DNA from: Planctomycetes bacterium ADurb.Bin069
Lineage (GTDB): Bacteria; Planctomycetota; UBA8108; UBA8890; UBA8898
Reading direction: 5' to 3'
Assembly (NCBI GenBank): GCA_002070955.1
Contig: MWEK01000005.1
Coordinates: forward strand, 1 to 64,000
DNA length: 64,000 nucleotides
The translations under genes and the position numbers were made by a program. Below are positions 1 to 64,000 of the stretch, one piece after another (the stretch's first letter is position 1; every line of letters starts with the position of its first letter). The notes beneath the pieces were generated by a model. That model made no database searches. It saw nothing but the letters and a program-made list of their open reading frames with translations, and was not told where the DNA came from.

Positions 1-71
1 GCGGTTGGACGGCGAGAAAGCGTCCCCGCCGGCCTGAGCGCCGCGCCCCGGGGTCGGGATCGGCGCGGCGG

Positions 72-1775
72 CTACAGCAAGTCCGCGTGCTTCTCGATGG
101 TGAGCCGATCGCCGCTCGTCACGACTTCGGTTCGCATCCTAATGCGGGGCAGGGCGTCGCGGATGAACTTCTCGGCCTGGAGCGCGCGCCCGGCGTCGCG
201 CGCGGCCTGCCTGAGGAAAAGATGCGCGGCCAGGGCCTCGGAAGCCAAGTCGACGAGGGGCCGCGCCATGTAGTCCAGGTAGGTTTTATCCTCCGCGGCT
301 TTAAGATGCGTGAGCGCCCGCGCGAGGTGGGCGCGCGCCTCGCCGCACAGCGCGGCGAGTTCGGAGAGGTTCGCGGGGATCGGGCCGGCGGCGAGCGTGT
401 CCAGGAACCGGCCCAGCGTCCCGGCGGTCACTCCCGGCAGGGCGCCGATGACCTGTAGCTGCGTCGTGCCCTCGTAAATCGAAGTGATGCGCGCGTCGCG
501 CGCGAGGCGCTCGACGTTGAAGTCGCGCATGAAGCCCGCGCCGCCGTGGATCTGGATGGCATCGTAGGCGACCTGGTTGCACATCTCCGACGCATAGGCC
601 TTGGCGATGGGCGTGAGCACGCCGGCGAACCCGGAGATCTCCTTGAGTTTGGCCCGGATTTCCTCCCCGGGCGCCTGCGCCAGGCGGCGCTCGTACGCCC
701 GCCGGAGGTCCACCAGCCGGCTCGCCTCGTAGGTGATGGCGCGGGCCGCGAGCAGCGCGCTCTTCATGCGCGCGAGCATGTCGTAGACCTGGGGGAACTC
801 GATGATGCGCTTCTTGAACTGCGTCCGCTCGCGAGCGTACTTGAGGGCTTCCTCGTAGGCGGCCTGCGCGATGCCGACGGACTGGGCGGCGATGGCGACG
901 CGCGCGCCGTTCATGAGGGACATGACGTAGCGAATCAGGCCCAGGCGCCGCTGGCCCACCAACTCGGCGGGCACGCCGTTGAACTGCAGCTCGCAGGTGG
1001 GGGACCCGTGGATGCCGAGCTTGTTCTCGATGCGGCGCACGACCAGCTCGGGGCACTTCTCGCAGAGGAGCATGCTCAGACCCCGGCCGTCGGTGCTGCC
1101 GTCCTCGGTCCGGGCGAGGACCAGGCTCACATCGCCGCAGCCGTTCGTGATGAAGCGCTTGACGCCGTAGAGCTTCCAGGCGCCGTCGGGCTGGGGCACG
1201 GCCTTGAGCCTGACGGCCTGCAGATCGGAGCCCGCGTCGGGTTCGGTCAAGATCATGGCGCCCGTGACTTCGCCGGAAGCGAACTTCGGCAGGTACTTGG
1301 CCTTCTGCTCCTCGCTGGCGAATTCGCGGATGGTTTCGGCGATGTCCTGCAGGCCGAAGAGGTTCATGAGGCTCGCGTCGGCCTGCGACACGATCTCGGT
1401 GGCGATGGTGTACAGGACGCCGGGGATGTTGAGGCCGCCGTGGGTCCGGGGGAGCGTGAACCCCATGAGGCCCGCGCGGGCGAGCACGGCAAGGGCCCGC
1501 CGCGTGCCGCGGGCGTACGTGACCTCGCCGTGCTCGAAGCGCGCGCCCTCCAAGTCGACCTCGGCGGCCAGGGGCGCGATCTCTTGAGCGGCGATGGCGC
1601 CCAGCATGTCGAGGACCGCGCGGTAGCCCTCGCGGGCATCGGCGGCGGAGGTCGGCGCGTCGTCGAACCGGGCGCTCTGCGTGAAATCATCCTCGGCGTT
1701 CGCGATGATCTCGTCCAGCTCCAGGTGCTCGAAGTGCCACAGGATATCCGGGTTGTCGCTGAAAAAGTTCTCCAC
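72..1775 (-). CDS. acyl-CoA dehydrogenase family protein
   Basis: 567 residues. FAD-dependent alpha,beta-dehydrogenation of an acyl-CoA, passing electrons to the ETF encoded just upstream. Visible family features are the ALMNLFGLQD-type N-terminal alpha domain, the TEPDAGSD motif of the beta-barrel domain, GVKRFITNG, and the C-terminal QIHGGAGFMRDF and YEGTTQLQVIGA segments; the glutamate of YEGT is the usual catalytic base. It is longer than the 380-residue short-chain enzymes and has an extra C-terminal helical region, as in long acyl-CoA dehydrogenases with about 570-600 residues. I chose the GTG at 1775 because GGAGG lies 5 bases upstream and family homology begins there (VENFFSDNPDI). 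It is the third gene of etfB-etfA-acd, 8 bp after etfA. The substrate is not predictable. Confidence 0.93.
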   Translation of the reverse strand: MENFFSDNPDILWHFEHLELDEIIANAEDDFTQSARFDDAPTSAADAREGYRAVLDMLGAIAAQEIAPLAAEVDLEGARFEHGEVTYARGTRRALAVLARAGLMGFTLPRTHGGLNIPGVLYTIATEIVSQADASLMNLFGLQDIAETIREFASEEQKAKYLPKFASGEVTGAMILTEPDAGSDLQAVRLKAVPQPDGAWKLYGVKRFITNGCGDVSLVLARTEDGSTDGRGLSMLLCEKCPELVVRRIENKLGIHGSPTCELQFNGVPAELVGQRRLGLIRYVMSLMNGARVAIAAQSVGIAQAAYEEALKYARERTQFKKRIIEFPQVYDMLARMKSALLAARAITYEASRLVDLRRAYERRLAQAPGEEIRAKLKEISGFAGVLTPIAKAYASEMCNQVAYDAIQIHGGAGFMRDFNVERLARDARITSIYEGTTQLQVIGALPGVTAGTLGRFLDTLAAGPIPANLSELAALCGEARAHLARALTHLKAAEDKTYLDYMARPLVDLASEALAAHLFLRQAARDAGRALQAEKFIRDALPRIRMRTEVVTSGDRLTIEKHADLL

Positions 1776-1783
1776 GCTGCCTC

Positions 1784-2797
1784 CTACATGGCGCCCTTCA
1801 GGGCCTTGATCAGCCGGGGGATCACCTCCAGCGCGTCGCCCACGATGCCGTAGTGCGCGATCTGGAAGATCGGCGCCTCCGGGTCGCGGTTGATGGCGAT
1901 GATCTTCTGCGACTCCTCCATGCCGGCGCGGTGTTGGACCGCGCCCGAGATGCCGCAGGCGACATACAGCTTCGGCCGCACCGTGGTGCCGGTCTGGCCG
2001 ACTTGGTGGTCGTGGTGAATGAAGCCCGCGTCGACGGCGGCGCGCGAGGCGCCGACGGCGGCGTTGAGCGCCGCGGCCAGGTCGTGGAGCAGCTTGAAGT
2101 TCTCGGCGGAGCCCATGCCGTAGCCGCCCGCCACGATGATCGAGGCGCCGCGCAGGTCCACGCGGCGCTCCTGCGCGTGGTGCTCCAGCACGCGGACGAG
2201 CTCGTCCTCCGGCGCCGGCGAGAAGGCCGATTCGCACAGCTCGCCCGCGCGGCCCGCGTCGGCCGGGAGCGCGTGCATGACGCCTTCCCTGACCGTCGCC
2301 ATCTGCGGCAGGGTCTCGGGGCTCACGATGGTGGCGATGACGTTGCCGCCGAAGGCGGGGCGAACCTGGAGAAGCTTCCGGGAGAAGAGGCGCCCGCCGG
2401 ACTCGTACTCGCCGACCTGCAGATCCGTGCAGTCCGCCGTGAGCCCCGCCTTGAGGGCCGACGCCACCCGAGGCGCGAGGTCCCGCCCCGTGGGAGTCGC
2501 GCCGTAGAGCACGATCTCGGGCTTCCGCGCCGCGACCAGTTCGGTGATCCAGCGGGCGTAGGGCAGCGTTCGGTACATGGCCAGCGCGCCGTGGTCCGCG
2601 AGGTACACGACGTCGGCGCCGCGGGCGTGAAGCGCGCCGGCCAGGGGCCGCACGTCCTTGCCCAGCAGCATGGCGCCGAGGCGCACGCCGAGGGCGTCCG
2701 CCAGCTCGCGGCCCTTGCCCAGGAGCTCGAGGGAGACCTCCGCGATGCGGCCGTCCTCGATTTCCGCAAACACCCAGACTTCACCGTGTGGCGCCAT
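1784..2797 (-). CDS. etfA: electron transfer flavoprotein subunit alpha
   Basis: 337 residues, the usual length. Alpha subunit of the ETF heterodimer, which binds FAD and carries electrons from acyl-CoA dehydrogenases to the membrane ETF:quinone oxidoreductase. The C-terminal FAD domain is clear: GGYGMGSAENF, VGASRAAVDAGF, the QVGQTG segment, KLYVACGISGAVQH and IAINRDPEAPIFQIAHYG are all signature stretches. It lies 9 bp after etfB and 8 bp before the acyl-CoA dehydrogenase, so the three are almost certainly one transcript. The ATG at 2797 follows an AAGGAA site. Confidence 0.97.
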   Translation of the reverse strand: MAPHGEVWVFAEIEDGRIAEVSLELLGKGRELADALGVRLGAMLLGKDVRPLAGALHARGADVVYLADHGALAMYRTLPYARWITELVAARKPEIVLYGATPTGRDLAPRVASALKAGLTADCTDLQVGEYESGGRLFSRKLLQVRPAFGGNVIATIVSPETLPQMATVREGVMHALPADAGRAGELCESAFSPAPEDELVRVLEHHAQERRVDLRGASIIVAGGYGMGSAENFKLLHDLAAALNAAVGASRAAVDAGFIHHDHQVGQTGTTVRPKLYVACGISGAVQHRAGMEESQKIIAINRDPEAPIFQIAHYGIVGDALEVIPRLIKALKGAM

Positions 2798-2806
2798 GTC
2801 CGTTCC

Positions 2807-3697
2807 TTACCCGAAGGTTCTCTCGGCCGTGAGCTCGTCGACGAGCGCCTTGACGCCGGCGTCATCCGGCGCGAAGCGCTTGAGGTCCTTGCCCTTGAGG
2901 ACGACGTTCATGATCTTCTTGACCTTGGTGGGCGAGCCGGTCAGGCCCGTGCGGTTGAGGTCCGCGCCGATCTCGTCGACGCCCCAGGTTTCGATGAATA
3001 GTCCGCGGTCGGCCAGTTCGTCCTTGAGCAGGCCGACGGGCACGCCTCGGGCCTGGGCGGTCTTCTCGAGCTCGAAGGTCGAGCGCGCGCGCCGGTACTT
3101 GAGGAGCAGCCGCGCGTTGGGCCACCTGGCCGAGCCGCCGCCGCCGACGACGGTGAGGAGGAGCGGAGCCTGGGCCTCGACGATTTCATGGGCGCGCCCC
3201 AGGTTTCTGCGGATGAGAAGGCGGTCGCCGCGGCGCTCCAGCACGCGCTCGACGTAGGACACCTGGGGCAGCTTGAGCTTCTCGGCCACCTGGGGCCCGA
3301 CCTGCGCCGTGTCGCCATCGATCGCCTGCCGGCCGCAGATCACCAGGTCGAAGGGCGCCAGGCGCGCGCTGATGGTCTGGGCGAGGGCGTAGGAGGTGGC
3401 GAGGGTGTCCGAGGCCGCGAACCTGCGGTCGCTCAGGAGAATGGCGCGGTCGGCGCCGCGGCAGAGGGCATCCCTGAGAATGTCCGCCGCGCGCGGAGGC
3501 CCCATGGTGAGGACCGTCACGCGGCCGCCCTCGCGGTCCTTGAGATCCAGGGCCAGTTCGAGGGCCAGGAGATCGTCGGGGTTGAAGACCGCGGGCAGCG
3601 CGTTGCGGTTCACCGTGCCGTCCGCGTTCATCGCCTCGCCGGTGATGTTCGACCAGTTCGGCACCTGTTTGACCAGGACCACCATCGTGAAGGACAC
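2807..3697 (-). CDS. etfB: electron transfer flavoprotein subunit beta
   Basis: 296 residues, close to the usual 250-290. Beta subunit of ETF, binding AMP and docking to EtfA. It begins VSFTMVVLVKQVPNW, the typical EtfB start, and carries the conserved ADRAILLSD and DLVICGRQAIDGDTAQVGPQVAE segments. Upstream codons extend the frame to 3832 but have no homology. The GTG at 3697 has AGGAGG 4 bases upstream and is preferred; the in-frame ATG four codons later is an alternative. First gene of the etfB-etfA-acd operon, divergent from the polymerase gene. Confidence 0.95.
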   Translation of the reverse strand: MSFTMVVLVKQVPNWSNITGEAMNADGTVNRNALPAVFNPDDLLALELALDLKDREGGRVTVLTMGPPRAADILRDALCRGADRAILLSDRRFAASDTLATSYALAQTISARLAPFDLVICGRQAIDGDTAQVGPQVAEKLKLPQVSYVERVLERRGDRLLIRRNLGRAHEIVEAQAPLLLTVVGGGGSARWPNARLLLKYRRARSTFELEKTAQARGVPVGLLKDELADRGLFIETWGVDEIGADLNRTGLTGSPTKVKKIMNVVLKGKDLKRFAPDDAGVKALVDELTAERTFG

Positions 3698-3907
3698 GTT
3701 GCCTCCTGCGTTGTGAGGACCGGGGCGCGCGGCATCGCGAACTCGAATGCGGGCCCGGGCCTGCTCGGCCTCCCGTGTTCGCCCGCGCGCGGCGCCGGCG
3801 GCCTGCGGCGCGGTGGGAGGCAACTTTACCAATAGTCGTCCGGAGCGGCAAGGGCGGGGCGGGGAGCGGCCGCCGCCCGGCGCGCGCCGCGGAGCCTCGG
3901 CGGCGCG

Positions 3908-3936
3908 TTGCCTCGTCCCCGTCCGGCCGTTATCAT
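3908..3936 (+). promoter_or_regulatory. sigma-70-type promoter for the DnaE-type polymerase
   Basis: TTGCCT (3908-3913) and TATCAT (3931-3936) separated by 17 bp. The start would be near 3943, giving a leader of about 33 nt before the ATG at 3976. The same TTGCCT -35 occurs at 16526. Confidence 0.55.
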
Positions 3937-3975
3937 GACGGCGAACAGTCGTTCGTTCGGGCCGCGGGATGACCC

Positions 3976-6975
3976 ATGATCGCCTTTTACGCGCAGAGCT
4001 ATTATTCGCTTCTCCGGGGCGTGGCGAGTCCCGCCGCCATTCCCGGTCTCGCGCGGGAGAACGGCTACGCCGGCGCGCTGTTGGCCGACCGGGACAGCCT
4101 GGCCGGCGCGGCGGAGTTCTTCCGCGCGGCGGAGGCCGCGGGCATCGCGGCGTATGCGGGCGTCGAACTCACGGACCGCGAGCGCCGCGCGGCGCTGCTC
4201 GTCATCCGCGACCGCGAGGGCCGCGAGGCGGCGAACGCCCTCATCTCGGCGCGGAACCTGGACGCGGACTTCTCGCTGGGCGCGGCGCTGGGCGCGGCGC
4301 CGCCCGGGCTGTTCGTCGCCGCGGGCGATGCGGGGCTCGCCCGCGAGCTTGCGTCCGCGCTGCCGCGCGATCGGCTCGGAGTGCTGCTTCTCAGGCCCGC
4401 CGCGACCGCGACCTGGGAGCGGGCGCAGGCCGAGGCCGCCCGGGCCCTCGATCTGCCGCTCGTCGCGGCCTGCCGCTTCGTCTACCGGCGCCGGGAGGAT
4501 CTCGAGACGGGCCGGCTTCTGCGCGCGATCGGAAACGGCGCCCCGCCCAACGGCGCCGCAGCCAACGGCGCCGCGGCGCCCTCGGCGCGGGAGCTCTTCC
4601 TCCCCGCGCCCCGCGCGGCCGCGCTCTTCGGCGATGTCCCCGAGGCGCTCCGCGCCGCCCGCGCCGCCATGGAGGGCGCCGATTTCGCGTGGCGGCGCAT
4701 CCGGTACATTGTGCCCTCGCCGCCCGTGCGCCTCCCCGAGGAGCCGCCCCGCGTCCTCAGGCGCATCGCCCGCGAGAGCCTCAGGCGGCGCGGCGCCGTC
4801 TCGCGCGCGGCGCACGCGCGGCTCGACACCGAGCTTCGCGAGATCGAGCACCTCGGCTTGGCCGCGTATTTTCTGGTCGTCTGGGACATCGTCAGGGAGG
4901 CGCGGCGCGCCGGCATTCTCTGCGTCGGACGCGGCTCGGGCGCGGGCTCGCTCGTGAGCTACGCCCTCGGTCTGACGCCGGTTGACCCCCTAGCGGCGGG
5001 CCTGCTCTTCGAACGTTTTCTCCATCGCCTGCGGCCGGATCTGCCGGACCTCGATCTCGATGTGGAATGGCAGCGCCGGGACGAGGTGATCCGGTCGGTT
5101 TACCGCCGTTACGGCGCCGGCCGCGCGGCCATGATCGGGAGCTACGTGACGATGCAGCCGCGCCTCGCCGTCCGCGAGGCGGCGCGGGCGGCGGGGCTCC
5201 CGCCTTGCGCGATCGACCGCCTGAGCCGCGCCGTCCCGCATGCGCCGGAGGGCGGTTCCATTCGCGCGGCGCTCGCGCGCGCCCCCCGCGCGGCGGGCAT
5301 CCCCTGGGACGACCCGGTTCCGGCCGGCATCCTCGCCCGGGCCGAGGGCTTGCTCGCGATCCCGCGCTGCCTTTCGATCCACCCGGCGGGCATCGTCATC
5401 GCGGACGGTCCGCTGCGGCGTCTCGCGCCACTCGCGATGGCGCCCAAGGGCATCGTGGTCACGCAGCTCGACATGCGCGCCATCGAGGACACGGGGTTGA
5501 TCAAGATCGATCTGCTGGGGAACCGCATGCTCGGAGAATTCGCCGAGGCGCGGGCGCTCGTCGCGGCGCGGCACGGGCGCGATCTGCGGATCGAGACGAT
5601 TCCCCGGGAGGATGCCCGGACGGGCGCGCGCTGCCGGCGCGGCGACGCGATCGGCTGCTTTCAGATCGAAAGCCCGGCCATGCGGCAGCTCATGACGGCG
5701 CTGGGCGCGGGCTCGTGGCGGGACCTCCTGGCGGCGGTCGCGCTCATCAGGCCCGGCCCGGCGGCGGCCGGATCGAAGGAGCGCTTCATCCGCCGGGTCC
5801 ACGGGGAGGCGCCGCCGCCCGCTCCGCATCCGAGCGTGGCGCGCGCGCTGGAGCACACCCGGGGCGTCCTCCTTTTCGAGGAGGATCTCGCCCGCGTGTT
5901 CCAGGCGCTGACGGCGCGGCCGCTCTGCGAGGGCGAACTGCTGCGCGCGCGCATCAAGGCCGCGCGCGGGGACGAGGCCGCGCTGGCGCCCCTCAGGGAG
6001 GAATTCGCCCGCGCGGCGGCGGCCAACGGCGTCGGGCCGGAGGCGGCCGCGGCGGTCTGGCGCGATCTGCTGCGGTTCGCCGCCTACACCTACAACCAGG
6101 CTCACGCCGCGGTTTTCAGCCTGCTCGCCTGGTGCATGGCTTACGTGAAGGCGCATTTCGCCCCCGAGTTCTTCTGCGCGATTCTCAACCACCACGCCGG
6201 CATGTACCCGGCCAGGGTCCTGCTCGCCGAAGCCGTGCGCGAGGGCATCGAGGTCAGGCCGCCGTCGGTCCAGTGCGCGGGCGAGCGCTACGCGCTCGAG
6301 GGCGATGCTCTCAGAATGCCCCTCACCGCGGTGCGCGCGCTCACCGCGGCCGCGTGCGCGCGGATCGCGGCCGCGCGGCCCTTCGCTTCGATGGCGGATT
6401 TTCTGCGCCGCGCGCGGCCCAAGGCCGGCGAGGCCGAAAATCTGATTTGCGCGGGGGCGCTGGACTGGACCGGCATCGAGCGGCCGAAGCTCCTGTGGGA
6501 ACTGGCCGTGAGCCTGCGCCGCCGCCGCGACGGCGCGGAGGGGCTGCCGTTTTCCGTGTCGTATCCGCCGCTGCCCCCGTTGTCGCCGCGCCGGCGCATG
6601 GCGCAGGAGTTCGCCGTTCTTGACTTCGCGCCCTCGGGCGGCGCGCTGGCGGCGCTCAGGCGCGACCGCGGCGGGGAGGACCTTGTCCCCGCGGCGGCCC
6701 TCGCGCGCCACGAGGGGCGGGACGTGTGCGTGATGGGATTTCTGGCCGCGCTCAGGGAGATTCCGTCGGCGCGCGGCGGCCGCATGGCCTTCGCGAGCCT
6801 GCAGGACGAGACCGGCTGGGCCGAGGTCGTGTTTTTCGAACCGGCCTACCGGCGCAACGCGGCGCGGGTGCGCGGCGGAATCCTCGCGGTGCGCGGCACG
6901 GTGCGGAGCCGTTTCGGCGCCGTGCACGTCGAGGGCCGGACGGTGGAGGCGATGGACGGGGACTTGCGGGCCTAG
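3976..6975 (+). CDS. DNA polymerase III alpha subunit family protein (DnaE-type, degenerate PHP domain)
   Basis: 999 residues, shorter than replicative DnaE (about 1150) and close to the error-prone DnaE2/ImuC class (about 1050). Order: PHP domain (1-70), polymerase palm, fingers, helix-hairpin-helix region, and a C-terminal OB fold (about 890-960, DVCVMGFLAALREI). The polymerase core is recognisable from GRGSGAGSLVSYALGLTPVDP and the catalytic acidic run PDLPDLDLDVE near residue 355. The PHP N terminus reads FYAQSYYSLLRG where active PHP domains have an HxH metal motif, so PHP proofreading or phosphatase activity is unlikely. No imuA or imuB lies beside it. Whether it is replicative or a translesion polymerase cannot be settled here. 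The ATG at 3976 has only a weak ribosome site. Confidence 0.88.
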   Translation: MIAFYAQSYYSLLRGVASPAAIPGLARENGYAGALLADRDSLAGAAEFFRAAEAAGIAAYAGVELTDRERRAALLVIRDREGREAANALISARNLDADFSLGAALGAAPPGLFVAAGDAGLARELASALPRDRLGVLLLRPAATATWERAQAEAARALDLPLVAACRFVYRRREDLETGRLLRAIGNGAPPNGAAANGAAAPSARELFLPAPRAAALFGDVPEALRAARAAMEGADFAWRRIRYIVPSPPVRLPEEPPRVLRRIARESLRRRGAVSRAAHARLDTELREIEHLGLAAYFLVVWDIVREARRAGILCVGRGSGAGSLVSYALGLTPVDPLAAGLLFERFLHRLRPDLPDLDLDVEWQRRDEVIRSVYRRYGAGRAAMIGSYVTMQPRLAVREAARAAGLPPCAIDRLSRAVPHAPEGGSIRAALARAPRAAGIPWDDPVPAGILARAEGLLAIPRCLSIHPAGIVIADGPLRRLAPLAMAPKGIVVTQLDMRAIEDTGLIKIDLLGNRMLGEFAEARALVAARHGRDLRIETIPREDARTGARCRRGDAIGCFQIESPAMRQLMTALGAGSWRDLLAAVALIRPGPAAAGSKERFIRRVHGEAPPPAPHPSVARALEHTRGVLLFEEDLARVFQALTARPLCEGELLRARIKAARGDEAALAPLREEFARAAAANGVGPEAAAAVWRDLLRFAAYTYNQAHAAVFSLLAWCMAYVKAHFAPEFFCAILNHHAGMYPARVLLAEAVREGIEVRPPSVQCAGERYALEGDALRMPLTAVRALTAAACARIAAARPFASMADFLRRARPKAGEAENLICAGALDWTGIERPKLLWELAVSLRRRRDGAEGLPFSVSYPPLPPLSPRRRMAQEFAVLDFAPSGGALAALRRDRGGEDLVPAAALARHEGRDVCVMGFLAALREIPSARGGRMAFASLQDETGWAEVVFFEPAYRRNAARVRGGILAVRGTVRSRFGAVHVEGRTVEAMDGDLRA

Positions 6976-7023
6976 GTTCATGGGAGCCGGGCGGGAGAGA
7001 AGCCCCGCGGCGGCGCGCCATCT

Positions 7024-7686
7024 TCAGGGCGCTCCCGGCAGGGGAATCAGGAGCTCGCGGGGCGCCGCGTTTGGTTCGGCGCGGCGCGCGAAGGGCAGGC
7101 GCGCCTCGGCGCCGCGGGCGGCGGCCTCGACGTCGAGCTTCCCGCCGTCCCGAGGAGCGAAAAAGACCGCGCCCAGCTTCCTGGCGCCGGGCGGCAGCGC
7201 GGCCTCCTCCACCGCCAGGTGCCGGTAGTGGCCGGCGATGCGCGCGTTCGTCAGGGCGACCGAGTCGGCGATGACCAGACCCGGGATCACGGCGAAGAGG
7301 AATCCGGGCACGGCGCGCCAGTACGAGAACGAGGCCGCCTCGGCCGCGGCGCTCCACGGAAGATGGACGAGTGTCGCGCCGTCCGCCAGCGTCACGCGCG
7401 CGTCGGAGGCCGAGAACCGGAGGGTGTCGCCGCTCGCATTCTCGAGCTGGACGATGAGCGGGAGGATGCCCAGCGCGATCAAGTCGGCGCCGAAGAAGAA
7501 CCGCGCCTCCTCGGGGGCCGTAACGAGCCGGCAAGCCGCGGCGAGCCCGGCCTCGCCGTTCCGGACCGCCCGCCCGTGTTCGGCCGGCGGCGTGAGCTCG
7601 TGCAGGCTTATCGAGACGCATCCCAACGGCAGGAGCGCCGACAGGACGAACGCGCGCGGCAGGCGCAACGAGCGTGTGGAGAGCAT
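7024..7686 (-). CDS. putative lipoprotein of unknown function
   Basis: 220 residues from the ATG at 7686. The N terminus is a short basic stretch, a hydrophobic core and the lipobox LPLGC, so it should be lipidated and anchored to a membrane. An ATG ten codons earlier (7716) is possible but makes an unusually long n-region. A hydrophobic segment in the middle (WRAVPGFLFAVIPGLVIADS) may span or contact the membrane. No catalytic motif is recognised. It follows the PIMT fusion gene on the same strand with a gap of about 60 bp, so the two may be co-transcribed. Confidence 0.75.
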   Translation of the reverse strand: MLSTRSLRLPRAFVLSALLPLGCVSISLHELTPPAEHGRAVRNGEAGLAAACRLVTAPEEARFFFGADLIALGILPLIVQLENASGDTLRFSASDARVTLADGATLVHLPWSAAAEAASFSYWRAVPGFLFAVIPGLVIADSVALTNARIAGHYRHLAVEEAALPPGARKLGAVFFAPRDGGKLDVEAAARGAEARLPFARRAEPNAAPRELLIPLPGAP

Positions 7687-7747
7687 GCGCGGGGATCTCC
7701 GGGGGGGCGGCTCCATCCCCTAGCTCTTATCGGGCCGGCGGCGGCGG

Positions 7748-10354
7748 TTACTTGCGGCCCTGTGCTTCGCCGGTCATGGGGACGAAGAGGACCGGCATGG
7801 TGTCCCGCTCCGACACGCGCCCGTTCTTGTCTTTCGTGATTATCTTGAGGGCCTGCATGTAGGTGCCGACGGGCACGACCATGCGGCCGCCGGGGGCGAG
7901 CTGCTCGACCAGCGCCGGCGGCACATGATCGGGCGCCGCCGTGACAATGATCGCGTCGAAGGGCTGCTCCTCGGGCCAGCCGCGGTAGCCGTCGCCGAAG
8001 CGCACCCGCACGTTCCGATAGTTGAGCTCCCGGAGCGTCTGCTCGGCCCGCTCGCAGAGCGGCCGGACGATCTCGATGGTGTAGACCTCGCGGACCAGCT
8101 CGGCGAGCACCGCGGCCTGGTAGCCCGAGCCGGTGCCGATCTCGAGCACCTTCTCGGAGCCCGTGAGGGCCAGCGCCTCGGTCATGAACGCGACGATGTA
8201 GGGCTGCGAGATCGTCTGGCCCCAACCGATGGACAGCGGATAGTCGGCATAGCAGACCTTCTTGTCGCCGCCGGCGATGCTCTCGGGCACGAAGCGGTGC
8301 CGCGGCACCTTTTCCATGGCCCGGAGGACGCGCTCGTCGGCGATGGCGCGCTGCCTGAGCTGCACCTGCACCATGCGCGCGCGCTCGTGCGCCCACGGAT
8401 CGGGCGCGAGGGGCGCGTTCAGGCGTTCGGCGAGCATCGCGCGGCCCCGCGCCAGTTCGCGCCGGAGCAACGCGGCGCTCTCGCCGCCGGCGTCCGCCCG
8501 CGCGTCCAAGCGGGCGAGGCGTCCCAACAGGCGCTCGGCGGCGGAGATGGAAAACTGCCGCCGGTCTTCCACAACGACGTGCACGACGCCCGTGTGCGCC
8601 CGCGGCGCGCGCGCGGCGATCCAGGTGCTCTCGCGCGTCCGCCAGGAAAAGGCGCCGGTTCCCCCGATCACCTCGCCGCCGGCCAGGACCTCGACGGGCG
8701 CTTCGCGGCCCGCCTCCCAGGCCGAGCATTCGATGGAGAGCGCTTCGTTCTCGCCGCAGTGCAGCTCTTCGCCGGGCAGGCGGCCGTTGACGCGCAGCGC
8801 AATGAGCGGCCCCCCGGTGACGAAGACCATGCCCGCGGCCAAGCCGCGCACGTAACGCTCGTAGGTGAACCCGCGAGGCATGTGCACGTACGTGCGGCTG
8901 AATTCTCCGTCTCCGACCGCGGCGGGCGCCAGTCTGGTGCCGCAGCTCATGACGTCGTACCAGAGCGGAAGCGTGTCGGCGGACAAGGCCAGGGCATCGA
9001 GCCTGCCCAGGAGCGCCAGGAGCGGGAGCTCGGCGCCGGAGATCCCGACGACGGAGCCGCCGGAATTGTGGATTTCGTCGCAGACCGCGAGCAGATCGGG
9101 CGCGCCGCGGGCGCCGGGAATGATGCCCGTCATGCGCGTCTTGAGGGCGGGCAGATTGAGCCCGAGCACCGCGCCGAGGCCGGCTTGCTCGTAGGGGACG
9201 GCCCAGACGGCGGTGCTGCCGCCCGGGTGCAGGGTTTCCGTCAGCGCGGCGGGGTAGGGACCGAAGCGCGCATCGGGGTCGGCCGGGCTCAGGTGCCCGA
9301 CGGCGAAGCCCTCGGCGCCGAGCACCAGGAGCGTCGCGTTCAGATCGAGCGTCTCGGGCGCGAAAGCGCGGAAGGCGCCGGCGCTCCACGCGTCCAGCCA
9401 CGGCTGCGCGTCGTCGAGCCGGAGCACGACTTCGCCCGCCGCCGGATCGATCGCCCGCCGCTCGGCGCGCAGGGCCGGCCCCGCGGCGGCCGCCGCGCTC
9501 AGCTCGGCGGACGGCGCGGCCAGCCGCACCTCGCCCGGCGAGTAGACGGTGACGCGGTCGCCGTTCCGGGCCATGTGCCCGTTGGACAGGAGCGCGAGCT
9601 CGGGTGGATCGCCCGCCGCGGAGAATTCCAGGGCGGCCGGGTGCGGGCGGTCGCGGAAGATCGTTTTCACGACCAACTCGCGATGTCCGGGCGGCGCTTC
9701 GCGCGGCGGGGCGGCTTGGAACCGGCCGCGCAGCTTGATCTCGCTGCGGATCCGGCCGCCCCGGGCGGTCGTCACATCGAGCGCAATGAAACCCTCCCTG
9801 TCCCCGGGCGCGAGGGGCTGGATGAGAAGGAGCGAGAACAGCGACTCCCCGGGGGCCAGGACGCGGTCCCACGGCCAGACATAGAACCCTCCGCTGGCGC
9901 AGCCGCTCAATCCGGCCGTGATTTCTTCCTCGGTCTTGTTGGCGACCTGCAGGATGACGAGCTTCTGCTCGCCGGCGCGCAGATCCCACTTCTCTTCCGC
10001 CGGCGCGTCGGCGGTTTCCCGGCGCCCGGCGGTGAAGACCAAGCGGGTCGCACCGTGCGTCGTGCTCAAGAACCGCCGCGCCTCCTCCAGGAGCGCCCGG
10101 GCCTCCCGCGCGTTCGCGCGTCGCGCCTCGGCCGCCGCCTCTGCCGCCCGCGCGTCCGCCGCGAGGGCGCGGGCCGACGCGCACAGTCCATCCCAGCGGC
10201 CGAGGAGCCGCCGGGCCTGCTCATCGCCCGCGGCGACGGCGCGCACAAGCCACATGGTGAAATCGGTCTCGTCCGGAGCGATGGGGGCCTCGGGCGGCTG
10301 CGTGCAGCCGGCGAGAATCGCCAGCCAACCTAGGTATGCGAGCAGGCGTTTCAC
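7748..10354 (-). CDS. lipoprotein with CehA/McbA-like region fused to protein-L-isoaspartate O-methyltransferase
   Basis: 868 residues. The C-terminal ~215 residues are a complete PIMT: RMVQVQLRQRAIADERVL, PRHRFVPES, the catalytic loop GWGQTISQPYIVAFM and SAM motif VLEIGTGSGYQAAVL. PIMT methylates L-isoaspartate in damaged proteins. The N terminus is a lipoprotein signal (LAILAGC). The middle (about 330-590) resembles CehA/McbA-type PHP metallohydrolases in its RTYV, FTYERYVRGLAAGMVFVTGGPL and VNGRLPG segments, but the expected histidine/aspartate metal ligands are not apparent. The GTG at 10354 has AGGAGG 6 bases upstream. An exported SAM-dependent enzyme is puzzling because SAM is cytoplasmic, although signal-bearing PIMTs are known in other bacteria. 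The PIMT call is secure; the central domain is tentative. Confidence 0.85.
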   Translation of the reverse strand: MKRLLAYLGWLAILAGCTQPPEAPIAPDETDFTMWLVRAVAAGDEQARRLLGRWDGLCASARALAADARAAEAAAEARRANAREARALLEEARRFLSTTHGATRLVFTAGRRETADAPAEEKWDLRAGEQKLVILQVANKTEEEITAGLSGCASGGFYVWPWDRVLAPGESLFSLLLIQPLAPGDREGFIALDVTTARGGRIRSEIKLRGRFQAAPPREAPPGHRELVVKTIFRDRPHPAALEFSAAGDPPELALLSNGHMARNGDRVTVYSPGEVRLAAPSAELSAAAAAGPALRAERRAIDPAAGEVVLRLDDAQPWLDAWSAGAFRAFAPETLDLNATLLVLGAEGFAVGHLSPADPDARFGPYPAALTETLHPGGSTAVWAVPYEQAGLGAVLGLNLPALKTRMTGIIPGARGAPDLLAVCDEIHNSGGSVVGISGAELPLLALLGRLDALALSADTLPLWYDVMSCGTRLAPAAVGDGEFSRTYVHMPRGFTYERYVRGLAAGMVFVTGGPLIALRVNGRLPGEELHCGENEALSIECSAWEAGREAPVEVLAGGEVIGGTGAFSWRTRESTWIAARAPRAHTGVVHVVVEDRRQFSISAAERLLGRLARLDARADAGGESAALLRRELARGRAMLAERLNAPLAPDPWAHERARMVQVQLRQRAIADERVLRAMEKVPRHRFVPESIAGGDKKVCYADYPLSIGWGQTISQPYIVAFMTEALALTGSEKVLEIGTGSGYQAAVLAELVREVYTIEIVRPLCERAEQTLRELNYRNVRVRFGDGYRGWPEEQPFDAIIVTAAPDHVPPALVEQLAPGGRMVVPVGTYMQALKIITKDKNGRVSERDTMPVLFVPMTGEAQGRK

Positions 10355-10423
10355 GAGCACCCTCCTGAACGGCGCGCCTGTATCATACCAGGGACGCCGG
10401 CGCAAGGTAGAGTTTTCCGGCGC

Positions 10424-10453
10424 TTGTTACGCCGGCCCGGCCGGCGTTAGAAT
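10424..10453 (+). promoter_or_regulatory. promoter for the propeller-aroC operon
   Basis: TTGTTA (10424-10429), an 18-bp spacer and TAGAAT (10448-10453), with the start codon at 10473 just downstream. It lies in the 118-bp divergent gap with the PIMT fusion gene. Confidence 0.5.
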
Positions 10454-10472
10454 ACGCCGAGAGGCATCGGCC

Positions 10473-11705
10473 ATGGGAGCAATGAGTCGGCGGAGGTTCG
10501 TCCTGGGAGGCGCGGCGGCGCTGGCGGCGGCGCGCGGGCGCGCCCGGACGGACGGCGGGCCGGTCGCGGAGGCGACCGCCGGTCCCGCGCACCACTTCGC
10601 CGGCGGCTTCGATCGGTGTCCGTGGGATGCGGGCGGCCGCTATCTGCTCGTTCACCGCGCGGCGTTTGCGGGACGGCAGCCGGTGGCGGGCGAGACGGTC
10701 ACGGTCGGCTGCATCGACGCCGCCGCCGGGGGAGTCTTCCTGCCGCTGGGCGCGACGGCGGCCTGGTGCTGGCAGCTCGGCGCGCTGCCCGGCTGGCTGC
10801 CGGCCGCGCCCGAGCGCGAGGTGATCTACAATGTGCGCGACGGCGACCGGTGGGCCTCGGTGCGGGTCGATGTGCCCACCGGGCGCCGCCGCCTGGCGCC
10901 CTTTCCCGTCTACCACCTGCACCCCGACGGCACGCGGGCGCTCTCGCTGAGCTTCAGCCGCCTGGCTTGGACGCAACCCGGTTACGGTTTCGAAGGCATC
11001 CTGGATTCGCGGCGCCACGTGGCGGCCCCGGAAGATGATGGGGTGTACGTGGGGGACTTGGAGCGCGGCGAGCTGCGCCTGGTGGTGCCGCTGGCGCGCG
11101 TGGCGATGTTTCGGCCGCTGCCGGAATTCGCCGAAGCGTATCACTGGGTGAACCACCTCCTGTGGAGCCCCGACGGGGCGCGGTTCGGGTTCCTGCACCG
11201 TTGGCGCCGCGCCGGGCAGCCGTGGCGCACGCGGCTCTACACGGCGGACGGCGGCGGCGGGAACCTGCGCCTTCTGCTGGATCACCAACTCGTGTCGCAT
11301 TTCGTCTGGCGCGACGCGCGCACGCTGCTCGTGTGGGCGCAGCACCCCTCGGCGGGGAAGTGCTTTTACCTGGTCGACGAGCGCACGGGCGCCGTCGCGC
11401 CCTTTCACAAGGACGTTCTGGTCGAGGACGGCCACGCAAGCTTCGCGCCCGACGGCGCGTGGGTCGCGTGCGACACCGATCCGGACCAGGGCGGGAGGCG
11501 GCACCTCTTTCTAGCCCGCGCGCGCGACGGGGCGCGGGTCGAGCTGGCCCGCCTCGGTTCGCCGGAAGGCTGGCCCCAGGCCGCGAGTTGCAGCCTTCGT
11601 CCCCGTTGGAGCCGCGACGGCGCCCGGATCTGCATCGATTCCGCCCACGAGAAAACGCGGCAGGTCTACGTGATCGACGTGGCGCGGTACGTCAAGGAGC
11701 CCTAA
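10473..11705 (+). CDS. Tat-exported TolB/WD40-like beta-propeller protein
   Basis: 410 residues. The N terminus MSRRRFVLGG is a twin-arginine signal. The body has repeated propeller blades with WSPDGARFGFLHRW, FAPDGAWVACDTDPD and RWSRDGARICIDSAHE, ending QVYVIDV. The opening HHFAGGFDRCPWDAGGRYLL and the HWVNHLLWSPDG segment match an uncharacterised family that I know from planctomycetes and relatives, usually beginning HHFFGYYDKCPWD. A carbohydrate-related exported role is possible but unproved. The ATG at 10473 has GAGG 10 bases upstream; the ATG at 10482 with GGGAG is an alternative. Its TAA overlaps the aroC ATG, so the two are translationally coupled despite unrelated roles. Confidence 0.8.
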   Translation: MGAMSRRRFVLGGAAALAAARGRARTDGGPVAEATAGPAHHFAGGFDRCPWDAGGRYLLVHRAAFAGRQPVAGETVTVGCIDAAAGGVFLPLGATAAWCWQLGALPGWLPAAPEREVIYNVRDGDRWASVRVDVPTGRRRLAPFPVYHLHPDGTRALSLSFSRLAWTQPGYGFEGILDSRRHVAAPEDDGVYVGDLERGELRLVVPLARVAMFRPLPEFAEAYHWVNHLLWSPDGARFGFLHRWRRAGQPWRTRLYTADGGGGNLRLLLDHQLVSHFVWRDARTLLVWAQHPSAGKCFYLVDERTGAVAPFHKDVLVEDGHASFAPDGAWVACDTDPDQGGRRHLFLARARDGARVELARLGSPEGWPQAASCSLRPRWSRDGARICIDSAHEKTRQVYVIDVARYVKEP

Positions 11706-12775
11706 TGAACACCTTCGGCCGCTTCTTTCGCGTGACGACGTTCGGGGAATCCCACGGCCCGGCGGTGGGCGCGGTCATCGACGGGTGTCTGCCCGGGATT
11801 CCCCTGGAGGAGGAGGATGTGGCGCGCGAGCTCAGGCGCCGCCGGCCGGGGCAGAGCGCGCTCGTGACCCCGCGGGACGAGGCCGACGAGCCGCGGATCC
11901 TGTCCGGCGTCTTCGCGGGCGCGACCACGGGAACGCCCATCGCGGTCATTGTGTGGAACCGGGAGCAGCGCCCGGAGGATTACGAGGCGCTGAAAGATGT
12001 GTACCGTCCGGGCCACGCCGACTACGGCTATGAGCGGAAGTACGGCGTGCGCGACTGGCGCGGCTCGGGCCGTGCATCCGGCCGGGAAACCCTGGGCCGC
12101 GTGGCCGGGGGCGCCATCGCCAAGAAGATGCTCGCCGCCTTCGGCCTGCGCGTCGAGGCGGCGACGATCCGGGTGGGCGCCGTAACGGGACGCGAGTGGA
12201 ATGCGGAGCAGATCGAGGCGAACCCCGTCAGGGCCGCCGACCCCGTCGCCGCGGTGGCCATGGCGGCGGCGATCGAGAAGGCGCGGGCGGAGAAGGATTC
12301 CCTGGGCGGGATCGTGGAGGTGCGTATTATCGGAGCGCCCGCGGGGCTCGGAGATCCGGTGTTCGACAAGCTCGGCGCGCGCCTCGGCGCGGCGCTGCTC
12401 TCCATCGGCGCCGTGAAAGGCGTCGAGATCGGCGCGGGATTCGCGCTGGCGGGTATGCGCGGCTCGGAGAGCAACGATCCCTTGGGACCGGAGGGGTTCG
12501 AGCGCAACGCGGCGGGCGGCGTTCTCGGAGGGATCTCGACCGGCGGGCTCATCGCGGCGCGCATGGCCGTCAAGCCGGCTTCATCCATCGGGCAGCCGCA
12601 GCGCACGGTGGACCGGAGCGGCGCGCCGCGGGAGATCTCCATCGGGGGGCGGCACGACCCCTGCATCTGCCCTCGGATCGTGCCGGTCGCCGAAGCCATG
12701 GCGGCGCTGGTCATGGCGGATGCGGTGCTTCGCCAACGGGCCCTCAGGCCCGAAACGGTTCCCCCCCTCGGGTGA
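11705..12775 (+). CDS. aroC: chorismate synthase
   Basis: 356 residues, the standard length. Converts 5-enolpyruvylshikimate-3-phosphate to chorismate, the last common step of aromatic amino acid synthesis, using reduced FMN. Signature segments are GRFFRVTTFGESHG at the N terminus, GTPIAV, RPGHADYGYERKYGVRDWRGSGRAS.RET (FMN and phosphate binding), the GFALAGMRGSESND region, GGISTGG and the C-terminal GRHDPCICPRIVPVAEAMAAL. The start codon overlaps the preceding stop codon (TAATG). Confidence 0.98.
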   Translation: MNTFGRFFRVTTFGESHGPAVGAVIDGCLPGIPLEEEDVARELRRRRPGQSALVTPRDEADEPRILSGVFAGATTGTPIAVIVWNREQRPEDYEALKDVYRPGHADYGYERKYGVRDWRGSGRASGRETLGRVAGGAIAKKMLAAFGLRVEAATIRVGAVTGREWNAEQIEANPVRAADPVAAVAMAAAIEKARAEKDSLGGIVEVRIIGAPAGLGDPVFDKLGARLGAALLSIGAVKGVEIGAGFALAGMRGSESNDPLGPEGFERNAAGGVLGGISTGGLIAARMAVKPASSIGQPQRTVDRSGAPREISIGGRHDPCICPRIVPVAEAMAALVMADAVLRQRALRPETVPPLG

Positions 12776-12956
12776 GGGTTCGGAGGGCGCTCAAGCAGGG
12801 AGTGGCCGCGGCCGATACACCGTGACAATGCGGGTTGCGGGTCCGGTGCCCGGTACTTGACAAGCCGCCTTTCGGATGCTTCCTTTGGCGGGAGGAGGAG
12901 CCGTCAGGCGCGGCCCGTTTCCCCGGAGAGAACCTGCGACAGGGAGTGACGACGGT

Positions 12957-13292
12957 ATGGCGAAGATAATCGGCGAGATCGTTGCGACGGACTGGGACAG
13001 CAACGACGAACCCACGGACATCTGCCTGCAGACCGAAGGCGAGCGTTATCACGTGGAGCACGGCGAGAGCTTCCAGGAAATGCTCGCGTACGTCGGCTGC
13101 GAGGTCGAGGTCAACGGTTACGTCGAGGAGAACGAGGACGGCGAGCCGGTCCTCACCGTGCGGGACTTCGAGGTTTTGGACACCTTCGAGGCGGAGAAGG
13201 AGAACCAGGAGGAGTCCGAAGACTTCGAGGGCGACGAGATCGGCGAGAGCATGGAAGCTGAGGAGGAGTTCAGCAGGGACGAGGATTGGTGA
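12957..13292 (+). CDS. small acidic protein of unknown function
   Basis: 111 residues from the ATG at 12957, preceded by AGGGAG. The first 75 residues look like a compact fold (KIIGEIVATDWDSNDEPTDICLQTEGERYHVE), with VEVNGYVEENEDGEPVLTVRDFEVLD resembling a small beta-barrel or OB-like segment. The last 35 residues are almost entirely acidic (EEESEDFEGDEIGESMEAEEEFSRDEDW). I do not recognise the family. A perfect TTGACA at 12857-12862 lies upstream but no convincing -10 follows at the right distance. Confidence 0.75.
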   Translation: MAKIIGEIVATDWDSNDEPTDICLQTEGERYHVEHGESFQEMLAYVGCEVEVNGYVEENEDGEPVLTVRDFEVLDTFEAEKENQEESEDFEGDEIGESMEAEEEFSRDEDW

Positions 13293-13526
13293 TCCCCGCG
13301 CCGCCTCCCGCGGCCGCCCGGGCGCTTATCTTTGCGCCCGAAAACGCCGATCATGGATGCAGAGAGGGCTTCCCGAGGACGTGAGTCGCAAGACCGCAGA
13401 CTCTCCAGGCCCGAGACTGTGGGGCGGAAATTGCGAATCCGAGGCCCGAGGCCGCGGACCCCGAGGCGCGAAGCAGGGCCTGCGCCCCGCTTTCCGTTTC
13501 CTTCCCTCTTGCCGCCCCGGGGGGCT

Positions 13527-13554
13527 TTGACGGCCGGGGTCAGTGTGCTACAAT
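13527..13554 (+). promoter_or_regulatory. strong sigma-70 promoter upstream of the zinc-ribbon gene
   Basis: TTGACG (13527-13532), a 16-bp spacer and TACAAT (13549-13554). The start near 13561 leaves a leader of about 140 nt before the ATG at 13700. The rest of the 407-bp gap (13293-13699) holds only a 7-bp stem-loop at 13319-13340, with no gene that I can support. Confidence 0.7.
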
Positions 13555-13699
13555 CGCTCCCGGGGTAGCAGGGCTGGGACCGGCCGACGGTCTTGGAAAC
13601 ATGAGTTCTCGAGCGCGCGGATGCCCGCGGACCGGGCGGCGAGGAAGTCGCGCGCGTACAGGGCGAAGAGAAGAAAGGACGTGAAGAAGAGCAACGCCT

Positions 13700-14479
13700 A
13701 TGGTATTCAAAGAAATCACGATTCGGTGTGACCGCTGCAGCCGCGCCTTCGGTTGGCGCATGCTAGAACGCTCCGAGGAGGAGACGCGCGGCGGCGCGCC
13801 GCAGCAGATCCCGCACTTGCCGACGCGGTGCATGCAGTGCGCTGAGGCAGACCGCCGTCCCGCGGGCGACCCGCCTCAGCCGGGGCAGGCCTCCCCCGCG
13901 CAGCAGGGCCGGCGGCGCGGGCGCCGCCGCCGCCGCAGGCCCGCCCACCAGGGACAACCGGAGCAGTACGGCTCGCAGCATGCGGGCGGGCAGCGACACC
14001 CGCGCGCGCCGCAGCCGCACGGACAGCCGGCGCGCCACGCCGATGGGCAGCGGCACAACTCGGGCCGCCCGCGCCATCACGGGCCGCACCGGCGGCAAGG
14101 GCCGCAGGAGCAGCGGGACCCTCAGCACCGCCAGGGGCCGCAGCATCCGCAGGGATCGCCGCGCCGGCCCGACCAGGATCGCCGGCAGGACCGGCGGCAC
14201 GGGAACCACCGCCGGCAAGGAGCCCAGGCGCGGCAGGGACAGTACGATCCGCGCGCTCAGCAGGGGCGGCCCCAGGACCGCAATCGACGGCCGCAGCCCA
14301 AGCGGGAGCAGGCCGGTCAAGGCAACGAAGCGGGCGTGCAACGGTTCTGGCAGGCCGTGTGTTGCGTGTGCAAGCGCGCGTTCTTCGTGGACGACCGGCC
14401 GCCGGGCCGCGAACTCGTCCAGTGCCCGCAATGCCTGAAGGACCGCATCACCCGCTTCAGGCAAGGGATGATGCTGTAG
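13700..14479 (+). CDS. zinc-ribbon protein with a long R/G/Q/H/P-rich middle, likely nucleic-acid binding
   Basis: 259 residues in three parts. Residues 1-50 carry one pair of CxxC knuckles (CDRC...CMQC), like the probable zinc-ribbon domain of many planctomycete proteins. Residues 51-210 are low-complexity sequence rich in Arg, Gln, Gly, His and Pro. Residues 211-259 carry a second four-cysteine motif (CCVCKRAFF...CPQCLKDR). Cysteines occur only at the two ends, so the protein is probably two zinc ribbons tethered by a disordered, strongly basic linker. RNA or DNA binding is inferred from charge. The reading frame is supported by the cysteine pairs at both ends. Confidence 0.72.
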   Translation: MVFKEITIRCDRCSRAFGWRMLERSEEETRGGAPQQIPHLPTRCMQCAEADRRPAGDPPQPGQASPAQQGRRRGRRRRRRPAHQGQPEQYGSQHAGGQRHPRAPQPHGQPARHADGQRHNSGRPRHHGPHRRQGPQEQRDPQHRQGPQHPQGSPRRPDQDRRQDRRHGNHRRQGAQARQGQYDPRAQQGRPQDRNRRPQPKREQAGQGNEAGVQRFWQAVCCVCKRAFFVDDRPPGRELVQCPQCLKDRITRFRQGMML

Positions 14480-14506
14480 ACGGCCGGGCGGCGGCGCGCG
14501 CCACCG

Positions 14507-16420
14507 CTACTTCGGCCTCGTCTTCTCCCAGTGGGCGCGCCAGGCTTCGAGCTGCTGTTCGCGCTTGTCCTTGGGCGCCGCCGGCGTGAACACCAAATCG
14601 CGCCTGTGGGCGATGAACTTGGCGGCCTCGTAAGCCGCCGTGCGCGTCTCCAGATCGTCGGACGACATGAAGGGAAGCACGTCGCCGAAGGTGTCGGGAT
14701 CGTTGATGCGCATGAGCGCCCAGATCGCCTTCCTGATCAGGATGGGGCTGGAGCCCTCCTGGAGAATGGCGCGGAGCCGCGGGATCCGATTCCGGTCCCG
14801 CTCGGTGCCGGCCTTGACGATCTCGTTCCATTTGGGGAGAAACTGGCGCTGAGCGTCCATGTCCTCCGAGGCGGAGCCCGTGATCTTCACGAGGGAGTCG
14901 GTCACGTATTTCTTGACGGGCTTGTAGGGGGTTTTCTCGTACACCTCCGCCAGGATGGGGATCAGTTCGGGAAGGTACTGCTGGTCGTAGTGCTCGACGA
15001 TTCCCTCGGACATGCGCATGAGCTTGGGCGTCGGCAGATACCTGAGCTTCTTGAGCACGCGCCGGACCGGCACCTCGACGCCCATCTTGGGGATGAACAC
15101 CCACTCGCGGGATTTCTGCGCGTCGGACTGCCGCACCTCCCGGCCGGTTCCGTACCGCACCATGGGGCGGTTGTGGAAGGTCAGGTCGGTGGCGCGGGAC
15201 AGGAAGAGGAGCGCGAGCGCGCTCATGTAGTTCAGGTTGCCGGGCTTGTCGTTGTCACCCCAGCAGCCGACCTGCTTGTTCTGTTGCTCGAGGAGGGTGC
15301 GCGCGCCGATCCGGTACCAGTCGAAGTCTCCGAAGGCCTCGATGCCGCCGATGTCGCCCACCTTCTCCAGACTGTAGAGCGCGTAGTAAATGCCGCCCAG
15401 GCCGGTCCATTGCCAGGAATCCCGGCCGTTCATGAGGTTGGTCAGGCACCCGAGGCCGTCGCGGATGCTCTTGTCGAGGGCCTGGCGCTTGTCCACCGGG
15501 TAGTTCTTGACGTACTTGAGCGCGTCGAAGGCGATGAGCGTCGACGAGGCCCCCGCGCAGGTCATGTTGAAGGTCACGGAGTGCTTGAGCGGCCCTTCCT
15601 TGGTCTCCATGTAGCTCCAGCCCCGCGCGAAGACCTTGGAGTCTTCGACGCCCCACGAGGGCTTGGCCTCGGGCTTGCGCACATCGGTTTTGCCCCTCTT
15701 GGGCTTGGGCGCATCGACCGCGTCCGCATCGACGGCGTCCTTGAGCTTCCACTTGGCCTGAACTTCCGGGCCGGAGGCCTGCTGGATGTCAATGAACTGG
15801 GCGGCGATTTCCTCCCAGACCTCCTGCGGGATCTTCAGCCCGCGCTTGCGCGCGACGCCCAGGGCCAGGATCGCGAACTGCGTGTTGGAATTGTCGTAAC
15901 GCGCGGAAGCCGGGTCGACAATGCCGTAATTCCAGGCGCCTTTGCCCTTCCAGCGGGCGCGGACGAGCCACTGGGTCATGGCATCCATGCGCTGCTCGAT
16001 GGCTCGGCGCTCCTTCTGGTCGATCGGAGAGCCGAGCGAGAGCTCGACATCCATCTGGCTCAGCAGGGCATCGAGGGCCATGACGTAGAGCGACACGGAG
16101 TACGTGTGCCCGGGCGGCATTGCGAGGAGCACCTGCAAGCCTTCCTTGATGACGGGGAAGTTGAAGGGAATGTCGCTCTTCACCAGGGCGTAGAGTTGAA
16201 TGGCGGCGCTGCCCATCGGCGCCTCCTGGTACGCGGTCCAGCCGCCGATCGGCTTGCCGTCGGGCGCGACGGCCTCGCCCTTGACCGCTTTGAGCAGAAA
16301 TTCCGTGCCGCGGTCGATTGCATTCTCGACCTGTTCGTCGAAGGCATCATCGCCGCGGACGAAAACGCCCGCCGAAGCCGCGAGCAGCAAGGATACACCC
16401 AGTGTCCGCAACAAGGCCAT
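14507..16420 (-). CDS. exported squalene-cyclase-fold (prenyltransferase repeat) protein with HEAT-like C terminus
   Basis: 637 residues from the ATG at 16420 (AAGGAGGAG upstream). The N-terminal signal peptide MALLRTLGVSLLLAASAGVFV is followed by alpha/alpha-barrel repeats: a WTAYQEAPMGSAAIQLYAL stretch, NYGIVDPASARYDNSNTQFAILAL and IRDGLGCLTNLMNGRDSWQWTGLGGIYYALYSLE. These resemble the planctomycete prenyltransferase/squalene-oxidase-repeat proteins. The DxDD acid motif of true cyclases is not seen, so it is probably not a terpene cyclase. Residues about 480-620 look like HEAT repeats (LRAILQEGSSPILIRKAIWALMRI). Function unknown; export and fold are reasonably certain. Confidence 0.82.
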   Translation of the reverse strand: MALLRTLGVSLLLAASAGVFVRGDDAFDEQVENAIDRGTEFLLKAVKGEAVAPDGKPIGGWTAYQEAPMGSAAIQLYALVKSDIPFNFPVIKEGLQVLLAMPPGHTYSVSLYVMALDALLSQMDVELSLGSPIDQKERRAIEQRMDAMTQWLVRARWKGKGAWNYGIVDPASARYDNSNTQFAILALGVARKRGLKIPQEVWEEIAAQFIDIQQASGPEVQAKWKLKDAVDADAVDAPKPKRGKTDVRKPEAKPSWGVEDSKVFARGWSYMETKEGPLKHSVTFNMTCAGASSTLIAFDALKYVKNYPVDKRQALDKSIRDGLGCLTNLMNGRDSWQWTGLGGIYYALYSLEKVGDIGGIEAFGDFDWYRIGARTLLEQQNKQVGCWGDNDKPGNLNYMSALALLFLSRATDLTFHNRPMVRYGTGREVRQSDAQKSREWVFIPKMGVEVPVRRVLKKLRYLPTPKLMRMSEGIVEHYDQQYLPELIPILAEVYEKTPYKPVKKYVTDSLVKITGSASEDMDAQRQFLPKWNEIVKAGTERDRNRIPRLRAILQEGSSPILIRKAIWALMRINDPDTFGDVLPFMSSDDLETRTAAYEAAKFIAHRRDLVFTPAAPKDKREQQLEAWRAHWEKTRPK

Positions 16421-16453
16421 GTCTCCTCCTTGGAGGGCGGACAACGGCCCTCC
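16421..16453 (-). promoter_or_regulatory. stem-loop overlapping the ribosome-binding region of the repeat-protein gene
   Basis: Read on the minus strand, GGAGGGC (16447-16453) pairs perfectly with GCCCTCC (16432-16438) over an 8-nt loop, immediately before AAGGAGGAG. The CCTCC arm could instead pair with the GGAGG of the ribosome site, so the element could switch translation on or off. Confidence 0.4.
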
Positions 16454-16525
16454 ACCATCTAAGGGTACACCGCGGGAGCGCCTCGGTAAATAGAAAAGAG
16501 GCGACCTTCGGACCGAGGCGGTGGT

Positions 16526-16554
16526 TTGCCTGGCGCGGCGGCTCCGGTTATGAT
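16526..16554 (+). promoter_or_regulatory. promoter placing the transcript start at the ATG of the coiled-coil gene
   Basis: TTGCCT (16526-16531), a 17-bp spacer and TATGAT (16549-16554). Only 6 bp separate the -10 from the ATG at 16561 and no Shine-Dalgarno is present, so a leaderless mRNA is likely. Confidence 0.5.
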
Positions 16555-16560
16555 GCGGCC

Positions 16561-17025
16561 ATGATCAGACGCTTTGAACTCCTTTGCATCATCGCGGCGG
16601 CGGTGGTGGTCCTGCTGATCCTGCGGGAGGCGCTGCCGTCTTGGCGCGTGAGCCGAGAGATCGAGGCCCAGAACCGGCGCCTGGAAGCGCTGCAGGGGAA
16701 CCTGGAGAAAACCGCGGCGGACGGCGCCCGGCACGAATCCGAGCTTGCCGCCCACGCCAAGAAGCTCGCCGAGCACGACGCGGCGATCGCGCGGAACGCG
16801 GAGGCCCTTCAGGGCGTTCGGGACGAGATCAAGCGCCTCGAGGAGCGCACCGCGAAGGACGTCGGGGAGCTCAGGGAGCTCTACAAGAAGTCCCAGCGGG
16901 ACACCGAACTCCTCACCGAGGAGGTGCTCCAGCTCAAACAGGCGCGCCGCCGGATCGAGAACCTGCTGGACACCCTCGAGAAGCGGCTCGACGCGGCGCG
17001 GATCAATCCCGGAGAGATCCAGTGA
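16561..17025 (+). CDS. small single-pass membrane protein with a coiled coil
   Basis: 154 residues. Residues 6-24 (ELLCIIAAAVVVLLILREA) form one membrane helix with a short cytoplasmic start (MIRR). The rest is a continuous charged heptad-type helix (residues 33-145), so most of the protein is an extracytoplasmic coiled coil. No enzyme motif. It could be a scaffold or division-associated protein in the manner of FtsB/FtsL, but that is a guess from shape only. It is convergent with the RNA at 17051-17391, whose terminator hairpin could also end this transcript. Confidence 0.72.
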   Translation: MIRRFELLCIIAAAVVVLLILREALPSWRVSREIEAQNRRLEALQGNLEKTAADGARHESELAAHAKKLAEHDAAIARNAEALQGVRDEIKRLEERTAKDVGELRELYKKSQRDTELLTEEVLQLKQARRRIENLLDTLEKRLDAARINPGEIQ

Positions 17026-17050
17026 GGCGGAGCGGGCGGCGTTAGCCCAT

Positions 17051-17082
17051 AAAAGGGAGACGCCCCGGCGAGCCGGGGCGTC
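17051..17082 (-). terminator. intrinsic-type terminator of the non-coding RNA
   Basis: Perfect inverted repeat GACGCCCCGGC (17059-17069) and GCCGGGGCGTC (17072-17082), followed on the minus strand by TCCCTTTT. The U tract is short and four bases displaced. The hairpin may also serve the convergent gene ending at 17025. Confidence 0.6.
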
Positions 17083-17391
17083 CGGTGGCGAGGAAGGGTT
17101 GGGGTCTGGAATGAGGCGTTCGGCTTTGGTCGTTGGGCAATCGGCCGCTGCCACCGAAAGCGGCCATAATGGACAAAGGAGTGTTTGTTGGTTGTGGTTC
17201 TTCTCTGGTCTCTCGGTTTGTCGGTCGGTTTCTCAGGGTTCTCACTGGAGCATAACTACAAAATCCGTGCCAAACAGAGGCAAATCCGCGGACATACCCG
17301 GAAGCAGCCGTTCATCGCCCCGCGTCAGGGCCTAAGCTGCTTCGCTGTCTGAATTTCCACCGAAGCTGTGTATCCGATCTGTACTGATAGC
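17051..17391 (-). ncRNA. candidate structured non-coding RNA, about 340 nt, family not recognised
   Basis: A consensus promoter (17398-17426) fires leftward into 340 bp with no credible gene and ends at a GC-rich hairpin followed by TCCCTTTT. The 5' part can form a 6-bp stem (GCTTCG with CGAAGC, 17361-17366 with 17339-17344) or an alternative 8-bp stem (GAAGCAGC with GCTGCTTC, 17336-17343 with 17301-17308). A 54-nt segment (17181-17234) contains no uridine and should be single-stranded. A GGCCGC/GCGGCC hairpin (17143-17165) precedes the terminator. I looked for tmRNA, RNase P, SRP and 6S hallmarks and found none. A 67-codon frame inside it has no ribosome site. It lies between the coiled-coil gene and the phosphohexomutase pair. 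Confidence 0.6.
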
Positions 17392-17397
17392 GCATGT

Positions 17398-17426
17398 ATT
17401 CTATGTCACCTTCGAGAACCTGTCAA
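17398..17426 (-). promoter_or_regulatory. consensus sigma-70 promoter for the non-coding RNA
   Basis: On the minus strand: TTGACA (17421-17426), exactly 17 bp, then TAGAAT (17398-17403). This is the best promoter match in the window and no protein gene follows it. The rest of the gap up to the GTG at 17677 holds nothing else that I can name. Confidence 0.78.
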
Positions 17427-17676
17427 GGGGCGATTTCGGGACTTTTTGTACGGAATTATGACAACCGTCAGGACTTAGGTTGCGAGCCCGCGGGCCGAGT
17501 CGCGCGTTTTCCGGGCGCAAAATGATCGCAAACTCATTAAACAGATCGAAATGACACGGGAAACCGCGCCGGCGTCCGGGAACCGCGGCCGGCTGCTTGC
17601 ACCCGGCGCCCCTCTCAGGTAGCCTGGTCGACTGCGCCCGCGGACGTCCTGCGCGCGAATCCGGAGGCTCTGTAGC

Positions 17677-19035
17677 GTGAAACAATTCAAGATCGGCACC
17701 TCGTGGATTCGCGGCGTCGTCGGGAACGGCCTCACGGCCGAGCTGGTGACCGATTTTGCCTGCGCGTACGGGACCTACGTCGGCGGCCGCGAGGTGGTGC
17801 TCGCCCGCGACACGCGGGCCTCCTCTCCGATGCTGGGCGCCGCGGCCCTCGCGGGGCTGCTCTCGACGGGGTGCGACGTCGCCGATGCGGGCGTGTGCCC
17901 GACGCCCGCGGCACAGTACCTGGTGCGGTCCAGGCGCGCGGGGGGCGGCATCGCGGTGACGGGCAGCCACAACGCGGCGGGCTGGAACGCGCTCAAGTTC
18001 ATCGACGAAGAGGGCGCGCTGCTCAACTCCGTCCGCGGCGAGGCGCTTCTCGATCTGTACCACCTCGGCGAGCACACGAAGGCGTCCTGGGACCGCCTCG
18101 GAAAGCGCAAGGAGGCGGCGGGCTACGTCGACGCGTACCTGGCCGACACCGTCGGCCGGCTGAGCGTCGCGGCGATCCGCGCGGCGAAGTTCCGCGTGGC
18201 CGTCGACCTCGTGAACGGCACGGCGGCGGTGGCGATCCGCGAGTTCCTTGGGTTTCTGGGGTGCGAGCCGATTCTGATCAACGCGGAGATGGACCGGGAT
18301 TTCGCCCACGATCCGGCGCCGAACGCGCGCAACATGCGCCAGCTCGAGGCGTTGCTCGGGCACATCCGGGCCGACGCGGGGTTCGCGGTCAACACGGATG
18401 TCGATCGCGTGGGCATCGTCACCGAGAAGGGCGTCGCGCTCTCGGAGGAGAGCACGTTCCCGCTGGTGGCCGACCACGTGCTCGCCGGCGGCGGCGCGGT
18501 CGCCGTGACGAACCTCTCAACCTCGATGATGGTGGACCGCGTGGCGGAGCGCCACGGCGCCCGCATTGTCAGGACCAAGATCGGGGAGGGCAACGTGATC
18601 TTCCGCGCGATCAACGAGGATGCGGTGCTGGCCGGCGAGGGCAGCGGCGGCGTGGCGCTGATGCCGGTGAGCCGCGCTTTCGACGGGTTCTTGACCATGG
18701 CGCTGGTGCTCGAGGCGATGGCCGCGGGCGGGCGGCCCATCTCGGACCTTGCGGGGCGGCTCCCGGCGTTCCTCATGAAGAAGGGCGAGATTCCCTGCTC
18801 GCCGGATCGCGTCTACCACGTGCTGGAGGAGTTCCGCGGGTTCTACCGCTGCGAGGAGGTCGATCTCACCGACGGCATCCGCGTGACGTGGCCGGGGCAC
18901 TGGATCCACGTGCGCGCGTCCAACACCGAGCCGATCCTGCGGGTGATCGTCGAGGGCGAGGATCCCGAGCGCGTCGAGCGCGACTTCGCGGACACGCTCT
19001 TTCGCGTCAACACGGTGGTGCACGGGAAATCATGA
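17677..19035 (+). CDS. phosphoglucomutase/phosphomannomutase family protein (first of a tandem pair)
   Basis: 452 residues, standard four-domain alpha-D-phosphohexomutase length. Family enzymes move phosphate between C1 and C6 of a hexose phosphate through a phosphoserine. Visible: VTGSHNAAGWNALKF (active serine loop, normally TASHNP), the GEGSGGVAL sugar-binding loop, and ASNTEPILRVIVEG (phosphate-binding loop). The Mg-binding loop reads NTDVDRVGI where the family has DxDxDR, so its first aspartate is replaced by asparagine. The GTG at 17677 has GGAGG 9 bases upstream. Its stop overlaps the ATG of the second copy. The weakened metal loop suggests a changed or regulatory role beside the canonical partner. 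Confidence 0.9.
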   Translation: MKQFKIGTSWIRGVVGNGLTAELVTDFACAYGTYVGGREVVLARDTRASSPMLGAAALAGLLSTGCDVADAGVCPTPAAQYLVRSRRAGGGIAVTGSHNAAGWNALKFIDEEGALLNSVRGEALLDLYHLGEHTKASWDRLGKRKEAAGYVDAYLADTVGRLSVAAIRAAKFRVAVDLVNGTAAVAIREFLGFLGCEPILINAEMDRDFAHDPAPNARNMRQLEALLGHIRADAGFAVNTDVDRVGIVTEKGVALSEESTFPLVADHVLAGGGAVAVTNLSTSMMVDRVAERHGARIVRTKIGEGNVIFRAINEDAVLAGEGSGGVALMPVSRAFDGFLTMALVLEAMAAGGRPISDLAGRLPAFLMKKGEIPCSPDRVYHVLEEFRGFYRCEEVDLTDGIRVTWPGHWIHVRASNTEPILRVIVEGEDPERVERDFADTLFRVNTVVHGKS

Positions 19036-20393
19036 GCAGAATCGCCTCGTTGAAGATCAGCGTCTCGGGCGTGCGCGGCATCGTCGGGCAGTCGCTGACG
19101 CCGCAGCTCGTGACCGCCTTCGCCGCGGCTTTCGGGAGCTACGCGGGCCGAGGGCCCGTGTTGGTCGGGAGCGACACGCGGCCTTCACGCCACATGGTGA
19201 TGCCCGCGGTGGCGGCGGGGCTCATGAGCACGGGGGCCGAGGTCGTCGATCTCGGCATCTGTCCGGTGCCTTCGATCCAGTACATGGTGGCCAAGACGAG
19301 GGCCTTCGGCGGCATCGCGGTGACGGCGAGCCACAATCCCATCGAGTGGAACGCGCTCAAGTTCATCGGGCCGAAAGGCTTGTTCCTGAACCAGTACCGG
19401 GCCGAGGAGGTGCTCGACATCTACCACCAAGGCGAATTCAGGCGCGTGCGGGACGGGGAGGTGCGGAGCGTCCGCCGCGAGCGGGGCGCTTTCGCGGCGC
19501 ACCTGGAGGGCATCCTCAAGCATATTGACCGCGAGGCGATCGCGCGGCGCGGGTTTCGGGTCATGGTCGACTGCGTGAACGGGGCGGGCGCGGTGGCGAC
19601 CCCGGAGCTGCTCGCCGCCCTCGGGTGCCGGGCGACGGTGATGCATACTTCCGTGGACGAGCCCTTTCCGCACTGCCCCGAGCCCATCGCCGAGAACCTG
19701 CAGGAACTGGTGCGGACGGCGCGCGAGGCCGAGGTCGACATCGCCTTCGCCCAGGACGCCGACGCGGACCGCCTCGCCATCGTGAGCGCGAAGCGCGGCG
19801 CGATCGGCGAGGAATACACCGTGGCCCTGGCGGTGAAGCAGGTCCTGAAGCGGGTCAAGGCGCCCGTCGTCGTCAATCTCTCCACGACGCAGCTCGTGGA
19901 AGACATCGCCGCCGCGGCCGGCGTCGAGGTGCAGAGGACCAAGGTGGGCGAGATCAACGTGACCGAGAGGCTGCTCGCCGTCAACGGCGCCGTGGGCGGC
20001 GAGGGCACCGGCGGCGCCATCATCCCGGCGATTCACCCCTGCCGCGACAGTTTCGCCGCCATGGCGACCGTCCTGCAGCTTCTGGCCGAGGAGGAGCGAA
20101 GCCTGGAGGAGATCATCGACGGCCTGCCGCGCTACGCCATCGTCAAGCGCAAGGCCGCCTGCCCGCCGGAGCGCGTGTTCCGGGTCCTCAGGCGCATCGA
20201 AGAGACATTGGGGGACGGCGCGGCCGTGGACCGCTCCGACGGCGTGCGCCTGACTTGGGAGCGCAAGTGGCTCCATGTCCGCAGCTCCAACACCGAGCCG
20301 ATCATGCGGGTTGTCGCCGAGGCGCCGGGCGAGGATGAGGCGCGGCGCCTTGCGGACAAGGCGCTCGTCGAGCTGAAGCGCTGCGCGGAGTAA
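19032..20393 (+). CDS. phosphohexomutase, probably phosphoglucosamine mutase-type
   Basis: 453 residues. All loops are canonical: VTASHNPIEWNALKF (catalytic serine), AQDADADRLAIV (three-aspartate Mg loop), GEGTGGAIIP (sugar loop) and RSSNTEPIMRVVAEAP (phosphate loop). The SGVRGIVGQSLTPQL start is typical of GlmM-like enzymes, which make glucosamine-1-phosphate for peptidoglycan, but the subfamily also contains phosphomannomutases and the substrate cannot be read from the sequence alone. It overlaps the upstream paralogue by 4 bp (ATGA), so the two are translationally coupled, and it is about 40 percent similar to it by eye. Confidence 0.92.
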   Translation: MSRIASLKISVSGVRGIVGQSLTPQLVTAFAAAFGSYAGRGPVLVGSDTRPSRHMVMPAVAAGLMSTGAEVVDLGICPVPSIQYMVAKTRAFGGIAVTASHNPIEWNALKFIGPKGLFLNQYRAEEVLDIYHQGEFRRVRDGEVRSVRRERGAFAAHLEGILKHIDREAIARRGFRVMVDCVNGAGAVATPELLAALGCRATVMHTSVDEPFPHCPEPIAENLQELVRTAREAEVDIAFAQDADADRLAIVSAKRGAIGEEYTVALAVKQVLKRVKAPVVVNLSTTQLVEDIAAAAGVEVQRTKVGEINVTERLLAVNGAVGGEGTGGAIIPAIHPCRDSFAAMATVLQLLAEEERSLEEIIDGLPRYAIVKRKAACPPERVFRVLRRIEETLGDGAAVDRSDGVRLTWERKWLHVRSSNTEPIMRVVAEAPGEDEARRLADKALVELKRCAE

Positions 20394-20539
20394 GGCCGCG
20401 GCGGCCGCGCGAATCGATCGCCGCGGCACTCTCCCGCCGAGGGGGCTCACGCGGCCAAGCGCGAAGGGCATCGCCGACGCGCCGCGCGGCGTTCAGGGCG
20501 TAGCCGCCGCCCGCAGGAGCCAGGCCGGCTCCCCGCGGG

Positions 20540-20775
20540 CGCCGTCGGCGCGTCGAGCTTCGTCGCCGCGATCAGCCGCTTGCCGGCGAGGTAGACGGCG
20601 CCTGTGCGGAGCTTGCTTCCCTCACCTTGCAACTAGTCGCCGCAGACGCGGTCGACATACGGGCTGAACTTGCCCAAGAGAGAGTTGGGGACCGCCGCCT
20701 TCCAAAGTTGCCCCTGGACCAGCGTCCAGCCCCGAACCGCCTCGGAACCCCTGATCCGGGCGCCCTCGCCCTGGG
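20540..20775 (-). pseudogene. remnant of an exported right-handed beta-helix protein
   Basis: On the minus strand the segment IRGSEAVRGWTLVQGQLWKA, then VPNSLLGKFSPY...CGD, a TAG (20633-20635), then SKLRTGAVYLAGKRLIAATKL matches a planctomycete right-handed beta-helix family, in which the stop position is normally the W of GDWF. Reading continues in frame after the TAG, so a TGG to TAG change explains it. About 80 codons remain of a protein that is normally many hundreds long. Flanking sequence in the 575-bp gap (20394-20969) shows no other gene. Confidence 0.6.
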
Positions 20776-20969
20776 TCGCCCATGCGCGATGCGCTTCGTG
20801 TCCGATTCTCCGCCCCGCGGGGGCAATCCGCGCGGCCGACGCCCGCGCGTACGGCGACCGCAGCACCCGGCTGGGCGGGATTCGCCCCCCCCTGAATCGT
20901 GCGCAGCGTTGCCTCACGGGGTCCGAATCCTTGCCGCTCGCGGCGGCGTGGTCTCCGGTAGGCGCCGAG

Positions 20970-21761
20970 TCAGGACACCTTCCTCAGGGTGAAGTAGATG
21001 AAGGTGTAGGACAGTCCGTTCCAGGTGACCGCCCTCTCTTCGCAGGAGAGGGCGGGGAGCGGGCCTTCCAGCCGGAGGCCGCTCCGGGCGGCTAGATCGA
21101 TGAGGTCGGGGATCTCCCGCCGGCTGAAAACTCTGACCGGCGCCCCGAACTCGGTCCGGCCCCTCGTATCGATCGGATCCTCCCAGTAATCCGTGGAGAC
21201 GGCCAGGATGCCGCCGGGTCTGAGGATCCGAGCCATCTCGGCGAAAAACCTCGTCGGGTCCACCCCGTGCTCGATGATGCTCATGCAGGTGATCGCCGCG
21301 AAGCGGCCATCGCCGTAGGCGGTCGCCGTGATGTCGCCGTGCTCGTAGACGATGGGTCCGTGGACCCGGGACTCCTCGAAGACCAGGTTGCACCCGTGGA
21401 GCCTCCGGTAGCCGTAAAGGGACAGCCAAGGGAGGATCGGGGAGTAAAGGCACGCCCCCGCATCGAGCACCTCCTCGCCGTGGGAAGCGTTCTCGAGGAC
21501 CCACGCTACCGCCGCCAAGGCATCCCAGAACTTCTCCTCGATCCCGAAGCGGGGAAGGCCGATCTCCCGGACCTCCGCGATGGCCTCCTCCACCTGCCGG
21601 CGGCGGAGAAGCACCGCCGCGGCAGGAGCGGCGCGAGGCCGCCGAGCCGCGCGCCAGCCGCCTCCGAAGTTCCTCCTCACCCAGAGGCGGTAGCCGATGG
21701 GATGGACGAGGAATCGGTCCCGAAGCCGGTCCCGAAGGGCGGTCACGAACGATCGATCCAA
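20970..21761 (-). CDS. class I SAM-dependent methyltransferase
   Basis: 263 residues from a TTG at 21761, chosen because GGAGGAGG lies 4 bases upstream. The frame also opens at 21842. Motif I is EVLDAGACLYSPILPWL, an unusual variant of the glycine-rich loop. Later motifs read AITCMSIIEHGVDPTRFFAEMARILRPGGILAVSTDYWEDP, typical of Methyltransf_11-type enzymes. Substrate unknown; relatives often act on polyketides, sugars or lipids. It is the only apparently intact gene between two remnants in a decayed region. The SIIEHG and LRPGG motifs support a real enzyme. Confidence 0.75.
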   Translation of the reverse strand: MDRSFVTALRDRLRDRFLVHPIGYRLWVRRNFGGGWRAARRPRAAPAAAVLLRRRQVEEAIAEVREIGLPRFGIEEKFWDALAAVAWVLENASHGEEVLDAGACLYSPILPWLSLYGYRRLHGCNLVFEESRVHGPIVYEHGDITATAYGDGRFAAITCMSIIEHGVDPTRFFAEMARILRPGGILAVSTDYWEDPIDTRGRTEFGAPVRVFSRREIPDLIDLAARSGLRLEGPLPALSCEERAVTWNGLSYTFIYFTLRKVS

Positions 21762-21898
21762 ATCCCCTCCTCCGGTGAAACAGGTTCTCTTCCGGAGCAA
21801 TCGGCGGGGTCGGCAAGCCACTTGATCCGGTTTCTCGGACAAGGCGTCCGTCCGCCGAGCCGGTCCGTCCGCCCCGGGGAGACGCCGCGGCCTTGTTG

Positions 21899-22639
21899 GC
21901 GCTTGCGCGCATCTTCTCGCCCTCGACGAGCGCCTTCAAGCCCCTCAGGCGCACCAGGCTCCGAACGCTCGCGACACGATCGCCCTAGAAGAGCACCCGG
22001 TGAAGCATCTCCATCATGCCGTCGGGGAGCGCGCTCCCGCCCCATTTCGCCGGAAGCTCGCGGGCGTTCTCGACCTCGGTCACGACTTGCGTCCGGCATC
22101 CTTGAACGCCCCCGGCGGCGCGCCGCGGTGGTAATCGCGGCGCGCGCGGAGGAAGGCGCCCAGGCCTTGACGATCTCCTCCCGGCTCGGCTCGACGACCT
22201 CCCGGGCGGGGAGATCCGTCTCGGCCTCCTGCCGGGCGGCGGCGCTAGAAGCCGATCTCCTCCTTGCGCCGGTTCCAGTAGGCGGTCTTGCCCTCGCGGA
22301 ACGACATGACCATCATGTCGACGGCGACCTGGATCTTGTAGGCGAGTTCCACGTCGCACGCCGGTTTCTTGCGGTCGCGCATGCAGGCGTAGAAGTTCTC
22401 GAGGTGCTCCAGGGCGCCGCCCGTGCGCTGGTTGTGAACCGTGACGGCCTCGCGGTCGCCGACAATGCCCTTCTGGTACTGGAGGGTGAGCTGGTCGCGG
22501 TCGAAGACGATGGTGCCCTCGTGGCTCCGGATCGCCGCGGGGATGCCGAAGTCGTTGACCGTGGACGCCGTCAGGATGGCCGAGCGGTTCGAGGGGTAGT
22601 CGATCTGAACGGAGAAGGTGTCCGGCACCTCGCGGTCCC
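21899..22639. repeat. long direct repeat, copy 1 (partner at 30481-31220)
   Basis: About 740 bp repeated with an offset of 8581 bp. The stretch from about 22134 to 22535 is identical to its partner as far as I can see. The left 230 bp is more diverged with a 1-bp indel. The match stops abruptly after 22639. The repeat covers the 3' end of a Gfo/Idh/MocA gene and about 340 bp beyond its stop codon. That flank contains a broken coding-like stretch on the minus strand (VTEVENARELPAKWGG) that I cannot identify. Confidence 0.88.
22245..22639 (-). pseudogene. truncated 3' fragment of a Gfo/Idh/MocA oxidoreductase gene
   Basis: Encodes only the last ~130 residues (from about REVPDTFSVQIDYPSN to the C-terminal RRKEEIGF), nearly identical to the intact protein at 30826-32073. 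The N-terminal Rossmann domain is absent. Upstream of 22639 the sequence switches to an unrelated FAD-oxidoreductase fragment, so a deletion or unequal recombination joined two genes here. Confidence 0.85.
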
Positions 22640-22993
22640 GGAACCTTCCGTCCCGAATACGGCCGTGGGCGGCACGCCGTCGATGAGGACCTGGAACCGC
22701 CCCTGCGCGCCGGGCGCTTTCCACGGCGCGCCCCAATCGCAGGTGCCGACCCACAGGCGATACGCGCCCGACTCGGGAAGGCGGACCGTGGTCGTCGCAT
22801 CGGCGACCTGAACGCCCAGCCCGTGAGCGAGCGGGAATGGCGAGCCCATCTGGTCCATGAACTGCGAATCGTCGACCCGCGCGCCGCAGCGCTCGAACAT
22901 TTCGGCCTCTAGGAGGACCGTTCCGCGCGCCTCGCCGGCGGAGAGCGTGCCGCGCGTCGCAAGAAGCACTGCACCGAGAGTCATGGATCTCAT
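22640..22993 (-). pseudogene. 5' fragment of an exported FAD-dependent oxidoreductase gene
   Basis: From the ATG at 22993 the frame gives a signal-like N terminus, then LLEAEMFERCGARVDDSQFM and MGSPFPLAHGLG, AYRLWVGTCDWGAPWKAPGA and FQVLIDGVPPTAVFGTEG. This is the N-terminal part of a planctomycete-type FAD-dependent oxidoreductase (EAE.F..GGWVVD.QF, MGSPYLLAHGLG pattern). About 115 codons remain before the fusion with the MocA fragment; the FAD-binding domain is missing. Confidence 0.72.
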
Positions 22994-23095
22994 GACAAGT
23001 CTCGCAAGTAGGCCTCGGGCCTGACGCCTCGAGCCTTCTCGTTGTACCTAGACAAAAAGGGGCCCCTCAAACGTACTTGATGTAGAGTAGACCCC

Positions 23096-23629
23096 ATGGC
23101 AACGGATGCAGAGCTCCTCTCCGCGTGGCGACGCGGCGATGACCAGGCTTTCGCGACGCTGTACGCGCGGCACCGGCGCGGGGTATACCTCTGCATCCTG
23201 TCCGCGGTCGGTGACGCCGACACTGCCGAGGATCTGCTCCAGGAGACGTTCCTCAAGGTATTTCGTCGCGGTCTCGGGTCGCGCAACGGCCATACGTCGA
23301 TGGCGCCGTACTTGGCGACGGTCGGGCGCAACTTGGCCGCTGACTGGCGCAGGCGGGAAGCGCGTGGAACTCGGGCCTGCGCGCGCGTCGCGCGGTTTCT
23401 GGAGGCGCGCGAATCGGCGGGCGCGGAAGGCCTCTCCGCCCAGGAGGCGGGCGAGCTTCTGTGGCGTGTGCCTGAAGAGCAACGCGAGGCCGTGATCTTG
23501 CGAGTGTACGGCGGCCTCAGCTTCGCCGAGATCGGCGAGCTGACGGATGTGCCCCTCAATACGGCGGCGAGCCGTTATCGCTACGGCATCGAGAAAATCA
23601 GGACGCTGCTTGCGGGAGGTGCCGAATGA
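23096..23629 (+). CDS. ECF-type RNA polymerase sigma factor
   Basis: 177 residues. Region 2 spans about residues 5-80 (DAELLSAWRRGDDQAFATLYARH, DTAEDLLQETFLKVF, NLAADWRRR). Region 4 spans about 110-170 (LLWRVPEEQREAVILRVYGGLSFAEIGELTDVPLNTAASRYRYGIEKIR), a complete helix-turn-helix for the -35 element. It overlaps the next gene by ATGA, the arrangement of a sigma factor with its anti-sigma. A TAGAGT lies 7 bp before the ATG and no Shine-Dalgarno is seen, so the mRNA could be leaderless. Neighbouring genes suggest that it controls its own operon. Confidence 0.92.
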   Translation: MATDAELLSAWRRGDDQAFATLYARHRRGVYLCILSAVGDADTAEDLLQETFLKVFRRGLGSRNGHTSMAPYLATVGRNLAADWRRREARGTRACARVARFLEARESAGAEGLSAQEAGELLWRVPEEQREAVILRVYGGLSFAEIGELTDVPLNTAASRYRYGIEKIRTLLAGGAE

Positions 23630-24090
23630 GATACGAACAAGCCCCCGAGGAAATCGAACGGCTGCTCGGCGCGTTCATTCCGATCGGACCATCGAACGCG
23701 GCGGAAGCACGCATTGCGGCTGCCACGTGGCGGTGCCGCAGAAATCGGCGCGTTGCCTGGTGGGCCGGCGGCATCGCGGCCGCGGCCGCGGCCGGCGCGT
23801 GCTTCGTCTTCTCGGCATGGATTTCAGGCGCGCGGCCTTCGGCACCTGCGCCGGCGGCAGTCGCATCGCCCGCGCCGGCCACGGAAGATCTCGGGATCAT
23901 GAAGGCCGAACTGGCCGCGATCCGCGAAATGTGCGACGTCATTCCAGTCGAGAAACGGGATATGCGGGAGGAGATCGATGCGAAGCTCAATGCGTGCCTG
24001 CAGAGGCTCGAAAGTCTGGAGAAGAGCCTGGGCTCAGGCCGCGAGAGCTCGTGGCGTCCTCTGGCAGAACATGTCGTCGTGAACGTGTGA
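23626..24090 (+). CDS. putative membrane anti-sigma factor
   Basis: 154 residues. A cytoplasmic N terminus of about 42 residues (QAPEEIERLLGAFIPIGPSN) is followed by one membrane helix (about 44-66, VAWWAGGIAAAAAAGACFVFSAWI), a Pro/Ala linker and a short helical extracytoplasmic tail. The four-base overlap with the sigma gene and the single-pass layout indicate an anti-sigma factor. It lacks the HxxxCxxC zinc motif of the usual ZAS domain. Role inferred from position and topology. Confidence 0.7.
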   Translation: MRYEQAPEEIERLLGAFIPIGPSNAAEARIAAATWRCRRNRRVAWWAGGIAAAAAAGACFVFSAWISGARPSAPAPAAVASPAPATEDLGIMKAELAAIREMCDVIPVEKRDMREEIDAKLNACLQRLESLEKSLGSGRESSWRPLAEHVVVNV

Positions 24091-24108
24091 GAAGCACGTG
24101 CGTGATGA

Positions 24109-24143
24109 AGCGGTCGGCCGGCGGCGATCTCCGGCCGACCGCT
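24109..24143 (+). terminator. strong stem-loop between the anti-sigma and coiled-coil genes
   Basis: Perfect 13-bp inverted repeat AGCGGTCGGCCGG (24109-24121) and CCGGCCGACCGCT (24131-24143) with a 9-nt loop. No immediate T run follows, though TCTTTTCACTTTTTAAG comes about 20 bp later. It may attenuate transcription into the next gene or stabilise the upstream mRNA. Confidence 0.5.
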
Positions 24144-24192
24144 CGCATGCGTGCCTTCGGTCTCTTTTCACTTTTTAAGAGGAGGTTCCAAC

Positions 24193-25578
24193 ATGCGGCT
24201 GATCGTGGCGACTTTGGTGCTGCTCCTGACGGGAGCGTTCGCGGGCGAGGAGAAGACTGCCGCGCTCGAAGGGCGCATCGGCGAGCTCAAGAACAAGCTC
24301 GTCCAGGCGGAGAAGGCGATTGAGAACGCCGACAATGACGAGGCGAGAGCCAAGGCAAAGGGCCGCGCGCAGGAGCTCAGGGCGGCCATCGAGCGCGCCG
24401 CGCAGGAGCTCAAGGCAGTGCGCGCCGAGGGAAGGCCCGAGAAGCCGGAGCGCAAGCCTGAAGCGCGCGAGGGCGGCCCCCTGGAGAAGATGGTCGACCG
24501 CATCGCGGAGCTCAGGAAGAAGGCGCTCTTCGCCAAGCGCGAGGGACGGCCCGAGCAGGCGCGGGAGCTGTGGCTCGAGGCCGAGAAGCTGGACGCGGTC
24601 CTCACGCGCGAGATCGGCGAGGGGCCGGCCCGCGAAGCCGGGGATGTGCCGCCCGCGGAAGATCTCGAGCGCGCGTTCGGCCAGGCGAAGGAGGCGATTG
24701 CCAGCCGGAGGTTCGATGCGGCGGGCGAGGCCCTCAGGCGCGCCGTCGATGGGCTTCGGCGCATGGTGAACCGCGATCGACTTGGTCCCGAGGACGCGCG
24801 GTGGTGCCGCGAGAGGATCGAGTGGCTCGTGGGCTCCGCCGAGGCGCTCGAGCGCGCGGGGCAGGCAGGGATGGCGCAGAAACTCAGGGAATCCGCGCAA
24901 GGGCTCTTCGCGGCCCTCGATCGGCGAGGAGCAAGGCCCGAGAAGCCCGACAGGGAGAGGCCCGACAGGCCGGACCGGCCGGACGGAGCCCCGGGCGCAG
25001 AGCTGCGGCAACGTCGCGCTCAGATCGGCGCCGAGTTGGAGAAGATCGGCGGGCGCCTCCGAGAGCTTGAGGAAGCGCGCGCGGAATTGGGCAAGGAAGT
25101 CGAACGGCGCGAGGGCGCCGTGCGCGAGGCCGAGGGCGAGAAGCGCGAGGTGCTCAAGCGGGAGCTCATGCCGCTCGTTGAGAAGTTCAAGGCCGTCGCC
25201 GCGGAGAGCGATGAGCTCAAGGAACGCGCGTCGGGGCTCGAGAGGCAACGGGCAAGGATCGACAACGCCGCGCGCGAAGGCGGCGGTCGCCCGCGGGCCG
25301 AGGCGCCCTCGCCCGAGAATCGCGAGCTCAGGGAGCGCCTCCGCAACATCGAGCGCGAGATGGCGGAAAACGCCGAAATGTCCGCCAATCTCAGGGCCGA
25401 GATCGTCGAGTTGGAGAAGGGCATGAGCCAGGTCGAGGGCGAACGGCGCGAGGGCATGCGGCGAGAGGTGGCCCAGTTGCACGAGAGGCTCGCGGCCCGC
25501 GAGTGGCATCTTTTCAGGCTCAGGCTCGCTCGCATGGAGCTTGAGCAGGCTGCTGCCGGCGGGCCGCGTCGGGCTTGA
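24193..25578 (+). CDS. exported coiled-coil protein of the sigma operon
   Basis: 461 residues from the ATG at 24193 (AGAGGAGG 8 bases upstream). Signal peptide MRLIVATLVLLLTGAFAG, then almost uninterrupted charged helix: residues 22-90, 105-140, 165-255 and 285-455 are heptad-like coiled coils separated by Arg/Pro/Asp linkers such as RPDRPDRPDG. No catalytic motif. Third gene of the ECF operon, so probably its main target, possibly a periplasmic structural or stress-sensing protein. Very high Arg, Glu and Ala content is typical of coiled coils in GC-rich genomes. Confidence 0.78.
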   Translation: MRLIVATLVLLLTGAFAGEEKTAALEGRIGELKNKLVQAEKAIENADNDEARAKAKGRAQELRAAIERAAQELKAVRAEGRPEKPERKPEAREGGPLEKMVDRIAELRKKALFAKREGRPEQARELWLEAEKLDAVLTREIGEGPAREAGDVPPAEDLERAFGQAKEAIASRRFDAAGEALRRAVDGLRRMVNRDRLGPEDARWCRERIEWLVGSAEALERAGQAGMAQKLRESAQGLFAALDRRGARPEKPDRERPDRPDRPDGAPGAELRQRRAQIGAELEKIGGRLRELEEARAELGKEVERREGAVREAEGEKREVLKRELMPLVEKFKAVAAESDELKERASGLERQRARIDNAAREGGGRPRAEAPSPENRELRERLRNIEREMAENAEMSANLRAEIVELEKGMSQVEGERREGMRREVAQLHERLAAREWHLFRLRLARMELEQAAAGGPRRA

Positions 25579-25665
25579 GGCTCAAGAATGCCGAAGGATC
25601 CCTGTGCACGCTTTCAGCGCGCTGAAGGAATGGGCGTTCATCTGTCGTGGACTTCAGGCCTGAAG
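25574..25665. repeat. three short palindromes at regular 39-bp spacing
   Basis: CTTGAGgCTCAAG (25574-25586), TTCAGCGCGCTGAA (25613-25626) and CTTCAGGCCTGAAG (25652-25665). Their centres are 39-40 bp apart. The first overlaps the stop codon of the coiled-coil gene and could act in termination. The array could instead be an operator or REP-like element. Confidence 0.55.
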
Positions 25666-25734
25666 CCTCAAGTCTGCTTCCCTTGACGCCCCTCCTCGCA
25701 GGCACAATGATGCCCCCATGCGAGGGTCGACTCC

Positions 25735-27043
25735 ATGCGAGCGATGCGTGGAAACGTGATCAGGGCGGGTGGACTTGCCGCGGGTTTCGCGGCGGGGATG
25801 CTCTTCTACGCGGCAACCAGGCACGGGGCCGGGGACCGCAGCACGGTTCCCGGCCCGGTGGCTTCGGAGGCGCCCGCTCCGGTCGAGACGCCGGCCGCGG
25901 CCCGGAGGTCCGCCCCCTCGCCGGCGGCGTTCCCTGTCCCCGAGGCCCTGCCTGCGGGGTGGGATGCCTCGTTGGGCGCCGCGCCGCGCTTCGACGATGT
26001 GACGGACGCGGCGGGCATCACGTTCCGGCACTGCAACGGCTAGAGTGGGAAGTTTTATTGCCCCGAGATCATGGGCGGCGGCGTCGCGCTCGTCGACTAG
26101 GACGGCGACGGGTTGCTCGCTATCTACTTCGTCAACGGAAATCATCTCGATGCGCCGCCCTCACCCGATATCAATAACCGTCTGTACCGCAACAGCGGCG
26201 ATTGGACGTTCACGGATGTGACCGACCGCGCGGGCGTGGGGGACACGGGCTACGGCCGGGGGTGCTGCGCCGGGGACTACGACCATGACGGAGACTCCGA
26301 TCTGTGCCTGAGCAACTTCGGCCGGAACGTGCTCTATCGCAACAATGGAGACGGGACCTTCACGGATGTCGCCGCGGCGGCGGGCGTCGAGGATCTTCTG
26401 TGGGGCCAGAGCTCCGCGTGGCTCGACTACGACAAGGACGGGCGCCTCGACTCGTTCGTCCAGAACTACCTGACGTACTCGCTCGACATGCGGACGGATG
26501 CCTTCATCTACATAGGCGACGAGAAACTGCTTGATTACGCCGCGCCGTCGAACTTCAAGGGGGCGGCAAGCCATCTGTATCGCAACAACGGCGACGGCGC
26601 CTTCCGGGATGTGACCAAGGAGGCCGGCGTCCTGCGCCCGGACGGCAAGGGTATGAACACCGTCTGCTACGACATGGACGACGACGGCTGGGTCGACATC
26701 GTCCCGGCGTGGTGATCAGCCGCTTGGCCGGCACGGTGGTCGTTCTGCGCAGCGAGGCGCGCGGCGGGCACGGGGTCACCTTTCCGATGCGGTGCCGCAA
26801 CGGCACGCGCGATGCGCTCGGCACGAGCGTGACGATTGAAGCGGGCGGCAGGAAGCAGCGGGCGCTCGTCCACAGCGGCGTCACGTATCTCTCGCAGTGC
26901 GATCGCCGCATCCACTCCGGGCTCGGCGCGGCGGCGTGGGTGGGCGCGCGGTCACGTGGCCGAACGGTCAACGCGAGGTATTCTGCGGGCTGCCCGTCGA
27001 TCGCCGCATGGTGATCGAGGAAGGGGCGGGCGAGGTCAAGTAG
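25735..27043 (+). pseudogene. decayed VCBS/FG-GAP protein with C-terminal ASPIC/UnbV domain
   Basis: Starts with an exported N terminus (ATG 25735) and DDVTDAAGITFRHCNG. It is interrupted by TAG at 26041-26043 and again at 26098-26100, then continues in the same frame through NRLYRNSGDWTFTDVTDRAG and several Ca-binding DxDxDG repeats to 26715. The UnbV part (GTSVTIEAGGRKQRALVHSGVTYLSQ) follows after a large internal deletion. A frameshift near 26940 separates it from its true end, WPNGQREVF...VDRRMVIEEGAGEVK, which ends at 27043. Two stops, a deletion and a frameshift make it non-functional as read. Confidence 0.82.
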
Positions 27044-27087
27044 GCACACCGGGGCTCAGGGGCGCCGGTGCAGCGCACGGCGACGAG

Positions 27088-27279
27088 CTAAGTCGGCCCC
27101 AGCGCCTTCATGACGAGATAGGAACCGACGGCGATCACGGCGCTGCACGGGATCGTGAGCACCCAGGCCCAGAGGATGCGCGCCGAGACGCCCCAGCGGA
27201 CGGCCGAGACGCTCTTGGCGGCGCCGACTCCCATGATGGAGCCGGCGATCGAATGCGTCGTCGAGACCGGCATGCGCAG
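27088..27279 (-). pseudogene. C-terminal fragment of a PiT-family phosphate transporter
   Basis: About 63 codons: MPVSTTHSIAGSIMGVGAAK and SAVRWGVSARILWAWVLTIPCSAVIAVGSYLV match the last repeat and final membrane helices of PiT inorganic phosphate transporters. The preceding ~300 residues are absent. Upstream sequence becomes unrelated within a few codons and runs into the 3' end of the 1013-residue gene. Confidence 0.75.
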
Positions 27280-27332
27280 CAGCCGTGAGCGCCGCCACGC
27301 AGGCGCCGGCGTGGGGGCGCCGCGCGGCGTCG

Positions 27333-30300
27333 TCACCGGATCTCTACATCGTGCCGCAGGTCCCGATCCTCGACGGTGATCTCCGCGCGGTAGAGCGGCT
27401 TGCGGTCCTCCATCTGCGCGTAGGCTTCCAAGTCGGTCGGATCGGCGGGCATCCTCGGGGCCTCGAGAATGTAGGCGCCGGGGTCGATGTCGGCGATCTC
27501 GTAGGCGTCATCCTGGGTCACCATGCCCACGCCGACCTGATACGCGGAGGCCTCCAGGGAAGCCGCGACATCCGTGACCGCGACGTCCTCGGGCGCCGGC
27601 CCCCCCGGCCGGCGCAGCGTGAGCACGCGGACGGGCCCGGCCGGCAACCCCTTGACCTTGCCGAACACCTTGAAGCCCTTCCCGAACTCGACCTCGATGC
27701 CGCTCGTCTGCCCGTCCTCGACCGCGACGGTGCGCGTCTTCACGCTGAACTTGCCCTTCTGCGCGGCCGCGAGATCCACGATGACGACCGTGTACCGCCC
27801 AGGGATGAGATTCTCGAACCGAAACTTCCCGCTCCCATCGGTCATACTCTGCTTGGCCGCGGCGCTCACGCTCACGATCTGCGCCAACGCGGCCGCCTTC
27901 GGCGCGCCGCCTTCGGTCGTCACGCCCTCGATGACGCCGCCGCGCCGGAGAACCAGCGTGATCGGCGCGCTCACCTGATCCCGCGACAGCGCCACCGGCA
28001 CGGCTTCCGACGGCGCGAACCGGGCGTGAACGGCGCTCACCAGGTACTCGCCTTCGGCGAGGTGCTCGACGAGGAAACCGCCGCCGGCGTCGCTAGAGCC
28101 CTCGGGCGCCTCGACATCGAAAAACTGCGGAAGCAGCTTCTTGAGCAGCGCGTTCCCGTCATCGTCCCCCTTCCGTTCGACACGGACCGCCGCGCCCTCG
28201 ACGGGCGCGCCGTCTCCCAACGTCACGCGGCCGCGCACGACGGCGCCGGCGGTGACGACGATCTTCACGCCTTGGTAGTCCTGGCCCGCGACGACCTCGA
28301 TCGTGTCGGAGCAGCCGGGCGCAAACCCCGGCACCCTGGCCTGGACCGCGACCTTCCCGACCGGCGCCGAGACGCTGTAGCTCCCGTCTTCACGCGTTTC
28401 GGTGGTATCTTCGCCCCGGCCGCCCGCAAACATGGTCTGAATCTCTTGAAGGCTTTCCAAGAGGGAAGCTTTCGCGATGGGCCGCGCGAACACCTTCCCG
28501 ACCGCGCCGGGCGCCTCGCCGGCGCCGGTAACGATCCTGCCGCTGATCCGGCCGTGCTTGGCGAGCCTGAGTTCGACGGTCTGCGTCCCGGCGGGAACGT
28601 CCGGCGCGGTCGCGGAGGAGTAGCCCGGTTTGGACGCCCTGAGCTTGAAGCTCTCTCCCTCGAGGCCGTTCAGCACGAACTTCCCCTCCGCGTTCGTGAG
28701 AGCGGACGCCTGGCCGATCGATGGCACGGACCCCAGGTTCCGCACGTGCGACGCCGAGACCTGCGCGTCCTCGATCGGAGCGCCCCAGGTGTCGAGCACC
28801 ACGCCGGCGAGCGCCGTCTCCCCGGCGGTCTTCTCGATGACGAGAACCACGCCGGTCACATCCGTGACGCCGTCCAGGATGACGGATTTCGTGCGCTCCT
28901 GCGACTGTGACGCGAAGGGCGCGGGGGGGGCCACGCTCAACTGCCGCTCGCCGGCGCCGAGGTGTTCGAACGCGAAGGCGCCGGCCTCGTCCGTGACCGT
29001 CGTTTTGCCTGTTTCCTCGCCCGAGGCAAGCTCGGCGAAGTTGCATGTCAAATAGACCGCGACCCCCGGCGCCACCGTTTCGTCGGGGTGCGTCACCAGG
29101 CCCGAGATCCGGCACCCTTCCGTCAGAAGCAGATTGACCTCGGCCCGCGGGCGCGCGGCGCTGAGCGCGACGCCCTCGGAGACTAGCCGTGCGAACCCTT
29201 CCTTCTCCGCCGAGATGCGGTATTCCTTGTCAAGCGGCAGGCCGCGGTATTCGTACGCTCCGTCGTCGCCCGTTCGGCGCCAATGCTTGTCGAACTCCAT
29301 GAGCGCCGCGACGCCGTCCTGGAAGACGGTCGACATGATATCGGCGGGCATGACACGCACGCGAACGCCCGCAAGGGCCTGCTGGTCCGAGCCGGACACG
29401 ACTCCGAAGATCGCGCCGCCGCGGCTCACGAGGAAATCGACCCCCGCGGCCTCGGCGCCCTTTCCCAGCACCACGCGCCGGCCGTCCTTCCAGCCGACCG
29501 ACACGTACTCGGAGTCGCCCGAGCGCGGCAGCGCGCGGTACTCGCCGAGCGGCAGGCCTTGGAGCGCGTAGGCGCCATCGGCGCCCACGACGGCGAAGGG
29601 CGCATCGGACCGCACGAAGGCCGTCATGGGCGACGCCTGCGGATCGAGAACGCTCGCGAAGACGATCATGCCGGCGGCCGGCGCGCGCGTCTCGCGGTCG
29701 AGCACCGTGCCGGAGATCGCGCCCCCCGGCTCGAGCACGAAACTCACCTCGAATTCCCGGGGCGCGGGCGCCGCCGCGAAGTCAGGCGGAGCGCCGGCGA
29801 CGGGCGCTTCCTTCTCAACCGACGCCGCGACTTCCTTGACTTGAGTTTCGTATCCCGCGCCAGCGACGATGATGGAGCCACGGGACTCGGCTTCGGGGAT
29901 CTCGAGCTCGTAGGCGCCGTCATCGCCCGTCGTCGCCGCTAGGCTTTTGACGAGCGCCGCTCGGACCTCCGCAGCGAGAATGCGCTCCGTGCCGCCGGTC
30001 TCCCCGAAGGCGTTCGCATCGTGGCTCCAAAGCTTCAGCGTTGTCGCGGGCGCCGGCACCCAGCGCACGCGCATGGCGCCGAGCGGCGTTCCGTCCTTGT
30101 CGGACACCGTGCCGAAGACGCGCGCGCGCTGCGCGCCCTCCCCGCCGGGCGCGGCCGCATCGGGCGCGGCCGGCGCGCCGGTCGCATCGCCGCTCCCGGC
30201 CGTGGCAACCGCTTCCGAGGGCGCGGCCGGCGCCGGAGGCGCGCTCTTCTCGGACGGAGCCCCGGAATCGCCCCAGAAAAGGATGCGCAGCAGCACCGCG

Positions 30301-30374
30301 CACACGACGACGGCGAGAAGGGACGCCGCGACCAGCGACGCGCGCCCGCGGCGGCAACGGCCTTGTGAATGCAT
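27333..30374 (-). CDS. membrane-anchored protein with multiple carboxypeptidase-regulatory-like (CNA-B/transthyretin-type) domains
   Basis: 1013 residues. N-terminal signal anchor (residues about 12-31, SLVAASLLAVVVCAVLLRIL), a Pro/Ala linker, then about nine Ig-like beta-sandwich repeats. Each has the CarboxypepD_reg pattern, for example ARVFGTVSDKDGTPLGAMRV, AISGTVLDRETRAPAAGMIV, RISGLVTHPDETVAPGVAVY and ISGRIVTGAGEAPGAVGKV with following YxF/Lxx-L-PGxY endings. Such proteins act outside the cytoplasm in binding or structure and have no catalytic residues. GAGAGG precedes the ATG at 30374. Complete despite lying between remnants. Confidence 0.88.
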   Translation of the reverse strand: MHSQGRCRRGRASLVAASLLAVVVCAVLLRILFWGDSGAPSEKSAPPAPAAPSEAVATAGSGDATGAPAAPDAAAPGGEGAQRARVFGTVSDKDGTPLGAMRVRWVPAPATTLKLWSHDANAFGETGGTERILAAEVRAALVKSLAATTGDDGAYELEIPEAESRGSIIVAGAGYETQVKEVAASVEKEAPVAGAPPDFAAAPAPREFEVSFVLEPGGAISGTVLDRETRAPAAGMIVFASVLDPQASPMTAFVRSDAPFAVVGADGAYALQGLPLGEYRALPRSGDSEYVSVGWKDGRRVVLGKGAEAAGVDFLVSRGGAIFGVVSGSDQQALAGVRVRVMPADIMSTVFQDGVAALMEFDKHWRRTGDDGAYEYRGLPLDKEYRISAEKEGFARLVSEGVALSAARPRAEVNLLLTEGCRISGLVTHPDETVAPGVAVYLTCNFAELASGEETGKTTVTDEAGAFAFEHLGAGERQLSVAPPAPFASQSQERTKSVILDGVTDVTGVVLVIEKTAGETALAGVVLDTWGAPIEDAQVSASHVRNLGSVPSIGQASALTNAEGKFVLNGLEGESFKLRASKPGYSSATAPDVPAGTQTVELRLAKHGRISGRIVTGAGEAPGAVGKVFARPIAKASLLESLQEIQTMFAGGRGEDTTETREDGSYSVSAPVGKVAVQARVPGFAPGCSDTIEVVAGQDYQGVKIVVTAGAVVRGRVTLGDGAPVEGAAVRVERKGDDDGNALLKKLLPQFFDVEAPEGSSDAGGGFLVEHLAEGEYLVSAVHARFAPSEAVPVALSRDQVSAPITLVLRRGGVIEGVTTEGGAPKAAALAQIVSVSAAAKQSMTDGSGKFRFENLIPGRYTVVIVDLAAAQKGKFSVKTRTVAVEDGQTSGIEVEFGKGFKVFGKVKGLPAGPVRVLTLRRPGGPAPEDVAVTDVAASLEASAYQVGVGMVTQDDAYEIADIDPGAYILEAPRMPADPTDLEAYAQMEDRKPLYRAEITVEDRDLRHDVEIR

Positions 30375-30480
30375 ACGCCACCTCTCAAAGAGCGCGACCC
30401 CACGACGGGTCTCTCCCCGCTATAGTCGCGCGGACGGCGCCGCTTTTCAACCTAATTCGCCGCGGAGGGATGGCTTCCAG

Positions 30481-31220
30481 GCGCTCGCGCGCATCTCCTT
30501 GCCCTCGACGAGCGCCTTCAAGCCCATCAGGCGCGCCAGGTCCCGGACGCTCTCGACGTGATGCCGTAGAAGAGCACCCGGCGCAGCAGCTCCAGCAGGC
30601 CGTCGGGGAGCACGCCGCCGCCCCATTTCGCCGGAAGCTCGCGGGCGTTCTCGACCTCGGTCACGACTTGCGTCCGGCCTCCCTGAACGCCCCCGGCGGC
30701 GCGCCGCGGTGGTCATCGCGGCGCGCGCGGAGGAAGGCGCCCAGGCCTTGACGATCTCCTCCCGGCTCGGCTCGACGACCTCCCGGGCGGGGAGATCCGT
30801 CTCGGCCTCCTGCCGGGCGGCGGCGCTAGAAGCCGATCTCCTCCTTGCGCCGGTTCCAGTAGGCGGTCTTGCCCTCGCGGAACGACATGACCATCATGTC
30901 GACGGCGACCTGGATCTTGTAGGCGAGTTCCACGTCGCACGCCGGTTTCTTGCGGTCGCGCATGCAGGCGTAGAAGTTCTCGAGGTGCTCCAGGGCGCCG
31001 CCCGTGCGCTGGTTGTGAACCGTGACGGCCTCGCGGTCGCCGACAATGCCCTTCTGGTACTGGAGGGTGAGCTGGTCGCGGTCGAAGACGATGGTGCCCT
31101 CGTGGCCCCGGATCGCCTCGGGGATGCCGAAGTCGTTGGCCATGGACGCCATCAGGATGACCGTGTGGTTCGAGGGGTAGTCGATCTGAACGGAGAAGGT
31201 GTCCGGCACCTCGCGGTCCC
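30481..31220. repeat. long direct repeat, copy 2 (partner at 21899-22639)
   Basis: Same orientation as copy 1. It contains the 3' 395 bp of the intact Gfo/Idh/MocA gene and about 345 bp beyond its stop. The non-coding flank is as conserved as the coding part, which points to duplication or conversion of the DNA and not to selection on protein. The 450-bp gap 30375-30825 holds only this flank and the upstream region of the 1013-residue gene. Confidence 0.88.
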
Positions 31221-32073
31221 AGAATTGGTAAATTCCGCCGAGGGCGCTCACGCGGCGGGGGAACTCGGGCGAGTCGCCGTCCAGCGCCACCATGAGGTGC
31301 GTGAGCTGGTGGAAGAAAAGATCCGACGCGATGCCGCCCGAATAGTCCCAGTACTTGCGCCACCGGAAGAAACGCTCGGGCGACCACGAGGTCTTGGGCG
31401 CCGAGCCCAGGAAACCGGGCCAGTCGAGGTTCTTGTTGGGGTCGGCGGCCTTGTCGATGTCGTAGTTCCACTCGCCGGCCTTGCTGTTGCGCGAGTGGTG
31501 GGCCGTCGTCAGGAGGACCTTGCCGATCTTGCCGGCCTCGATGAGCTGGTAGGCGTCGCGCCAAAGGGTCTCGGAGCAGGAGTTGACGCCGATCTGAACG
31601 ACGCGCTTGTCCTTCTCGGCGGCGTCCTTGACCTGCTGGGCCTCCTTGTAGGTGTGCGTGAAGGGCTTCTCCAGGTAGACGTCCTTGCCGGCCTCGATGG
31701 CCGCCAGGGCCATGGGCGCGTGCCAGTGGTCGGGCGACGCGATGACGACGGCATCCAGGCCGCTCTGGGCGAGAAGCTTGCGGAAGTCGGCGTAGGCGGC
31801 GGCGTCGGGGAGCTTGGCCTTTTCCTGGGCGGACTTGAGCCTGACCTGGTAGACATCGCAGACGGCGACGGGCTTGACCCTCCGGTCGGCGAGCTTGAGC
31901 GTTTCGTCCAGAAGGTGACTGCCCCGGCCGCCCATGCCGATGAAGCCCACGTTGATCGTCTCGTTGGCGCCGGTTCCGGCCGTGAGCGAAGGGGCGATCA
32001 TGGCGCCGACGCCGGCGCTCGCCACCGTGCCCATGAATCCGCGCCTGGATACCTTCCCGAGTTTGCGAGTCAT
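30826..32073 (-). CDS. Tat-exported Gfo/Idh/MocA family oxidoreductase
   Basis: 415 residues. Twin-arginine signal VSRRGFMGTVASAGVGAMI, then the Rossmann NAD(P) domain (INVGFIGMGGRGSHLL, VKPVAVCDVY), the ASPDHWHAPMALAAIEAGKDVYLEKPF motif containing the family lysine (EKP), and the C-terminal substrate domain (GGIASDLFFHQLTHLMVALDG). These enzymes oxidise or reduce sugars and polyols with NAD(P); exported members are numerous in planctomycetes. Complete, unlike the second copy at 22245-22639. GAGAGGTAGG precedes the ATG. Substrate unknown. Confidence 0.93.
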   Translation of the reverse strand: MTRKLGKVSRRGFMGTVASAGVGAMIAPSLTAGTGANETINVGFIGMGGRGSHLLDETLKLADRRVKPVAVCDVYQVRLKSAQEKAKLPDAAAYADFRKLLAQSGLDAVVIASPDHWHAPMALAAIEAGKDVYLEKPFTHTYKEAQQVKDAAEKDKRVVQIGVNSCSETLWRDAYQLIEAGKIGKVLLTTAHHSRNSKAGEWNYDIDKAADPNKNLDWPGFLGSAPKTSWSPERFFRWRKYWDYSGGIASDLFFHQLTHLMVALDGDSPEFPRRVSALGGIYQFWDREVPDTFSVQIDYPSNHTVILMASMANDFGIPEAIRGHEGTIVFDRDQLTLQYQKGIVGDREAVTVHNQRTGGALEHLENFYACMRDRKKPACDVELAYKIQVAVDMMVMSFREGKTAYWNRRKEEIGF

Positions 32074-32453
32074 AACCTACCTCTCCTTACACCGGTCGAG
32101 TTGAACGGGACTGCACTATCCGCTGCCTTTTTTGATACGCGCGCGCCCTTCCACGGTGTTTGCGCGGGGCGTTCTCCGGGAAGGCCCGCCGAGAATGCGA
32201 TTCTATCCCCTTCAGGGCCGTCGTAAAAGCCTCTCTCCGCCGAAATCGGTGGAGAAACAGCGCTGCAGAATCAGGGGGGGCGGGAGCAGGCGGCTGGGCG
32301 GGAGGCCTGGCGGACGGGTGGAGAAAGCGCGCGCGCGGGGCGGTCCCGCGGAGGACGGCGGCCGCCTTGTGCGCCGGAATCCGTCGGTGGGGGCCGGACC
32401 GGCGCCGCCGGCCGCCCACAGTGCGCCCGCCGCAGGATTTCCCGCGGTCCGCG

Positions 32454-32551
32454 GGGCGCCAAGGCCGCGACCCCGTTCCGGGCTCGCGGGAGAAAAGGGC
32501 GCGGGTTGCCGGTGGCCAGGCGAAGCTGAGCCGTCGCGGCCCTTGGCGCCC
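32454..32551. repeat. imperfect inverted repeat downstream of mutS
   Basis: GGGCGCCAAGGCCGCGAC (32454-32471) and its complement with one extra base, GTCGCGGCCCTTGGCGCCC (32533-32551), flank a 61-bp spacer. It lies 17 bp beyond the mutS stop, so it may end mutS transcription or protect its 3' end. The remaining gap (32074-32453) shows nothing that I can name. Confidence 0.5.
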
Positions 32552-32567
32552 GGCGCCTCGCCGCCTT

Positions 32568-35171
32568 TCACATCACGTAGTGCCTGAGTTCGGCCAGGAG
32601 CTTCAGGGCCTCGATCGGGGGCAGGGCGTCCAGGTCGAGCTTCGCCAGTTTCTTCAGGAACTCCTCCCGCCGGTCGGTGAAGAGATCGAGCTGAACGTAC
32701 TGCTTGCGGGAGCCCTTCGGCGGAGCGAAGGAGGGCGTGTCGTTCGGGCTCACCGCCTGGCGCTCCAGGTTGGCGAGAATCTCCCGGGCGCGCTCCAGGA
32801 CGCCGCGGGGCAGCGCCGCCAGGCGCGCCACCTGCAGGCCGTAGGACTTGTCCGTGGCGCCGTCGAGGATCTTCCGCAGGAACACGATTTCGTCGCGGTG
32901 CTCCTTGACCGCCACGTTGAGGTTGCGGATCCCGGGGTGCAGGAGCGCCAGCTCCGTCAGCTCGTGGTAGTGCGTCGCGAAGAACGTGCGCGCTTTGATG
33001 CGCTCGTAGATGTGCTCGGTCACCGCCCAGGCGATGCTCATGCCGTCGAAAGTGCTCGTCCCGCGGCCGACCTCGTCGAGAATGATCAGGCTCCGTTCCG
33101 TCGCCGAGTTGAGAATGCCGGCCGTCTCGATCATTTCCACCATGAAGGTGCTGCGGCCGTGGAAGATGTCGTCCGCCGCCCCCACGCGGGCGAAGATCTG
33201 GTCGACGCGGCCGATCTCCGCCGATCGGGCCGGCACGAAGCACCCCGCCTGCGCCATGAGGACGAGGAGCGCGGCCTGGCGGATGTAAGTGGACTTGCCG
33301 GCCATGTTGGGCCCCGTGATGATCGCGACCGGCGCCTCGGCCTCCATGCGCACGTCGTTCGGAACGAAGGCCCCGTCCGCGAGAGCCTGCTCGATCACCG
33401 GGTGGCGGCTGTCCGTCACCCGCAGGACCTTCTCCTCCGTCAGGACCGGCCGCACGTAGCCGTGCAGCGCCGCCAGGTGCGCGAAGGTTCCCAGGACGTC
33501 CAGCTCGGCGATCGCCCGCGCCGTGGCCTGAATGCGCGGGATCTCGGCGGCGACCCGGTCCCTGAGGGCGGCGAAAAGGGCGTACTCCAAGTCCGCGATC
33601 CGTTCCTGCGCGTTCAGGATTCGGCCCTCGTAGCTCTTGAGCTCCGGCGTCGTGTAGCGCTCGCAGTTCTTGAGGGTCTGCGTGCGGGAGAAGTCGGCGG
33701 GCACGCGCTCGGCCTGGGCGCGCGTGACCTCGATGTAGTAGCCGAAGACGCGCTGGAAGCCGACCTTGAGGTTCGCGATGCCCGTGCGCTCGATCTGGCG
33801 GCGCTGGAAATTCGCCAGCCACGTTCCGCTCTCCCTCGCCAGCTCCCGCAGCTCGTCGAGCTCCGCCGACACGCCGTCCTTGATAAGCCCGCCTTCGTGG
33901 ACCGTGAAGGGCGGTTCGTCGATGAGGACGCGCGCGATCTCGCCGCACAGATCGGCGAAGTCCCCGAGCCCCGCGCGCAGTTGCGCGATCCGGGGCGCCG
34001 CGGCGGTTCCGAGGGTTTCCGCTAGGTCCGGAACGCAGCCGAGCGACCGCCCGATGGCGGCCAGATCCCGGCCGTGCGCCGATCCGAGCGCGACGCGCCC
34101 CGCGAGCCGCTCCAGATCGGCAACATCGAGAAGCTGCTCCCTGAGGGCGTGCCGCGCGTCGCGGCGCTCGTGCAGGTCCTGGACCGCATCGAGTCGTTCG
34201 TCGATAGCCTCGACGTCGGCGAGCGGCGCCATGATCCACGCCCTGAGAAGCCGCGCGCCCATGGCGGTCGCGGTCGCGTCGAGGTGCGCGATGAGGGTGC
34301 CCTCCGGGCCGCCGCGCGCGTTGCGCGCGATCTCCAGAGCGTTGCGGGTGCGCTCGTTCATCCGGAGGAACCGTCCGGCGTGGTGAACGCGCAGCGTCGT
34401 TATGTGTTTGAGTTCGTGCCGCTGCGTCTCGTAGAGGTACCGCAGGAGCGCCCCCGCCGCCTCGACGGCGGGCCCGGCGCGCTCCAGGCCGAAGCCTTCG
34501 AGCGAAGCCGTCTCGAAGTGCTCCTTCAACCGGCGCTCGGCCGCCTCGACGCCGAAATTCCAGTCCGGCGACGGCGTGATGGAGCAGCGGCGCGCTTTGA
34601 GCGCGCCGAGGAGCGGCAGCGTCCCCTCGCGCCAGAGGCCCTCGGGCACCAGGCATTCGGCCGGACCGATGCGGTCGATCTCGGCGGCGACCGCGGCTTG
34701 GTCGCGGCCGGCGTGGACCAGGAAGTCGCCCGTCGACAGGTCGACCCAGGCGATGCCGGTCTCGCGGGGCCGCGGCGAGACCGCGAGGAGGTAGAGGTGG
34801 CTGCGCTCATCCAGGCAGTCCTCATCGGTCAGCGTGCCGGGCGTGACGATCCTGACGACGTCGCGGTCGACCAGGCCCTTCGCCGTGGCGGGGTCCTCGA
34901 GCTGCTCGCAGATCGCCACGCGCTTGCCGGCGGCCAGCAGGCGCCCCAGGTAGTGCTTGACGCTCCTGACGGGCACGCCCGCCATGGGGATGGCATCGGG
35001 CCCCTTGTTGCGGCTCGTGAGGGCGATTCCCAGGATGCGCGCGGCCTCCTTGGCGTCGTCGTGGAACATCTCGTAGAAGTCGCCCATGCGGAAAAAGAGC
35101 AGTTCGCCCGGATGGCGCTTCTTGGCGCTCCAGTACTGCTGCATCATGGGCGTGTCGTCGGCCTTCTTCAC
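32568..35171 (-). CDS. mutS: DNA mismatch repair protein MutS
   Basis: 867 residues, the standard length. Recognises mismatches and small loops and starts methyl-directed or nick-directed repair with MutL. N-terminal mismatch-binding domain with the FxE-type motif in [19 protein letters not shown], connector and core domains, and a C-terminal ABC ATPase with Walker [15 protein letters not shown] near residue 620, then [24 protein letters not shown] and [16 protein letters not shown] (Walker B). A GTG at 35171 starts it, 3 bp after the DNA methyltransferase stop, so the two are co-transcribed. The ATG nine codons in is an alternative. Confidence 0.97.
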
Positions 35172-35174
35172 GGC

Positions 35175-36404
35175 TCAGACCAGGGACCAGATCTCGCGGC
35201 CGTCGGGGCCGGCGAGAAGCACCATGATAGCACCCGTTTCGGCCAGAGGGGGGCTTTCGGCGGGAAGCGTCTTCTTTCCGCTCGCCGCCGCGCGCCAGGC
35301 GGGCCGGAAAACTCCGTGCGCCGCGGGGCCGGCGGCCCAGAAGTCGAGGGTCTCGCCCGCGGGGCCGGTCCGCCGGAGCGTCCCGGCCGGCGTCCGGACG
35401 ACGGCGCCGGGCGCGCCGGCGCGCGGCGCGGCGCGCCGGGGCCGCATCACCGCGAAGGAAACCTCGGGCGACGAGCATGCCAGGCGCTTCCGCGTGAAGT
35501 TGAGCGCCACCGGGCTCTGGTCCGCGCCGATGAAGCGCCGCCCGCCGGCCGCCGCCGCGACCAGCGTCGTTCCCGACCCGCAGAAAAAATCGGCGACGAG
35601 CCCGCCCGGCGGGCACAGGCTCGCGATCAAAACGTCGAGCAGCTTGCGCGGCTTCTGAGTCGGGTACCCGGTGCGCTCGGGCGCCGTGGCCGCCATGGTC
35701 GGAATGTCGGCCAGGACATCGTTGCGCCACTTGCCCTGAGGGTACGTCTTCCCGTAGTAGATCGTGCCGTCGTGGCGCCGGCGTTTGATCAGCGCGTAGC
35801 GCCGGCCTTCCTCGTCGACCTTGTTGTAGCGGGACATGGACCGGTCGCGATAGGCCTCGCAGCTCTGCGACCAGTAATAGTCGCCGCCTTTCGTGTACCA
35901 CCAGAGGGTGTCGTGGGAATGCTGGAAGGCGCGGCGGATGCGCGTTCCGCGGAACCCCTTGAACCAGATGATCTCGTTCATCAGGCGGTCCGGCCCGAAG
36001 ATCCGGTCCAGGAGCAGCCGCACGCAACTTGCGGCGCGCCAGTCGACGTGAACGACGAGGCTGCCCGAGGGGGCGAGGAGGTCCCGCATGCGGGCAATGC
36101 GGGGAGCCAGGAAATCGATGTAGCCGTCCAGGCCCCCCGCGAAACGGTCGGTGTAGGCGCCCGGGCGGTCGAGCTTCTGCCGCCCGCCTTCGTCGGCCGC
36201 GATCCTGAGGACGTGGTAATGATTGCCGGTGCAGAAGGGGGGGTCGATGTAAATGAAATCGATGCCGCCCGAGCGTTTCCCGGCCAAGGCATCGAGGACG
36301 GCGAGGTTGTCGCCGTGGTAAACCCGCCCGGCAGGGTCCGCCGGGGCGGCGGCGCCGTAAAGCTCGGTGGCGACGAAGGCGCGGGCGGCCAAATTTTCCT
36401 CCAT
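35175..36404 (-). CDS. DNA methyltransferase, beta-class (adenine N6 or cytosine N4 type)
   Basis: 409 residues. Catalytic motif [19 protein letters not shown] comes first (about residue 65), followed by a target-recognition region and then motif [20 protein letters not shown] (about residue 260) with GADQSP. This order defines beta-class amino-methyltransferases, and DPPF is usual in N6-adenine enzymes. [14 protein letters not shown] is the conserved stretch before motif I. A 110-residue Pro/Ala/Arg-rich C-terminal extension is unexplained. No restriction endonuclease is adjacent, so it looks like an orphan methylase, and it sits directly before mutS. ATG 36404 chosen by homology; upstream codons look spurious. 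Confidence 0.9.
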
Positions 36405-36417
36405 GCCGGAAGAGCAG

Positions 36418-36445
36418 TTGTCGTTTCCCCTGGTTTTAGTATAAT
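36418..36445 (+). promoter_or_regulatory. promoter of the rpsP-trmD-rplS operon
   Basis: TTGTCG (36418-36423), a 16-bp spacer and a perfect TATAAT (36440-36445). The start near 36452 gives a leader of about 60 nt. Confidence 0.72.
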
Positions 36446-36512
36446 GAGGGTTCTTTTTCAACCGATTCCTGATTGGCAGCCGACTCGTCGGTATCCGGGA
36501 GGTCACGACACA

Positions 36513-36818
36513 ATGGCGGTGAAGCTACGCCTGAAGCGCATGGGACGCAAGAACCGGCCTTTCTACCGGTTGGCCGTCATGGACGGCCGGAAGCCGCGCG
36601 GCGGCGCGACCATCGAGGTCATCGGGCACTACGATCCGCTGGTTAAGGACGCCGGGAAAGCCACCGTGGTCGACAAGGAGCGCGCCGAGTACTGGCTGAA
36701 GGTGGGCGCGCAGCCGTCGTTCACCGTGCGCAGCATCCTGCGCAAGCAGGCGGTGACGTTCCCGGTCAAGAGCAAACGCAAGCGCCGGAAGTCTTCTCCG
36801 AAGGAGGAGAAGAAGTAG
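36513..36818 (+). CDS. rpsP: 30S ribosomal protein bS16
   Basis: 101 residues. [24 protein letters not shown] is the bS16 signature, followed by [14 protein letters not shown], the [10 protein letters not shown] segment and a basic C-terminal tail of Lys/Arg. The ATG at 36513 has GGGAGG 10 bases upstream. First gene of the ribosomal/tRNA-modification cluster. The next gene is trmD; the usual rimM between them is absent. Confidence 0.98.
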
Positions 36819-36842
36819 GCGCGGCGTGGGAGGTCGCGCGCC

Positions 36843-37565
36843 GTGGCGGGGCTGAGGATCGATACCCTCACTCTGTTCCCCGGGATCTTTCAGGGGTTCA
36901 CGCAGGAGAGCATCCTGAAGCGGGCGATCGACCGGGGGCTGATCGAGCTGCGCTTCGTCGACTGGCGCGAGCACGCCGTCAACCGGCACGGGGCGGTGGA
37001 CGACGCCCCGTACGGCGGCGGGCCCGGCATGGTGCTGCGCCCGGAGCCGGTGTTCGACGCGGTCGCGGCCGTCGATGCCGCGGAGCCCCGCGAGGGCCTG
37101 CGGAGAATCATGTTGACCCCGCAGGGCACGCCCCTGACCCAGGCTTTTCTGTGCGAACTGGCGCGGGCTGAGCGCATCGTGCTCCTGTGCGGGCGGTACG
37201 AGGGCTTCGATGAACGCATCAGGATCGGCCTCGGTTTCGAGGAAGTATCCATCGGCGATTACGTGATCAACGGCGGCGAGGTGGCGGCCATGGTGCTGAT
37301 CGAGGGAGTGCTGAGACTCCTGCCCGGCGCCCTGGGCGATTCCCGGGCGGCGGCGGAGGACTCCTTCATGTGCGGGGGGCTCGAGCACCCGCACTACACC
37401 CGGCCGCCCGTGTTTCGAGGCATGACGGTGCCGGAAGTTCTTCTCTCGGGCGATCACGGCAAGGTCGCGCGGTGGCGCGCCGAGCAGGCGGCCGCGCGCA
37501 CCCGGGGCCGCCGATCCGATCTCCTGGCACAATTGCGCGCGACGCGCGACGGAGGCACACAGTGA
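36843..37565 (+). CDS. trmD: tRNA (guanine-37-N1)-methyltransferase
   Basis: 240 residues, the standard length. Adds methyl to N1 of G37 in tRNAs reading CNN codons, which prevents +1 frameshifting. SPOUT-fold motifs: IDTLTLFPGIFQGF, DDAPYGGGPGMVLRPEP, ERIVLLCGRYEGFDERI and the SAM knot IGDYVINGGEVAAMVLIEGVLRLLPG. C-terminal YTRPPVFRGMTVPEVLLSGDHGKVARWR is also diagnostic. A GTG at 36843 with GGGAGG starts it 24 bp after rpsP, and the stop overlaps the rplS start (GTGA). Confidence 0.98.
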   Translation: MAGLRIDTLTLFPGIFQGFTQESILKRAIDRGLIELRFVDWREHAVNRHGAVDDAPYGGGPGMVLRPEPVFDAVAAVDAAEPREGLRRIMLTPQGTPLTQAFLCELARAERIVLLCGRYEGFDERIRIGLGFEEVSIGDYVINGGEVAAMVLIEGVLRLLPGALGDSRAAAEDSFMCGGLEHPHYTRPPVFRGMTVPEVLLSGDHGKVARWRAEQAAARTRGRRSDLLAQLRATRDGGTQ

Positions 37566-37978
37566 CGAAGCTGCTCATCAGCGATCTTGAGAAGGAACTT
37601 GTCCGGGCGAAGAAGTTCGACTTCGACGTGGGCGACGTGGTCGACGTCCACTGCATGATCCGCGAAGGCGACAAGGAGCGCGTCCAGATCTTCAGCGGCA
37701 CCGTGATCGCCCGCAAGCGCGGCGCCGTCAGGGAGGCTTTCACGGTCCGGCGCATCGTGTCCGGAGAGGGCGTCGAGCGCGTGTTTCCCATGAACTCGCC
37801 GCGCCTGGTCGATGTCCGCGTGAAGCGCCGCGGCCGGGTGCGCAGGGCCAAGCTGTACTACCTGCGCGACCGGGTCGGCAAAGCCGTGAAGGTCAAGGAG
37901 AGCCGCGTCGGACCCAAGGCCGCCGCAGCGGCGCGGCAGCCCGAGACCAAGGCCGACCTTCTCCACGGCGAGGAATAG
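37562..37978 (+). CDS. rplS: 50S ribosomal protein bL19
   Basis: 138 residues, slightly longer than usual because of a C-terminal tail (PKAAAAARQPETKADLLHGEE). FDVGDVVDVHCMIREGDKERVQIFSGTVIARKRG and EAFTVRRIVSGEGVERVFPMNSPRLVDVRVKRRGRVRRAKLYYLRDRVGKA are diagnostic. Sits at the 30S-50S interface. The GTG at 37562 overlaps the trmD stop, so it is translationally coupled. Confidence 0.98.
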   Translation: MTKLLISDLEKELVRAKKFDFDVGDVVDVHCMIREGDKERVQIFSGTVIARKRGAVREAFTVRRIVSGEGVERVFPMNSPRLVDVRVKRRGRVRRAKLYYLRDRVGKAVKVKESRVGPKAAAAARQPETKADLLHGEE

Positions 37979-37994
37979 CGCCGGCCGCGAGCCC

Positions 37995-38420
37995 ATGCCT
38001 CGCGCGCGTCTTCCGTGGGTCGTCCGTGCCTGGGTGTGGCTGCGCGCGTTGACCGCGGGCGACCTGGGGCGCGCGGGCGAGTTGGCCGCCGCCGCCCACC
38101 TGCGCTGCCACGGGCTGCATGTTGTCGCGCGCAACTGGCGCGGCCGCCGCGGGGAACTCGACATCGTCGCGGTGGATGCCGCCGGAACGCTGGTTTTCGT
38201 CGAGGTCAAGACCAGCCGCTCCCGGCCCGGCTCGGCTTGGGAGCGTGTCGATGCCGCCAAGGAGGCGCGCCTGAGGGACGCGGCCGATGCGTATCTGGCC
38301 GCCTTTTCCCTCCCCGTGAACACCCCGCAGCGCTTCGACATCGTGGTGGTCGCCGGCGATCCGCGGCGGCTTTTCCGGCCCTTGGAGCTGATCTGGGCCG
38401 AGAATGTCTTCGGGGGCTGA
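37995..38420 (+). CDS. YraN family (UPF0102) protein
   Basis: 141 residues. RAGELAAAAHLRCHGLHVVARNWRGRRGELDIVAVDAAGTLVFVEVK is the UPF0102 signature with the PD-(D/E)XK-type nuclease core (GELDIVA...FVEVK). The family is widely placed beside rplS or rnhB but its physiological role is not established; a Holliday-junction or endonuclease link has been suggested from the fold. A 16-bp gap from rplS suggests the same transcript. Convergent with the membrane-protein gene that ends at 38453. Confidence 0.9.
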   Translation: MPRARLPWVVRAWVWLRALTAGDLGRAGELAAAAHLRCHGLHVVARNWRGRRGELDIVAVDAAGTLVFVEVKTSRSRPGSAWERVDAAKEARLRDAADAYLAAFSLPVNTPQRFDIVVVAGDPRRLFRPLELIWAENVFGG

Positions 38421-38452
38421 TTCCCGCGCGGCGGGCGCGCGCCGCGGCCGGC

Positions 38453-38896
38453 TCAGGAGGTTTCCCGCGGCGGCGGCTTGTCGGGGGTCTGGGAGAGGTA
38501 CGCGCCGGCGTCCTGTCTGAGCAGCACGAAGGCGAGGCCGATTAGCGCGGCGGCCGCGGCGATGTCCTGGAAGCGGTGAATGCCGGCGACGTGCCACGCG
38601 AGGGGGGTCAAGGCGTAGCGCAGCGCCTTGAAAAGCGGCAGGGCGCAGAAGAACGCGACGGCGAAGGCGCGGCCCAAGGGCAGGCGCAGGAGCAGGTGGA
38701 TCGCCAGGAGGAGCGCGATGAGGCCGAGGAGGCCGTGCAGGACCGCGTCGATCACCACCCGCTGCGTGACGGACTCCGCCCGGGCGCACGTCCAGAGGGC
38801 GAGCGCGAGCTTCCCCAGGGCCGTGAAGAAGAGGAACGCGATGGGCAGCTTCAGGCTCCAGGGCATGCACGGCGGAGAGGATGCGGGCGGTTGCAT
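38453..38896 (-). CDS. small integral membrane protein of unknown function
   Basis: 147 residues from the ATG at 38896. Four hydrophobic helices are visible: about 12-30 (LKLPIAFLFFTALGKLALAL), 48-68 (VLHGLLGLIALLLAIHLLL), 72-90 and 110-128 (DIAAAAALIGLAFVLL). No family recognised. A TATAAT on the minus strand ends 7 bp before the ATG and no Shine-Dalgarno is present, consistent with a leaderless mRNA. An ATG ten codons in (38866) is an alternative start. Confidence 0.7.
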   Translation of the reverse strand: MQPPASSPPCMPWSLKLPIAFLFFTALGKLALALWTCARAESVTQRVVIDAVLHGLLGLIALLLAIHLLLRLPLGRAFAVAFFCALPLFKALRYALTPLAWHVAGIHRFQDIAAAAALIGLAFVLLRQDAGAYLSQTPDKPPPRETS

Positions 38897-38903
38897 GCGG
38901 GGT

Positions 38904-38909
38904 ATTATA
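38904..38909 (-). promoter_or_regulatory. -10 element directly before the membrane-protein gene
   Basis: Perfect TATAAT on the minus strand, 7 bp upstream of the ATG at 38896. No good -35 is visible. Confidence 0.45.
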
Positions 38910-38980
38910 GCCTGTGGGAGCCTCGCCGGCCTGGGCCGGTGACGTTCCGCGGCCGATAACAAAGTGAGCGACACGGAGCC

Positions 38981-39748
38981 ATGACCGCAGCAGCCGAGTT
39001 GAGCAAGCAGGACCTGGAGCGCGTGCGCGAATGCGAGCAGGCGATCGGTTACGTTTTCAAGGGGCCGACGCTGCTCCTGCACGCCTTGACCCACGCCTCG
39101 TCGCAAAACGCGGATCTGCCCTCAAACGAGCGCCTCGAGTTTCTGGGGGACTCGGTGCTCGGCTTGGCGGTGTCCGAGTTCCTGTTCAACTTCCTGGAGG
39201 ATGGCGACGAGGGCGACCTGACCCAGATCAAGTCCGTGGTGGTGAGCACGGTGACGCTCGCCGGCGAAAGCCGGCGGCTGGGCCTGGACCGCAGCTACTG
39301 CGTGGGCAAGGGCATGGGCAAGCGCCACGAGATGCCGCCCTCGCTTCTTGCGAACGTCTTCGAGGCGGTGGTCGCCGCCATCTACCTGGACGGCGGTCTG
39401 GAGGAGGCCCGCCGCTTCGTCGTCCGCAACCTGTACCACCAGATCCTGGCCGTGTGCGACGATCGGCACACGAAGAATTATAAGTCGCTCCTGCAGCAGC
39501 TCGCGCAGAAAGAGCGCGGGATCACGCCGTCGTACCGCGTGCTCAGGCAGACCGGCCCGGATCACCGCAAGTCCTTCGAGATCGCCGCGGTCATCGGCCG
39601 CGCGCAGTACCCGGCGGGCTCGGGCAAGAGCAAGAAGGATGCCGAGCAGCAGGCGGCGCGCCGGGCGCTCAAGGCGCTTGAGCGCGAGTTGGCCGGCGCC
39701 GCGCGGGAGGGGGCTGAACGTGCCGACGGATCCGCGGCGAACGACTGA
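38981..39748 (+). CDS. rnc: ribonuclease III
   Basis: 255 residues. Cuts double-stranded RNA, processing the rRNA precursor and some mRNAs. The catalytic signature NERLEFLGDSVLGLAVSE is at residues 49-66, with the second acidic cluster in LANVFEAVVAAIYLDGG (about 123-139). The double-stranded RNA-binding domain covers about 165-235 (NYKSLLQQLAQKERGITPSYRVL, AQYPAGSGKSKKDAEQQAARRALKAL). The C-terminal 20 residues overlap the mfd start. ATG at 38981. Confidence 0.97.
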   Translation: MTAAAELSKQDLERVRECEQAIGYVFKGPTLLLHALTHASSQNADLPSNERLEFLGDSVLGLAVSEFLFNFLEDGDEGDLTQIKSVVVSTVTLAGESRRLGLDRSYCVGKGMGKRHEMPPSLLANVFEAVVAAIYLDGGLEEARRFVVRNLYHQILAVCDDRHTKNYKSLLQQLAQKERGITPSYRVLRQTGPDHRKSFEIAAVIGRAQYPAGSGKSKKDAEQQAARRALKALERELAGAAREGAERADGSAAND

Positions 39749-42700
39749 CGCGGTCTGTCAACTCCGCGAACGCGTTGCCGGCCTGACCGCGTGGCCGCAT
39801 GTCGCCGACAAGGCCGCGACGCGGGTTCTGGGCGGCGCGACGCCGTGCGGCGCGGCGCTGCTCTTCGCGCGTCTGGCCGAGGAAGGCCGCCCTGGATTCC
39901 TCATCACCGCGACTCAGAACGAGGCCGAGGACATCCACGCGGCGCTGCGCGCCTTCGCGCCGGACGGCGCGACGATCGTGTTCTTTCCCGCCACCGAGCG
40001 GCTCTCCGCCGAGAAGCCCGACCCGGCGGCGGTTTCGCTCCGCCTGAGGGCCTGCCGGCTGCTGCTTGAGCGCCGCGAGCGTCTCCTTGCCGTCGCGCCG
40101 GTCCAGGCCGTCGTCGAGGAGACGCCCGCGCCCGCGGACTTGGCCCGGGGCGTGCGCGCCATCGCGCTGGGCGCGGCGCTCGATCCCGACGAACTCGCCG
40201 CGGCTCTGGCCGGCGCGGGCTTCACCCGCCTCCCGCAGGTGGAGCGGCCGGGCGATTTCGCCCGCCGGGGCGGCATTCTCGATGTGTTTCCCTACGGCCG
40301 CGAGCGGCCCGTCAGGATCGAACTCGATGGCGACCGCGCGGCGGGCATCAGGGAGTTCGATCCGACCACGCAGGTTTCCACGGGCGCGTTGCCCTCCGCC
40401 GATCTGGTGCTGTGCGCGCCGCCCACGGGCGCGGTGCTCGTCCCGCCGGAGCGAACCGTGCTCGCTTACCTGCCCGACGGCGTCGTTTTGGGGTGCGTGG
40501 AGGAAGGCGAGATTCGCGACAAGGCCTATAGGCTCGGGCTTCACGCCGGCCTGCCCGGCGCGCGCGCCGCGCGCGGCATCGACGCGCTGCTCGATCGCCC
40601 GCGCCTCAAGCTCGCGCGCCTGACGCCGCCGGAGGCGTCGGGCGAACTGCCCTTTGCGCGGCGCGCGCCGCTGGGCGCCTCCATCGAGGCCACCTGCGCC
40701 TTGATCAAGGGGTACCTCGGCCTGGGCTGGACCTACATCGTTTTCTGTTCCAACGAGGGCGAGCGGGACAAGCTCCGAAGCTTGTTCGGCGATAACGGCC
40801 TGGTCGAGGGGCCGAGCCTGGAGTTCGCCCTCGGCGACCTGCGCGAAGGGTTCATGCTGGGCCCCGGCGCGGCCGTGCTCTCCAGCCGCGAGATCCTGGG
40901 CCGGCGGCACATCCGCCGATCGGCTCCCTTCGAAGGCGTGGCCGCCGCCGGCCGCGGTTTCTTCGCGATCCAACCCGGCGACCTCGTCGTCCATGCCGCC
41001 CACGGCATCGGCCGCTTTCTGGGCACGGAGTGGTCCGTGCGGGACGGCGCGGAGCGCGAGTACCTGGCCATCGAATACCGCGACGGCGTCAAGCTCTTCG
41101 TGCCGGCGTCCAAGACCGATCTGGTGGCCAAGTACGTGGGCTCCAGCGACCGGCCGACGCCGCTGGACCGGCTCAACGGCGCGAGCTGGCGGCGGCGCTG
41201 CGCGGCCGTGGGGCAGGCCGTCACCGACATGGCGGCGGAGATGCTCGCGATCCAGGCCAAGCGCACGAGCAACCCGGGCCGCGCGTTCCCGCCCGACGAC
41301 GAGTGGCAGCGGCAGCTCGAGGCCACCTTCCCCTTTGACGAGACGCCGGACCAGCTCGATGCGGTCAAGCTGGTGAAGGCGGACATGGAGAGCAGCCGCT
41401 GCATGGACCGGCTGCTGTGCGGCGATGTGGGCTACGGCAAAACCGAGGTGGCCATCCGCGCGGCCTTCAAGGCCGTCTGCGGCGCGACGCAGGTCGCGGT
41501 GCTGGTGCCGACCACCGTGCTGGCCGAGCAGCACTACGAGACCTTCCGCGACCGGCTCTCGGGGTTTCCGGTGTCGATCGCGGTCTTGAGCCGCTTCAGG
41601 ACGAAGAAGGAGCAGGACGAGATCGTCGCGGGCCTGAAGGCCGGACGGATCGACATCGTGATCGGGACGCACCGGCTCCTGAGCGCCGATGTGGCCTTCG
41701 CGAACCTCGGCCTGGTGATCATCGACGAAGAGCAGCGCTTCGGCGTCGGGCACAAGGAGCGGTTCAAGCGCATGCGCGCCGTGGTCGATGTGCTCACCAT
41801 GACCGCGACGCCGATACCGCGCACGCTGCACATGGCGCTCCTCGGCTTGCGCGACATCTCCAACCTCACGACGCCGCCCGAGGGCCGGGCGGCCATCAGG
41901 ACCGAGTGCTGCCGCTTCGACCCGGACCGGGTGCGGGAGAGCATCCTGCGCGAGCTCGACCGCGATGGCCAGGTGTACTTCGTCCATAACCGGATTGGGG
42001 GGCTGCGCGGGCTGAAGAGCCGCCTGGAGCGGATCGTGCCCGAGGCGCGCATGGCAATCGCGCACGGGCGGATGCCGGAAAAGGAGCTGGCCGGCGCGAT
42101 GCGGCGTTTCCTCCGGCGCGAGATCGAAGTTCTGATCTCGACGACGATCATCGAATCGGGCCTGGACATCCCCAGCGTCAACACGATCTTCGTGAGCGAC
42201 GCCGACATGTACGGCTTGGCCGACCTGCACCAGCTTCGCGGCCGCGTCGGCCGCTCCCGGCACCAGGCCTATGCGTACTTCCTGCTCCCCGAGAATCGGC
42301 GCGTCGCGCCGGACGGCGAGAAGCGGCTCCGGGCCATCGAGGAGGCCAGCGACCTGGGGGCCGGGTTTCAGTTGGCGCTGCGGGACCTCGAGCTGCGGGG
42401 CTCGGGCAACATCCTGGGCGCCGAGCAGAGCGGGCACATCGCGGAGGTCGGGTACGACATGTACTGCCGGCTTCTCAAGCGCGCCGTGGCGGAGCTGGGG
42501 CGCGCGGCGGCGCCGGAGCTCCGCGACGTGGCGATCAGCCTCGATGTGCCCGCGCACCTGCCGGCCGAGATGATCCCGCCGGGCGTCGACCGGATCGAGA
42601 TCTACCGGCGGATCGCGTCGGCCGCCAGCGAGGGAGCACTGGAAGCCGAGGCGCGGAAGCTCGAGGACCGCTTCGGCGCGGCGGCGCGCGGCGCCCGGCT

Positions 42701-42941
42701 GCTGCTTGATGTGCAGCGCCTGCGCATTAGACTAAGCGACATGCGGATCCGCGCGGTGAGCCGGGAGGAAAGCCGCCCGGTGTTTCGCGCCGGCGCCGGC
42801 TTTTCGCCCGAGCGCCTGGCGGGGAGCCCCGTGCCCGTGCGGCGCCTCGACGCGGACGCGTACATGCTGGAAGAGGAAGCCCCGAACGACATGGCGGCGT
42901 TTCGGGTGTTCTTGGAGTGGACGGGAGACCTGGCGGCATGA
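39720..42941 (+). CDS. mfd: transcription-repair coupling factor
   Basis: 1073 residues, slightly short of the usual 1150. Removes RNA polymerase stalled at lesions and recruits UvrA. Order: UvrB-homology region (FLITATQNEAEDIHAAL, FFPATERL, ERPGDFARRGGILDVFPYG), RNA-polymerase interaction domain (GDLVVHAAHGIGRFLG, REYLAIEYRDGVKLFVP), the RecG-like helicase with Walker A LCGDVGYGKTEVAIRAAF near residue 565 and DEEQ in IIDEEQRFGVGHKERF, VDVLTMTATPIPRTLHMAL, and the C-terminal regulatory domain. The GTG at 39720 with GGGAGG lies inside the rnc 3' end; earlier codons overlap rnc and lack homology. Its stop overlaps the next gene (ATGA). Confidence 0.96.
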   Translation: MPTDPRRTTDAVCQLRERVAGLTAWPHVADKAATRVLGGATPCGAALLFARLAEEGRPGFLITATQNEAEDIHAALRAFAPDGATIVFFPATERLSAEKPDPAAVSLRLRACRLLLERRERLLAVAPVQAVVEETPAPADLARGVRAIALGAALDPDELAAALAGAGFTRLPQVERPGDFARRGGILDVFPYGRERPVRIELDGDRAAGIREFDPTTQVSTGALPSADLVLCAPPTGAVLVPPERTVLAYLPDGVVLGCVEEGEIRDKAYRLGLHAGLPGARAARGIDALLDRPRLKLARLTPPEASGELPFARRAPLGASIEATCALIKGYLGLGWTYIVFCSNEGERDKLRSLFGDNGLVEGPSLEFALGDLREGFMLGPGAAVLSSREILGRRHIRRSAPFEGVAAAGRGFFAIQPGDLVVHAAHGIGRFLGTEWSVRDGAEREYLAIEYRDGVKLFVPASKTDLVAKYVGSSDRPTPLDRLNGASWRRRCAAVGQAVTDMAAEMLAIQAKRTSNPGRAFPPDDEWQRQLEATFPFDETPDQLDAVKLVKADMESSRCMDRLLCGDVGYGKTEVAIRAAFKAVCGATQVAVLVPTTVLAEQHYETFRDRLSGFPVSIAVLSRFRTKKEQDEIVAGLKAGRIDIVIGTHRLLSADVAFANLGLVIIDEEQRFGVGHKERFKRMRAVVDVLTMTATPIPRTLHMALLGLRDISNLTTPPEGRAAIRTECCRFDPDRVRESILRELDRDGQVYFVHNRIGGLRGLKSRLERIVPEARMAIAHGRMPEKELAGAMRRFLRREIEVLISTTIIESGLDIPSVNTIFVSDADMYGLADLHQLRGRVGRSRHQAYAYFLLPENRRVAPDGEKRLRAIEEASDLGAGFQLALRDLELRGSGNILGAEQSGHIAEVGYDMYCRLLKRAVAELGRAAAPELRDVAISLDVPAHLPAEMIPPGVDRIEIYRRIASAASEGALEAEARKLEDRFGAAARGARLLLDVQRLRIRLSDMRIRAVSREESRPVFRAGAGFSPERLAGSPVPVRRLDADAYMLEEEAPNDMAAFRVFLEWTGDLAA

Positions 42942-44044
42942 AAGACGTTTGCAGACGCGGATTGGCGGGGGCGGCGCTGGCGGCGCTGGCGTGCGCGGGC
43001 GGAGCGGTGCGCGGCGCCGGCGAGGCCGCCGCGGCCATTCCCGGCGGCGTGCGCCGCGGATCGGCGGTTGTCGCCGTGGTCAACGGGAAGCTGATCACGT
43101 TCGAGGAGCTCTGGGTGCGCGTGGGGCGGGAGCTGGAGTACATCCGCACGCTGCAGTCCGAGGAGCAGTTCCGCGCCTACGCGCGCGATCTGCTGGACAA
43201 GGCGCGCACCGACCTCATCGAGCGCGCGGTGCTGCTGGCCCGGGCGGCGGAGGAGGACATCAAGGTCGACGCGCGCGAGGTTGAAAGGTACGCCGAGCGC
43301 GACATGGAGCGCATGAATCTGCTGGGCGAGAACCTGACGACGCTGGAGGATTACTGGCATGCCACGGAGGAGAAGACCGGCTTCAGCGAGAAGATGTGGC
43401 GCGAGGAGTTGCGGGCGCGCGTGACCATCGGCCGCCTCTTCCAGAAGTTCGTCTGGGAGCCGAATTTTTTCTCGCCGGCTCTCGTCAGGGGGTACTACCA
43501 CGAGCACCTCGAGGAGTTCCAGGAGGGAGGATTCGTCGCGGTCCGCCACTTGTACATCAGGCGCGAGCTCGCCGAGCACCGGCAGGCGGTGGACGAGATC
43601 GAGCAGGCCCTCGCGAGGGGCGAGGATTTCAAGGCGATCGCGGCGCGCATGATTTCCCGGGGCCTGTCCGACCGCCGCGGGCGGGATGGCGCCGGGAAGT
43701 TCATTTACCGTCTCGGGGCTCGGGGCGGGAGGGAAGGTGCGGCCGCCGACTGCGACGGCGATATCGAGTCCCTGCTGGAGCCCATTCCCCAGGTCGTGGC
43801 TAGACTGCGTCCGGGCGAGGTCAGCCCGCGGATTCAGATGGTGCTTGGAACGCATTTCGTGCAGGTGGTCGAGCGCAGCGGCGGCCGTCTGAAGAGCTTC
43901 GCCGAGGTTCAGGGCGACATCCAGAAGAAGTTGACGCGGCAGGTCGAGAGCCGCGCCGAGGACGAATACGTCAGGGCTCTCGTCGCCAAGGCCGACGTGG
44001 TGGTGCTTCCGTTCCCCGCCGAGACGCCGCTGGGGAAGCTCTGA
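42938..44044 (+). CDS. exported parvulin-type peptidyl-prolyl isomerase/chaperone (SurA/PpiC-like)
   Basis: 368 residues. Signal peptide (LAGAALAALACAGGAVRGAG), then a SurA-like N domain starting VVAVVNGKLITFEELWVRV, a long helical region, and a parvulin domain (about 205-320: VRHLYIRRELAEHRQAVDEIEQALARGEDFKAIAARMISRGLSDRRGRDGAGKF...RLRPGEVSPRIQMVLGTHFVQVVE). The parvulin core is atypical in places, so isomerase activity is uncertain. Likely helps outer-membrane or secreted proteins fold. Coupled to mfd by an ATGA overlap, a link often seen between mfd and SurA-like genes. Confidence 0.85.
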   Translation: MKDVCRRGLAGAALAALACAGGAVRGAGEAAAAIPGGVRRGSAVVAVVNGKLITFEELWVRVGRELEYIRTLQSEEQFRAYARDLLDKARTDLIERAVLLARAAEEDIKVDAREVERYAERDMERMNLLGENLTTLEDYWHATEEKTGFSEKMWREELRARVTIGRLFQKFVWEPNFFSPALVRGYYHEHLEEFQEGGFVAVRHLYIRRELAEHRQAVDEIEQALARGEDFKAIAARMISRGLSDRRGRDGAGKFIYRLGARGGREGAAADCDGDIESLLEPIPQVVARLRPGEVSPRIQMVLGTHFVQVVERSGGRLKSFAEVQGDIQKKLTRQVESRAEDEYVRALVAKADVVVLPFPAETPLGKL

Positions 44045-44102
44045 GGGATCGGCGCGGGAACGCGGCGGGGCCGAGCCCCGCGGGGGGCCGCGGGCCGAGC
44101 GT

Positions 44103-44303
44103 CTACGTCTCGGCGACCGGCTGCCCGACCCGCCCCCTGGTCGTCACCGGGATCGCCTCCGGCTTGGCGACCCTCCGGTAACCCATGGCGTTGATAACCT
44201 TGAGGACCTCGGTCCAGGACAGGAAGTGCTTGTTGTTGATCTTCTTGTACTTCTCGATGGCTTTAATGAACTGCAGTTCTTCCGGCGTCAAGGCGTCCAG
44301 CAT
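44103..44303 (-). CDS. small conserved protein, LTPEELQFIKAIEKYKK-type
   Basis: 66 residues from the ATG at 44303, with AGGAG 7 bases upstream. LTPEELQFIKAIEKYKKINN and KHFLSWTEVLKVINAMGYRRVAKP resemble a short domain that I associate with planctomycetes, with LTPxELxFLRAIxxYKR at the start and TWSEVLxxLxxLGYRKV later. The second half may be a helix-turn-helix. Function unknown; a DNA-binding role is possible. Divergent from the HU gene. Confidence 0.78.
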   Translation of the reverse strand: MLDALTPEELQFIKAIEKYKKINNKHFLSWTEVLKVINAMGYRRVAKPEAIPVTTRGRVGQPVAET

Positions 44304-44454
44304 CGCGCACTCCTGAATCCAGCCTGGTGGTCCCGTATACAAGGTATTTCGTCCGGGATGCGGTTCTTCCTTAAGAGCCGGCCGGAGGATGCTACACTCG
44401 TGATAGAGGGGCCCGAGTCATTAGTCCTTGCAGGCAGACGGATTCAGTCAACTT

Positions 44455-44482
44455 TTGCTTGCGTGTGGCCGAAAACTATGCT
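44455..44482 (+). promoter_or_regulatory. promoter of the HU-like gene
   Basis: TTGCTT (44455-44460), a 16-bp spacer and TATGCT (44477-44482), about 55 bp before the ATG. A second possible -10, TACACT, lies at 44393-44398 with a weak TTAAGA 16 bp upstream. The local sequence is noticeably AT-richer than its surroundings. Confidence 0.45.
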
Positions 44483-44537
44483 ATTACGCAGACGAGTTCT
44501 AAGACATTGGGGCGCAACAGAATAGGAGGCGAAGGCC

Positions 44538-44888
44538 ATGCAGACGATCACCAAGCGCGAACTTGTGCAGCGCATCGCGGAGAAGACCGGCCTGCAGCAG
44601 GTCAACGCGAAGGACATCATCCAGACGTTCCTGGATGAGATCATCGTCGAACTGGCCCACGGCAACCGCCTCGAGTTCCGCGACTTCGGCGTTTTCGAGC
44701 CCAAGACCAGGGCCTGTCGCGTCGCCCGCAACCCCCGTACCGGGGCCAAAGTCGAGGTCCCCCCGAAGACGACCGTCAAGTTCAAGGTCGGACGCCTCAT
44801 GAAGAAGCGTATGCAGGACAAGCTCGAGATGCCGCTGCTCCACAAGGATCTGCGCGGCAGGGACGCGAAGACGAAAATGGTCAAGTAG
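44538..44888 (+). CDS. HU/IHF family nucleoid DNA-binding protein
   Basis: 116 residues. TITKRELVQRIAEKTGLQQVNAKDIIQTFLDEIIVELAHGNRLEFRDFGVFEPKTRACRVARNPRTGAKVEVPPKTTVKFKVGRLMKK is a full HU fold; the beta-arm carries RNPRTG with the DNA-intercalating proline. A 20-residue C-terminal extension is present beyond the usual 90-95. The RNPRTGAKVEVP arm and FRDFGVF are nearer IHF than HU, but the two cannot be separated here. TAGGAGG lies 8 bases before the ATG. Confidence 0.95.
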   Translation: MQTITKRELVQRIAEKTGLQQVNAKDIIQTFLDEIIVELAHGNRLEFRDFGVFEPKTRACRVARNPRTGAKVEVPPKTTVKFKVGRLMKKRMQDKLEMPLLHKDLRGRDAKTKMVK

Positions 44889-45169
44889 GCGGCAGGGATC
44901 GAGCGCCGGGGGGCGCGTCCCAGGGCTGCGATCGCCAGCCCCGCCGCTCCCGGCCGCGCGACGACAAGCCTTGCATCTTCCCGCGTTTCCGCCGAGCGGC
45001 GCGGCGCCGTGCCCGGCGGGGTAGAATCGAAATCGTCGGCCGCACGCCAACATCCCGGGACGGGCCCGCGTATACATGAACGGAGAGCGCGGCGAGGAAC
45101 GGACGCGCATCCCTGTAAACGCGGCGCGTGCGTGCGGAGCTAGGCGTGCTGCCAGAGGTTTGTCGCACA

Positions 45170-45778
45170 ATGGAGATCGGCCCCGTGGGTGATCCGCCGC
45201 GCGGCAAGCGGCCGTGCTTCGGGGACAAGAGCCTCGCCGACGGCGACCTCGTCCTGCGGGTGAGGGCCGGCGACGGCGACGCGTTCCGCGTTCTGGTCGA
45301 GCGCCACACGAACAAGGCCTACTGGACGGCCTACAACGTCGTTCGGTCCCACGAAGATGCCCAGGATATCGCCCAGGAGGCGTTTATCCGTGTCTATCGT
45401 TTCATCGACCGCTACGACAACCGGCAGCGCTTCAGCACCTGGCTCTATCAGATCGTCGTCAACCTCGCGATCGACAACCTCAGGCGGCGCAAGGGCGCGG
45501 CGGCTCTGGAGCGGGTCGCCGAAGCCGTCTCGAACGAAGCCGGCCCGGTTGCCCGCGCGGAGCTGTCCGAGCAGCAGGAGCGGGTTTGGGAAGTGCTGGG
45601 ATCGGTTCCGGATCAGTACCGGGTGATCCTCGTGCTTCGCGATATCGAAGGACTTCCGTCGCAGGAGGTCGCGGATGTGCTCAACGTCAACCACGCCACC
45701 GTGCGCTGGCGCCTGCATCGCGGTAGAGCGCTTTTCAAGGCGGCGTGGGAAGCGCGCTTCGGATCGAGCGCCGGATAA
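45170..45778 (+). CDS. ECF-type RNA polymerase sigma factor (RpoE-like)
   Basis: 202 residues from the ATG at 45170. Region 2: DLVLRVRAGDGDAFRVLVERHTNKAYWTAYNVVRSHEDAQDIAQEAFIRVYRFIDRYD and FSTWLYQIVVNLAIDNLRRRK. Region 4: WEVLGSVPDQYRVILVLRDIEGLPSQEVADVLNVNHATVRWRLHRGRALFKAAW. Both are complete. Operon with a zinc anti-sigma (15 bp later) and the HtrA-like protein. A TAGAAT at 45022-45027 lies upstream without a clear -35; no other gene is seen in 44889-45169. Confidence 0.95.
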   Translation: MEIGPVGDPPRGKRPCFGDKSLADGDLVLRVRAGDGDAFRVLVERHTNKAYWTAYNVVRSHEDAQDIAQEAFIRVYRFIDRYDNRQRFSTWLYQIVVNLAIDNLRRRKGAAALERVAEAVSNEAGPVARAELSEQQERVWEVLGSVPDQYRVILVLRDIEGLPSQEVADVLNVNHATVRWRLHRGRALFKAAWEARFGSSAG

Positions 45779-45793
45779 GAGGAGAACAGCGCC

Positions 45794-46333
45794 ATGAACG
45801 ACCGCGCCGCAGGCTGCCGGGACGTGCGAGATCTGATCGATCTCTTCGTGAGCGATGACCTCGAGCCGTGGGAGGCCGATGCGGTCAGGCTGCACATGGG
45901 GCGGTGCGAGGCGTGTCGCGCCGAGGCCGACGCCTGCCGCCGGCAGCGCGAGCGCCTCGCCTCGCTCTCGTCCTCGCAGGCGCCGAGCCAGGTGCCGCCC
46001 TTCTTCTGGCAGGGGATTCAGCGCGAGATTCTGATAGGCGGCCGGGAAGCGGCCGAGACCGCGAATCCGGCGCCCGCCGCCCGAGGCCGCCGCTTCAGGC
46101 TGCGGCCCATCGTGTACGCTCTCGCGGCCCTCGTCCTCGCGGCGGTGACGGTGGTCGCGGCGGCGGCGTTCTTCGGCGGCGGGCCGGCGCTGCCAGCGGT
46201 TCCCCGGGACGGGATCGTGCACGGCGGGGCGGATCAGCCGGACGCGACGATTCCTCAGGAAGTGCCCTTCTTCTCCGAGGGCGGCCTTGCGCCGGCGGGC
46301 GCGCCTGAAATCGAGCAGGAGATCGAGCTGTAA
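45794..46333 (+). CDS. membrane anti-sigma factor with zinc-binding (zf-HC2/ZAS) domain
   Basis: 179 residues. N-terminal ZAS domain with the H-x3-C-x2-C motif in LHMGRCEACRAEADAC (about residues 34-48). One membrane helix at about 106-126 (IVYALAALVLAAVTVVAAAAFF), then a short extracytoplasmic tail. It should hold the adjacent sigma factor at the membrane until a signal, often redox or envelope stress, releases it. AAGAGGAG before the ATG. Two bases separate it from the HtrA-like gene. Confidence 0.9.
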   Translation: MNDRAAGCRDVRDLIDLFVSDDLEPWEADAVRLHMGRCEACRAEADACRRQRERLASLSSSQAPSQVPPFFWQGIQREILIGGREAAETANPAPAARGRRFRLRPIVYALAALVLAAVTVVAAAAFFGGGPALPAVPRDGIVHGGADQPDATIPQEVPFFSEGGLAPAGAPEIEQEIEL

Positions 46334-46335
46334 CC

Positions 46336-47379
46336 ATGCGGACGCGGGCTCTCGTGAACATCGTCGCGGCGGCGCTGCCGTTGGCGGCGTTCGCGGCTTC
46401 GGAGGGATCCCGCGCCAACGCGCGCCGCGTGGCCGCGGAGCTGGGCAAAACGGTCGTCAACATCCAGATCGTGAGCGAGGACCGCGGCGTGCGCACGTCC
46501 CACGCGCGGTTTTCCGGTTTCGTGCTGGACAAGGATCTGATCCTCACCTGCGCGCCCGATCTGGCCGACCTGCTCGCGCGGGCGAAGGGCGTCATGGAGG
46601 TCACCTACGACGATCTGTGGTCCGGCAAAGGAACTCTCCTCGGGGTCGACGCGCCCTCGGGCTTGTGCCTGATCCGCTGCGAGGGCAACCCCCGCGCGCC
46701 GGCGAGCATTCCGTGGGCCGCCGGCGCCGTGCCGCAGAACGGCACCCGCGTTCTCACCGTGGCGAATCCCTTCGGGATTGAGCGCTCCGTGCGCTACGGC
46801 ACCGTGCGCGCGCCGCTTTTCGGCGGCGAGGACTCGCCGTCCCACGGTTACGAGCTGCTCCTACCCGCCGTGCCCGGCGAGGAAGGCGGGATCGTCTGCG
46901 GGCTCGGCGGCGAGTTGCTCGGGATCATTAGGCCTGTGCGCAGCCCGGCGGCCCCCGCGGGCGGCTTTGCCATGGCGAGCGGCGCCTGGCCGCAGGTGAC
47001 GGTGCTGCCGGTGTCCGCGGCCGGCGCCGTCGCCAAACATCTCCGGGAGGGGCGGCGCGTCTTGCGCGGCTGCATCAGGGCAAGATTCACGATTTCGCAG
47101 GCGGGCGCCTCGCCGCAGGTCGCGGTCGCCGCGGTGGCGCCCGGCGGGCCCGCGGACACGGCCGGTCTGAAACCCGGCGACGTGATCCTGGAAGCGAACG
47201 GCAGGAAACTCGCCGCCCTCAAGGATCTCGTCGAGATGGCGCTCTGGATCGAGTACGAAGGCGTGGGCAAGGATCTGCGCCTGACGGTGATGCGCGCCAA
47301 AGCCTTCACCGTTCCCGTCGTCATTGCGGTCGGCTTGAAAGCCGATGACGCGAAGCAAGACGGCGGCCGCAGGGACTAG
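46336..47379 (+). CDS. HtrA/trypsin-like fold protein with PDZ domain, catalytic residues missing
   Basis: 347 residues. Signal peptide (LVNIVAAALPLAAFAASEG), trypsin-like beta-barrel (about 30-220: TVVNIQIVSEDRGVRTSHARFSGFVLDKDLILTCAPDL, NPFGIERSVRYGTV, GGELLGIIRP) and a C-terminal PDZ domain (about 240-330: VAAVAPGGPADTAGLKPGDVILEANGRKLAAL). At each triad position the residue is lost: no His in TCAPDL, SGLCLI in place of TDLAVL, and GEEGGI in place of GNSGGP. It is therefore probably a non-proteolytic sensor or adaptor. Third gene of the sigma/anti-sigma operon, so it may sense or bind the anti-sigma. Confidence 0.85.
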   Translation: MRTRALVNIVAAALPLAAFAASEGSRANARRVAAELGKTVVNIQIVSEDRGVRTSHARFSGFVLDKDLILTCAPDLADLLARAKGVMEVTYDDLWSGKGTLLGVDAPSGLCLIRCEGNPRAPASIPWAAGAVPQNGTRVLTVANPFGIERSVRYGTVRAPLFGGEDSPSHGYELLLPAVPGEEGGIVCGLGGELLGIIRPVRSPAAPAGGFAMASGAWPQVTVLPVSAAGAVAKHLREGRRVLRGCIRARFTISQAGASPQVAVAAVAPGGPADTAGLKPGDVILEANGRKLAALKDLVEMALWIEYEGVGKDLRLTVMRAKAFTVPVVIAVGLKADDAKQDGGRRD

Positions 47380-47417
47380 ATCGAAGGCGGCGCGAGGAAC
47401 GCAAAGGCGCTGAGGCT

Positions 47418-47443
47418 GCCGCCCTTGCCGGCGCGTTTTTTTT
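47418..47443 (+). terminator. possible intrinsic terminator of the sigma/HtrA-like operon
   Basis: Short stem GCCG/CGGC (47418-47421 and 47429-47432) followed by GCG and eight T residues (47436-47443), 38 bp after the stop of the HtrA-like gene. The T8 tract is rare in this GC-rich sequence. Confidence 0.45.
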
Positions 47444-47549
47444 CGCGGCGGAGTTTGTTTCTGCTGCCGGCCGGCCCTGGCGTCCTGACAAGCGGGGGAG
47501 AGGCTTTGTGGCAAAAAAGCCTTCTGCGACAGCTCGGGAGGTAGCACCC

Positions 47550-47873
47550 ATGGCGAAGCGAGCCGGGAAAGCAACGGCGGGAGCGCGACGGTCCAAGGGA
47601 TCGAAGCCCGGGAAACCCAAGAAGCCCGCGAAGCCCAAGAAGCTGGCGAAGCCCAAGAAGCTGGCGAAGCCCAAGAAATCCAGGCAGCCCAAAAAGCCCA
47701 GGCCGCCCAAGAAACACCGCGGCCCCTTGATCATCGATCGCGCCGCGCCGGCGGCGCTGCTGGAGGCTAAGCGCAAGACGCGGGAGAGTCTCGATGCCCG
47801 CGAGCGCGATCTCACCTTTGTGACCTTGCTCGGGCGGGAGAGCAATTGGGTGCGTCGCGCGTTACCCGCGTGA
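47550..47873 (+). CDS. lysine/proline-rich histone H1-like protein
   Basis: 107 residues from the ATG at 47550 (GGGAGG upstream). An in-frame GTG at 47508, itself preceded by GGGGGAGAGG, would add 14 residues (AKKPSATAREVAPM). Residues 10-60 are a run of KPKK-type units (SKPGKPKKPAKPKKLAKPKK...) generated by tandem 18-bp DNA repeats around 47623-47675. The C-terminal half is ordinary sequence (LIIDRAAPAALLEAKRKTRESLDARERDLTF). The composition matches bacterial H1-like or AlgP-like DNA-binding proteins. Confidence 0.75.
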   Translation: MAKRAGKATAGARRSKGSKPGKPKKPAKPKKLAKPKKLAKPKKSRQPKKPRPPKKHRGPLIIDRAAPAALLEAKRKTRESLDARERDLTFVTLLGRESNWVRRALPA

Positions 47874-47907
47874 CGGCGCGCGCCTCGGGCGCGCCGTCCT
47901 AGGCGCG

Positions 47908-48654
47908 TTAGAACCCGTACCAGCTTATGCCGGCCGACACGCGCACGCCGCCCAGGCCATCGACGTCGAAGTAATCGCGCCCGCCTTCCAGGAAGTAGTA
48001 GCGATAGCCGATTTCGGCCCATACGCCGAAGTCCTTGTAGCGGTACTCCACGCCGCCGCTTCCTTCGCAGAAGGGCACCGCCTGCCAGTCGACGGCGCGG
48101 GTTCGCGGGCTTCCGGACTTGCCCGAGTGGATCTTTGGAACACCGACCGTGTACGCCCAGCCGCCGAGGCCGCGCACGTAGACGGCGGGACCGTTGGGAA
48201 CGTTGGGCAGCCAGACGGGATCCTCGATCTCGGCCCAGGCATCCCAGTCCAGCCAGAAGGGCAGCCGCGCGGTCAGGCCTCCGTACGCGGGTAGAAGCTC
48301 GAGACTCCCGACGTCGCGGCCTGCGACCTTGTCGCCCTCGAGGTGGTCCCAACCGACACCCACGAACCCTCCCCAGAAGGGATTGTAATCCACGGGAACC
48401 TCGACGAAGCCGCCCACGTTGTAGGGCCACATGTCAGTGGCGTCCTTTCGGGCCATGAACTCGTACGGCGGTTGGGTCTTGTCGAGGCTCTTGCTGTGGG
48501 AGTTGTGCTGATAAGCGAAACCGGCGCGCAATCCCACCGGGCCGGAAGCAGGGAACGCATCCGGAATCACGTCCTGCGGCGGCGGCACGGAATAGCAACC
48601 AATCATGCACACCACCACCGCGGCAAGGGCGACGAAGCGAAGCGCGCCTGACAT
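47908..48654 (-). CDS. envelope lipoprotein, possible outer-membrane beta-barrel
   Basis: 248 residues from the ATG at 48654 (AGGAGG 5 bases upstream). Signal with lipobox-like VVVCMIGC. The mature part alternates aromatic and polar residues with many Tyr, Trp, Gly and Asp: GFVEVPVDYNPFWGGFVGVGWDHLEG, VEYRYKDFGVWAEIGYRYYFLEGGRDYF, and a C terminus ending VSAGISWYGF with a final aromatic, as in outer-membrane barrels. No family recognised. A longer in-frame extension to 49101 has no supporting features. Confidence 0.75.
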   Translation of the reverse strand: MSGALRFVALAAVVVCMIGCYSVPPPQDVIPDAFPASGPVGLRAGFAYQHNSHSKSLDKTQPPYEFMARKDATDMWPYNVGGFVEVPVDYNPFWGGFVGVGWDHLEGDKVAGRDVGSLELLPAYGGLTARLPFWLDWDAWAEIEDPVWLPNVPNGPAVYVRGLGGWAYTVGVPKIHSGKSGSPRTRAVDWQAVPFCEGSGGVEYRYKDFGVWAEIGYRYYFLEGGRDYFDVDGLGGVRVSAGISWYGF

Positions 48655-48754
48655 TGCAACCTCCTGGAATTCTCCTAGTACTTGCGCCGAAATTCTCCTC
48701 TTGCGTGCCTGCATGCGGTGCCTGCCGGTGCGCGCATGCGAAAACACACGCTCT

Positions 48755-48760
48755 ATTGTA
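48755..48760 (-). promoter_or_regulatory. -10 element upstream of the envelope lipoprotein
   Basis: TACAAT on the minus strand about 100 bp before the ATG, with a weak TACAAA 17 bp upstream. The leader between them contains several purine-rich ribosome-site-like runs. Confidence 0.3.
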
Positions 48761-48803
48761 ACGCCTCGCATTCGGGATTTGTACCCCCCGGCGGCGAGAT
48801 TGC

Positions 48804-48972
48804 GGGGCTGCGGCGCGGCGGCCCGCGCCGTAGCCCCACAATCCTGGGCGGAACTTCGACTTAAGGCCGCGAGGCCTGTCCTCGCCGTGCCGCGGAATCG
48901 ACGTTCCGCAGTCGTCGTCCTCTCCGGCAACGATCGCGACTGGTCTTTCCGGGCCGCTCCCGCGAGAACGGG
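48804..48972. repeat. cluster of GC-rich hairpins in a 530-bp intergenic region
   Basis: Inverted repeats in series: GGGGCT-G-CGGCGCGG with CCGCGCCG-T-AGCCCC (48804-48837), AGGCC/GGCCT (about 48864-48877), GCGGAA/TTCCGC (48892-48909) and CCCG/CGGG (about 48958-48972). No gene is seen between 48655 and 49185. Could be REP- or MITE-like, or a structured transcript. Confidence 0.45.
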
Positions 48973-49185
48973 AAGGTGTCGCACCTCGTCGAGGGCTGCG
49001 CGTCGGCGCACAAGGCCGGCGTCCCTACGGCGCACAGGGTGCGAGTAGTGTACCGTTGTTCTGCAAAAAGCCCTTGGGAAGTCTGACCTCGTCCTGGACA
49101 AGAACAGCGGCGGCCGGTAGGATTCAGCGTGCGCGTTGCGCGGTCGAGTTCGTCATCCGTCACGTTCTTTTGAGAGGTGTGGCGC

Positions 49186-49698
49186 ATGATCGTAGTCTGG
49201 GGTTCGAAGCTCTACGGAAAGACCGACGAGGTGCCCGGTATCTTTCATGTGGCCACGAAATTCTGGCATCTGTGGTACTTGCCCTTGATTCCCATGGGGA
49301 CGTGCCTCGTGCTTGATGAGACGAGCGATGAGTCGCGAGGCGTGCGGATTCCGTTCAGTTATAAGTCGGTCCTGCTTGCGTGGGGACGAGCCGCCGCAAT
49401 CGTGTTGGCGGTCTTCCTGGGCTTCTTAGCGTGTAGGTCGGCTTTCCGCGGCCATTTCGACGTAACCGCGCTGGTCCTGATTGTCTGCGCCGCGGCCGCT
49501 TTCGGACTTTTCCTGGAGCTGAAGTACATGCGGCCGTTCCGATACGCCTCCTACGATCGCGCCATGGAACTGGCCGCGCTGGCACAATTCGACGAAAGAG
49601 GCAAGACCCTGCTGCTGCTCTATTTCGGCATGATCAACGAGGACCAGGCGCGGGAGATCCTCAGCCAGACCGGTGGGGAGGATCCGCGCGACCGATAG
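49186..49698 (+). CDS. two-pass membrane protein, WGSKLYGK-type, unknown function
   Basis: 170 residues from the ATG at 49186 (GAGAGG 8 bases upstream; a GTG three codons earlier also fits). VVWGSKLYGKTDEVPGIFHVATKFWHLWYLPLIPMGTCLVLDE is a conserved N-terminal block seen in planctomycete hypothetical proteins that begin WGSRLYG. Two membrane helices follow (about 60-80, AAAIVLAVFLGFLACRSAF, and 88-107), then a cytoplasmic tail with AMELAALAQFDERGKTLLLLYFGM. No function assigned. Confidence 0.75.
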   Translation: MIVVWGSKLYGKTDEVPGIFHVATKFWHLWYLPLIPMGTCLVLDETSDESRGVRIPFSYKSVLLAWGRAAAIVLAVFLGFLACRSAFRGHFDVTALVLIVCAAAAFGLFLELKYMRPFRYASYDRAMELAALAQFDERGKTLLLLYFGMINEDQAREILSQTGGEDPRDR

Positions 49699-50154
49699 GA
49701 CTCCATGTTCGCGCTCGCTCATCGCGATCCAATGTCTTGCCTACCTGCATTCGCGCGCCCTGGGAAGAGCCCCGTGGGATTTTCGGACGCCCGACGCGGT
49801 CACTCAGGCGCGAGTTAATCCTGCAGCCTCCACAAATGCATCCGGTTCTTCACCCATCGAAAGGACGCGGGGCGCGCTCTGGGCCTCATATCGCCGCCGA
49901 AGTCCTAAGCGCGCCGCCCTCGGCCCCGCTTTCACCCTCCCTGGGCACGCCTATCGCTTCCGCGTGCACAACCCGTTGCTTCCCCGCGGATACCCCCCGC
50001 GTCCCCGTCGGCTCCTGATCCCTTGTCCTGTCCTTGGCTCCGAGCCACCAAGGTCTTCCCTGCCCTGGCGTCGTCCCGAAGCCTTTTCGACCCGTTTTCG
50101 CCTCCTTGTGGTCCGGCGATGTGGTCTCTTGTCCCTACTTTCGTGTCCGACGAC
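49699..50154. other. gene-poor interval
   Basis: No credible reading frame on either strand. The right half is markedly pyrimidine-rich on the plus strand (TCCTGATCCCTTGTCCTGTCC-like runs). I see no promoter, repeat or RNA motif that I can name. Confidence 0.4.
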
Positions 50155-50184
50155 AAAATCTATCCGCGCCGCAAGCCGTTGCGG
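50155..50184 (-). terminator. possible tRNA terminator
   Basis: On the minus strand, CCGCAA and TTGCGG (50169-50184, 4-nt loop) follow the tRNA by 16 bp, with a TTTT about 10 bp further on. Weak. Confidence 0.35.
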
Positions 50185-50200
50185 ACGCGGGGGTTAAAGC

Positions 50201-50276
50201 TGGTAGCGGCGACAGGACTCGAACCTGTGACCAAAGGATTATGGATCCTTTGCTCTACCGACTGAGCTACGCCGCC
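50201..50276 (-). tRNA. tRNA with CAU anticodon (elongator Met, or Ile2)
   Basis: 76 nt with encoded CCA. It folds fully: acceptor GGCGGCG/CGCCGCT, D stem GCTC/GAGC, anticodon stem AAGGA/TCCTT, T arm ACAGG-TTCGAGT-CCTGT. Loop TCCATAA places CAT at 34-36 but has C at position 33, which is nearly always U. No C1-A72 mismatch or GGG anticodon stem, so it is not the initiator. ATAATC and TTGGTC around the loop resemble tRNA-Ile2, in which C34 becomes lysidine, so Met versus Ile2 is open. Confidence 0.93.
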
Positions 50277-50304
50277 TTTGTGCCGGGTGCAACGTCGGCA
50301 TCTT

Positions 50305-50333
50305 TTTATACGGTTTGGGCGGGGTTTTTGCAA
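50305..50333 (-). promoter_or_regulatory. tRNA promoter
   Basis: On the minus strand TTGCAA (50328-50333), exactly 17 bp, then TATAAA (50305-50310), placing the start about 20 nt before the tRNA. Confidence 0.68.
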
Positions 50334-50373
50334 TGGGTAGATCGCGGCCTCATGACAGAGAGGAGATCGAAGC

Positions 50374-51081
50374 ATGCGTGACATGCTTCTTCTCGGGATG
50401 CGCCGGGGCCTGGAGGAGATCCTCGACCTCTTTTCCGACCGCCGGTGCCTGGTGTGCGATGCGATCACCGGGTTCGGCCCGATCGCACTGTGTCGCGGAT
50501 GCGCCCGGGCGCTGCTGGCCGAACGGCTCGCCGCGGCGCTCGCCCCGCCGGCCGCGGCCGCGCTGGACGCAGACCTGTCCGGCCTCGCGGGCGTGTGGGC
50601 CGCCGCCAACTACGCAAGCCCCGTGAGGGAACTGCTCCTCGGATTCAAGCATCACGGCCGGTTTGCGGCGTTGCCCATCCTCGCGGCGCTTTTCTGCCAG
50701 CGCTTCCGCAGCCTGCGGCCGCAGTACGCGCCCGATATTATCGTTCCCGTTCCGCGGGCGTTTCTGCGTTATCTGCGCCGGGGCACGGATCTCCCGGCCT
50801 GCCTGGCGCGGGCGGCGGGCGACCGCTTCCGAATTCCAGTCGTCCGGGCGCTCAGACGACCTCCGGCGGCCGCGCCGCAGACCCGCAAGACGAGAGCCCG
50901 GCGCCTCAAGCTCGCGCCCGGCGCTTTTCGCGCGCGGCGGCGGCGGAGCATCGCGGGCAAGACGATCCTGCTTGTCGACGACGTGCTCACGACGGGCGCG
51001 ACGGCTGTCGCCGCGGCGCGGCTGCTCCTGGGCGCCGGCGCGGCGCGGGTCGGGGTTCTCGTCTTGGCGCGCGGCAGCTAG
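50374..51081 (+). CDS. ComF family phosphoribosyltransferase-like protein
   Basis: 235 residues. N-terminal zinc ribbon (CLVCDAITGFGPIALCRGC, about 24-43), central YASPVRELLLGFKHHGRFA and DIIVPVPRAFLRYLRRGTD, and the PRPP-binding motif TILLVDDVLTTGATAV near residue 200. Family members act in DNA uptake in competent bacteria (ComFC), although many genomes carry one without competence. The ATG at 50374 has GAGGAG. The normally conserved RxxxQxxL loop reads RKTRARRLKL, a change from the usual glutamine. It overlaps the convergent DUF4416 gene by 4 bp. Confidence 0.88.
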   Translation: MRDMLLLGMRRGLEEILDLFSDRRCLVCDAITGFGPIALCRGCARALLAERLAAALAPPAAAALDADLSGLAGVWAAANYASPVRELLLGFKHHGRFAALPILAALFCQRFRSLRPQYAPDIIVPVPRAFLRYLRRGTDLPACLARAAGDRFRIPVVRALRRPPAAAPQTRKTRARRLKLAPGAFRARRRRSIAGKTILLVDDVLTTGATAVAAARLLLGAGAARVGVLVLARGS

Positions 51082-51743
51082 AACCGCGAGGGCGGCGGCC
51101 CGTAGCGCTTCCTGACCGCCCGCGATTCCGCCAGGAATTCCCCGCGCACCTGCTCGAAGAACGCGCGGGTCTCGGGCGCGCGGAAATCCGGGTAAGTCCA
51201 GAGGAGCGGCTGGAAGGCGCCCTCGAAGAAAAGCAGCGTGATCTCCTCGAAGATGCCGCCGCCGCGGGGCAGGCGGTGGCCGCGGTCCTTGGTGCTCGCC
51301 AGGACGAGCCGCCCCTCGCTCAGCAGCCCGGGGTCGAGGTTTATGGGGCGCGCAACCGGCCACGACGCCTCGCGGGCGATTTCCTCCTCGATCAGTCCGG
51401 CTGCGCGCTTGGCCGCGGGGAGGCAGTCCTGCGGGAAGAGCCCGCCGAACACGTAGAAAATGCGCCGGAGACCGCGCCCCATGGCGGGAGCGTAGAGCCG
51501 CGTGTCGGGAAACTCAAGAAGCGGGCTCCGGCGCAGGACCGGCCCCCAGAGGGCCTCCAGGCGCGGCGCAAGGCCGGTGAGCAGCTCGGGGAACCGCGAG
51601 ATGCAGCCGCAAAAGAGACGCGCGGGAGGAAAAGGGGAGACGAAGCCCTCGGCCGGCGCGCCCGCAAGCCGCGCGAGCGCCCCGACGCCGGGCTCCGCGG
51701 GCGAATTCTCCGGTCTGCCTGTGGGGCGCGGTTTCTCGTCCAT
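51078..51743 (-). CDS. DUF4416 family protein
   Basis: 221 residues. PFPPARLFCGCISRFPELL, LLEFPDTRLYAPAMGRGLRRIFYVFGGLFPQDCLPAAKRAAGLIEEEIA, RPINLDPGLLSEGRLVLASTKDRGHRLPRGGGIFEEITLLFFEG and WTYPDFRAPETRAFFEQVR follow the DUF4416 pattern. Function unknown; the family is common in deltaproteobacteria and planctomycetes. A TAGTCT lies 8 bp before the ATG with TTGAAT 19 bp upstream and there is no Shine-Dalgarno. Confidence 0.85.
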   Translation of the reverse strand: MDEKPRPTGRPENSPAEPGVGALARLAGAPAEGFVSPFPPARLFCGCISRFPELLTGLAPRLEALWGPVLRRSPLLEFPDTRLYAPAMGRGLRRIFYVFGGLFPQDCLPAAKRAAGLIEEEIAREASWPVARPINLDPGLLSEGRLVLASTKDRGHRLPRGGGIFEEITLLFFEGAFQPLLWTYPDFRAPETRAFFEQVRGEFLAESRAVRKRYGPPPSRF

Positions 51744-51751
51744 TATTCAGA

Positions 51752-51782
51752 AGACTATGGCGCCTCGCCGAGCCGAATTCAA
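51752..51782 (-). promoter_or_regulatory. promoter directly before the DUF4416 gene
   Basis: On the minus strand TTGAAT (51777-51782), a 19-bp spacer and TAGTCT (51752-51757), 8 bp before the ATG at 51743. The long spacer makes it weaker than the others. Confidence 0.35.
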
Positions 51783-51800
51783 GGTCCGCGTGTAAGCGAC

Positions 51801-51828
51801 TTGAATCTAAGCCGTCTGCTGCTACACT
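51801..51828 (+). promoter_or_regulatory. rpmB promoter
   Basis: TTGAAT (51801-51806), a 16-bp spacer and TACACT (51823-51828), about 100 bp before rpmB. Confidence 0.6.
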
Positions 51829-51927
51829 TGAGGACTTCCCTGCCCGCGGGCCGACGAAGGCGTGTGGATCGCCCGCCCCGGAGCGGGGGGTGTGCAGACT
51901 CAGGCGCCCGAGGCCATGGAGGCACCA

Positions 51928-52179
51928 ATGTCCCGCAAGTGTGAAATCTGCGGCCGCGCGACCGCATACGGCAGCAAAATCGCCCGGCGCGGCCTGGCCA
52001 AGGCCAAGGGCGGCGTCGGCAAGAAGATCACGGGCAAGGAATCGCGGACGTTCAAGCCCAACATCCAGCGCGTGCGCGCCGTGGTCAAGGGCGACGTCCG
52101 GCGGATCAAGGTTTGCACGCGCTGCATGAAGAAGGGCCTGGTCAGGAAGCCCGTCAAGCGCGCGGCGCTCGAGCGCTAG
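51928..52179 (+). CDS. rpmB: 50S ribosomal protein bL28
   Basis: 83 residues from the ATG at 51928 (GGAGG 5 bases upstream). MSRKCEICGRATAYGSKIARRGLAKAKGGVGKKITGKESRTFKPNIQRVRAVV and KGDVRRIKVCTRCMKKGLV are diagnostic. It is the zinc-binding form, with CxxC pairs CEIC and CTRC. Monocistronic by context, convergent with the long PQQ-protein operon. Confidence 0.97.
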   Translation: MSRKCEICGRATAYGSKIARRGLAKAKGGVGKKITGKESRTFKPNIQRVRAVVKGDVRRIKVCTRCMKKGLVRKPVKRAALER

Positions 52180-52194
52180 CGGCGCGATCCGCCC

Positions 52195-55100
52195 TCATTC
52201 TCCGGGGACGATACAGGCCAGGATGCGATCTTCGATGACGATGTAGACTCGATCGCCGATGGTCTGGACCGCCGTGATGGTGCCCGGCGCCGCGTAGTGC
52301 CACCGCGAGTCCAGCGTCGATCGGTCCAGGCACGTAAGCTGTCTGCCATCCACGACGACGAAGAGCTCGTGGGGCGTTTGCTTCCAAACGGCGGCCGCGC
52401 CGGCGAAGGTGGTCGCGGCGCGGGCCTTCCCGTCGCGCGCCGTGAACGCGAGCAGTTGCTTGTTCTTGAGGCAGATCCACAGCTCGCCCTCCGCGAGCAA
52501 CGTTCCGGCGATGTCCTCGGGGAAGGTTTTCTCCCACAGGCGGCCGCCCCCGGCGGCGTCGGCCAATGTGACACGGCGCGCGCCCGCGAGCAGCACCGTG
52601 TCGCCGTCGGCCGCGAGGGCGGCGGACGCGTCCGCGCGCATTTCCCACGCCGGCGCGCCGGTCGCCGCGGCGTAGGCCCGGACGACGCCGTCCTCGCCCA
52701 TGAACATGACCGTGCCCTTCGCGCTCGCGGCGCGCGGGGCCGCGCCGAAGGCGAATTCGCGTTCCCAGGCGGTCGTCTTCCGCTCCAGGGAGAAGCAGAT
52801 GAGCTTGCCTCGCGAAGTGGTGAAACACAGGCGCCCGGCGCCCGCCGGCGCCACCGGAGAAGTGATCAGCATGCCGAGCGTCCAGGTCGACAGCTTGCCG
52901 TCGGCCCCGATGGCGCCGAGACGCCCGTCGTTGGTCGCGAAAGCGATCATGCCGCCGCAAAGGAGCGGCCCCGTGATGATGTCGGTTGCGCCCGCGGCAT
53001 GCCACGACCCGAGTTCGGCGCCGTTCGCGGCGGAGAAGGACCGCACCGTGCCCTCCCTGCCCGGCGCGAGGAGGAGATCGCCCGCGACGCAGACCGTGCC
53101 GTCGACGGGCGCGGCGAGCGTGCGGGACCATGCGTGCTCCCGGCTCAAGGAGCAGGCAACGACGTGCTGTTCGGAGGGATGGTTTTCGATGACGACGGGT
53201 TTGTGGCCCTTCAAGCGCAGGTCGATCTTCAGCTTGCTCGCGACTGGCACGCGCAGGGCGAGCGGCGTCGTTCCGCGCAGCGCGCCGTCGATGCGGACCT
53301 CGGCGCCGGGGGGGGCGGTTTCGATGCTGAGCGGGTAAAAGAATTTGGGCCACGCGCCCTTGGCGACCACCGCGGTCCCGGCGTAGGCCGAGAGAAGCTT
53401 TCGCATGGCGGCGTAACTCTCGTCGAAGGAGCCCTGGTCGGCCTTGTCGTGGGCTAGGGCGAGGAGCTCGGCGGCCTCGCGCTCGCGCGTGCCGAGGTTG
53501 GCAAGCTTCTCCGCGGCTTTGGCCGCCAGCGGCGAGCGCGGGTTCCCGCGTATGTCGGAGTACAGGGCGCGCGCCTTGTCCAGATCGCCGAGCGCCTCGG
53601 CGAACTCGGCTTCGTCCCAGCGCTTGCGCAGTTGGGTTCGGCGCACGTGCGCGACGGCGCTGCGTTCCTCCGTGGCGGCGTGCAAGCGCGCGCGAGCGAG
53701 GATCTGCGACAAGCTCACCGGGTGTAGGGATATGAAACGCTCGTAGTCGGCCTCCGTGCCGTCCTCGTTCTCGACCGCCTCGACGACCCGGTAGAATTCG
53801 AGGAAGCTCCAGCTTTGGTACCCCATGAAGATGAGGATGACCGCGAGCACCGCCGTGCGCACCCCCAGGGGCTTGCGCGGGCTTTTCTCCGGCTTGCAGG
53901 CGAGCTTTTTGAGCGCCTGCTGAGCTTCCGGCCGGTTCGGCTCGAGGCGTAGGATCTTGCGGTACAGATCGATGGCCTTCTCCTGCTCGCCCTGGCTCAG
54001 ATGGTGGGCGGCGATTTCGTCCATGCGCGCGAGCGCCGCCTCTTTCTTGCCGCGGTCAAGCAGCATGTTGACGAAGGTCTTGTTGAGCTGCAGATCGTCT
54101 CCGCAGGCCGACTGCAAGCGGTCGAACAGGGCGTCGGCGGGCATCCAGTCCGCCGTCCGGCGCGCGTATTCGAGCGCTTCATCCACGAGGCTCCGGAGCG
54201 CATCCAGCTTGTGGTGCTTCTGGAGAAGGTCCGCGAGAGTGACGTACACCTGGGAGGCGCCCGGTTGCGCCTCCAGGGCGCGGCGGAAGAGTTGGATCGC
54301 CGCGTCGGTGTCGCCCGCGGCCTCCAGCCGCGCGCCTTCCTCGATGTGGAGGCGGGCGATCTTTTCCCTGAGCACGCTGTACGTCGGATCGATGGCCAGG
54401 GCGCGCGTGTAGGCCTGCACGGCCTTGTCCGGCCTGGCTGCGCCGGCGAACGTGTCGCCGATATACTCCAGTTGCGCCTGCGCGTCCACGGTCCTGCCGA
54501 CCGCCTGGTAGGCGGCGGCGAGGCGCTCGCGCGCGACGATCATGTCGGCGGCGTACTTGACGGCATGTTCGAAGCGCGGGATGGCGGCGGCCGCGTCCTC
54601 GGCGCCGAGGGCGGCCGGATCGATGCCCTGAAGCTCGGGCAGGGCGGTCTTCTTGATGAGCCCATGTTCGAGGAACGCGGCGAGCTGCAGGCGCACCGTG
54701 GCCTCGTAGAACGGGGCGATTTGCAGGATTTCGCGCACGGTGTGCGAGCCGTCCACGAGATCGCAGATGGCGGTGAACTTGAAGTTGTGCTCTCCCTTCC
54801 GAGCGGCGAGGCCCTTCTCGGTCATGAGGCACACCTCGGCGTCCGAGGGCAGAATGGCGGCGGCGGCGCGGAGCTGCTCCTCGCGCATGCGGAGCGCCTC
54901 GGCGAACTCCTCGTGGCGCAGGCAGACCTTGGCGGCGAAACCCTCGTGCTCCAGGAGATCGGCGGGCACGTGCCCATCTTGGAACACGAACGAACCGCGG
55001 CAGGTGAGGATCGCGTCGAGCATCTCCTCCCGGATCTGCACATAGAAGAGCCGCTCGTAGACCGCGTCGTCGATCAGTCCGCGGCGTCTGAGGATGTCGG

Positions 55101-55353
55101 GAACGGTCTCGTTGGTCGTCTGGGCCTCGGCCGCGAGCTTCGCGAGCAGCTCGCCGGTGACGCCCGGCAGCGTCTTGAGCTCCTTGTGGAGGACGAGTTT
55201 GTGCAGATTGCCGCGGTTCAGGAGGTAGACATTGTCGGCTTCGAAGAAGATGTCGCGGTGGCGCTCCTTGCGGCCCAGCGAGAGCGTGCCGACCTTCTTC
55301 CTCTTGAGGATCTCCTCCAGGATCTGGCGCAGTTCTTCGATGATTACCGCCAT
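52195..55353 (-). CDS. multidomain membrane protein: DUF4388-like, TPR, PEGA and PQQ-type propeller
   Basis: 1052 residues. Residues 1-200: a PATAN/DUF4388-like region (IFFEADNVYLLNRG, ETVPDILRRRGLIDDAVYERLFYVQIREEMLDAILTCRGSFVFQDG). Residues 260-480: TPR helices (KAVQAYTRALAIDPTYSVL, AIQLFRRALEAQPGASQVYVTLADLL, KAIDLYRKILRLEPNRPEAQQAL). One membrane helix at about 500-520 (AVLAVILIFMGYQSW). A PEGA domain at about 670-720 (SIETAPPGAEVRIDGALRGTTPLAL). Residues 730-1050: PQQ-like blades (GRLGAIGADGKLSTWTLGM, AWEREFAFGAAPR). It joins a cytoplasmic N part to an extracytoplasmic sensor-like propeller. Last gene of a three-gene operon. Function unknown. Confidence 0.85.
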   Translation of the reverse strand: MAVIIEELRQILEEILKRKKVGTLSLGRKERHRDIFFEADNVYLLNRGNLHKLVLHKELKTLPGVTGELLAKLAAEAQTTNETVPDILRRRGLIDDAVYERLFYVQIREEMLDAILTCRGSFVFQDGHVPADLLEHEGFAAKVCLRHEEFAEALRMREEQLRAAAAILPSDAEVCLMTEKGLAARKGEHNFKFTAICDLVDGSHTVREILQIAPFYEATVRLQLAAFLEHGLIKKTALPELQGIDPAALGAEDAAAAIPRFEHAVKYAADMIVARERLAAAYQAVGRTVDAQAQLEYIGDTFAGAARPDKAVQAYTRALAIDPTYSVLREKIARLHIEEGARLEAAGDTDAAIQLFRRALEAQPGASQVYVTLADLLQKHHKLDALRSLVDEALEYARRTADWMPADALFDRLQSACGDDLQLNKTFVNMLLDRGKKEAALARMDEIAAHHLSQGEQEKAIDLYRKILRLEPNRPEAQQALKKLACKPEKSPRKPLGVRTAVLAVILIFMGYQSWSFLEFYRVVEAVENEDGTEADYERFISLHPVSLSQILARARLHAATEERSAVAHVRRTQLRKRWDEAEFAEALGDLDKARALYSDIRGNPRSPLAAKAAEKLANLGTREREAAELLALAHDKADQGSFDESYAAMRKLLSAYAGTAVVAKGAWPKFFYPLSIETAPPGAEVRIDGALRGTTPLALRVPVASKLKIDLRLKGHKPVVIENHPSEQHVVACSLSREHAWSRTLAAPVDGTVCVAGDLLLAPGREGTVRSFSAANGAELGSWHAAGATDIITGPLLCGGMIAFATNDGRLGAIGADGKLSTWTLGMLITSPVAPAGAGRLCFTTSRGKLICFSLERKTTAWEREFAFGAAPRAASAKGTVMFMGEDGVVRAYAAATGAPAWEMRADASAALAADGDTVLLAGARRVTLADAAGGGRLWEKTFPEDIAGTLLAEGELWICLKNKQLLAFTARDGKARAATTFAGAAAVWKQTPHELFVVVDGRQLTCLDRSTLDSRWHYAAPGTITAVQTIGDRVYIVIEDRILACIVPGE

Positions 55354-55357
55354 GGCT

Positions 55358-56362
55358 TCACCTGTCCGGAGCCGCGGGCGCGGCGAACGGCGCCGGCGGG
55401 CGCGCCGAGGCGGCGGAGATCACGGCCCGCATGCGCTGCGCGCGCATCGGGTCGCGGACGCGCGGCAGCGCCGCCGGCATGGTCAGGCCCGCCGCGCGCA
55501 TGGCCGCCAAGGCGTGGACGGCCGTCTTCTCGGCGGCGAGGGCGGAAGCAAGGAGCGCGTGCGCCTCGGGGACGGCGCACGGCGCCACGGCGTGCAGGAT
55601 GCGCGTCTTGACGTCGAGGGGCGCATCACCGTACACGGCCGCGAGTTCCCGCACGGCTTGGGGCGTCGCGAGCTTCGGGAACGCCCGCACGGCGCCTTCC
55701 GCCGCGGCATCGTTCGCGGCGGCGACCAGCCGGCGGATGACGACGGGGACCGCGGGCGCGTAGCGCGTTGCGCCGAAGAGCGCGAGGTACGCCGCCGCAA
55801 GCTCGGCGTCCGGCTCTCTTTCGGCGAGAGGGACGAGGGCAGCGAGCGTCTCTGCGTCGGGGCGCGGCGCGATTCCGCCGGAGAGCTGGCGGAAGGCCTG
55901 GCGCCGGACCCTTGCATCGGGCTGGGCGCCTTCGTCAAGGAGTCCGAGCAGCGCGTCGTGTCCGGGATCGCTCCGAAGGACGCGCAGCGCGGCGCAGAGC
56001 GCATCGGATGCCGGCAGCGCGCCGGCCAAGAGATAGTCGCCGGCCTCAAGGCCGAGATAAACGCGCTGAGCCTCTCCGAGCTCCGCGACTCCAATGACGA
56101 GATCTTCGCCCTCCAGGCGATCGCCGCCGGCGGAGCGCGCGTAGAAAAAAACGAAGGATGGCGCGCATTCGCCCCAGAGCGTCTCGCCAACCTCGGCGCG
56201 GGCGCGGATGCCCGCCACCGCCCCGGTCTCGTGATCCGTGCGCTCGACGATGCGCGCGCGCACGGCGCACTGGCTCTGCTCCACCAGCTCGGCGGCGTCG
56301 TGGCCGCGCATCGCCGCTAAGGATGGGAGCGCGAGGGGCAGCGCGAGGACCAAGGCCGTCAT
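55358..56362 (-). CDS. exported HEAT-repeat-like protein
   Basis: 334 residues. Short hydrophobic N terminus (LVLALPLALPSLAA) compatible with a signal peptide. Residues 20-110 form a beta-rich domain with CAVRARIVERTDHETGAVAGIRARAEVGETLWGE, like secreted HEAT proteins of planctomycetes. The rest is helical repeats (AAAYLALFGATRYAPAVPVVIRRLVAAANDAAAEGAVRAF). No catalytic motif. Overlaps the metzincin-like gene by 4 bp (ATGA) and lies 4 bp before the 1052-residue gene. Confidence 0.75.
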   Translation of the reverse strand: MTALVLALPLALPSLAAMRGHDAAELVEQSQCAVRARIVERTDHETGAVAGIRARAEVGETLWGECAPSFVFFYARSAGGDRLEGEDLVIGVAELGEAQRVYLGLEAGDYLLAGALPASDALCAALRVLRSDPGHDALLGLLDEGAQPDARVRRQAFRQLSGGIAPRPDAETLAALVPLAEREPDAELAAAYLALFGATRYAPAVPVVIRRLVAAANDAAAEGAVRAFPKLATPQAVRELAAVYGDAPLDVKTRILHAVAPCAVPEAHALLASALAAEKTAVHALAAMRAAGLTMPAALPRVRDPMRAQRMRAVISAASARPPAPFAAPAAPDR

Positions 56363-58428
56363 CGCTTCACCAGCACTTTCTCCAGCAAGTAGGCCATGGC
56401 GAGGGGGTTGAAGGCGAGGGCTTGCCAGTCCGTATGCTGCGTCACGTGGAAATCCATGGCCGACTCCATTAGGTTGTTGCCGGGCGTGTCCAGGTGGTAC
56501 GGGTCGGTGTAGGCGCCCGCGAACTCGGCGTTCTTCTCGCCGCCGAAAAGCCCGAAGGGCGGCGGCCCGTTCGCGATCAGCCCCACGCTGTGGCCGATTT
56601 CGTGAGCGGCGATCGCGGCAAGCGCGCGGGCGAGCCCCCGGGCGGCGCGGACAATGGCGTCGTAGCGAGCTTCCTCGTCCGGGGTGTTGGCGCCGTCTCC
56701 GGGGACGAACTCGTCGCTCAGCACGCGGGCATCCTCCGGCGCCGTCCCCACCGGCTGTCCGCGCCCCGGAATGAAGGGGTCGAAGAGGTTCCTGAAGACG
56801 GCGCTCCAGTTGATGTAGAAGCGGATCAGGTTCGTGCTGAAGATGCCCAGACTGGCGGCGGCGTTGTGCTCGCGGCGGGCGTTGCCGCGATCGAAATACG
56901 CGCGTCCGAGGGTATAGACTCCTCCGGGGTCGGATCCGCCTATTCCGATGACGCTGGTGGCGCCGGAGACAGCGAGGGTGAACTCGATGGCGACGGGGGC
57001 GCCGGGGAGGACGCCGTCATCGGGCCGCGTGTAGAACCCGCGGAGCTCGGCGACCAACTGCTCCTTGACGAGCGCGGCGACGCGGATCCCTTCCGCGGCG
57101 TGGCCCGCGTCGTACAGGCCTAGGAGCGCGAGGTCATCGAGGAAGTCGGGCGTGCCGTTGGCCGCGAATGTCGGCGTGATGACCACATGTCCGCCGATGC
57201 GGTCTACCGCCATGGTCCAGTTGTCGCGCGCCAGATCGATTCCCCACACGTCTCGCGCCGCGAAGGGATGAAAGGCTTCGCCGCGGGACTCGATGGTGAA
57301 TTCGTAGGCGCATTCCTCTGAACGATTGCCGAGCCGGTCGGCGATCGTCGCGCGCACGGTGACGCGGCCCCAGGGGAAGGCCAGGCGCTCCGGGATCGTG
57401 AGGGCCGCCTCCTCCTCCCCGGCGAGGAACCGCGGGCCGAGGTCGGCGCCGGCCGGGATCCCGCCCGCGGGGCCGAGGGAACGGTCGGCCGTCACGCACA
57501 GCGAGGACGGGTCGATGGCTCCGCCGTTCTCGTGAGGCGCGAAGAAGACCTGCAGCGTGAAGCCGTGAGCCGGCAGGAACAGCCGGAAGGACTCCTGCTC
57601 GCCGGCGAGGTTGGTGAAAGGAACGCTGCCGTTCATGGCGAGAGGCACGCCCTCGACCGTGATGCCTGTGACGCGCGGGCGGAAGGTGACCAGATCGAAG
57701 GGCGCGGACACCCCCGTGCTCTCCGAGGTTGCGTCGCGGGCGAGCGCTCTGACTAGAACGCCCTCGAACTCCCCTTCTCCGAGGACGGCGAGCGCGTCCC
57801 AGCGCATCCGCACGGTCGTGCCCTCGGGCGCGAGCCTGATGGGGCCCTGGATGCCGGCGGGCGCGAACGTACGGCCGCCGTCTAGGCTGTACGCCGCGAA
57901 GAGCATGACGGTGTCGCCCTCGGGATCCGCGCCGTCGATCTCGATGTCCACCGGGCTGCCCGCCGGCAACGCGGCCGGAGCCACCCGAGTGACGGAAGGC
58001 GGCCAGTTGGCGCCGTAGGCAAAAGGTTCGGATATCGCCGGGGTCCCCACCGTTTCCGTTTCGACGCCGCGCGGGGTCACGCGAACGACCAGGTCGCCCT
58101 GCGGCGCCGCGCCGATGTCTTCGGCGGCGTGCCAGGTCATCCGTCCGGACTCCGCGCCCTCGTCGAGGATGACCTGGTTTTCGGAGGATGCGCTGGCATG
58201 AAAGGTCAAGCCGCGGTCCTCGGAGTACTCGAGGGTGACGCGAACGGCTTCGGGCACCGGGATCACGCGGAAATGGATCGTAAACGCATCGGCGCCGCAG
58301 GGCTCGACGACGACACCGTGGAGCGACGCGGCCGGCGCGGGCGCAACGCCGCCGCCGCCGCCGCCTCCTCCGCCGCCGCACCCCGCCGTGAGCAGGCAGA
58401 GCGCCGCCACGCGCAGTGCGCGCCGCAA
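56359..58428 (-). CDS. lipoprotein with metzincin-like zinc metalloprotease motif
   Basis: 689 residues from a TTG at 58428, chosen because GGGAG lies 7 bases upstream and a normal signal follows (LRRALRVAALCLLTAGC). A GTG or TTG at 58464/58467 would lengthen it. After the lipobox cysteine comes a run of about ten glycines, then Ig-like domains (PSVTRVAPAALPAGSPVDIEIDGADPEGD and others). Near residue 610 the motif AAHEIGHSVGLIANG gives HExxHxxG with LIANG in place of the third zinc ligand, and NLMESAMDF is a Met-turn-like segment. Likely a surface protease, but the third ligand is uncertain. First gene of the operon. Confidence 0.78.
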   Translation of the reverse strand: MRRALRVAALCLLTAGCGGGGGGGGGGVAPAPAASLHGVVVEPCGADAFTIHFRVIPVPEAVRVTLEYSEDRGLTFHASASSENQVILDEGAESGRMTWHAAEDIGAAPQGDLVVRVTPRGVETETVGTPAISEPFAYGANWPPSVTRVAPAALPAGSPVDIEIDGADPEGDTVMLFAAYSLDGGRTFAPAGIQGPIRLAPEGTTVRMRWDALAVLGEGEFEGVLVRALARDATSESTGVSAPFDLVTFRPRVTGITVEGVPLAMNGSVPFTNLAGEQESFRLFLPAHGFTLQVFFAPHENGGAIDPSSLCVTADRSLGPAGGIPAGADLGPRFLAGEEEAALTIPERLAFPWGRVTVRATIADRLGNRSEECAYEFTIESRGEAFHPFAARDVWGIDLARDNWTMAVDRIGGHVVITPTFAANGTPDFLDDLALLGLYDAGHAAEGIRVAALVKEQLVAELRGFYTRPDDGVLPGAPVAIEFTLAVSGATSVIGIGGSDPGGVYTLGRAYFDRGNARREHNAAASLGIFSTNLIRFYINWSAVFRNLFDPFIPGRGQPVGTAPEDARVLSDEFVPGDGANTPDEEARYDAIVRAARGLARALAAIAAHEIGHSVGLIANGPPPFGLFGGEKNAEFAGAYTDPYHLDTPGNNLMESAMDFHVTQHTDWQALAFNPLAMAYLLEKVLVKR

Positions 58429-58561
58429 CCTTGAGCTCCCAGTATCAGTGACTGCGAACCGCACCAACGATGATTCCCCCGGAGCCCGTGACAGGCTCGT
58501 TCGTGTCCACAGAAAGATAAGCCGGGCTCGGAGCGTGTCAACCGCGGCGGGAGGCGCGCGC

Positions 58562-58590
58562 TTCTGCCGGGCGCGTCCCTGATGTACAAT
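58562..58590 (+). promoter_or_regulatory. weak promoter for the VWA gene
   Basis: TACAAT (58585-58590) with TTCTGC (58562-58567) at 17 bp. The -10 is good and the -35 poor. Confidence 0.35.
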
Positions 58591-58635
58591 TGCCTGCGGC
58601 GGCGGCCTTGCCGCTTGTCTTATCGGAGGTTCGCC

Positions 58636-59988
58636 ATGAGCACGCTGCGCCGCATGTGGGTGCCGTTCTTGTGCGCCGCGGTGCTATGGGCTGGTTTCTC
58701 GGAATCTGAGAAGGCCCTCAAGAAGGCGCTCGCCGCCAAGGACGCGGGGGGCGTGATCGCCGCGAGCGAGCAACTCCTGGCCCTTGGGACTCCCGAGTCC
58801 GTCAAGGCGGTGATCCGGTACGGGTTGGCCTGTGACAACTACAAGGTGGAGCGGGCCATCGCCGGTAAGCTCGCCGGGCTGCCCATCCCGCTTCGTACGG
58901 TCGTCCACGAGTCGGCGCGTGCGATCGACCAGCACCCGATCCGCGTGATTCTCGCGGCGGTGCTGGCTTCCTACGACGATCCCGCCTCCTTTGCCGCCTT
59001 GGGAGCCATGGTGAAGGACCCGGTGCCGTCGGTGGCGCTGGCGGCGACGTCGCATCTGGTCAAGGGCGCCCTCGCCACGGGGGACATGCGTGCGATCGAT
59101 GCCCTGGTCGAAGGCTTGGCGCGCCACGAGAAGTTCGAGCAGAGCGCGGTGGTGGCGGCGGACATCCGCCAAGGCCTGTACGCCCTCACCGGCGAGGAGT
59201 TCGAGGATGCGGCGGAGTGGAAAAAGTGGTGGGAGCCCCGGCGGCACACGTTCAAGCCCGCCGATGTCAAGAGCAACCAGGAACGCCCGCGCCGGACCGT
59301 GGTGCGGGCGCGCTCGTTCTTCGGCCACGAGATCGTGTCGAAGCGCATTCTCTTCATCCTGGACATGTCGGGCAGCATGATGTTGAAGGATTTTCCCTCG
59401 GGCGCGGGCGGCGCGCAGGAGGAGGGCGGGCCCAAGGGCCGCACGGTCGTGCGGACCAAGCCGAAGGAGAAGAGCCCGTCGGAGAAGGAGGCGGAGCAGA
59501 AGGCGCTGGCGCGCAAGCGCGAGGACCTGCCCCTGGAACGGCAGCGGCTCCGCCGCACGCAAATCGAGCTCAAGAAGACCATCGACAGCTTGACGCCTGA
59601 CACCCGCTTCACCGTCATGGCGTTCAACCACGAGATCAAGATGCTCTCGGAGGCCCCGCAGTACGCGAACAACGCCTTCAAGACCAAGGCCAAGAGCTTC
59701 GTCGACGGCTTCAAGCCCGAGGGCGAGACTTGGACCGACACGGCGTTGGAGAAGGCGTTCGAGCTCAAGGGGCAGATCGACACGATCTATCTGCTGTCCG
59801 ACGGGGCGCCGCAGCGTACAGGCGCCATGCTGCCCACCGACGAAATCGAGCAGGCGGTGAGGGAGAAGAACCGTTTTCTCAAGATCAAGATTTATACGGT
59901 CGGGTTCCAGCAGGGCGGGGCCAGGATGCACGCGTTTCTGGGGGCGCTGGCCCGGGACAACGGGGGAACGTACAAGCGGCTGGACTGA
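58636..59988 (+). CDS. exported von Willebrand factor type A domain protein
   Basis: 450 residues. Signal peptide (MWVPFLCAAVLWAGF), an N-terminal HEAT-like region (LGTPESVKAVIRYGLACDNYKVERAIAGKLA) and a VWA domain from about residue 232 (RILFILDMSGSMMLKDF with a DxSxS metal-dependent adhesion motif, TRFTVMAFNHEIKML, TWTDTALEKAFEL, IDTIYLLSDGAP). A charged insert of about 60 residues (KEKSPSEKEAEQKALARKREDLPLERQRLRR) splits the domain. Binds protein partners through the metal site. GGAGG lies 6 bases before the ATG. Confidence 0.88.
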   Translation: MSTLRRMWVPFLCAAVLWAGFSESEKALKKALAAKDAGGVIAASEQLLALGTPESVKAVIRYGLACDNYKVERAIAGKLAGLPIPLRTVVHESARAIDQHPIRVILAAVLASYDDPASFAALGAMVKDPVPSVALAATSHLVKGALATGDMRAIDALVEGLARHEKFEQSAVVAADIRQGLYALTGEEFEDAAEWKKWWEPRRHTFKPADVKSNQERPRRTVVRARSFFGHEIVSKRILFILDMSGSMMLKDFPSGAGGAQEEGGPKGRTVVRTKPKEKSPSEKEAEQKALARKREDLPLERQRLRRTQIELKKTIDSLTPDTRFTVMAFNHEIKMLSEAPQYANNAFKTKAKSFVDGFKPEGETWTDTALEKAFELKGQIDTIYLLSDGAPQRTGAMLPTDEIEQAVREKNRFLKIKIYTVGFQQGGARMHAFLGALARDNGGTYKRLD

Positions 59989-60000
59989 CGGCGGCGCCTC

Positions 60001-61335
60001 TCAGGGCGCGCTCCCCAGCAGCCAATACACGATCCGCGAGGAAAGGAAGAAAATGCCCGCCGCGGCGGCGACTTCCACGATCGCCGCCGCGGCGCGCCGC
60101 GGCGCCGAAGGGCGGGGCGCCGGTTTGGCGGCGGAAGGGCGGCGCGGCTCCGGGCGCGCGTTCGGCGCGCTCTCGCGCCCGGCGCGGGGGATGGCCGGCG
60201 CGCTTTCCCGGGGGGCATCGCTCCTGGCGGGAACGGGCACCCGGGCGGGGAACTGAATCGCGGGCCATTCCTTGGCGACCGCGGCGATCTCGGGGCGTCC
60301 GGAGGGGGTCTCGGACAGCAGGGCCGCGACGAGCTGCGCCGCGCGCGGGGGGATTTGGGGCGACAGTTCGCGCGCGCCGGGCGGCGGCTGCGCGAGGGCC
60401 TGTAGGAAATCGGCTCGAGTGCGGCCTTCCCGCGGCGTGCGGCCGACCAGGGCGTGGAAGATCAAGACGCCCAAGCGGTACAGCTCCGCCGGCGGTCCCG
60501 GAGGCGCGCCGGCCAGCTCCTCGGGGGCCGCGTAAGGCAGATACGCCGGAACGACGGTGTGGAGGCGCCGCCTGACCAGGTGGAGGTCGAGCGCCGCCGG
60601 CACGCGGAAGAGCAGGCGCCCTTCCTGGTCGGCCATGAGCCGGTCCAGCCCCAGCGGGACTCCCGCGCCGCGCTCGGACCAACGGTCCAGCATGGCGAGG
60701 ACCTCGCCGATCCGCTCGCCGCGTTCCTTGAGCGTGAGGCCCTCCCACACCAACGGCGCGTGGGACGTGAAGCGGCGCGCCACCAGCAGGCGGTCCTCGA
60801 TCTCGACGAGGTCGAACACGGGCACGATCCGGGGGTCGCTCGCCGCGGCGATGCGCCGGAGCAGGCTGCGGAGAAGTTCGAGCAGCTCCTCGTCGGCGGT
60901 GAGGCTATCGCGGATGACCTCCAGTTCCACCTCGCGCTCGAGGATTTTCTGGCGCGCGCGGTACCGCCACGACACGGCGTCGACGTCCAGAAGCTCGCCG
61001 ATCTCCCAGGCCCCGATCAAACGCCCGGGCGCAAGGAGTTCCTCGGGCCTGAAGAGGTGAAAGGAGCACTGGCCGATGGAGAAGGCCTCGCCCAGAGTCA
61101 GGAGCCGCTCCTTGATGCGTTCGCCGTGAACGAAGGTGCCGTTGGCGCTGCCCTCGTCCGTCAGAAGGCAGCCGTGCTCGCCGGCCAGCAGGCGGGCGTG
61201 GCGCCGCGAGGCCAGGGCGTCGGTGATCTGGATCTGCGCCTCGGCGCCGCGGCCGATGGTGCGCGCGTCCTTCTCGAGCGCGACGATCCGGCCCTTGCCG
61301 GAGCCCTCGGTCTGGAGCAGCGCCCATTTTCCCAT
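60001..61335 (-). CDS. FHA domain protein with kinase-like region lacking catalytic motifs and a C-terminal membrane helix
   Basis: 444 residues from the ATG at 61335. FHA domain, residues 5-95 (RTIGRGAEAQIQITDALASRRHARLLAGEHGCLLTDEGSANGTFVHGERI), which binds phosphothreonine. Residues 110-345 align loosely with a protein kinase (IGAWEIGELLDVDAVSWRYRARQ, PAYLPYAAPEELAGAPPGPPAELYRLGVLIFHALVGRTP), but there is no VAxK lysine, HRD or DFG, so it should be a pseudokinase. Then an Arg/Pro/Ala linker and one membrane helix (about 415-438). Possible partner of the kinase at 62521. No Shine-Dalgarno; the -10 sits 7 bp before the ATG. Confidence 0.82.
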   Translation of the reverse strand: MGKWALLQTEGSGKGRIVALEKDARTIGRGAEAQIQITDALASRRHARLLAGEHGCLLTDEGSANGTFVHGERIKERLLTLGEAFSIGQCSFHLFRPEELLAPGRLIGAWEIGELLDVDAVSWRYRARQKILEREVELEVIRDSLTADEELLELLRSLLRRIAAASDPRIVPVFDLVEIEDRLLVARRFTSHAPLVWEGLTLKERGERIGEVLAMLDRWSERGAGVPLGLDRLMADQEGRLLFRVPAALDLHLVRRRLHTVVPAYLPYAAPEELAGAPPGPPAELYRLGVLIFHALVGRTPREGRTRADFLQALAQPPPGARELSPQIPPRAAQLVAALLSETPSGRPEIAAVAKEWPAIQFPARVPVPARSDAPRESAPAIPRAGRESAPNARPEPRRPSAAKPAPRPSAPRRAAAAIVEVAAAAGIFFLSSRIVYWLLGSAP

Positions 61336-61342
61336 ACGTGAG

Positions 61343-61371
61343 AGAATACCGCACCTGCGGGGCGTTGTCAC
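61343..61371 (-). promoter_or_regulatory. promoter of the FHA gene, leaderless layout
   Basis: On the minus strand GTGACA (61366-61371), 17 bp, then TATTCT (61343-61348), 7 bp before the ATG at 61335. Confidence 0.5.
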
Positions 61372-61429
61372 CGCCGCGGGGTGGACGCCGGCGCCGGCGG
61401 TCAAAGGCGCGCGCGGGCGGCTCCCGCGA

Positions 61430-61459
61430 TTGCGCCGGCCGTCCCGCATGTGGTATACC
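61430..61459 (+). promoter_or_regulatory. possible promoter for rsfS-tsaE
   Basis: TTGCGC (61430-61435), an 18-bp spacer and TATACC (61454-61459), with a leader of about 28 nt before the GTG. Confidence 0.4.
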
Positions 61460-61493
61460 GGTACATGATGAAGACGCACAGGAGAACCAGGCC

Positions 61494-61886
61494 GTGACCC
61501 CGAAGGCCGCGGATGCCGCGCGCAGCGCCCTCGCGGAGGCGAGGGAGCGGGCCCTCGCCTGCGCGCGGGTCCTCAGCGACGCGCGCTTCCGGGACATCAG
61601 CGTCGTGCAGGTGGGCGCCGTGCTGCAGGTCGTCGATTACTTCGTCATCGGCACGGGCGGCGCGCCGCGCCAGCTCAAGAGCGCGGCGGATGCGCTCGAG
61701 GAGCGGCTCGGCGTCACCGGCGGCCGCGTGTTGGGCAAGGAGGGCTACGGCGAGGGCCGGTGGGTGCTCCTTGACTGCGGCGACGTGGTCGTGCACCTCA
61801 TGCTGGAGGAGGCGCGGGGCTATTACGACTTGGACAACCTCTGGGGCGACTGCCCCCGCGTCGCCTGGGCCGCGGAGAGTTCGTGA
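61494..61886 (+). CDS. rsfS: ribosomal silencing factor RsfS
   Basis: 130 residues from a GTG at 61494 (GGAG upstream). Binds uL14 and blocks joining of the subunits in poor growth. DISVVQVGAVLQVVDYFVIGTGGAPRQLKSAADALEERLG and GEGRWVLLDCGDVVVHLMLEEARGYYDLDNLWGDCPRV are the RsfS/DUF143 signature. The stop overlaps tsaE (GTGA). Confidence 0.96.
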   Translation: MTPKAADAARSALAEARERALACARVLSDARFRDISVVQVGAVLQVVDYFVIGTGGAPRQLKSAADALEERLGVTGGRVLGKEGYGEGRWVLLDCGDVVVHLMLEEARGYYDLDNLWGDCPRVAWAAESS

Positions 61887-62392
61887 GCGCGCCGCTGGAG
61901 GTCGAACTCGACTTCCCCAGCGAGGACGCGCTCCGGGGGTTTGCCGAGGAGGTCGGGGAACGCCTGGGCGGCGGCGAGGTGCTGGCGCTGTCAGGTCCGC
62001 TCGGGGCCGGCAAGACGGTGTTCGCCCAAAGCCTTGCGCGCGGGGCCGGAGTGCCCGCCGCGACGCCCGTCACGAGCCCGACCTTCGTTTTGCACCGGCG
62101 CTACGCGGGCCGGATCGCGATCGAGCACCTGGATGCGTACCGGCTGCGGTCCGCCCGCGACCTGGAGGCGTTGGGGATCGGCGAGCTGATCGAAGGGGGC
62201 GGCGCGACCGTGATCGAGTGGGCCGACCGCGTCGCGGAGATCCTGCCCGCTCACACGGTGTGGATCGAACTGGATGTTACGGGACCGTGCTCGCGGCGCC
62301 TGCGCGCGCGCATTCCGGACGGCGATCGCCCGCCCGCCCTCGCGCGCCTGCGGGCCCTTTGCGTCCGGCATGGGGCCTGCCCCGCGCCGTAG
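61883..62392 (+). CDS. tsaE: tRNA threonylcarbamoyladenosine biosynthesis ATPase TsaE
   Basis: 169 residues. Walker A GPLGAGKTVFAQSLARG (about 38-54), TSPTFVLHRRYAGRIAIEHLDAYRL with the conserved T(S/N)PT motif, and LGIGELIEGGGATVIEWADRVAEILP with the EWxxR motif. It powers TsaBD in making t6A37 of tRNAs that read ANN codons, which include the CAU tRNA in this window. GTG start overlapping rsfS. Confidence 0.96.
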   Translation: MSAPLEVELDFPSEDALRGFAEEVGERLGGGEVLALSGPLGAGKTVFAQSLARGAGVPAATPVTSPTFVLHRRYAGRIAIEHLDAYRLRSARDLEALGIGELIEGGGATVIEWADRVAEILPAHTVWIELDVTGPCSRRLRARIPDGDRPPALARLRALCVRHGACPAP

Positions 62393-62520
62393 CGCGCCCC
62401 GGGGAGCGTTTCCCTGGCCTCCGATGCGTCCATTGCCGATACTTGTACTGAGGAATGTCGCCGGCGGGCGCGGGCCCTGTCCGGCGCGCAGCCGCGGAGC
62501 GCCTACGACGTGGACAGTGC

Positions 62521-63777
62521 ATGAAGCCGAACCTGAGACTCAAGCTCGGGCAGTACCTGGTGACGCAGGGGTTGGTCAAGCTCCGCGATGTCAATCGTTG
62601 CCTGACCGAGCTCAAGGCGATCAAGGAGCAGGGAAGACAGTGCGCTCTCGGGCAACTGCTTCTCAAGGAGAAACTGATCTCCGCGGAAGACCTGCGCGGG
62701 GCGTTGGCCGCGATCGGCGCCCTCGTCCTGTACTGTCCCCGCTGCCGGACGCAAGCGGTGGCGGAGTCCTACGCGCCCGACAAGGAGGAGCACTGCCCGC
62801 AGTGCCAGGCCCTGCTCGTTTATCAAGACGGTTCGCTGGAGGCGCAACCGAAGGAAACCGCTCCGCGCCTGCCTGTGCCCGACACGCACGGGCGCGACAC
62901 GACGATCACGAGCGACCCCGCCAAGGATCCGCTGATCAATCGCATCATCGGCGGGTGCCAGCTCCAGCAGCGCATCGCCCGGGGCGGCATGGGCGTGGTG
63001 TACAAGGCCCAGCAGCTCAACCTCGGGCGGACGGTCGCCGTGAAGCTCCTGGCGGATGATCTTGCCAAGGACGTCATCTTCGTGAAGCGCTTCATCAACG
63101 AGGCGCGCGCCGCCGCGGAGCTGAGCCACGCCAACATCATCCACATTAACGACGTCGGCCAGTGCGACCAGACCTTCTATTTCATCATGGAATACGTGGA
63201 CGGCTGCACGTTGAGCGATATCCTTAGGCGCGAGGGGCGGCTGTCGCTGGCGCGGGTCGCCCACGTCGCCTACGGCGTGTGCCAGGCGCTGCGGCACGCG
63301 CACCGGCGGAAGATCGTGCACCGGGACATCAAGCCGGAGAATATCATGTTCACCGAAGAGGGGGTCGTGAAGCTCGCCGATCTCGGGCTGGCCAAGCGCC
63401 TCAGCGAGCATGACCTGTCCCTTACGGAGCCCGGCGCCGTGCTGGGCACGCCGTTCTACATGTCCCCGGAGCAGGCGCGCGATTTCAGCAAGGCCGATGC
63501 CCGTTCGGACATCTACAGCCTGGGCGTGACGCTGTACCGCGCCGCGACCGGCGTCGTTCCCTTCGATGGGAAGAACGCGCTCGAGGTGATGATGAAGGTC
63601 GTGGAGGGCGCGCACACGCCGGTCAAGGCGCTCAGGCCCGACCTCCCGGACGAATTCGCGGCGCTGATCGAGAAGATGATGCACGTCGATCCCGCGGAGC
63701 GATACCAGGATGTGGGCGGCGTGCTGGAGGATCTCGGCGTCGTGATCGAGCGCATGGAGCAGGTGCGGCAGGCGTAG
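62521..63777 (+). CDS. Ser/Thr protein kinase with N-terminal helical and zinc-ribbon domains
   Basis: 418 residues from the ATG at 62521. N-terminal domain (1-70) with LGQYLVTQGLVKLRDVNRCL and LGQLLLKEKLISAEDLRGAL, repeats like those at the start of type II secretion ATPases. Zinc ribbon at about 78-102 (CPRC...CPQC). Kinase domain from residue 143: Gly loop RGGMGVVYKA, VAVKLL lysine, HRDIKPEN (catalytic), DLGLA in place of DFG, MSPEQA in place of APE, and DIYSLGVTLY. Complete Hanks-type kinase, no membrane helix, so cytoplasmic. Its substrates may be recognised by the FHA protein at 60001. Confidence 0.92.
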   Translation: MKPNLRLKLGQYLVTQGLVKLRDVNRCLTELKAIKEQGRQCALGQLLLKEKLISAEDLRGALAAIGALVLYCPRCRTQAVAESYAPDKEEHCPQCQALLVYQDGSLEAQPKETAPRLPVPDTHGRDTTITSDPAKDPLINRIIGGCQLQQRIARGGMGVVYKAQQLNLGRTVAVKLLADDLAKDVIFVKRFINEARAAAELSHANIIHINDVGQCDQTFYFIMEYVDGCTLSDILRREGRLSLARVAHVAYGVCQALRHAHRRKIVHRDIKPENIMFTEEGVVKLADLGLAKRLSEHDLSLTEPGAVLGTPFYMSPEQARDFSKADARSDIYSLGVTLYRAATGVVPFDGKNALEVMMKVVEGAHTPVKALRPDLPDEFAALIEKMMHVDPAERYQDVGGVLEDLGVVIERMEQVRQA

Positions 63778-63788
63778 GAGCGCGGGGT

Positions 63789-63974
63789 ATGCAGGGCCGG
63801 GAAGGGCGTATTCGCGATCCGGAGGAGGAACTCGCGGCGGCGTACCGCGCGCGGGTTCGTCCGTTCCTCGACCTGGCCGATGCCGCCGGGGCGCGGCGTT
63901 ACGAGGAGGCGTGGGAGCTCGCGCGCGCGCGGCTCAGGGATGTGCGCCGGCGGAGCGAGGGCCATGCGTCTTGA
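63789..63974 (+). CDS. small charged protein upstream of an SMC/RecF-like gene
   Basis: 61 residues from the ATG at 63789 (GGAG 9 bases upstream). A single charged helix (EEELAAAYRARVRPFLDLADAAGARRYEEAWELARARLRDVRRR). It overlaps the next start codon by 11 bp, so the two are probably coupled. No family recognised; it might be a TPR fragment or a partner of the ATPase. Confidence 0.5.
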   Translation: MQGREGRIRDPEEELAAAYRARVRPFLDLADAAGARRYEEAWELARARLRDVRRRSEGHAS

Positions 63975-64000
63975 CGCCATCCGGGTGCGCAACTTCCGTG
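63964..64000 (+). CDS. 5' end of an SMC/RecF/SbcC-like ATPase gene (cut by window end)
   Basis: Only 12 codons: MRLDAIRVRNFR. This is the usual first beta-strand of AAA_23/RecF/SbcC ATPases, which begin with a short hydrophobic strand and an xNFR or xNFK motif before the Walker A loop. Identity beyond that cannot be determined. Confidence 0.5.
   Translation, partial: MRLDAIRVRNFR

Follow-up and report, generated by a model that had tools for sequence, protein, structure and literature searches.

Many bacterial small RNAs (sRNAs) that carry a promoter and a terminator of their own act by base pairing. Bacterial intergenic trans-acting sRNAs, the described systems to which the locus considered here is closest, comprise about 550 annotated families, and one survey counts 8 distinct sRNAs in the PVC group as a whole (PMC9029176). 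The locus lies in a 64-kb stretch of planctomycete DNA (the window), where an original prediction had proposed an undescribed, structured noncoding RNA. We find that the segment very probably is an independent noncoding RNA gene, and we place it on the minus strand, as the promoter, the terminator and all other signals indicate; the prediction had left the strand unnamed. The RNA resembles trans-acting sRNAs in its own promoter, intrinsic terminator, lack of a conserved ORF and narrow phylogenetic range, and also in its combination of hairpins with an unpaired C-rich segment. It differs in being longer than most of them, in having no sequence or covariance match in Rfam and in coming from a genome in which Hfq was not found.

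Comparison with known RNA families

The Rfam covariance search that the prediction had called for matched no known family over the segment at gathering level. Permissive filtering (up to E=10) brought up only terminator-shaped or chance matches, in keeping with the predicted lack of tmRNA, RNase P, SRP or 6S hallmarks. The best of the weak matches, sX6 (RF02225), BSnc120 (RF02621) and BcKCsr7 (RF02884), include, like the RNA here, a GACGCCCCGGC-type or similar terminator hairpin. Membership in these families was rejected, since the matches cover almost the terminator alone and reach 16-18 bits against cut-offs of 40-114.

6S RNA is comparable in that its gene stands alone and has a housekeeping-type promoter, but the RNA described here is twice as long and lacks the long rod with a central bubble. 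The 6S model RF00013 matched neither the segment nor its own genome, and 6S RNA is reported to be undetected in other planctomycetes too (PMC5673643). The segment was likewise unmatched by the tmRNA model RF00023 (up to E=10), by the SRP RNA models RF00169 and RF01854, and by the RNase P RNA models (up to E=10). It has no tRNA-like ends, the tmRNA matches in its own genome are all tRNAs, and the SRP RNA of that genome lies elsewhere (G000:C2:74131-74220, 51 bits). Hfq, which a genome should encode if the RNA were an Hfq-dependent sRNA, gave no match in its own genome or in that of a congener (G001, Planctomycetes bacterium UBA4800, phylum Planctomycetota), metagenome-assembled genomes whose incompleteness (88.5% and 84% complete) weakens all absences.

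A predicted minus-strand transcription unit

The coordinates of the features are collected in Table 1. The promoter, which had been singled out as the best in the window, matches the consensus at 11 of 12 bases with its 17-nt spacer and is indeed the single exact occurrence of TTGACA-N17-TANNNT in the 64 kb; within the 11 kb surrounding the segment, three promoter-like sites were observed where 0.5 were expected. At the same position G001 has TTGACA-17-TACACT, so that the -35 box is unchanged and two positions of the -10 box differ (TAGAAT to TACACT), and the spacer has drifted between the two genomes while the hexamers were kept. Transcription would start at about position 17391.

Table 1. 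Features of the locus, with positions in the window.
Feature	Position	Strand	Details
Conserved block adjoining the -35 box on its upstream side	17430..17479	minus	86% identical in G001
Sigma70-type promoter, TTGACA-N17-TAGAAT	17426..17398	minus	-35, 17426..17421; -10, 17403..17398
Proposed noncoding RNA, ~340 nt	17050..17391	minus	88% identity in G001; lacks a conserved ORF; framed by promoter and terminator
5' domain	17270..17352	minus	Outer helix P0 (17352..17345 with 17277..17270) around hairpin H1 (17343..17335 with 17309..17301)
U-free A/C/G tract, 54 nt, predicted unpaired	17181..17234	minus	Between H1 and H2
Hairpin H2, GGYCGCU-UUCGGUGGC-AGCGRCC	17143..17165	minus	alifold z -3.8
81-nt block identical in both genomes	17049..17129	minus	Includes the terminator and a C-rich segment, CCAGACCCCAACCCUUCCUC, that is predicted unpaired
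GCCACCGGA beside the terminator	17081..17089	minus	Complementary to the entire 9-nt H2 loop (17158..17150)
Intrinsic terminator, GC hairpin 17083..17058 plus tail CCCUUUUAU	17049..17083	minus	Kept in G001; conservation falls directly 3' of the tail

The predicted 11-bp GC hairpin was confirmed at the other end of the unit: its stem includes nine GC pairs and closes a loop of 4 nt, which makes it the strongest hairpin terminator in the 11 kb. The U-rich tail held up less well, since UCUCCCUUUUAU has at most four U in succession and the U-tract is thus short rather than strong. The segment also proved AT-richer than its surroundings, as stated, with about 54% GC over 17100-17400 versus 68-77% in the flanking genes. 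The conserved block that precedes the -35 box may serve as an activator or UP-type site, as a regulator site or as a portion of a divergent promoter. A role for it in a regulon was rejected, since its core, GGTTGTCAYAATTCCGTACA, occurs once in each of the two genomes.

Upstream of the RNA gene and divergent from it lies a gene of the phosphoglucomutase/phosphomannomutase family (17677-19032, plus strand) with all four Pfam domains, followed from 19047 on the same strand by the second phosphohexomutase gene of the pair, which shares 41% identity with the first. On the downstream side, a convergent gene for 154 aa (16561-17022, plus strand) has no Pfam match. Because its neighbours are divergent and convergent, the segment is an isolated transcription unit and not the leader of a minus-strand gene. 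The same genome holds a broken second copy of the phosphohexomutase pair (G000:C2:226500-230500), which lacks the RNA; the identity is 81% over the C-terminal third of the first protein, and the 5' part is scrambled. Elsewhere in the window, a low-complexity ORF of 259 aa (13700-14476) is rich in Q, R, H, G and P, has Cys pairs at both ends and matches no Pfam entry.

Conservation and distribution

The congener G001 has a syntenic homologue that keeps the promoter and the terminator and matches at 87% identity over 380 bp between the same neighbours; each of the two genomes has one copy. Across the RNA itself the identity is that given in Table 1 and reaches 95% in the last 120 nt; it is 57% in the adjoining intergenic stretch (17480-17676) and 84-89% in the flanking coding DNA. 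The alignment is lost immediately after the U-tract. On this sequence analysis, the segment is under selection.

A BLAST search over 59 relatives returned the congener alone, the remaining matches being short GC-rich or chance ones. When 294 genomes of the phylum (both genomes included, hence 292 others) were searched with two models, one for sequence built on the 3' domain and one for covariance built on the 5' domain, no further convincing match emerged; the best reached 16 bits, under stricter filters with which weak matches may be lost. BLAST against viral contigs, phages and plasmids gave no match to the RNA, and a scan of genome contigs for a conserved 20-mer found, apart from the record of G001 itself, a single chance match in Pelobacter. 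In another genome (G013), the region upstream of the related phosphohexomutase pair (50% protein identity) is a different one and lacks the RNA. On the evidence of these searches, the RNA is restricted to one genus. Repeats in G001 that match 36 nt of the query were set aside as belonging to an unrelated dispersed repeat, which measures about 100-200 bp, shows 96-100% identity among copies and is found on at least nine contigs.

RNA structure

The description of the RNA as structured applies to local hairpins and not to the molecule as a whole. The full 343-nt molecule is no more stably folded than dinucleotide shuffles (z = -0.13), and a long tract is predicted unpaired; the full two-genome alignment has a small advantage over column shuffles (z -1.2 to -1.7). 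On the RNA strand, alifold against column shuffles gave z -2.4 for P0-H1 and z -2.9 for H1 alone, which together with the value for H2 (Table 1) are somewhat optimistic since the helices were picked after both sequences had been inspected. On the opposite strand P0-H1 and H1 score about 0 or positive; this folding is limited to the RNA strand because of the G-U pairs within it. One A-U to G-U change between the genomes retains pairing in the 5' domain. H2 can fold on either strand. The prediction had proposed aligning the orthologous gap, and the alignment yielded one compensatory change in H2 (C-G to U-A), in a comparison of two homologues only that leaves covariation almost untestable.

The U-free tract has no U in its own genome and one in G001, is about 90% identical between them and has a local fold energy near zero. 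The H2 loop and GCCACCGGA form a candidate pseudoknot: their nine-pair complementarity was reached by 15 of 2000 shuffles, both sides are invariant and hence without covariation information, and the last two bases of GCCACCGGA overlap the terminator stem, leaving seven conflict-free pairs.

Coding potential and target searches

A conserved protein in the interval would speak against a noncoding RNA, and the prediction that the 340 bp hold no supportable protein stood up to comparison with G001, which revealed no conserved ORF on either strand. Two 1-nt indels, the loss of an ATG and shifted stop codons disrupt the frames, and the 40 substitutions fall on the three codon positions as 18, 10 and 12, without marked periodicity. 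It is highly unlikely that the transcript is a small mRNA for a short or leader peptide. A 17-codon ORF, MSADLPLFGTDFVVMLQ, does retain both its start and its stop in the two genomes, but about half of its residues are replaced and it has no clear ribosome-binding site; a plus-strand ORF of 55 aa has a Shine-Dalgarno-like sequence but no Pfam match. A coding function would also have to accommodate 81 nt that lack even a synonymous change.

Searches for targets turned up no signal. Against the translation starts of the genes in the window, the U-free tract binds more weakly than its shuffled versions (-15.2 vs -19.4, sd 1.8), and the C-rich segment binds no better than shuffled versions. CAAAGGAGTG, the complement of the conserved CUCCUUUG tract, has no other occurrence in its own genome and occurs once in G001, within apparent gene sequence; the complement of CACUCCUUUG was not found elsewhere in its own genome. 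An anti-Shine-Dalgarno role of CUCCUUUG is thus unsupported by both the complement search and the translation-start test. A 5-nt Shine-Dalgarno match precedes 8 of 39 crudely called genes.

Discussion

Because conservation is bounded by a promoter and a terminator, no ORF is conserved and Rfam has no match, the segment very probably encodes, as had been predicted, an undescribed noncoding RNA. It is a so far undescribed family of a known kind with a narrow distribution: a promoter and a terminator on the same strand frame a sequence conserved in two genomes without conserved coding potential. Sequence analysis shows the gene boundaries, the lack of conserved coding and the strand-specific local hairpins, while we infer transcription, action in trans and a mechanism of base pairing.

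The likeliest reading of how the RNA acts, in which we nevertheless have somewhat limited confidence, is that it is a trans-acting, Hfq-independent regulatory RNA that pairs through its 3' C-rich segment. The strong housekeeping promoter would drive a transcript of about 340 nt that stops at the intrinsic terminator. Its 5' end would fold as the two-part hairpin P0-H1, followed by the U-free unpaired linker and then by H2, the loop of which may pair with the 3' end. The invariant, unpaired C-rich segment could then pair with G-rich stretches in target mRNAs, with the hairpins and the terminator providing stability and presentation. The precedent of sRNAs with promoter and terminator is what suggests the pairing step. 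Against such a mechanism stand the failure of the target search, an invariant block that exceeds the need of a pairing seed and the short U-tract.

The main rival, which we regard as unlikely though worth serious attention, is that the RNA acts mainly through a protein or ribonucleoprotein partner, as a scaffold or by sequestering it. The invariant, possibly pseudoknotted 3' domain would be the binding site, and the U-free tract a flexible linker or a single-strand binding site. The invariant block of 81 nt, which exceeds a pairing seed in length, the candidate 9-bp pseudoknot, the worse-than-shuffled binding of the U-free tract to translation starts and the failure to find Hfq (in both genomes) or 6S RNA (in its own) are all consistent with this scenario. 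However, no gene for a partner protein is linked to the RNA, the molecule as a whole has no folding advantage over shuffles, and distant homologues were not found, in contrast to most large ribonucleoprotein RNAs. It is very unlikely that the RNA represents a new protein-binding class, with a pseudoknotted invariant 3' domain, a U-free linker and a global role in a lineage of planctomycetes that are apparently SD-poor, Hfq-less and 6S-less.

It is similarly improbable that the segment is a cis element of the phosphohexomutase operon, either a plus-strand leader or a DNA element. Its position upstream of the operon in both genomes fits such a role, as does the folding of H2 on the plus strand, and the block at 17430-17479 could belong to a divergent promoter. 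Yet the element and the operon start lie about 200 nt apart, with poorly conserved sequence between them, P0-H1 folds on the minus strand only, the promoter and the terminator are oriented the opposite way, and the related G013 operon does without the element. A divergent housekeeping RNA (6S, tmRNA, SRP or RNase P RNA), suggested by a size and an AC-rich unpaired tract reminiscent of tmRNA and by the missing 6S match and tRNA-only tmRNA matches in its own genome, is the least probable reading and already largely refuted by the permissive cmscan, the lack of tRNA-like ends and the SRP RNA located elsewhere.

Since this is one RNA in one uncultured genus, its immediate impact is modest. Very few annotated small RNAs come from Planctomycetota and related groups, and in a lineage in which Hfq is undetected and Shine-Dalgarno starts are few, a well-bounded and strongly selected RNA gene would offer an entry point to RNA regulation.
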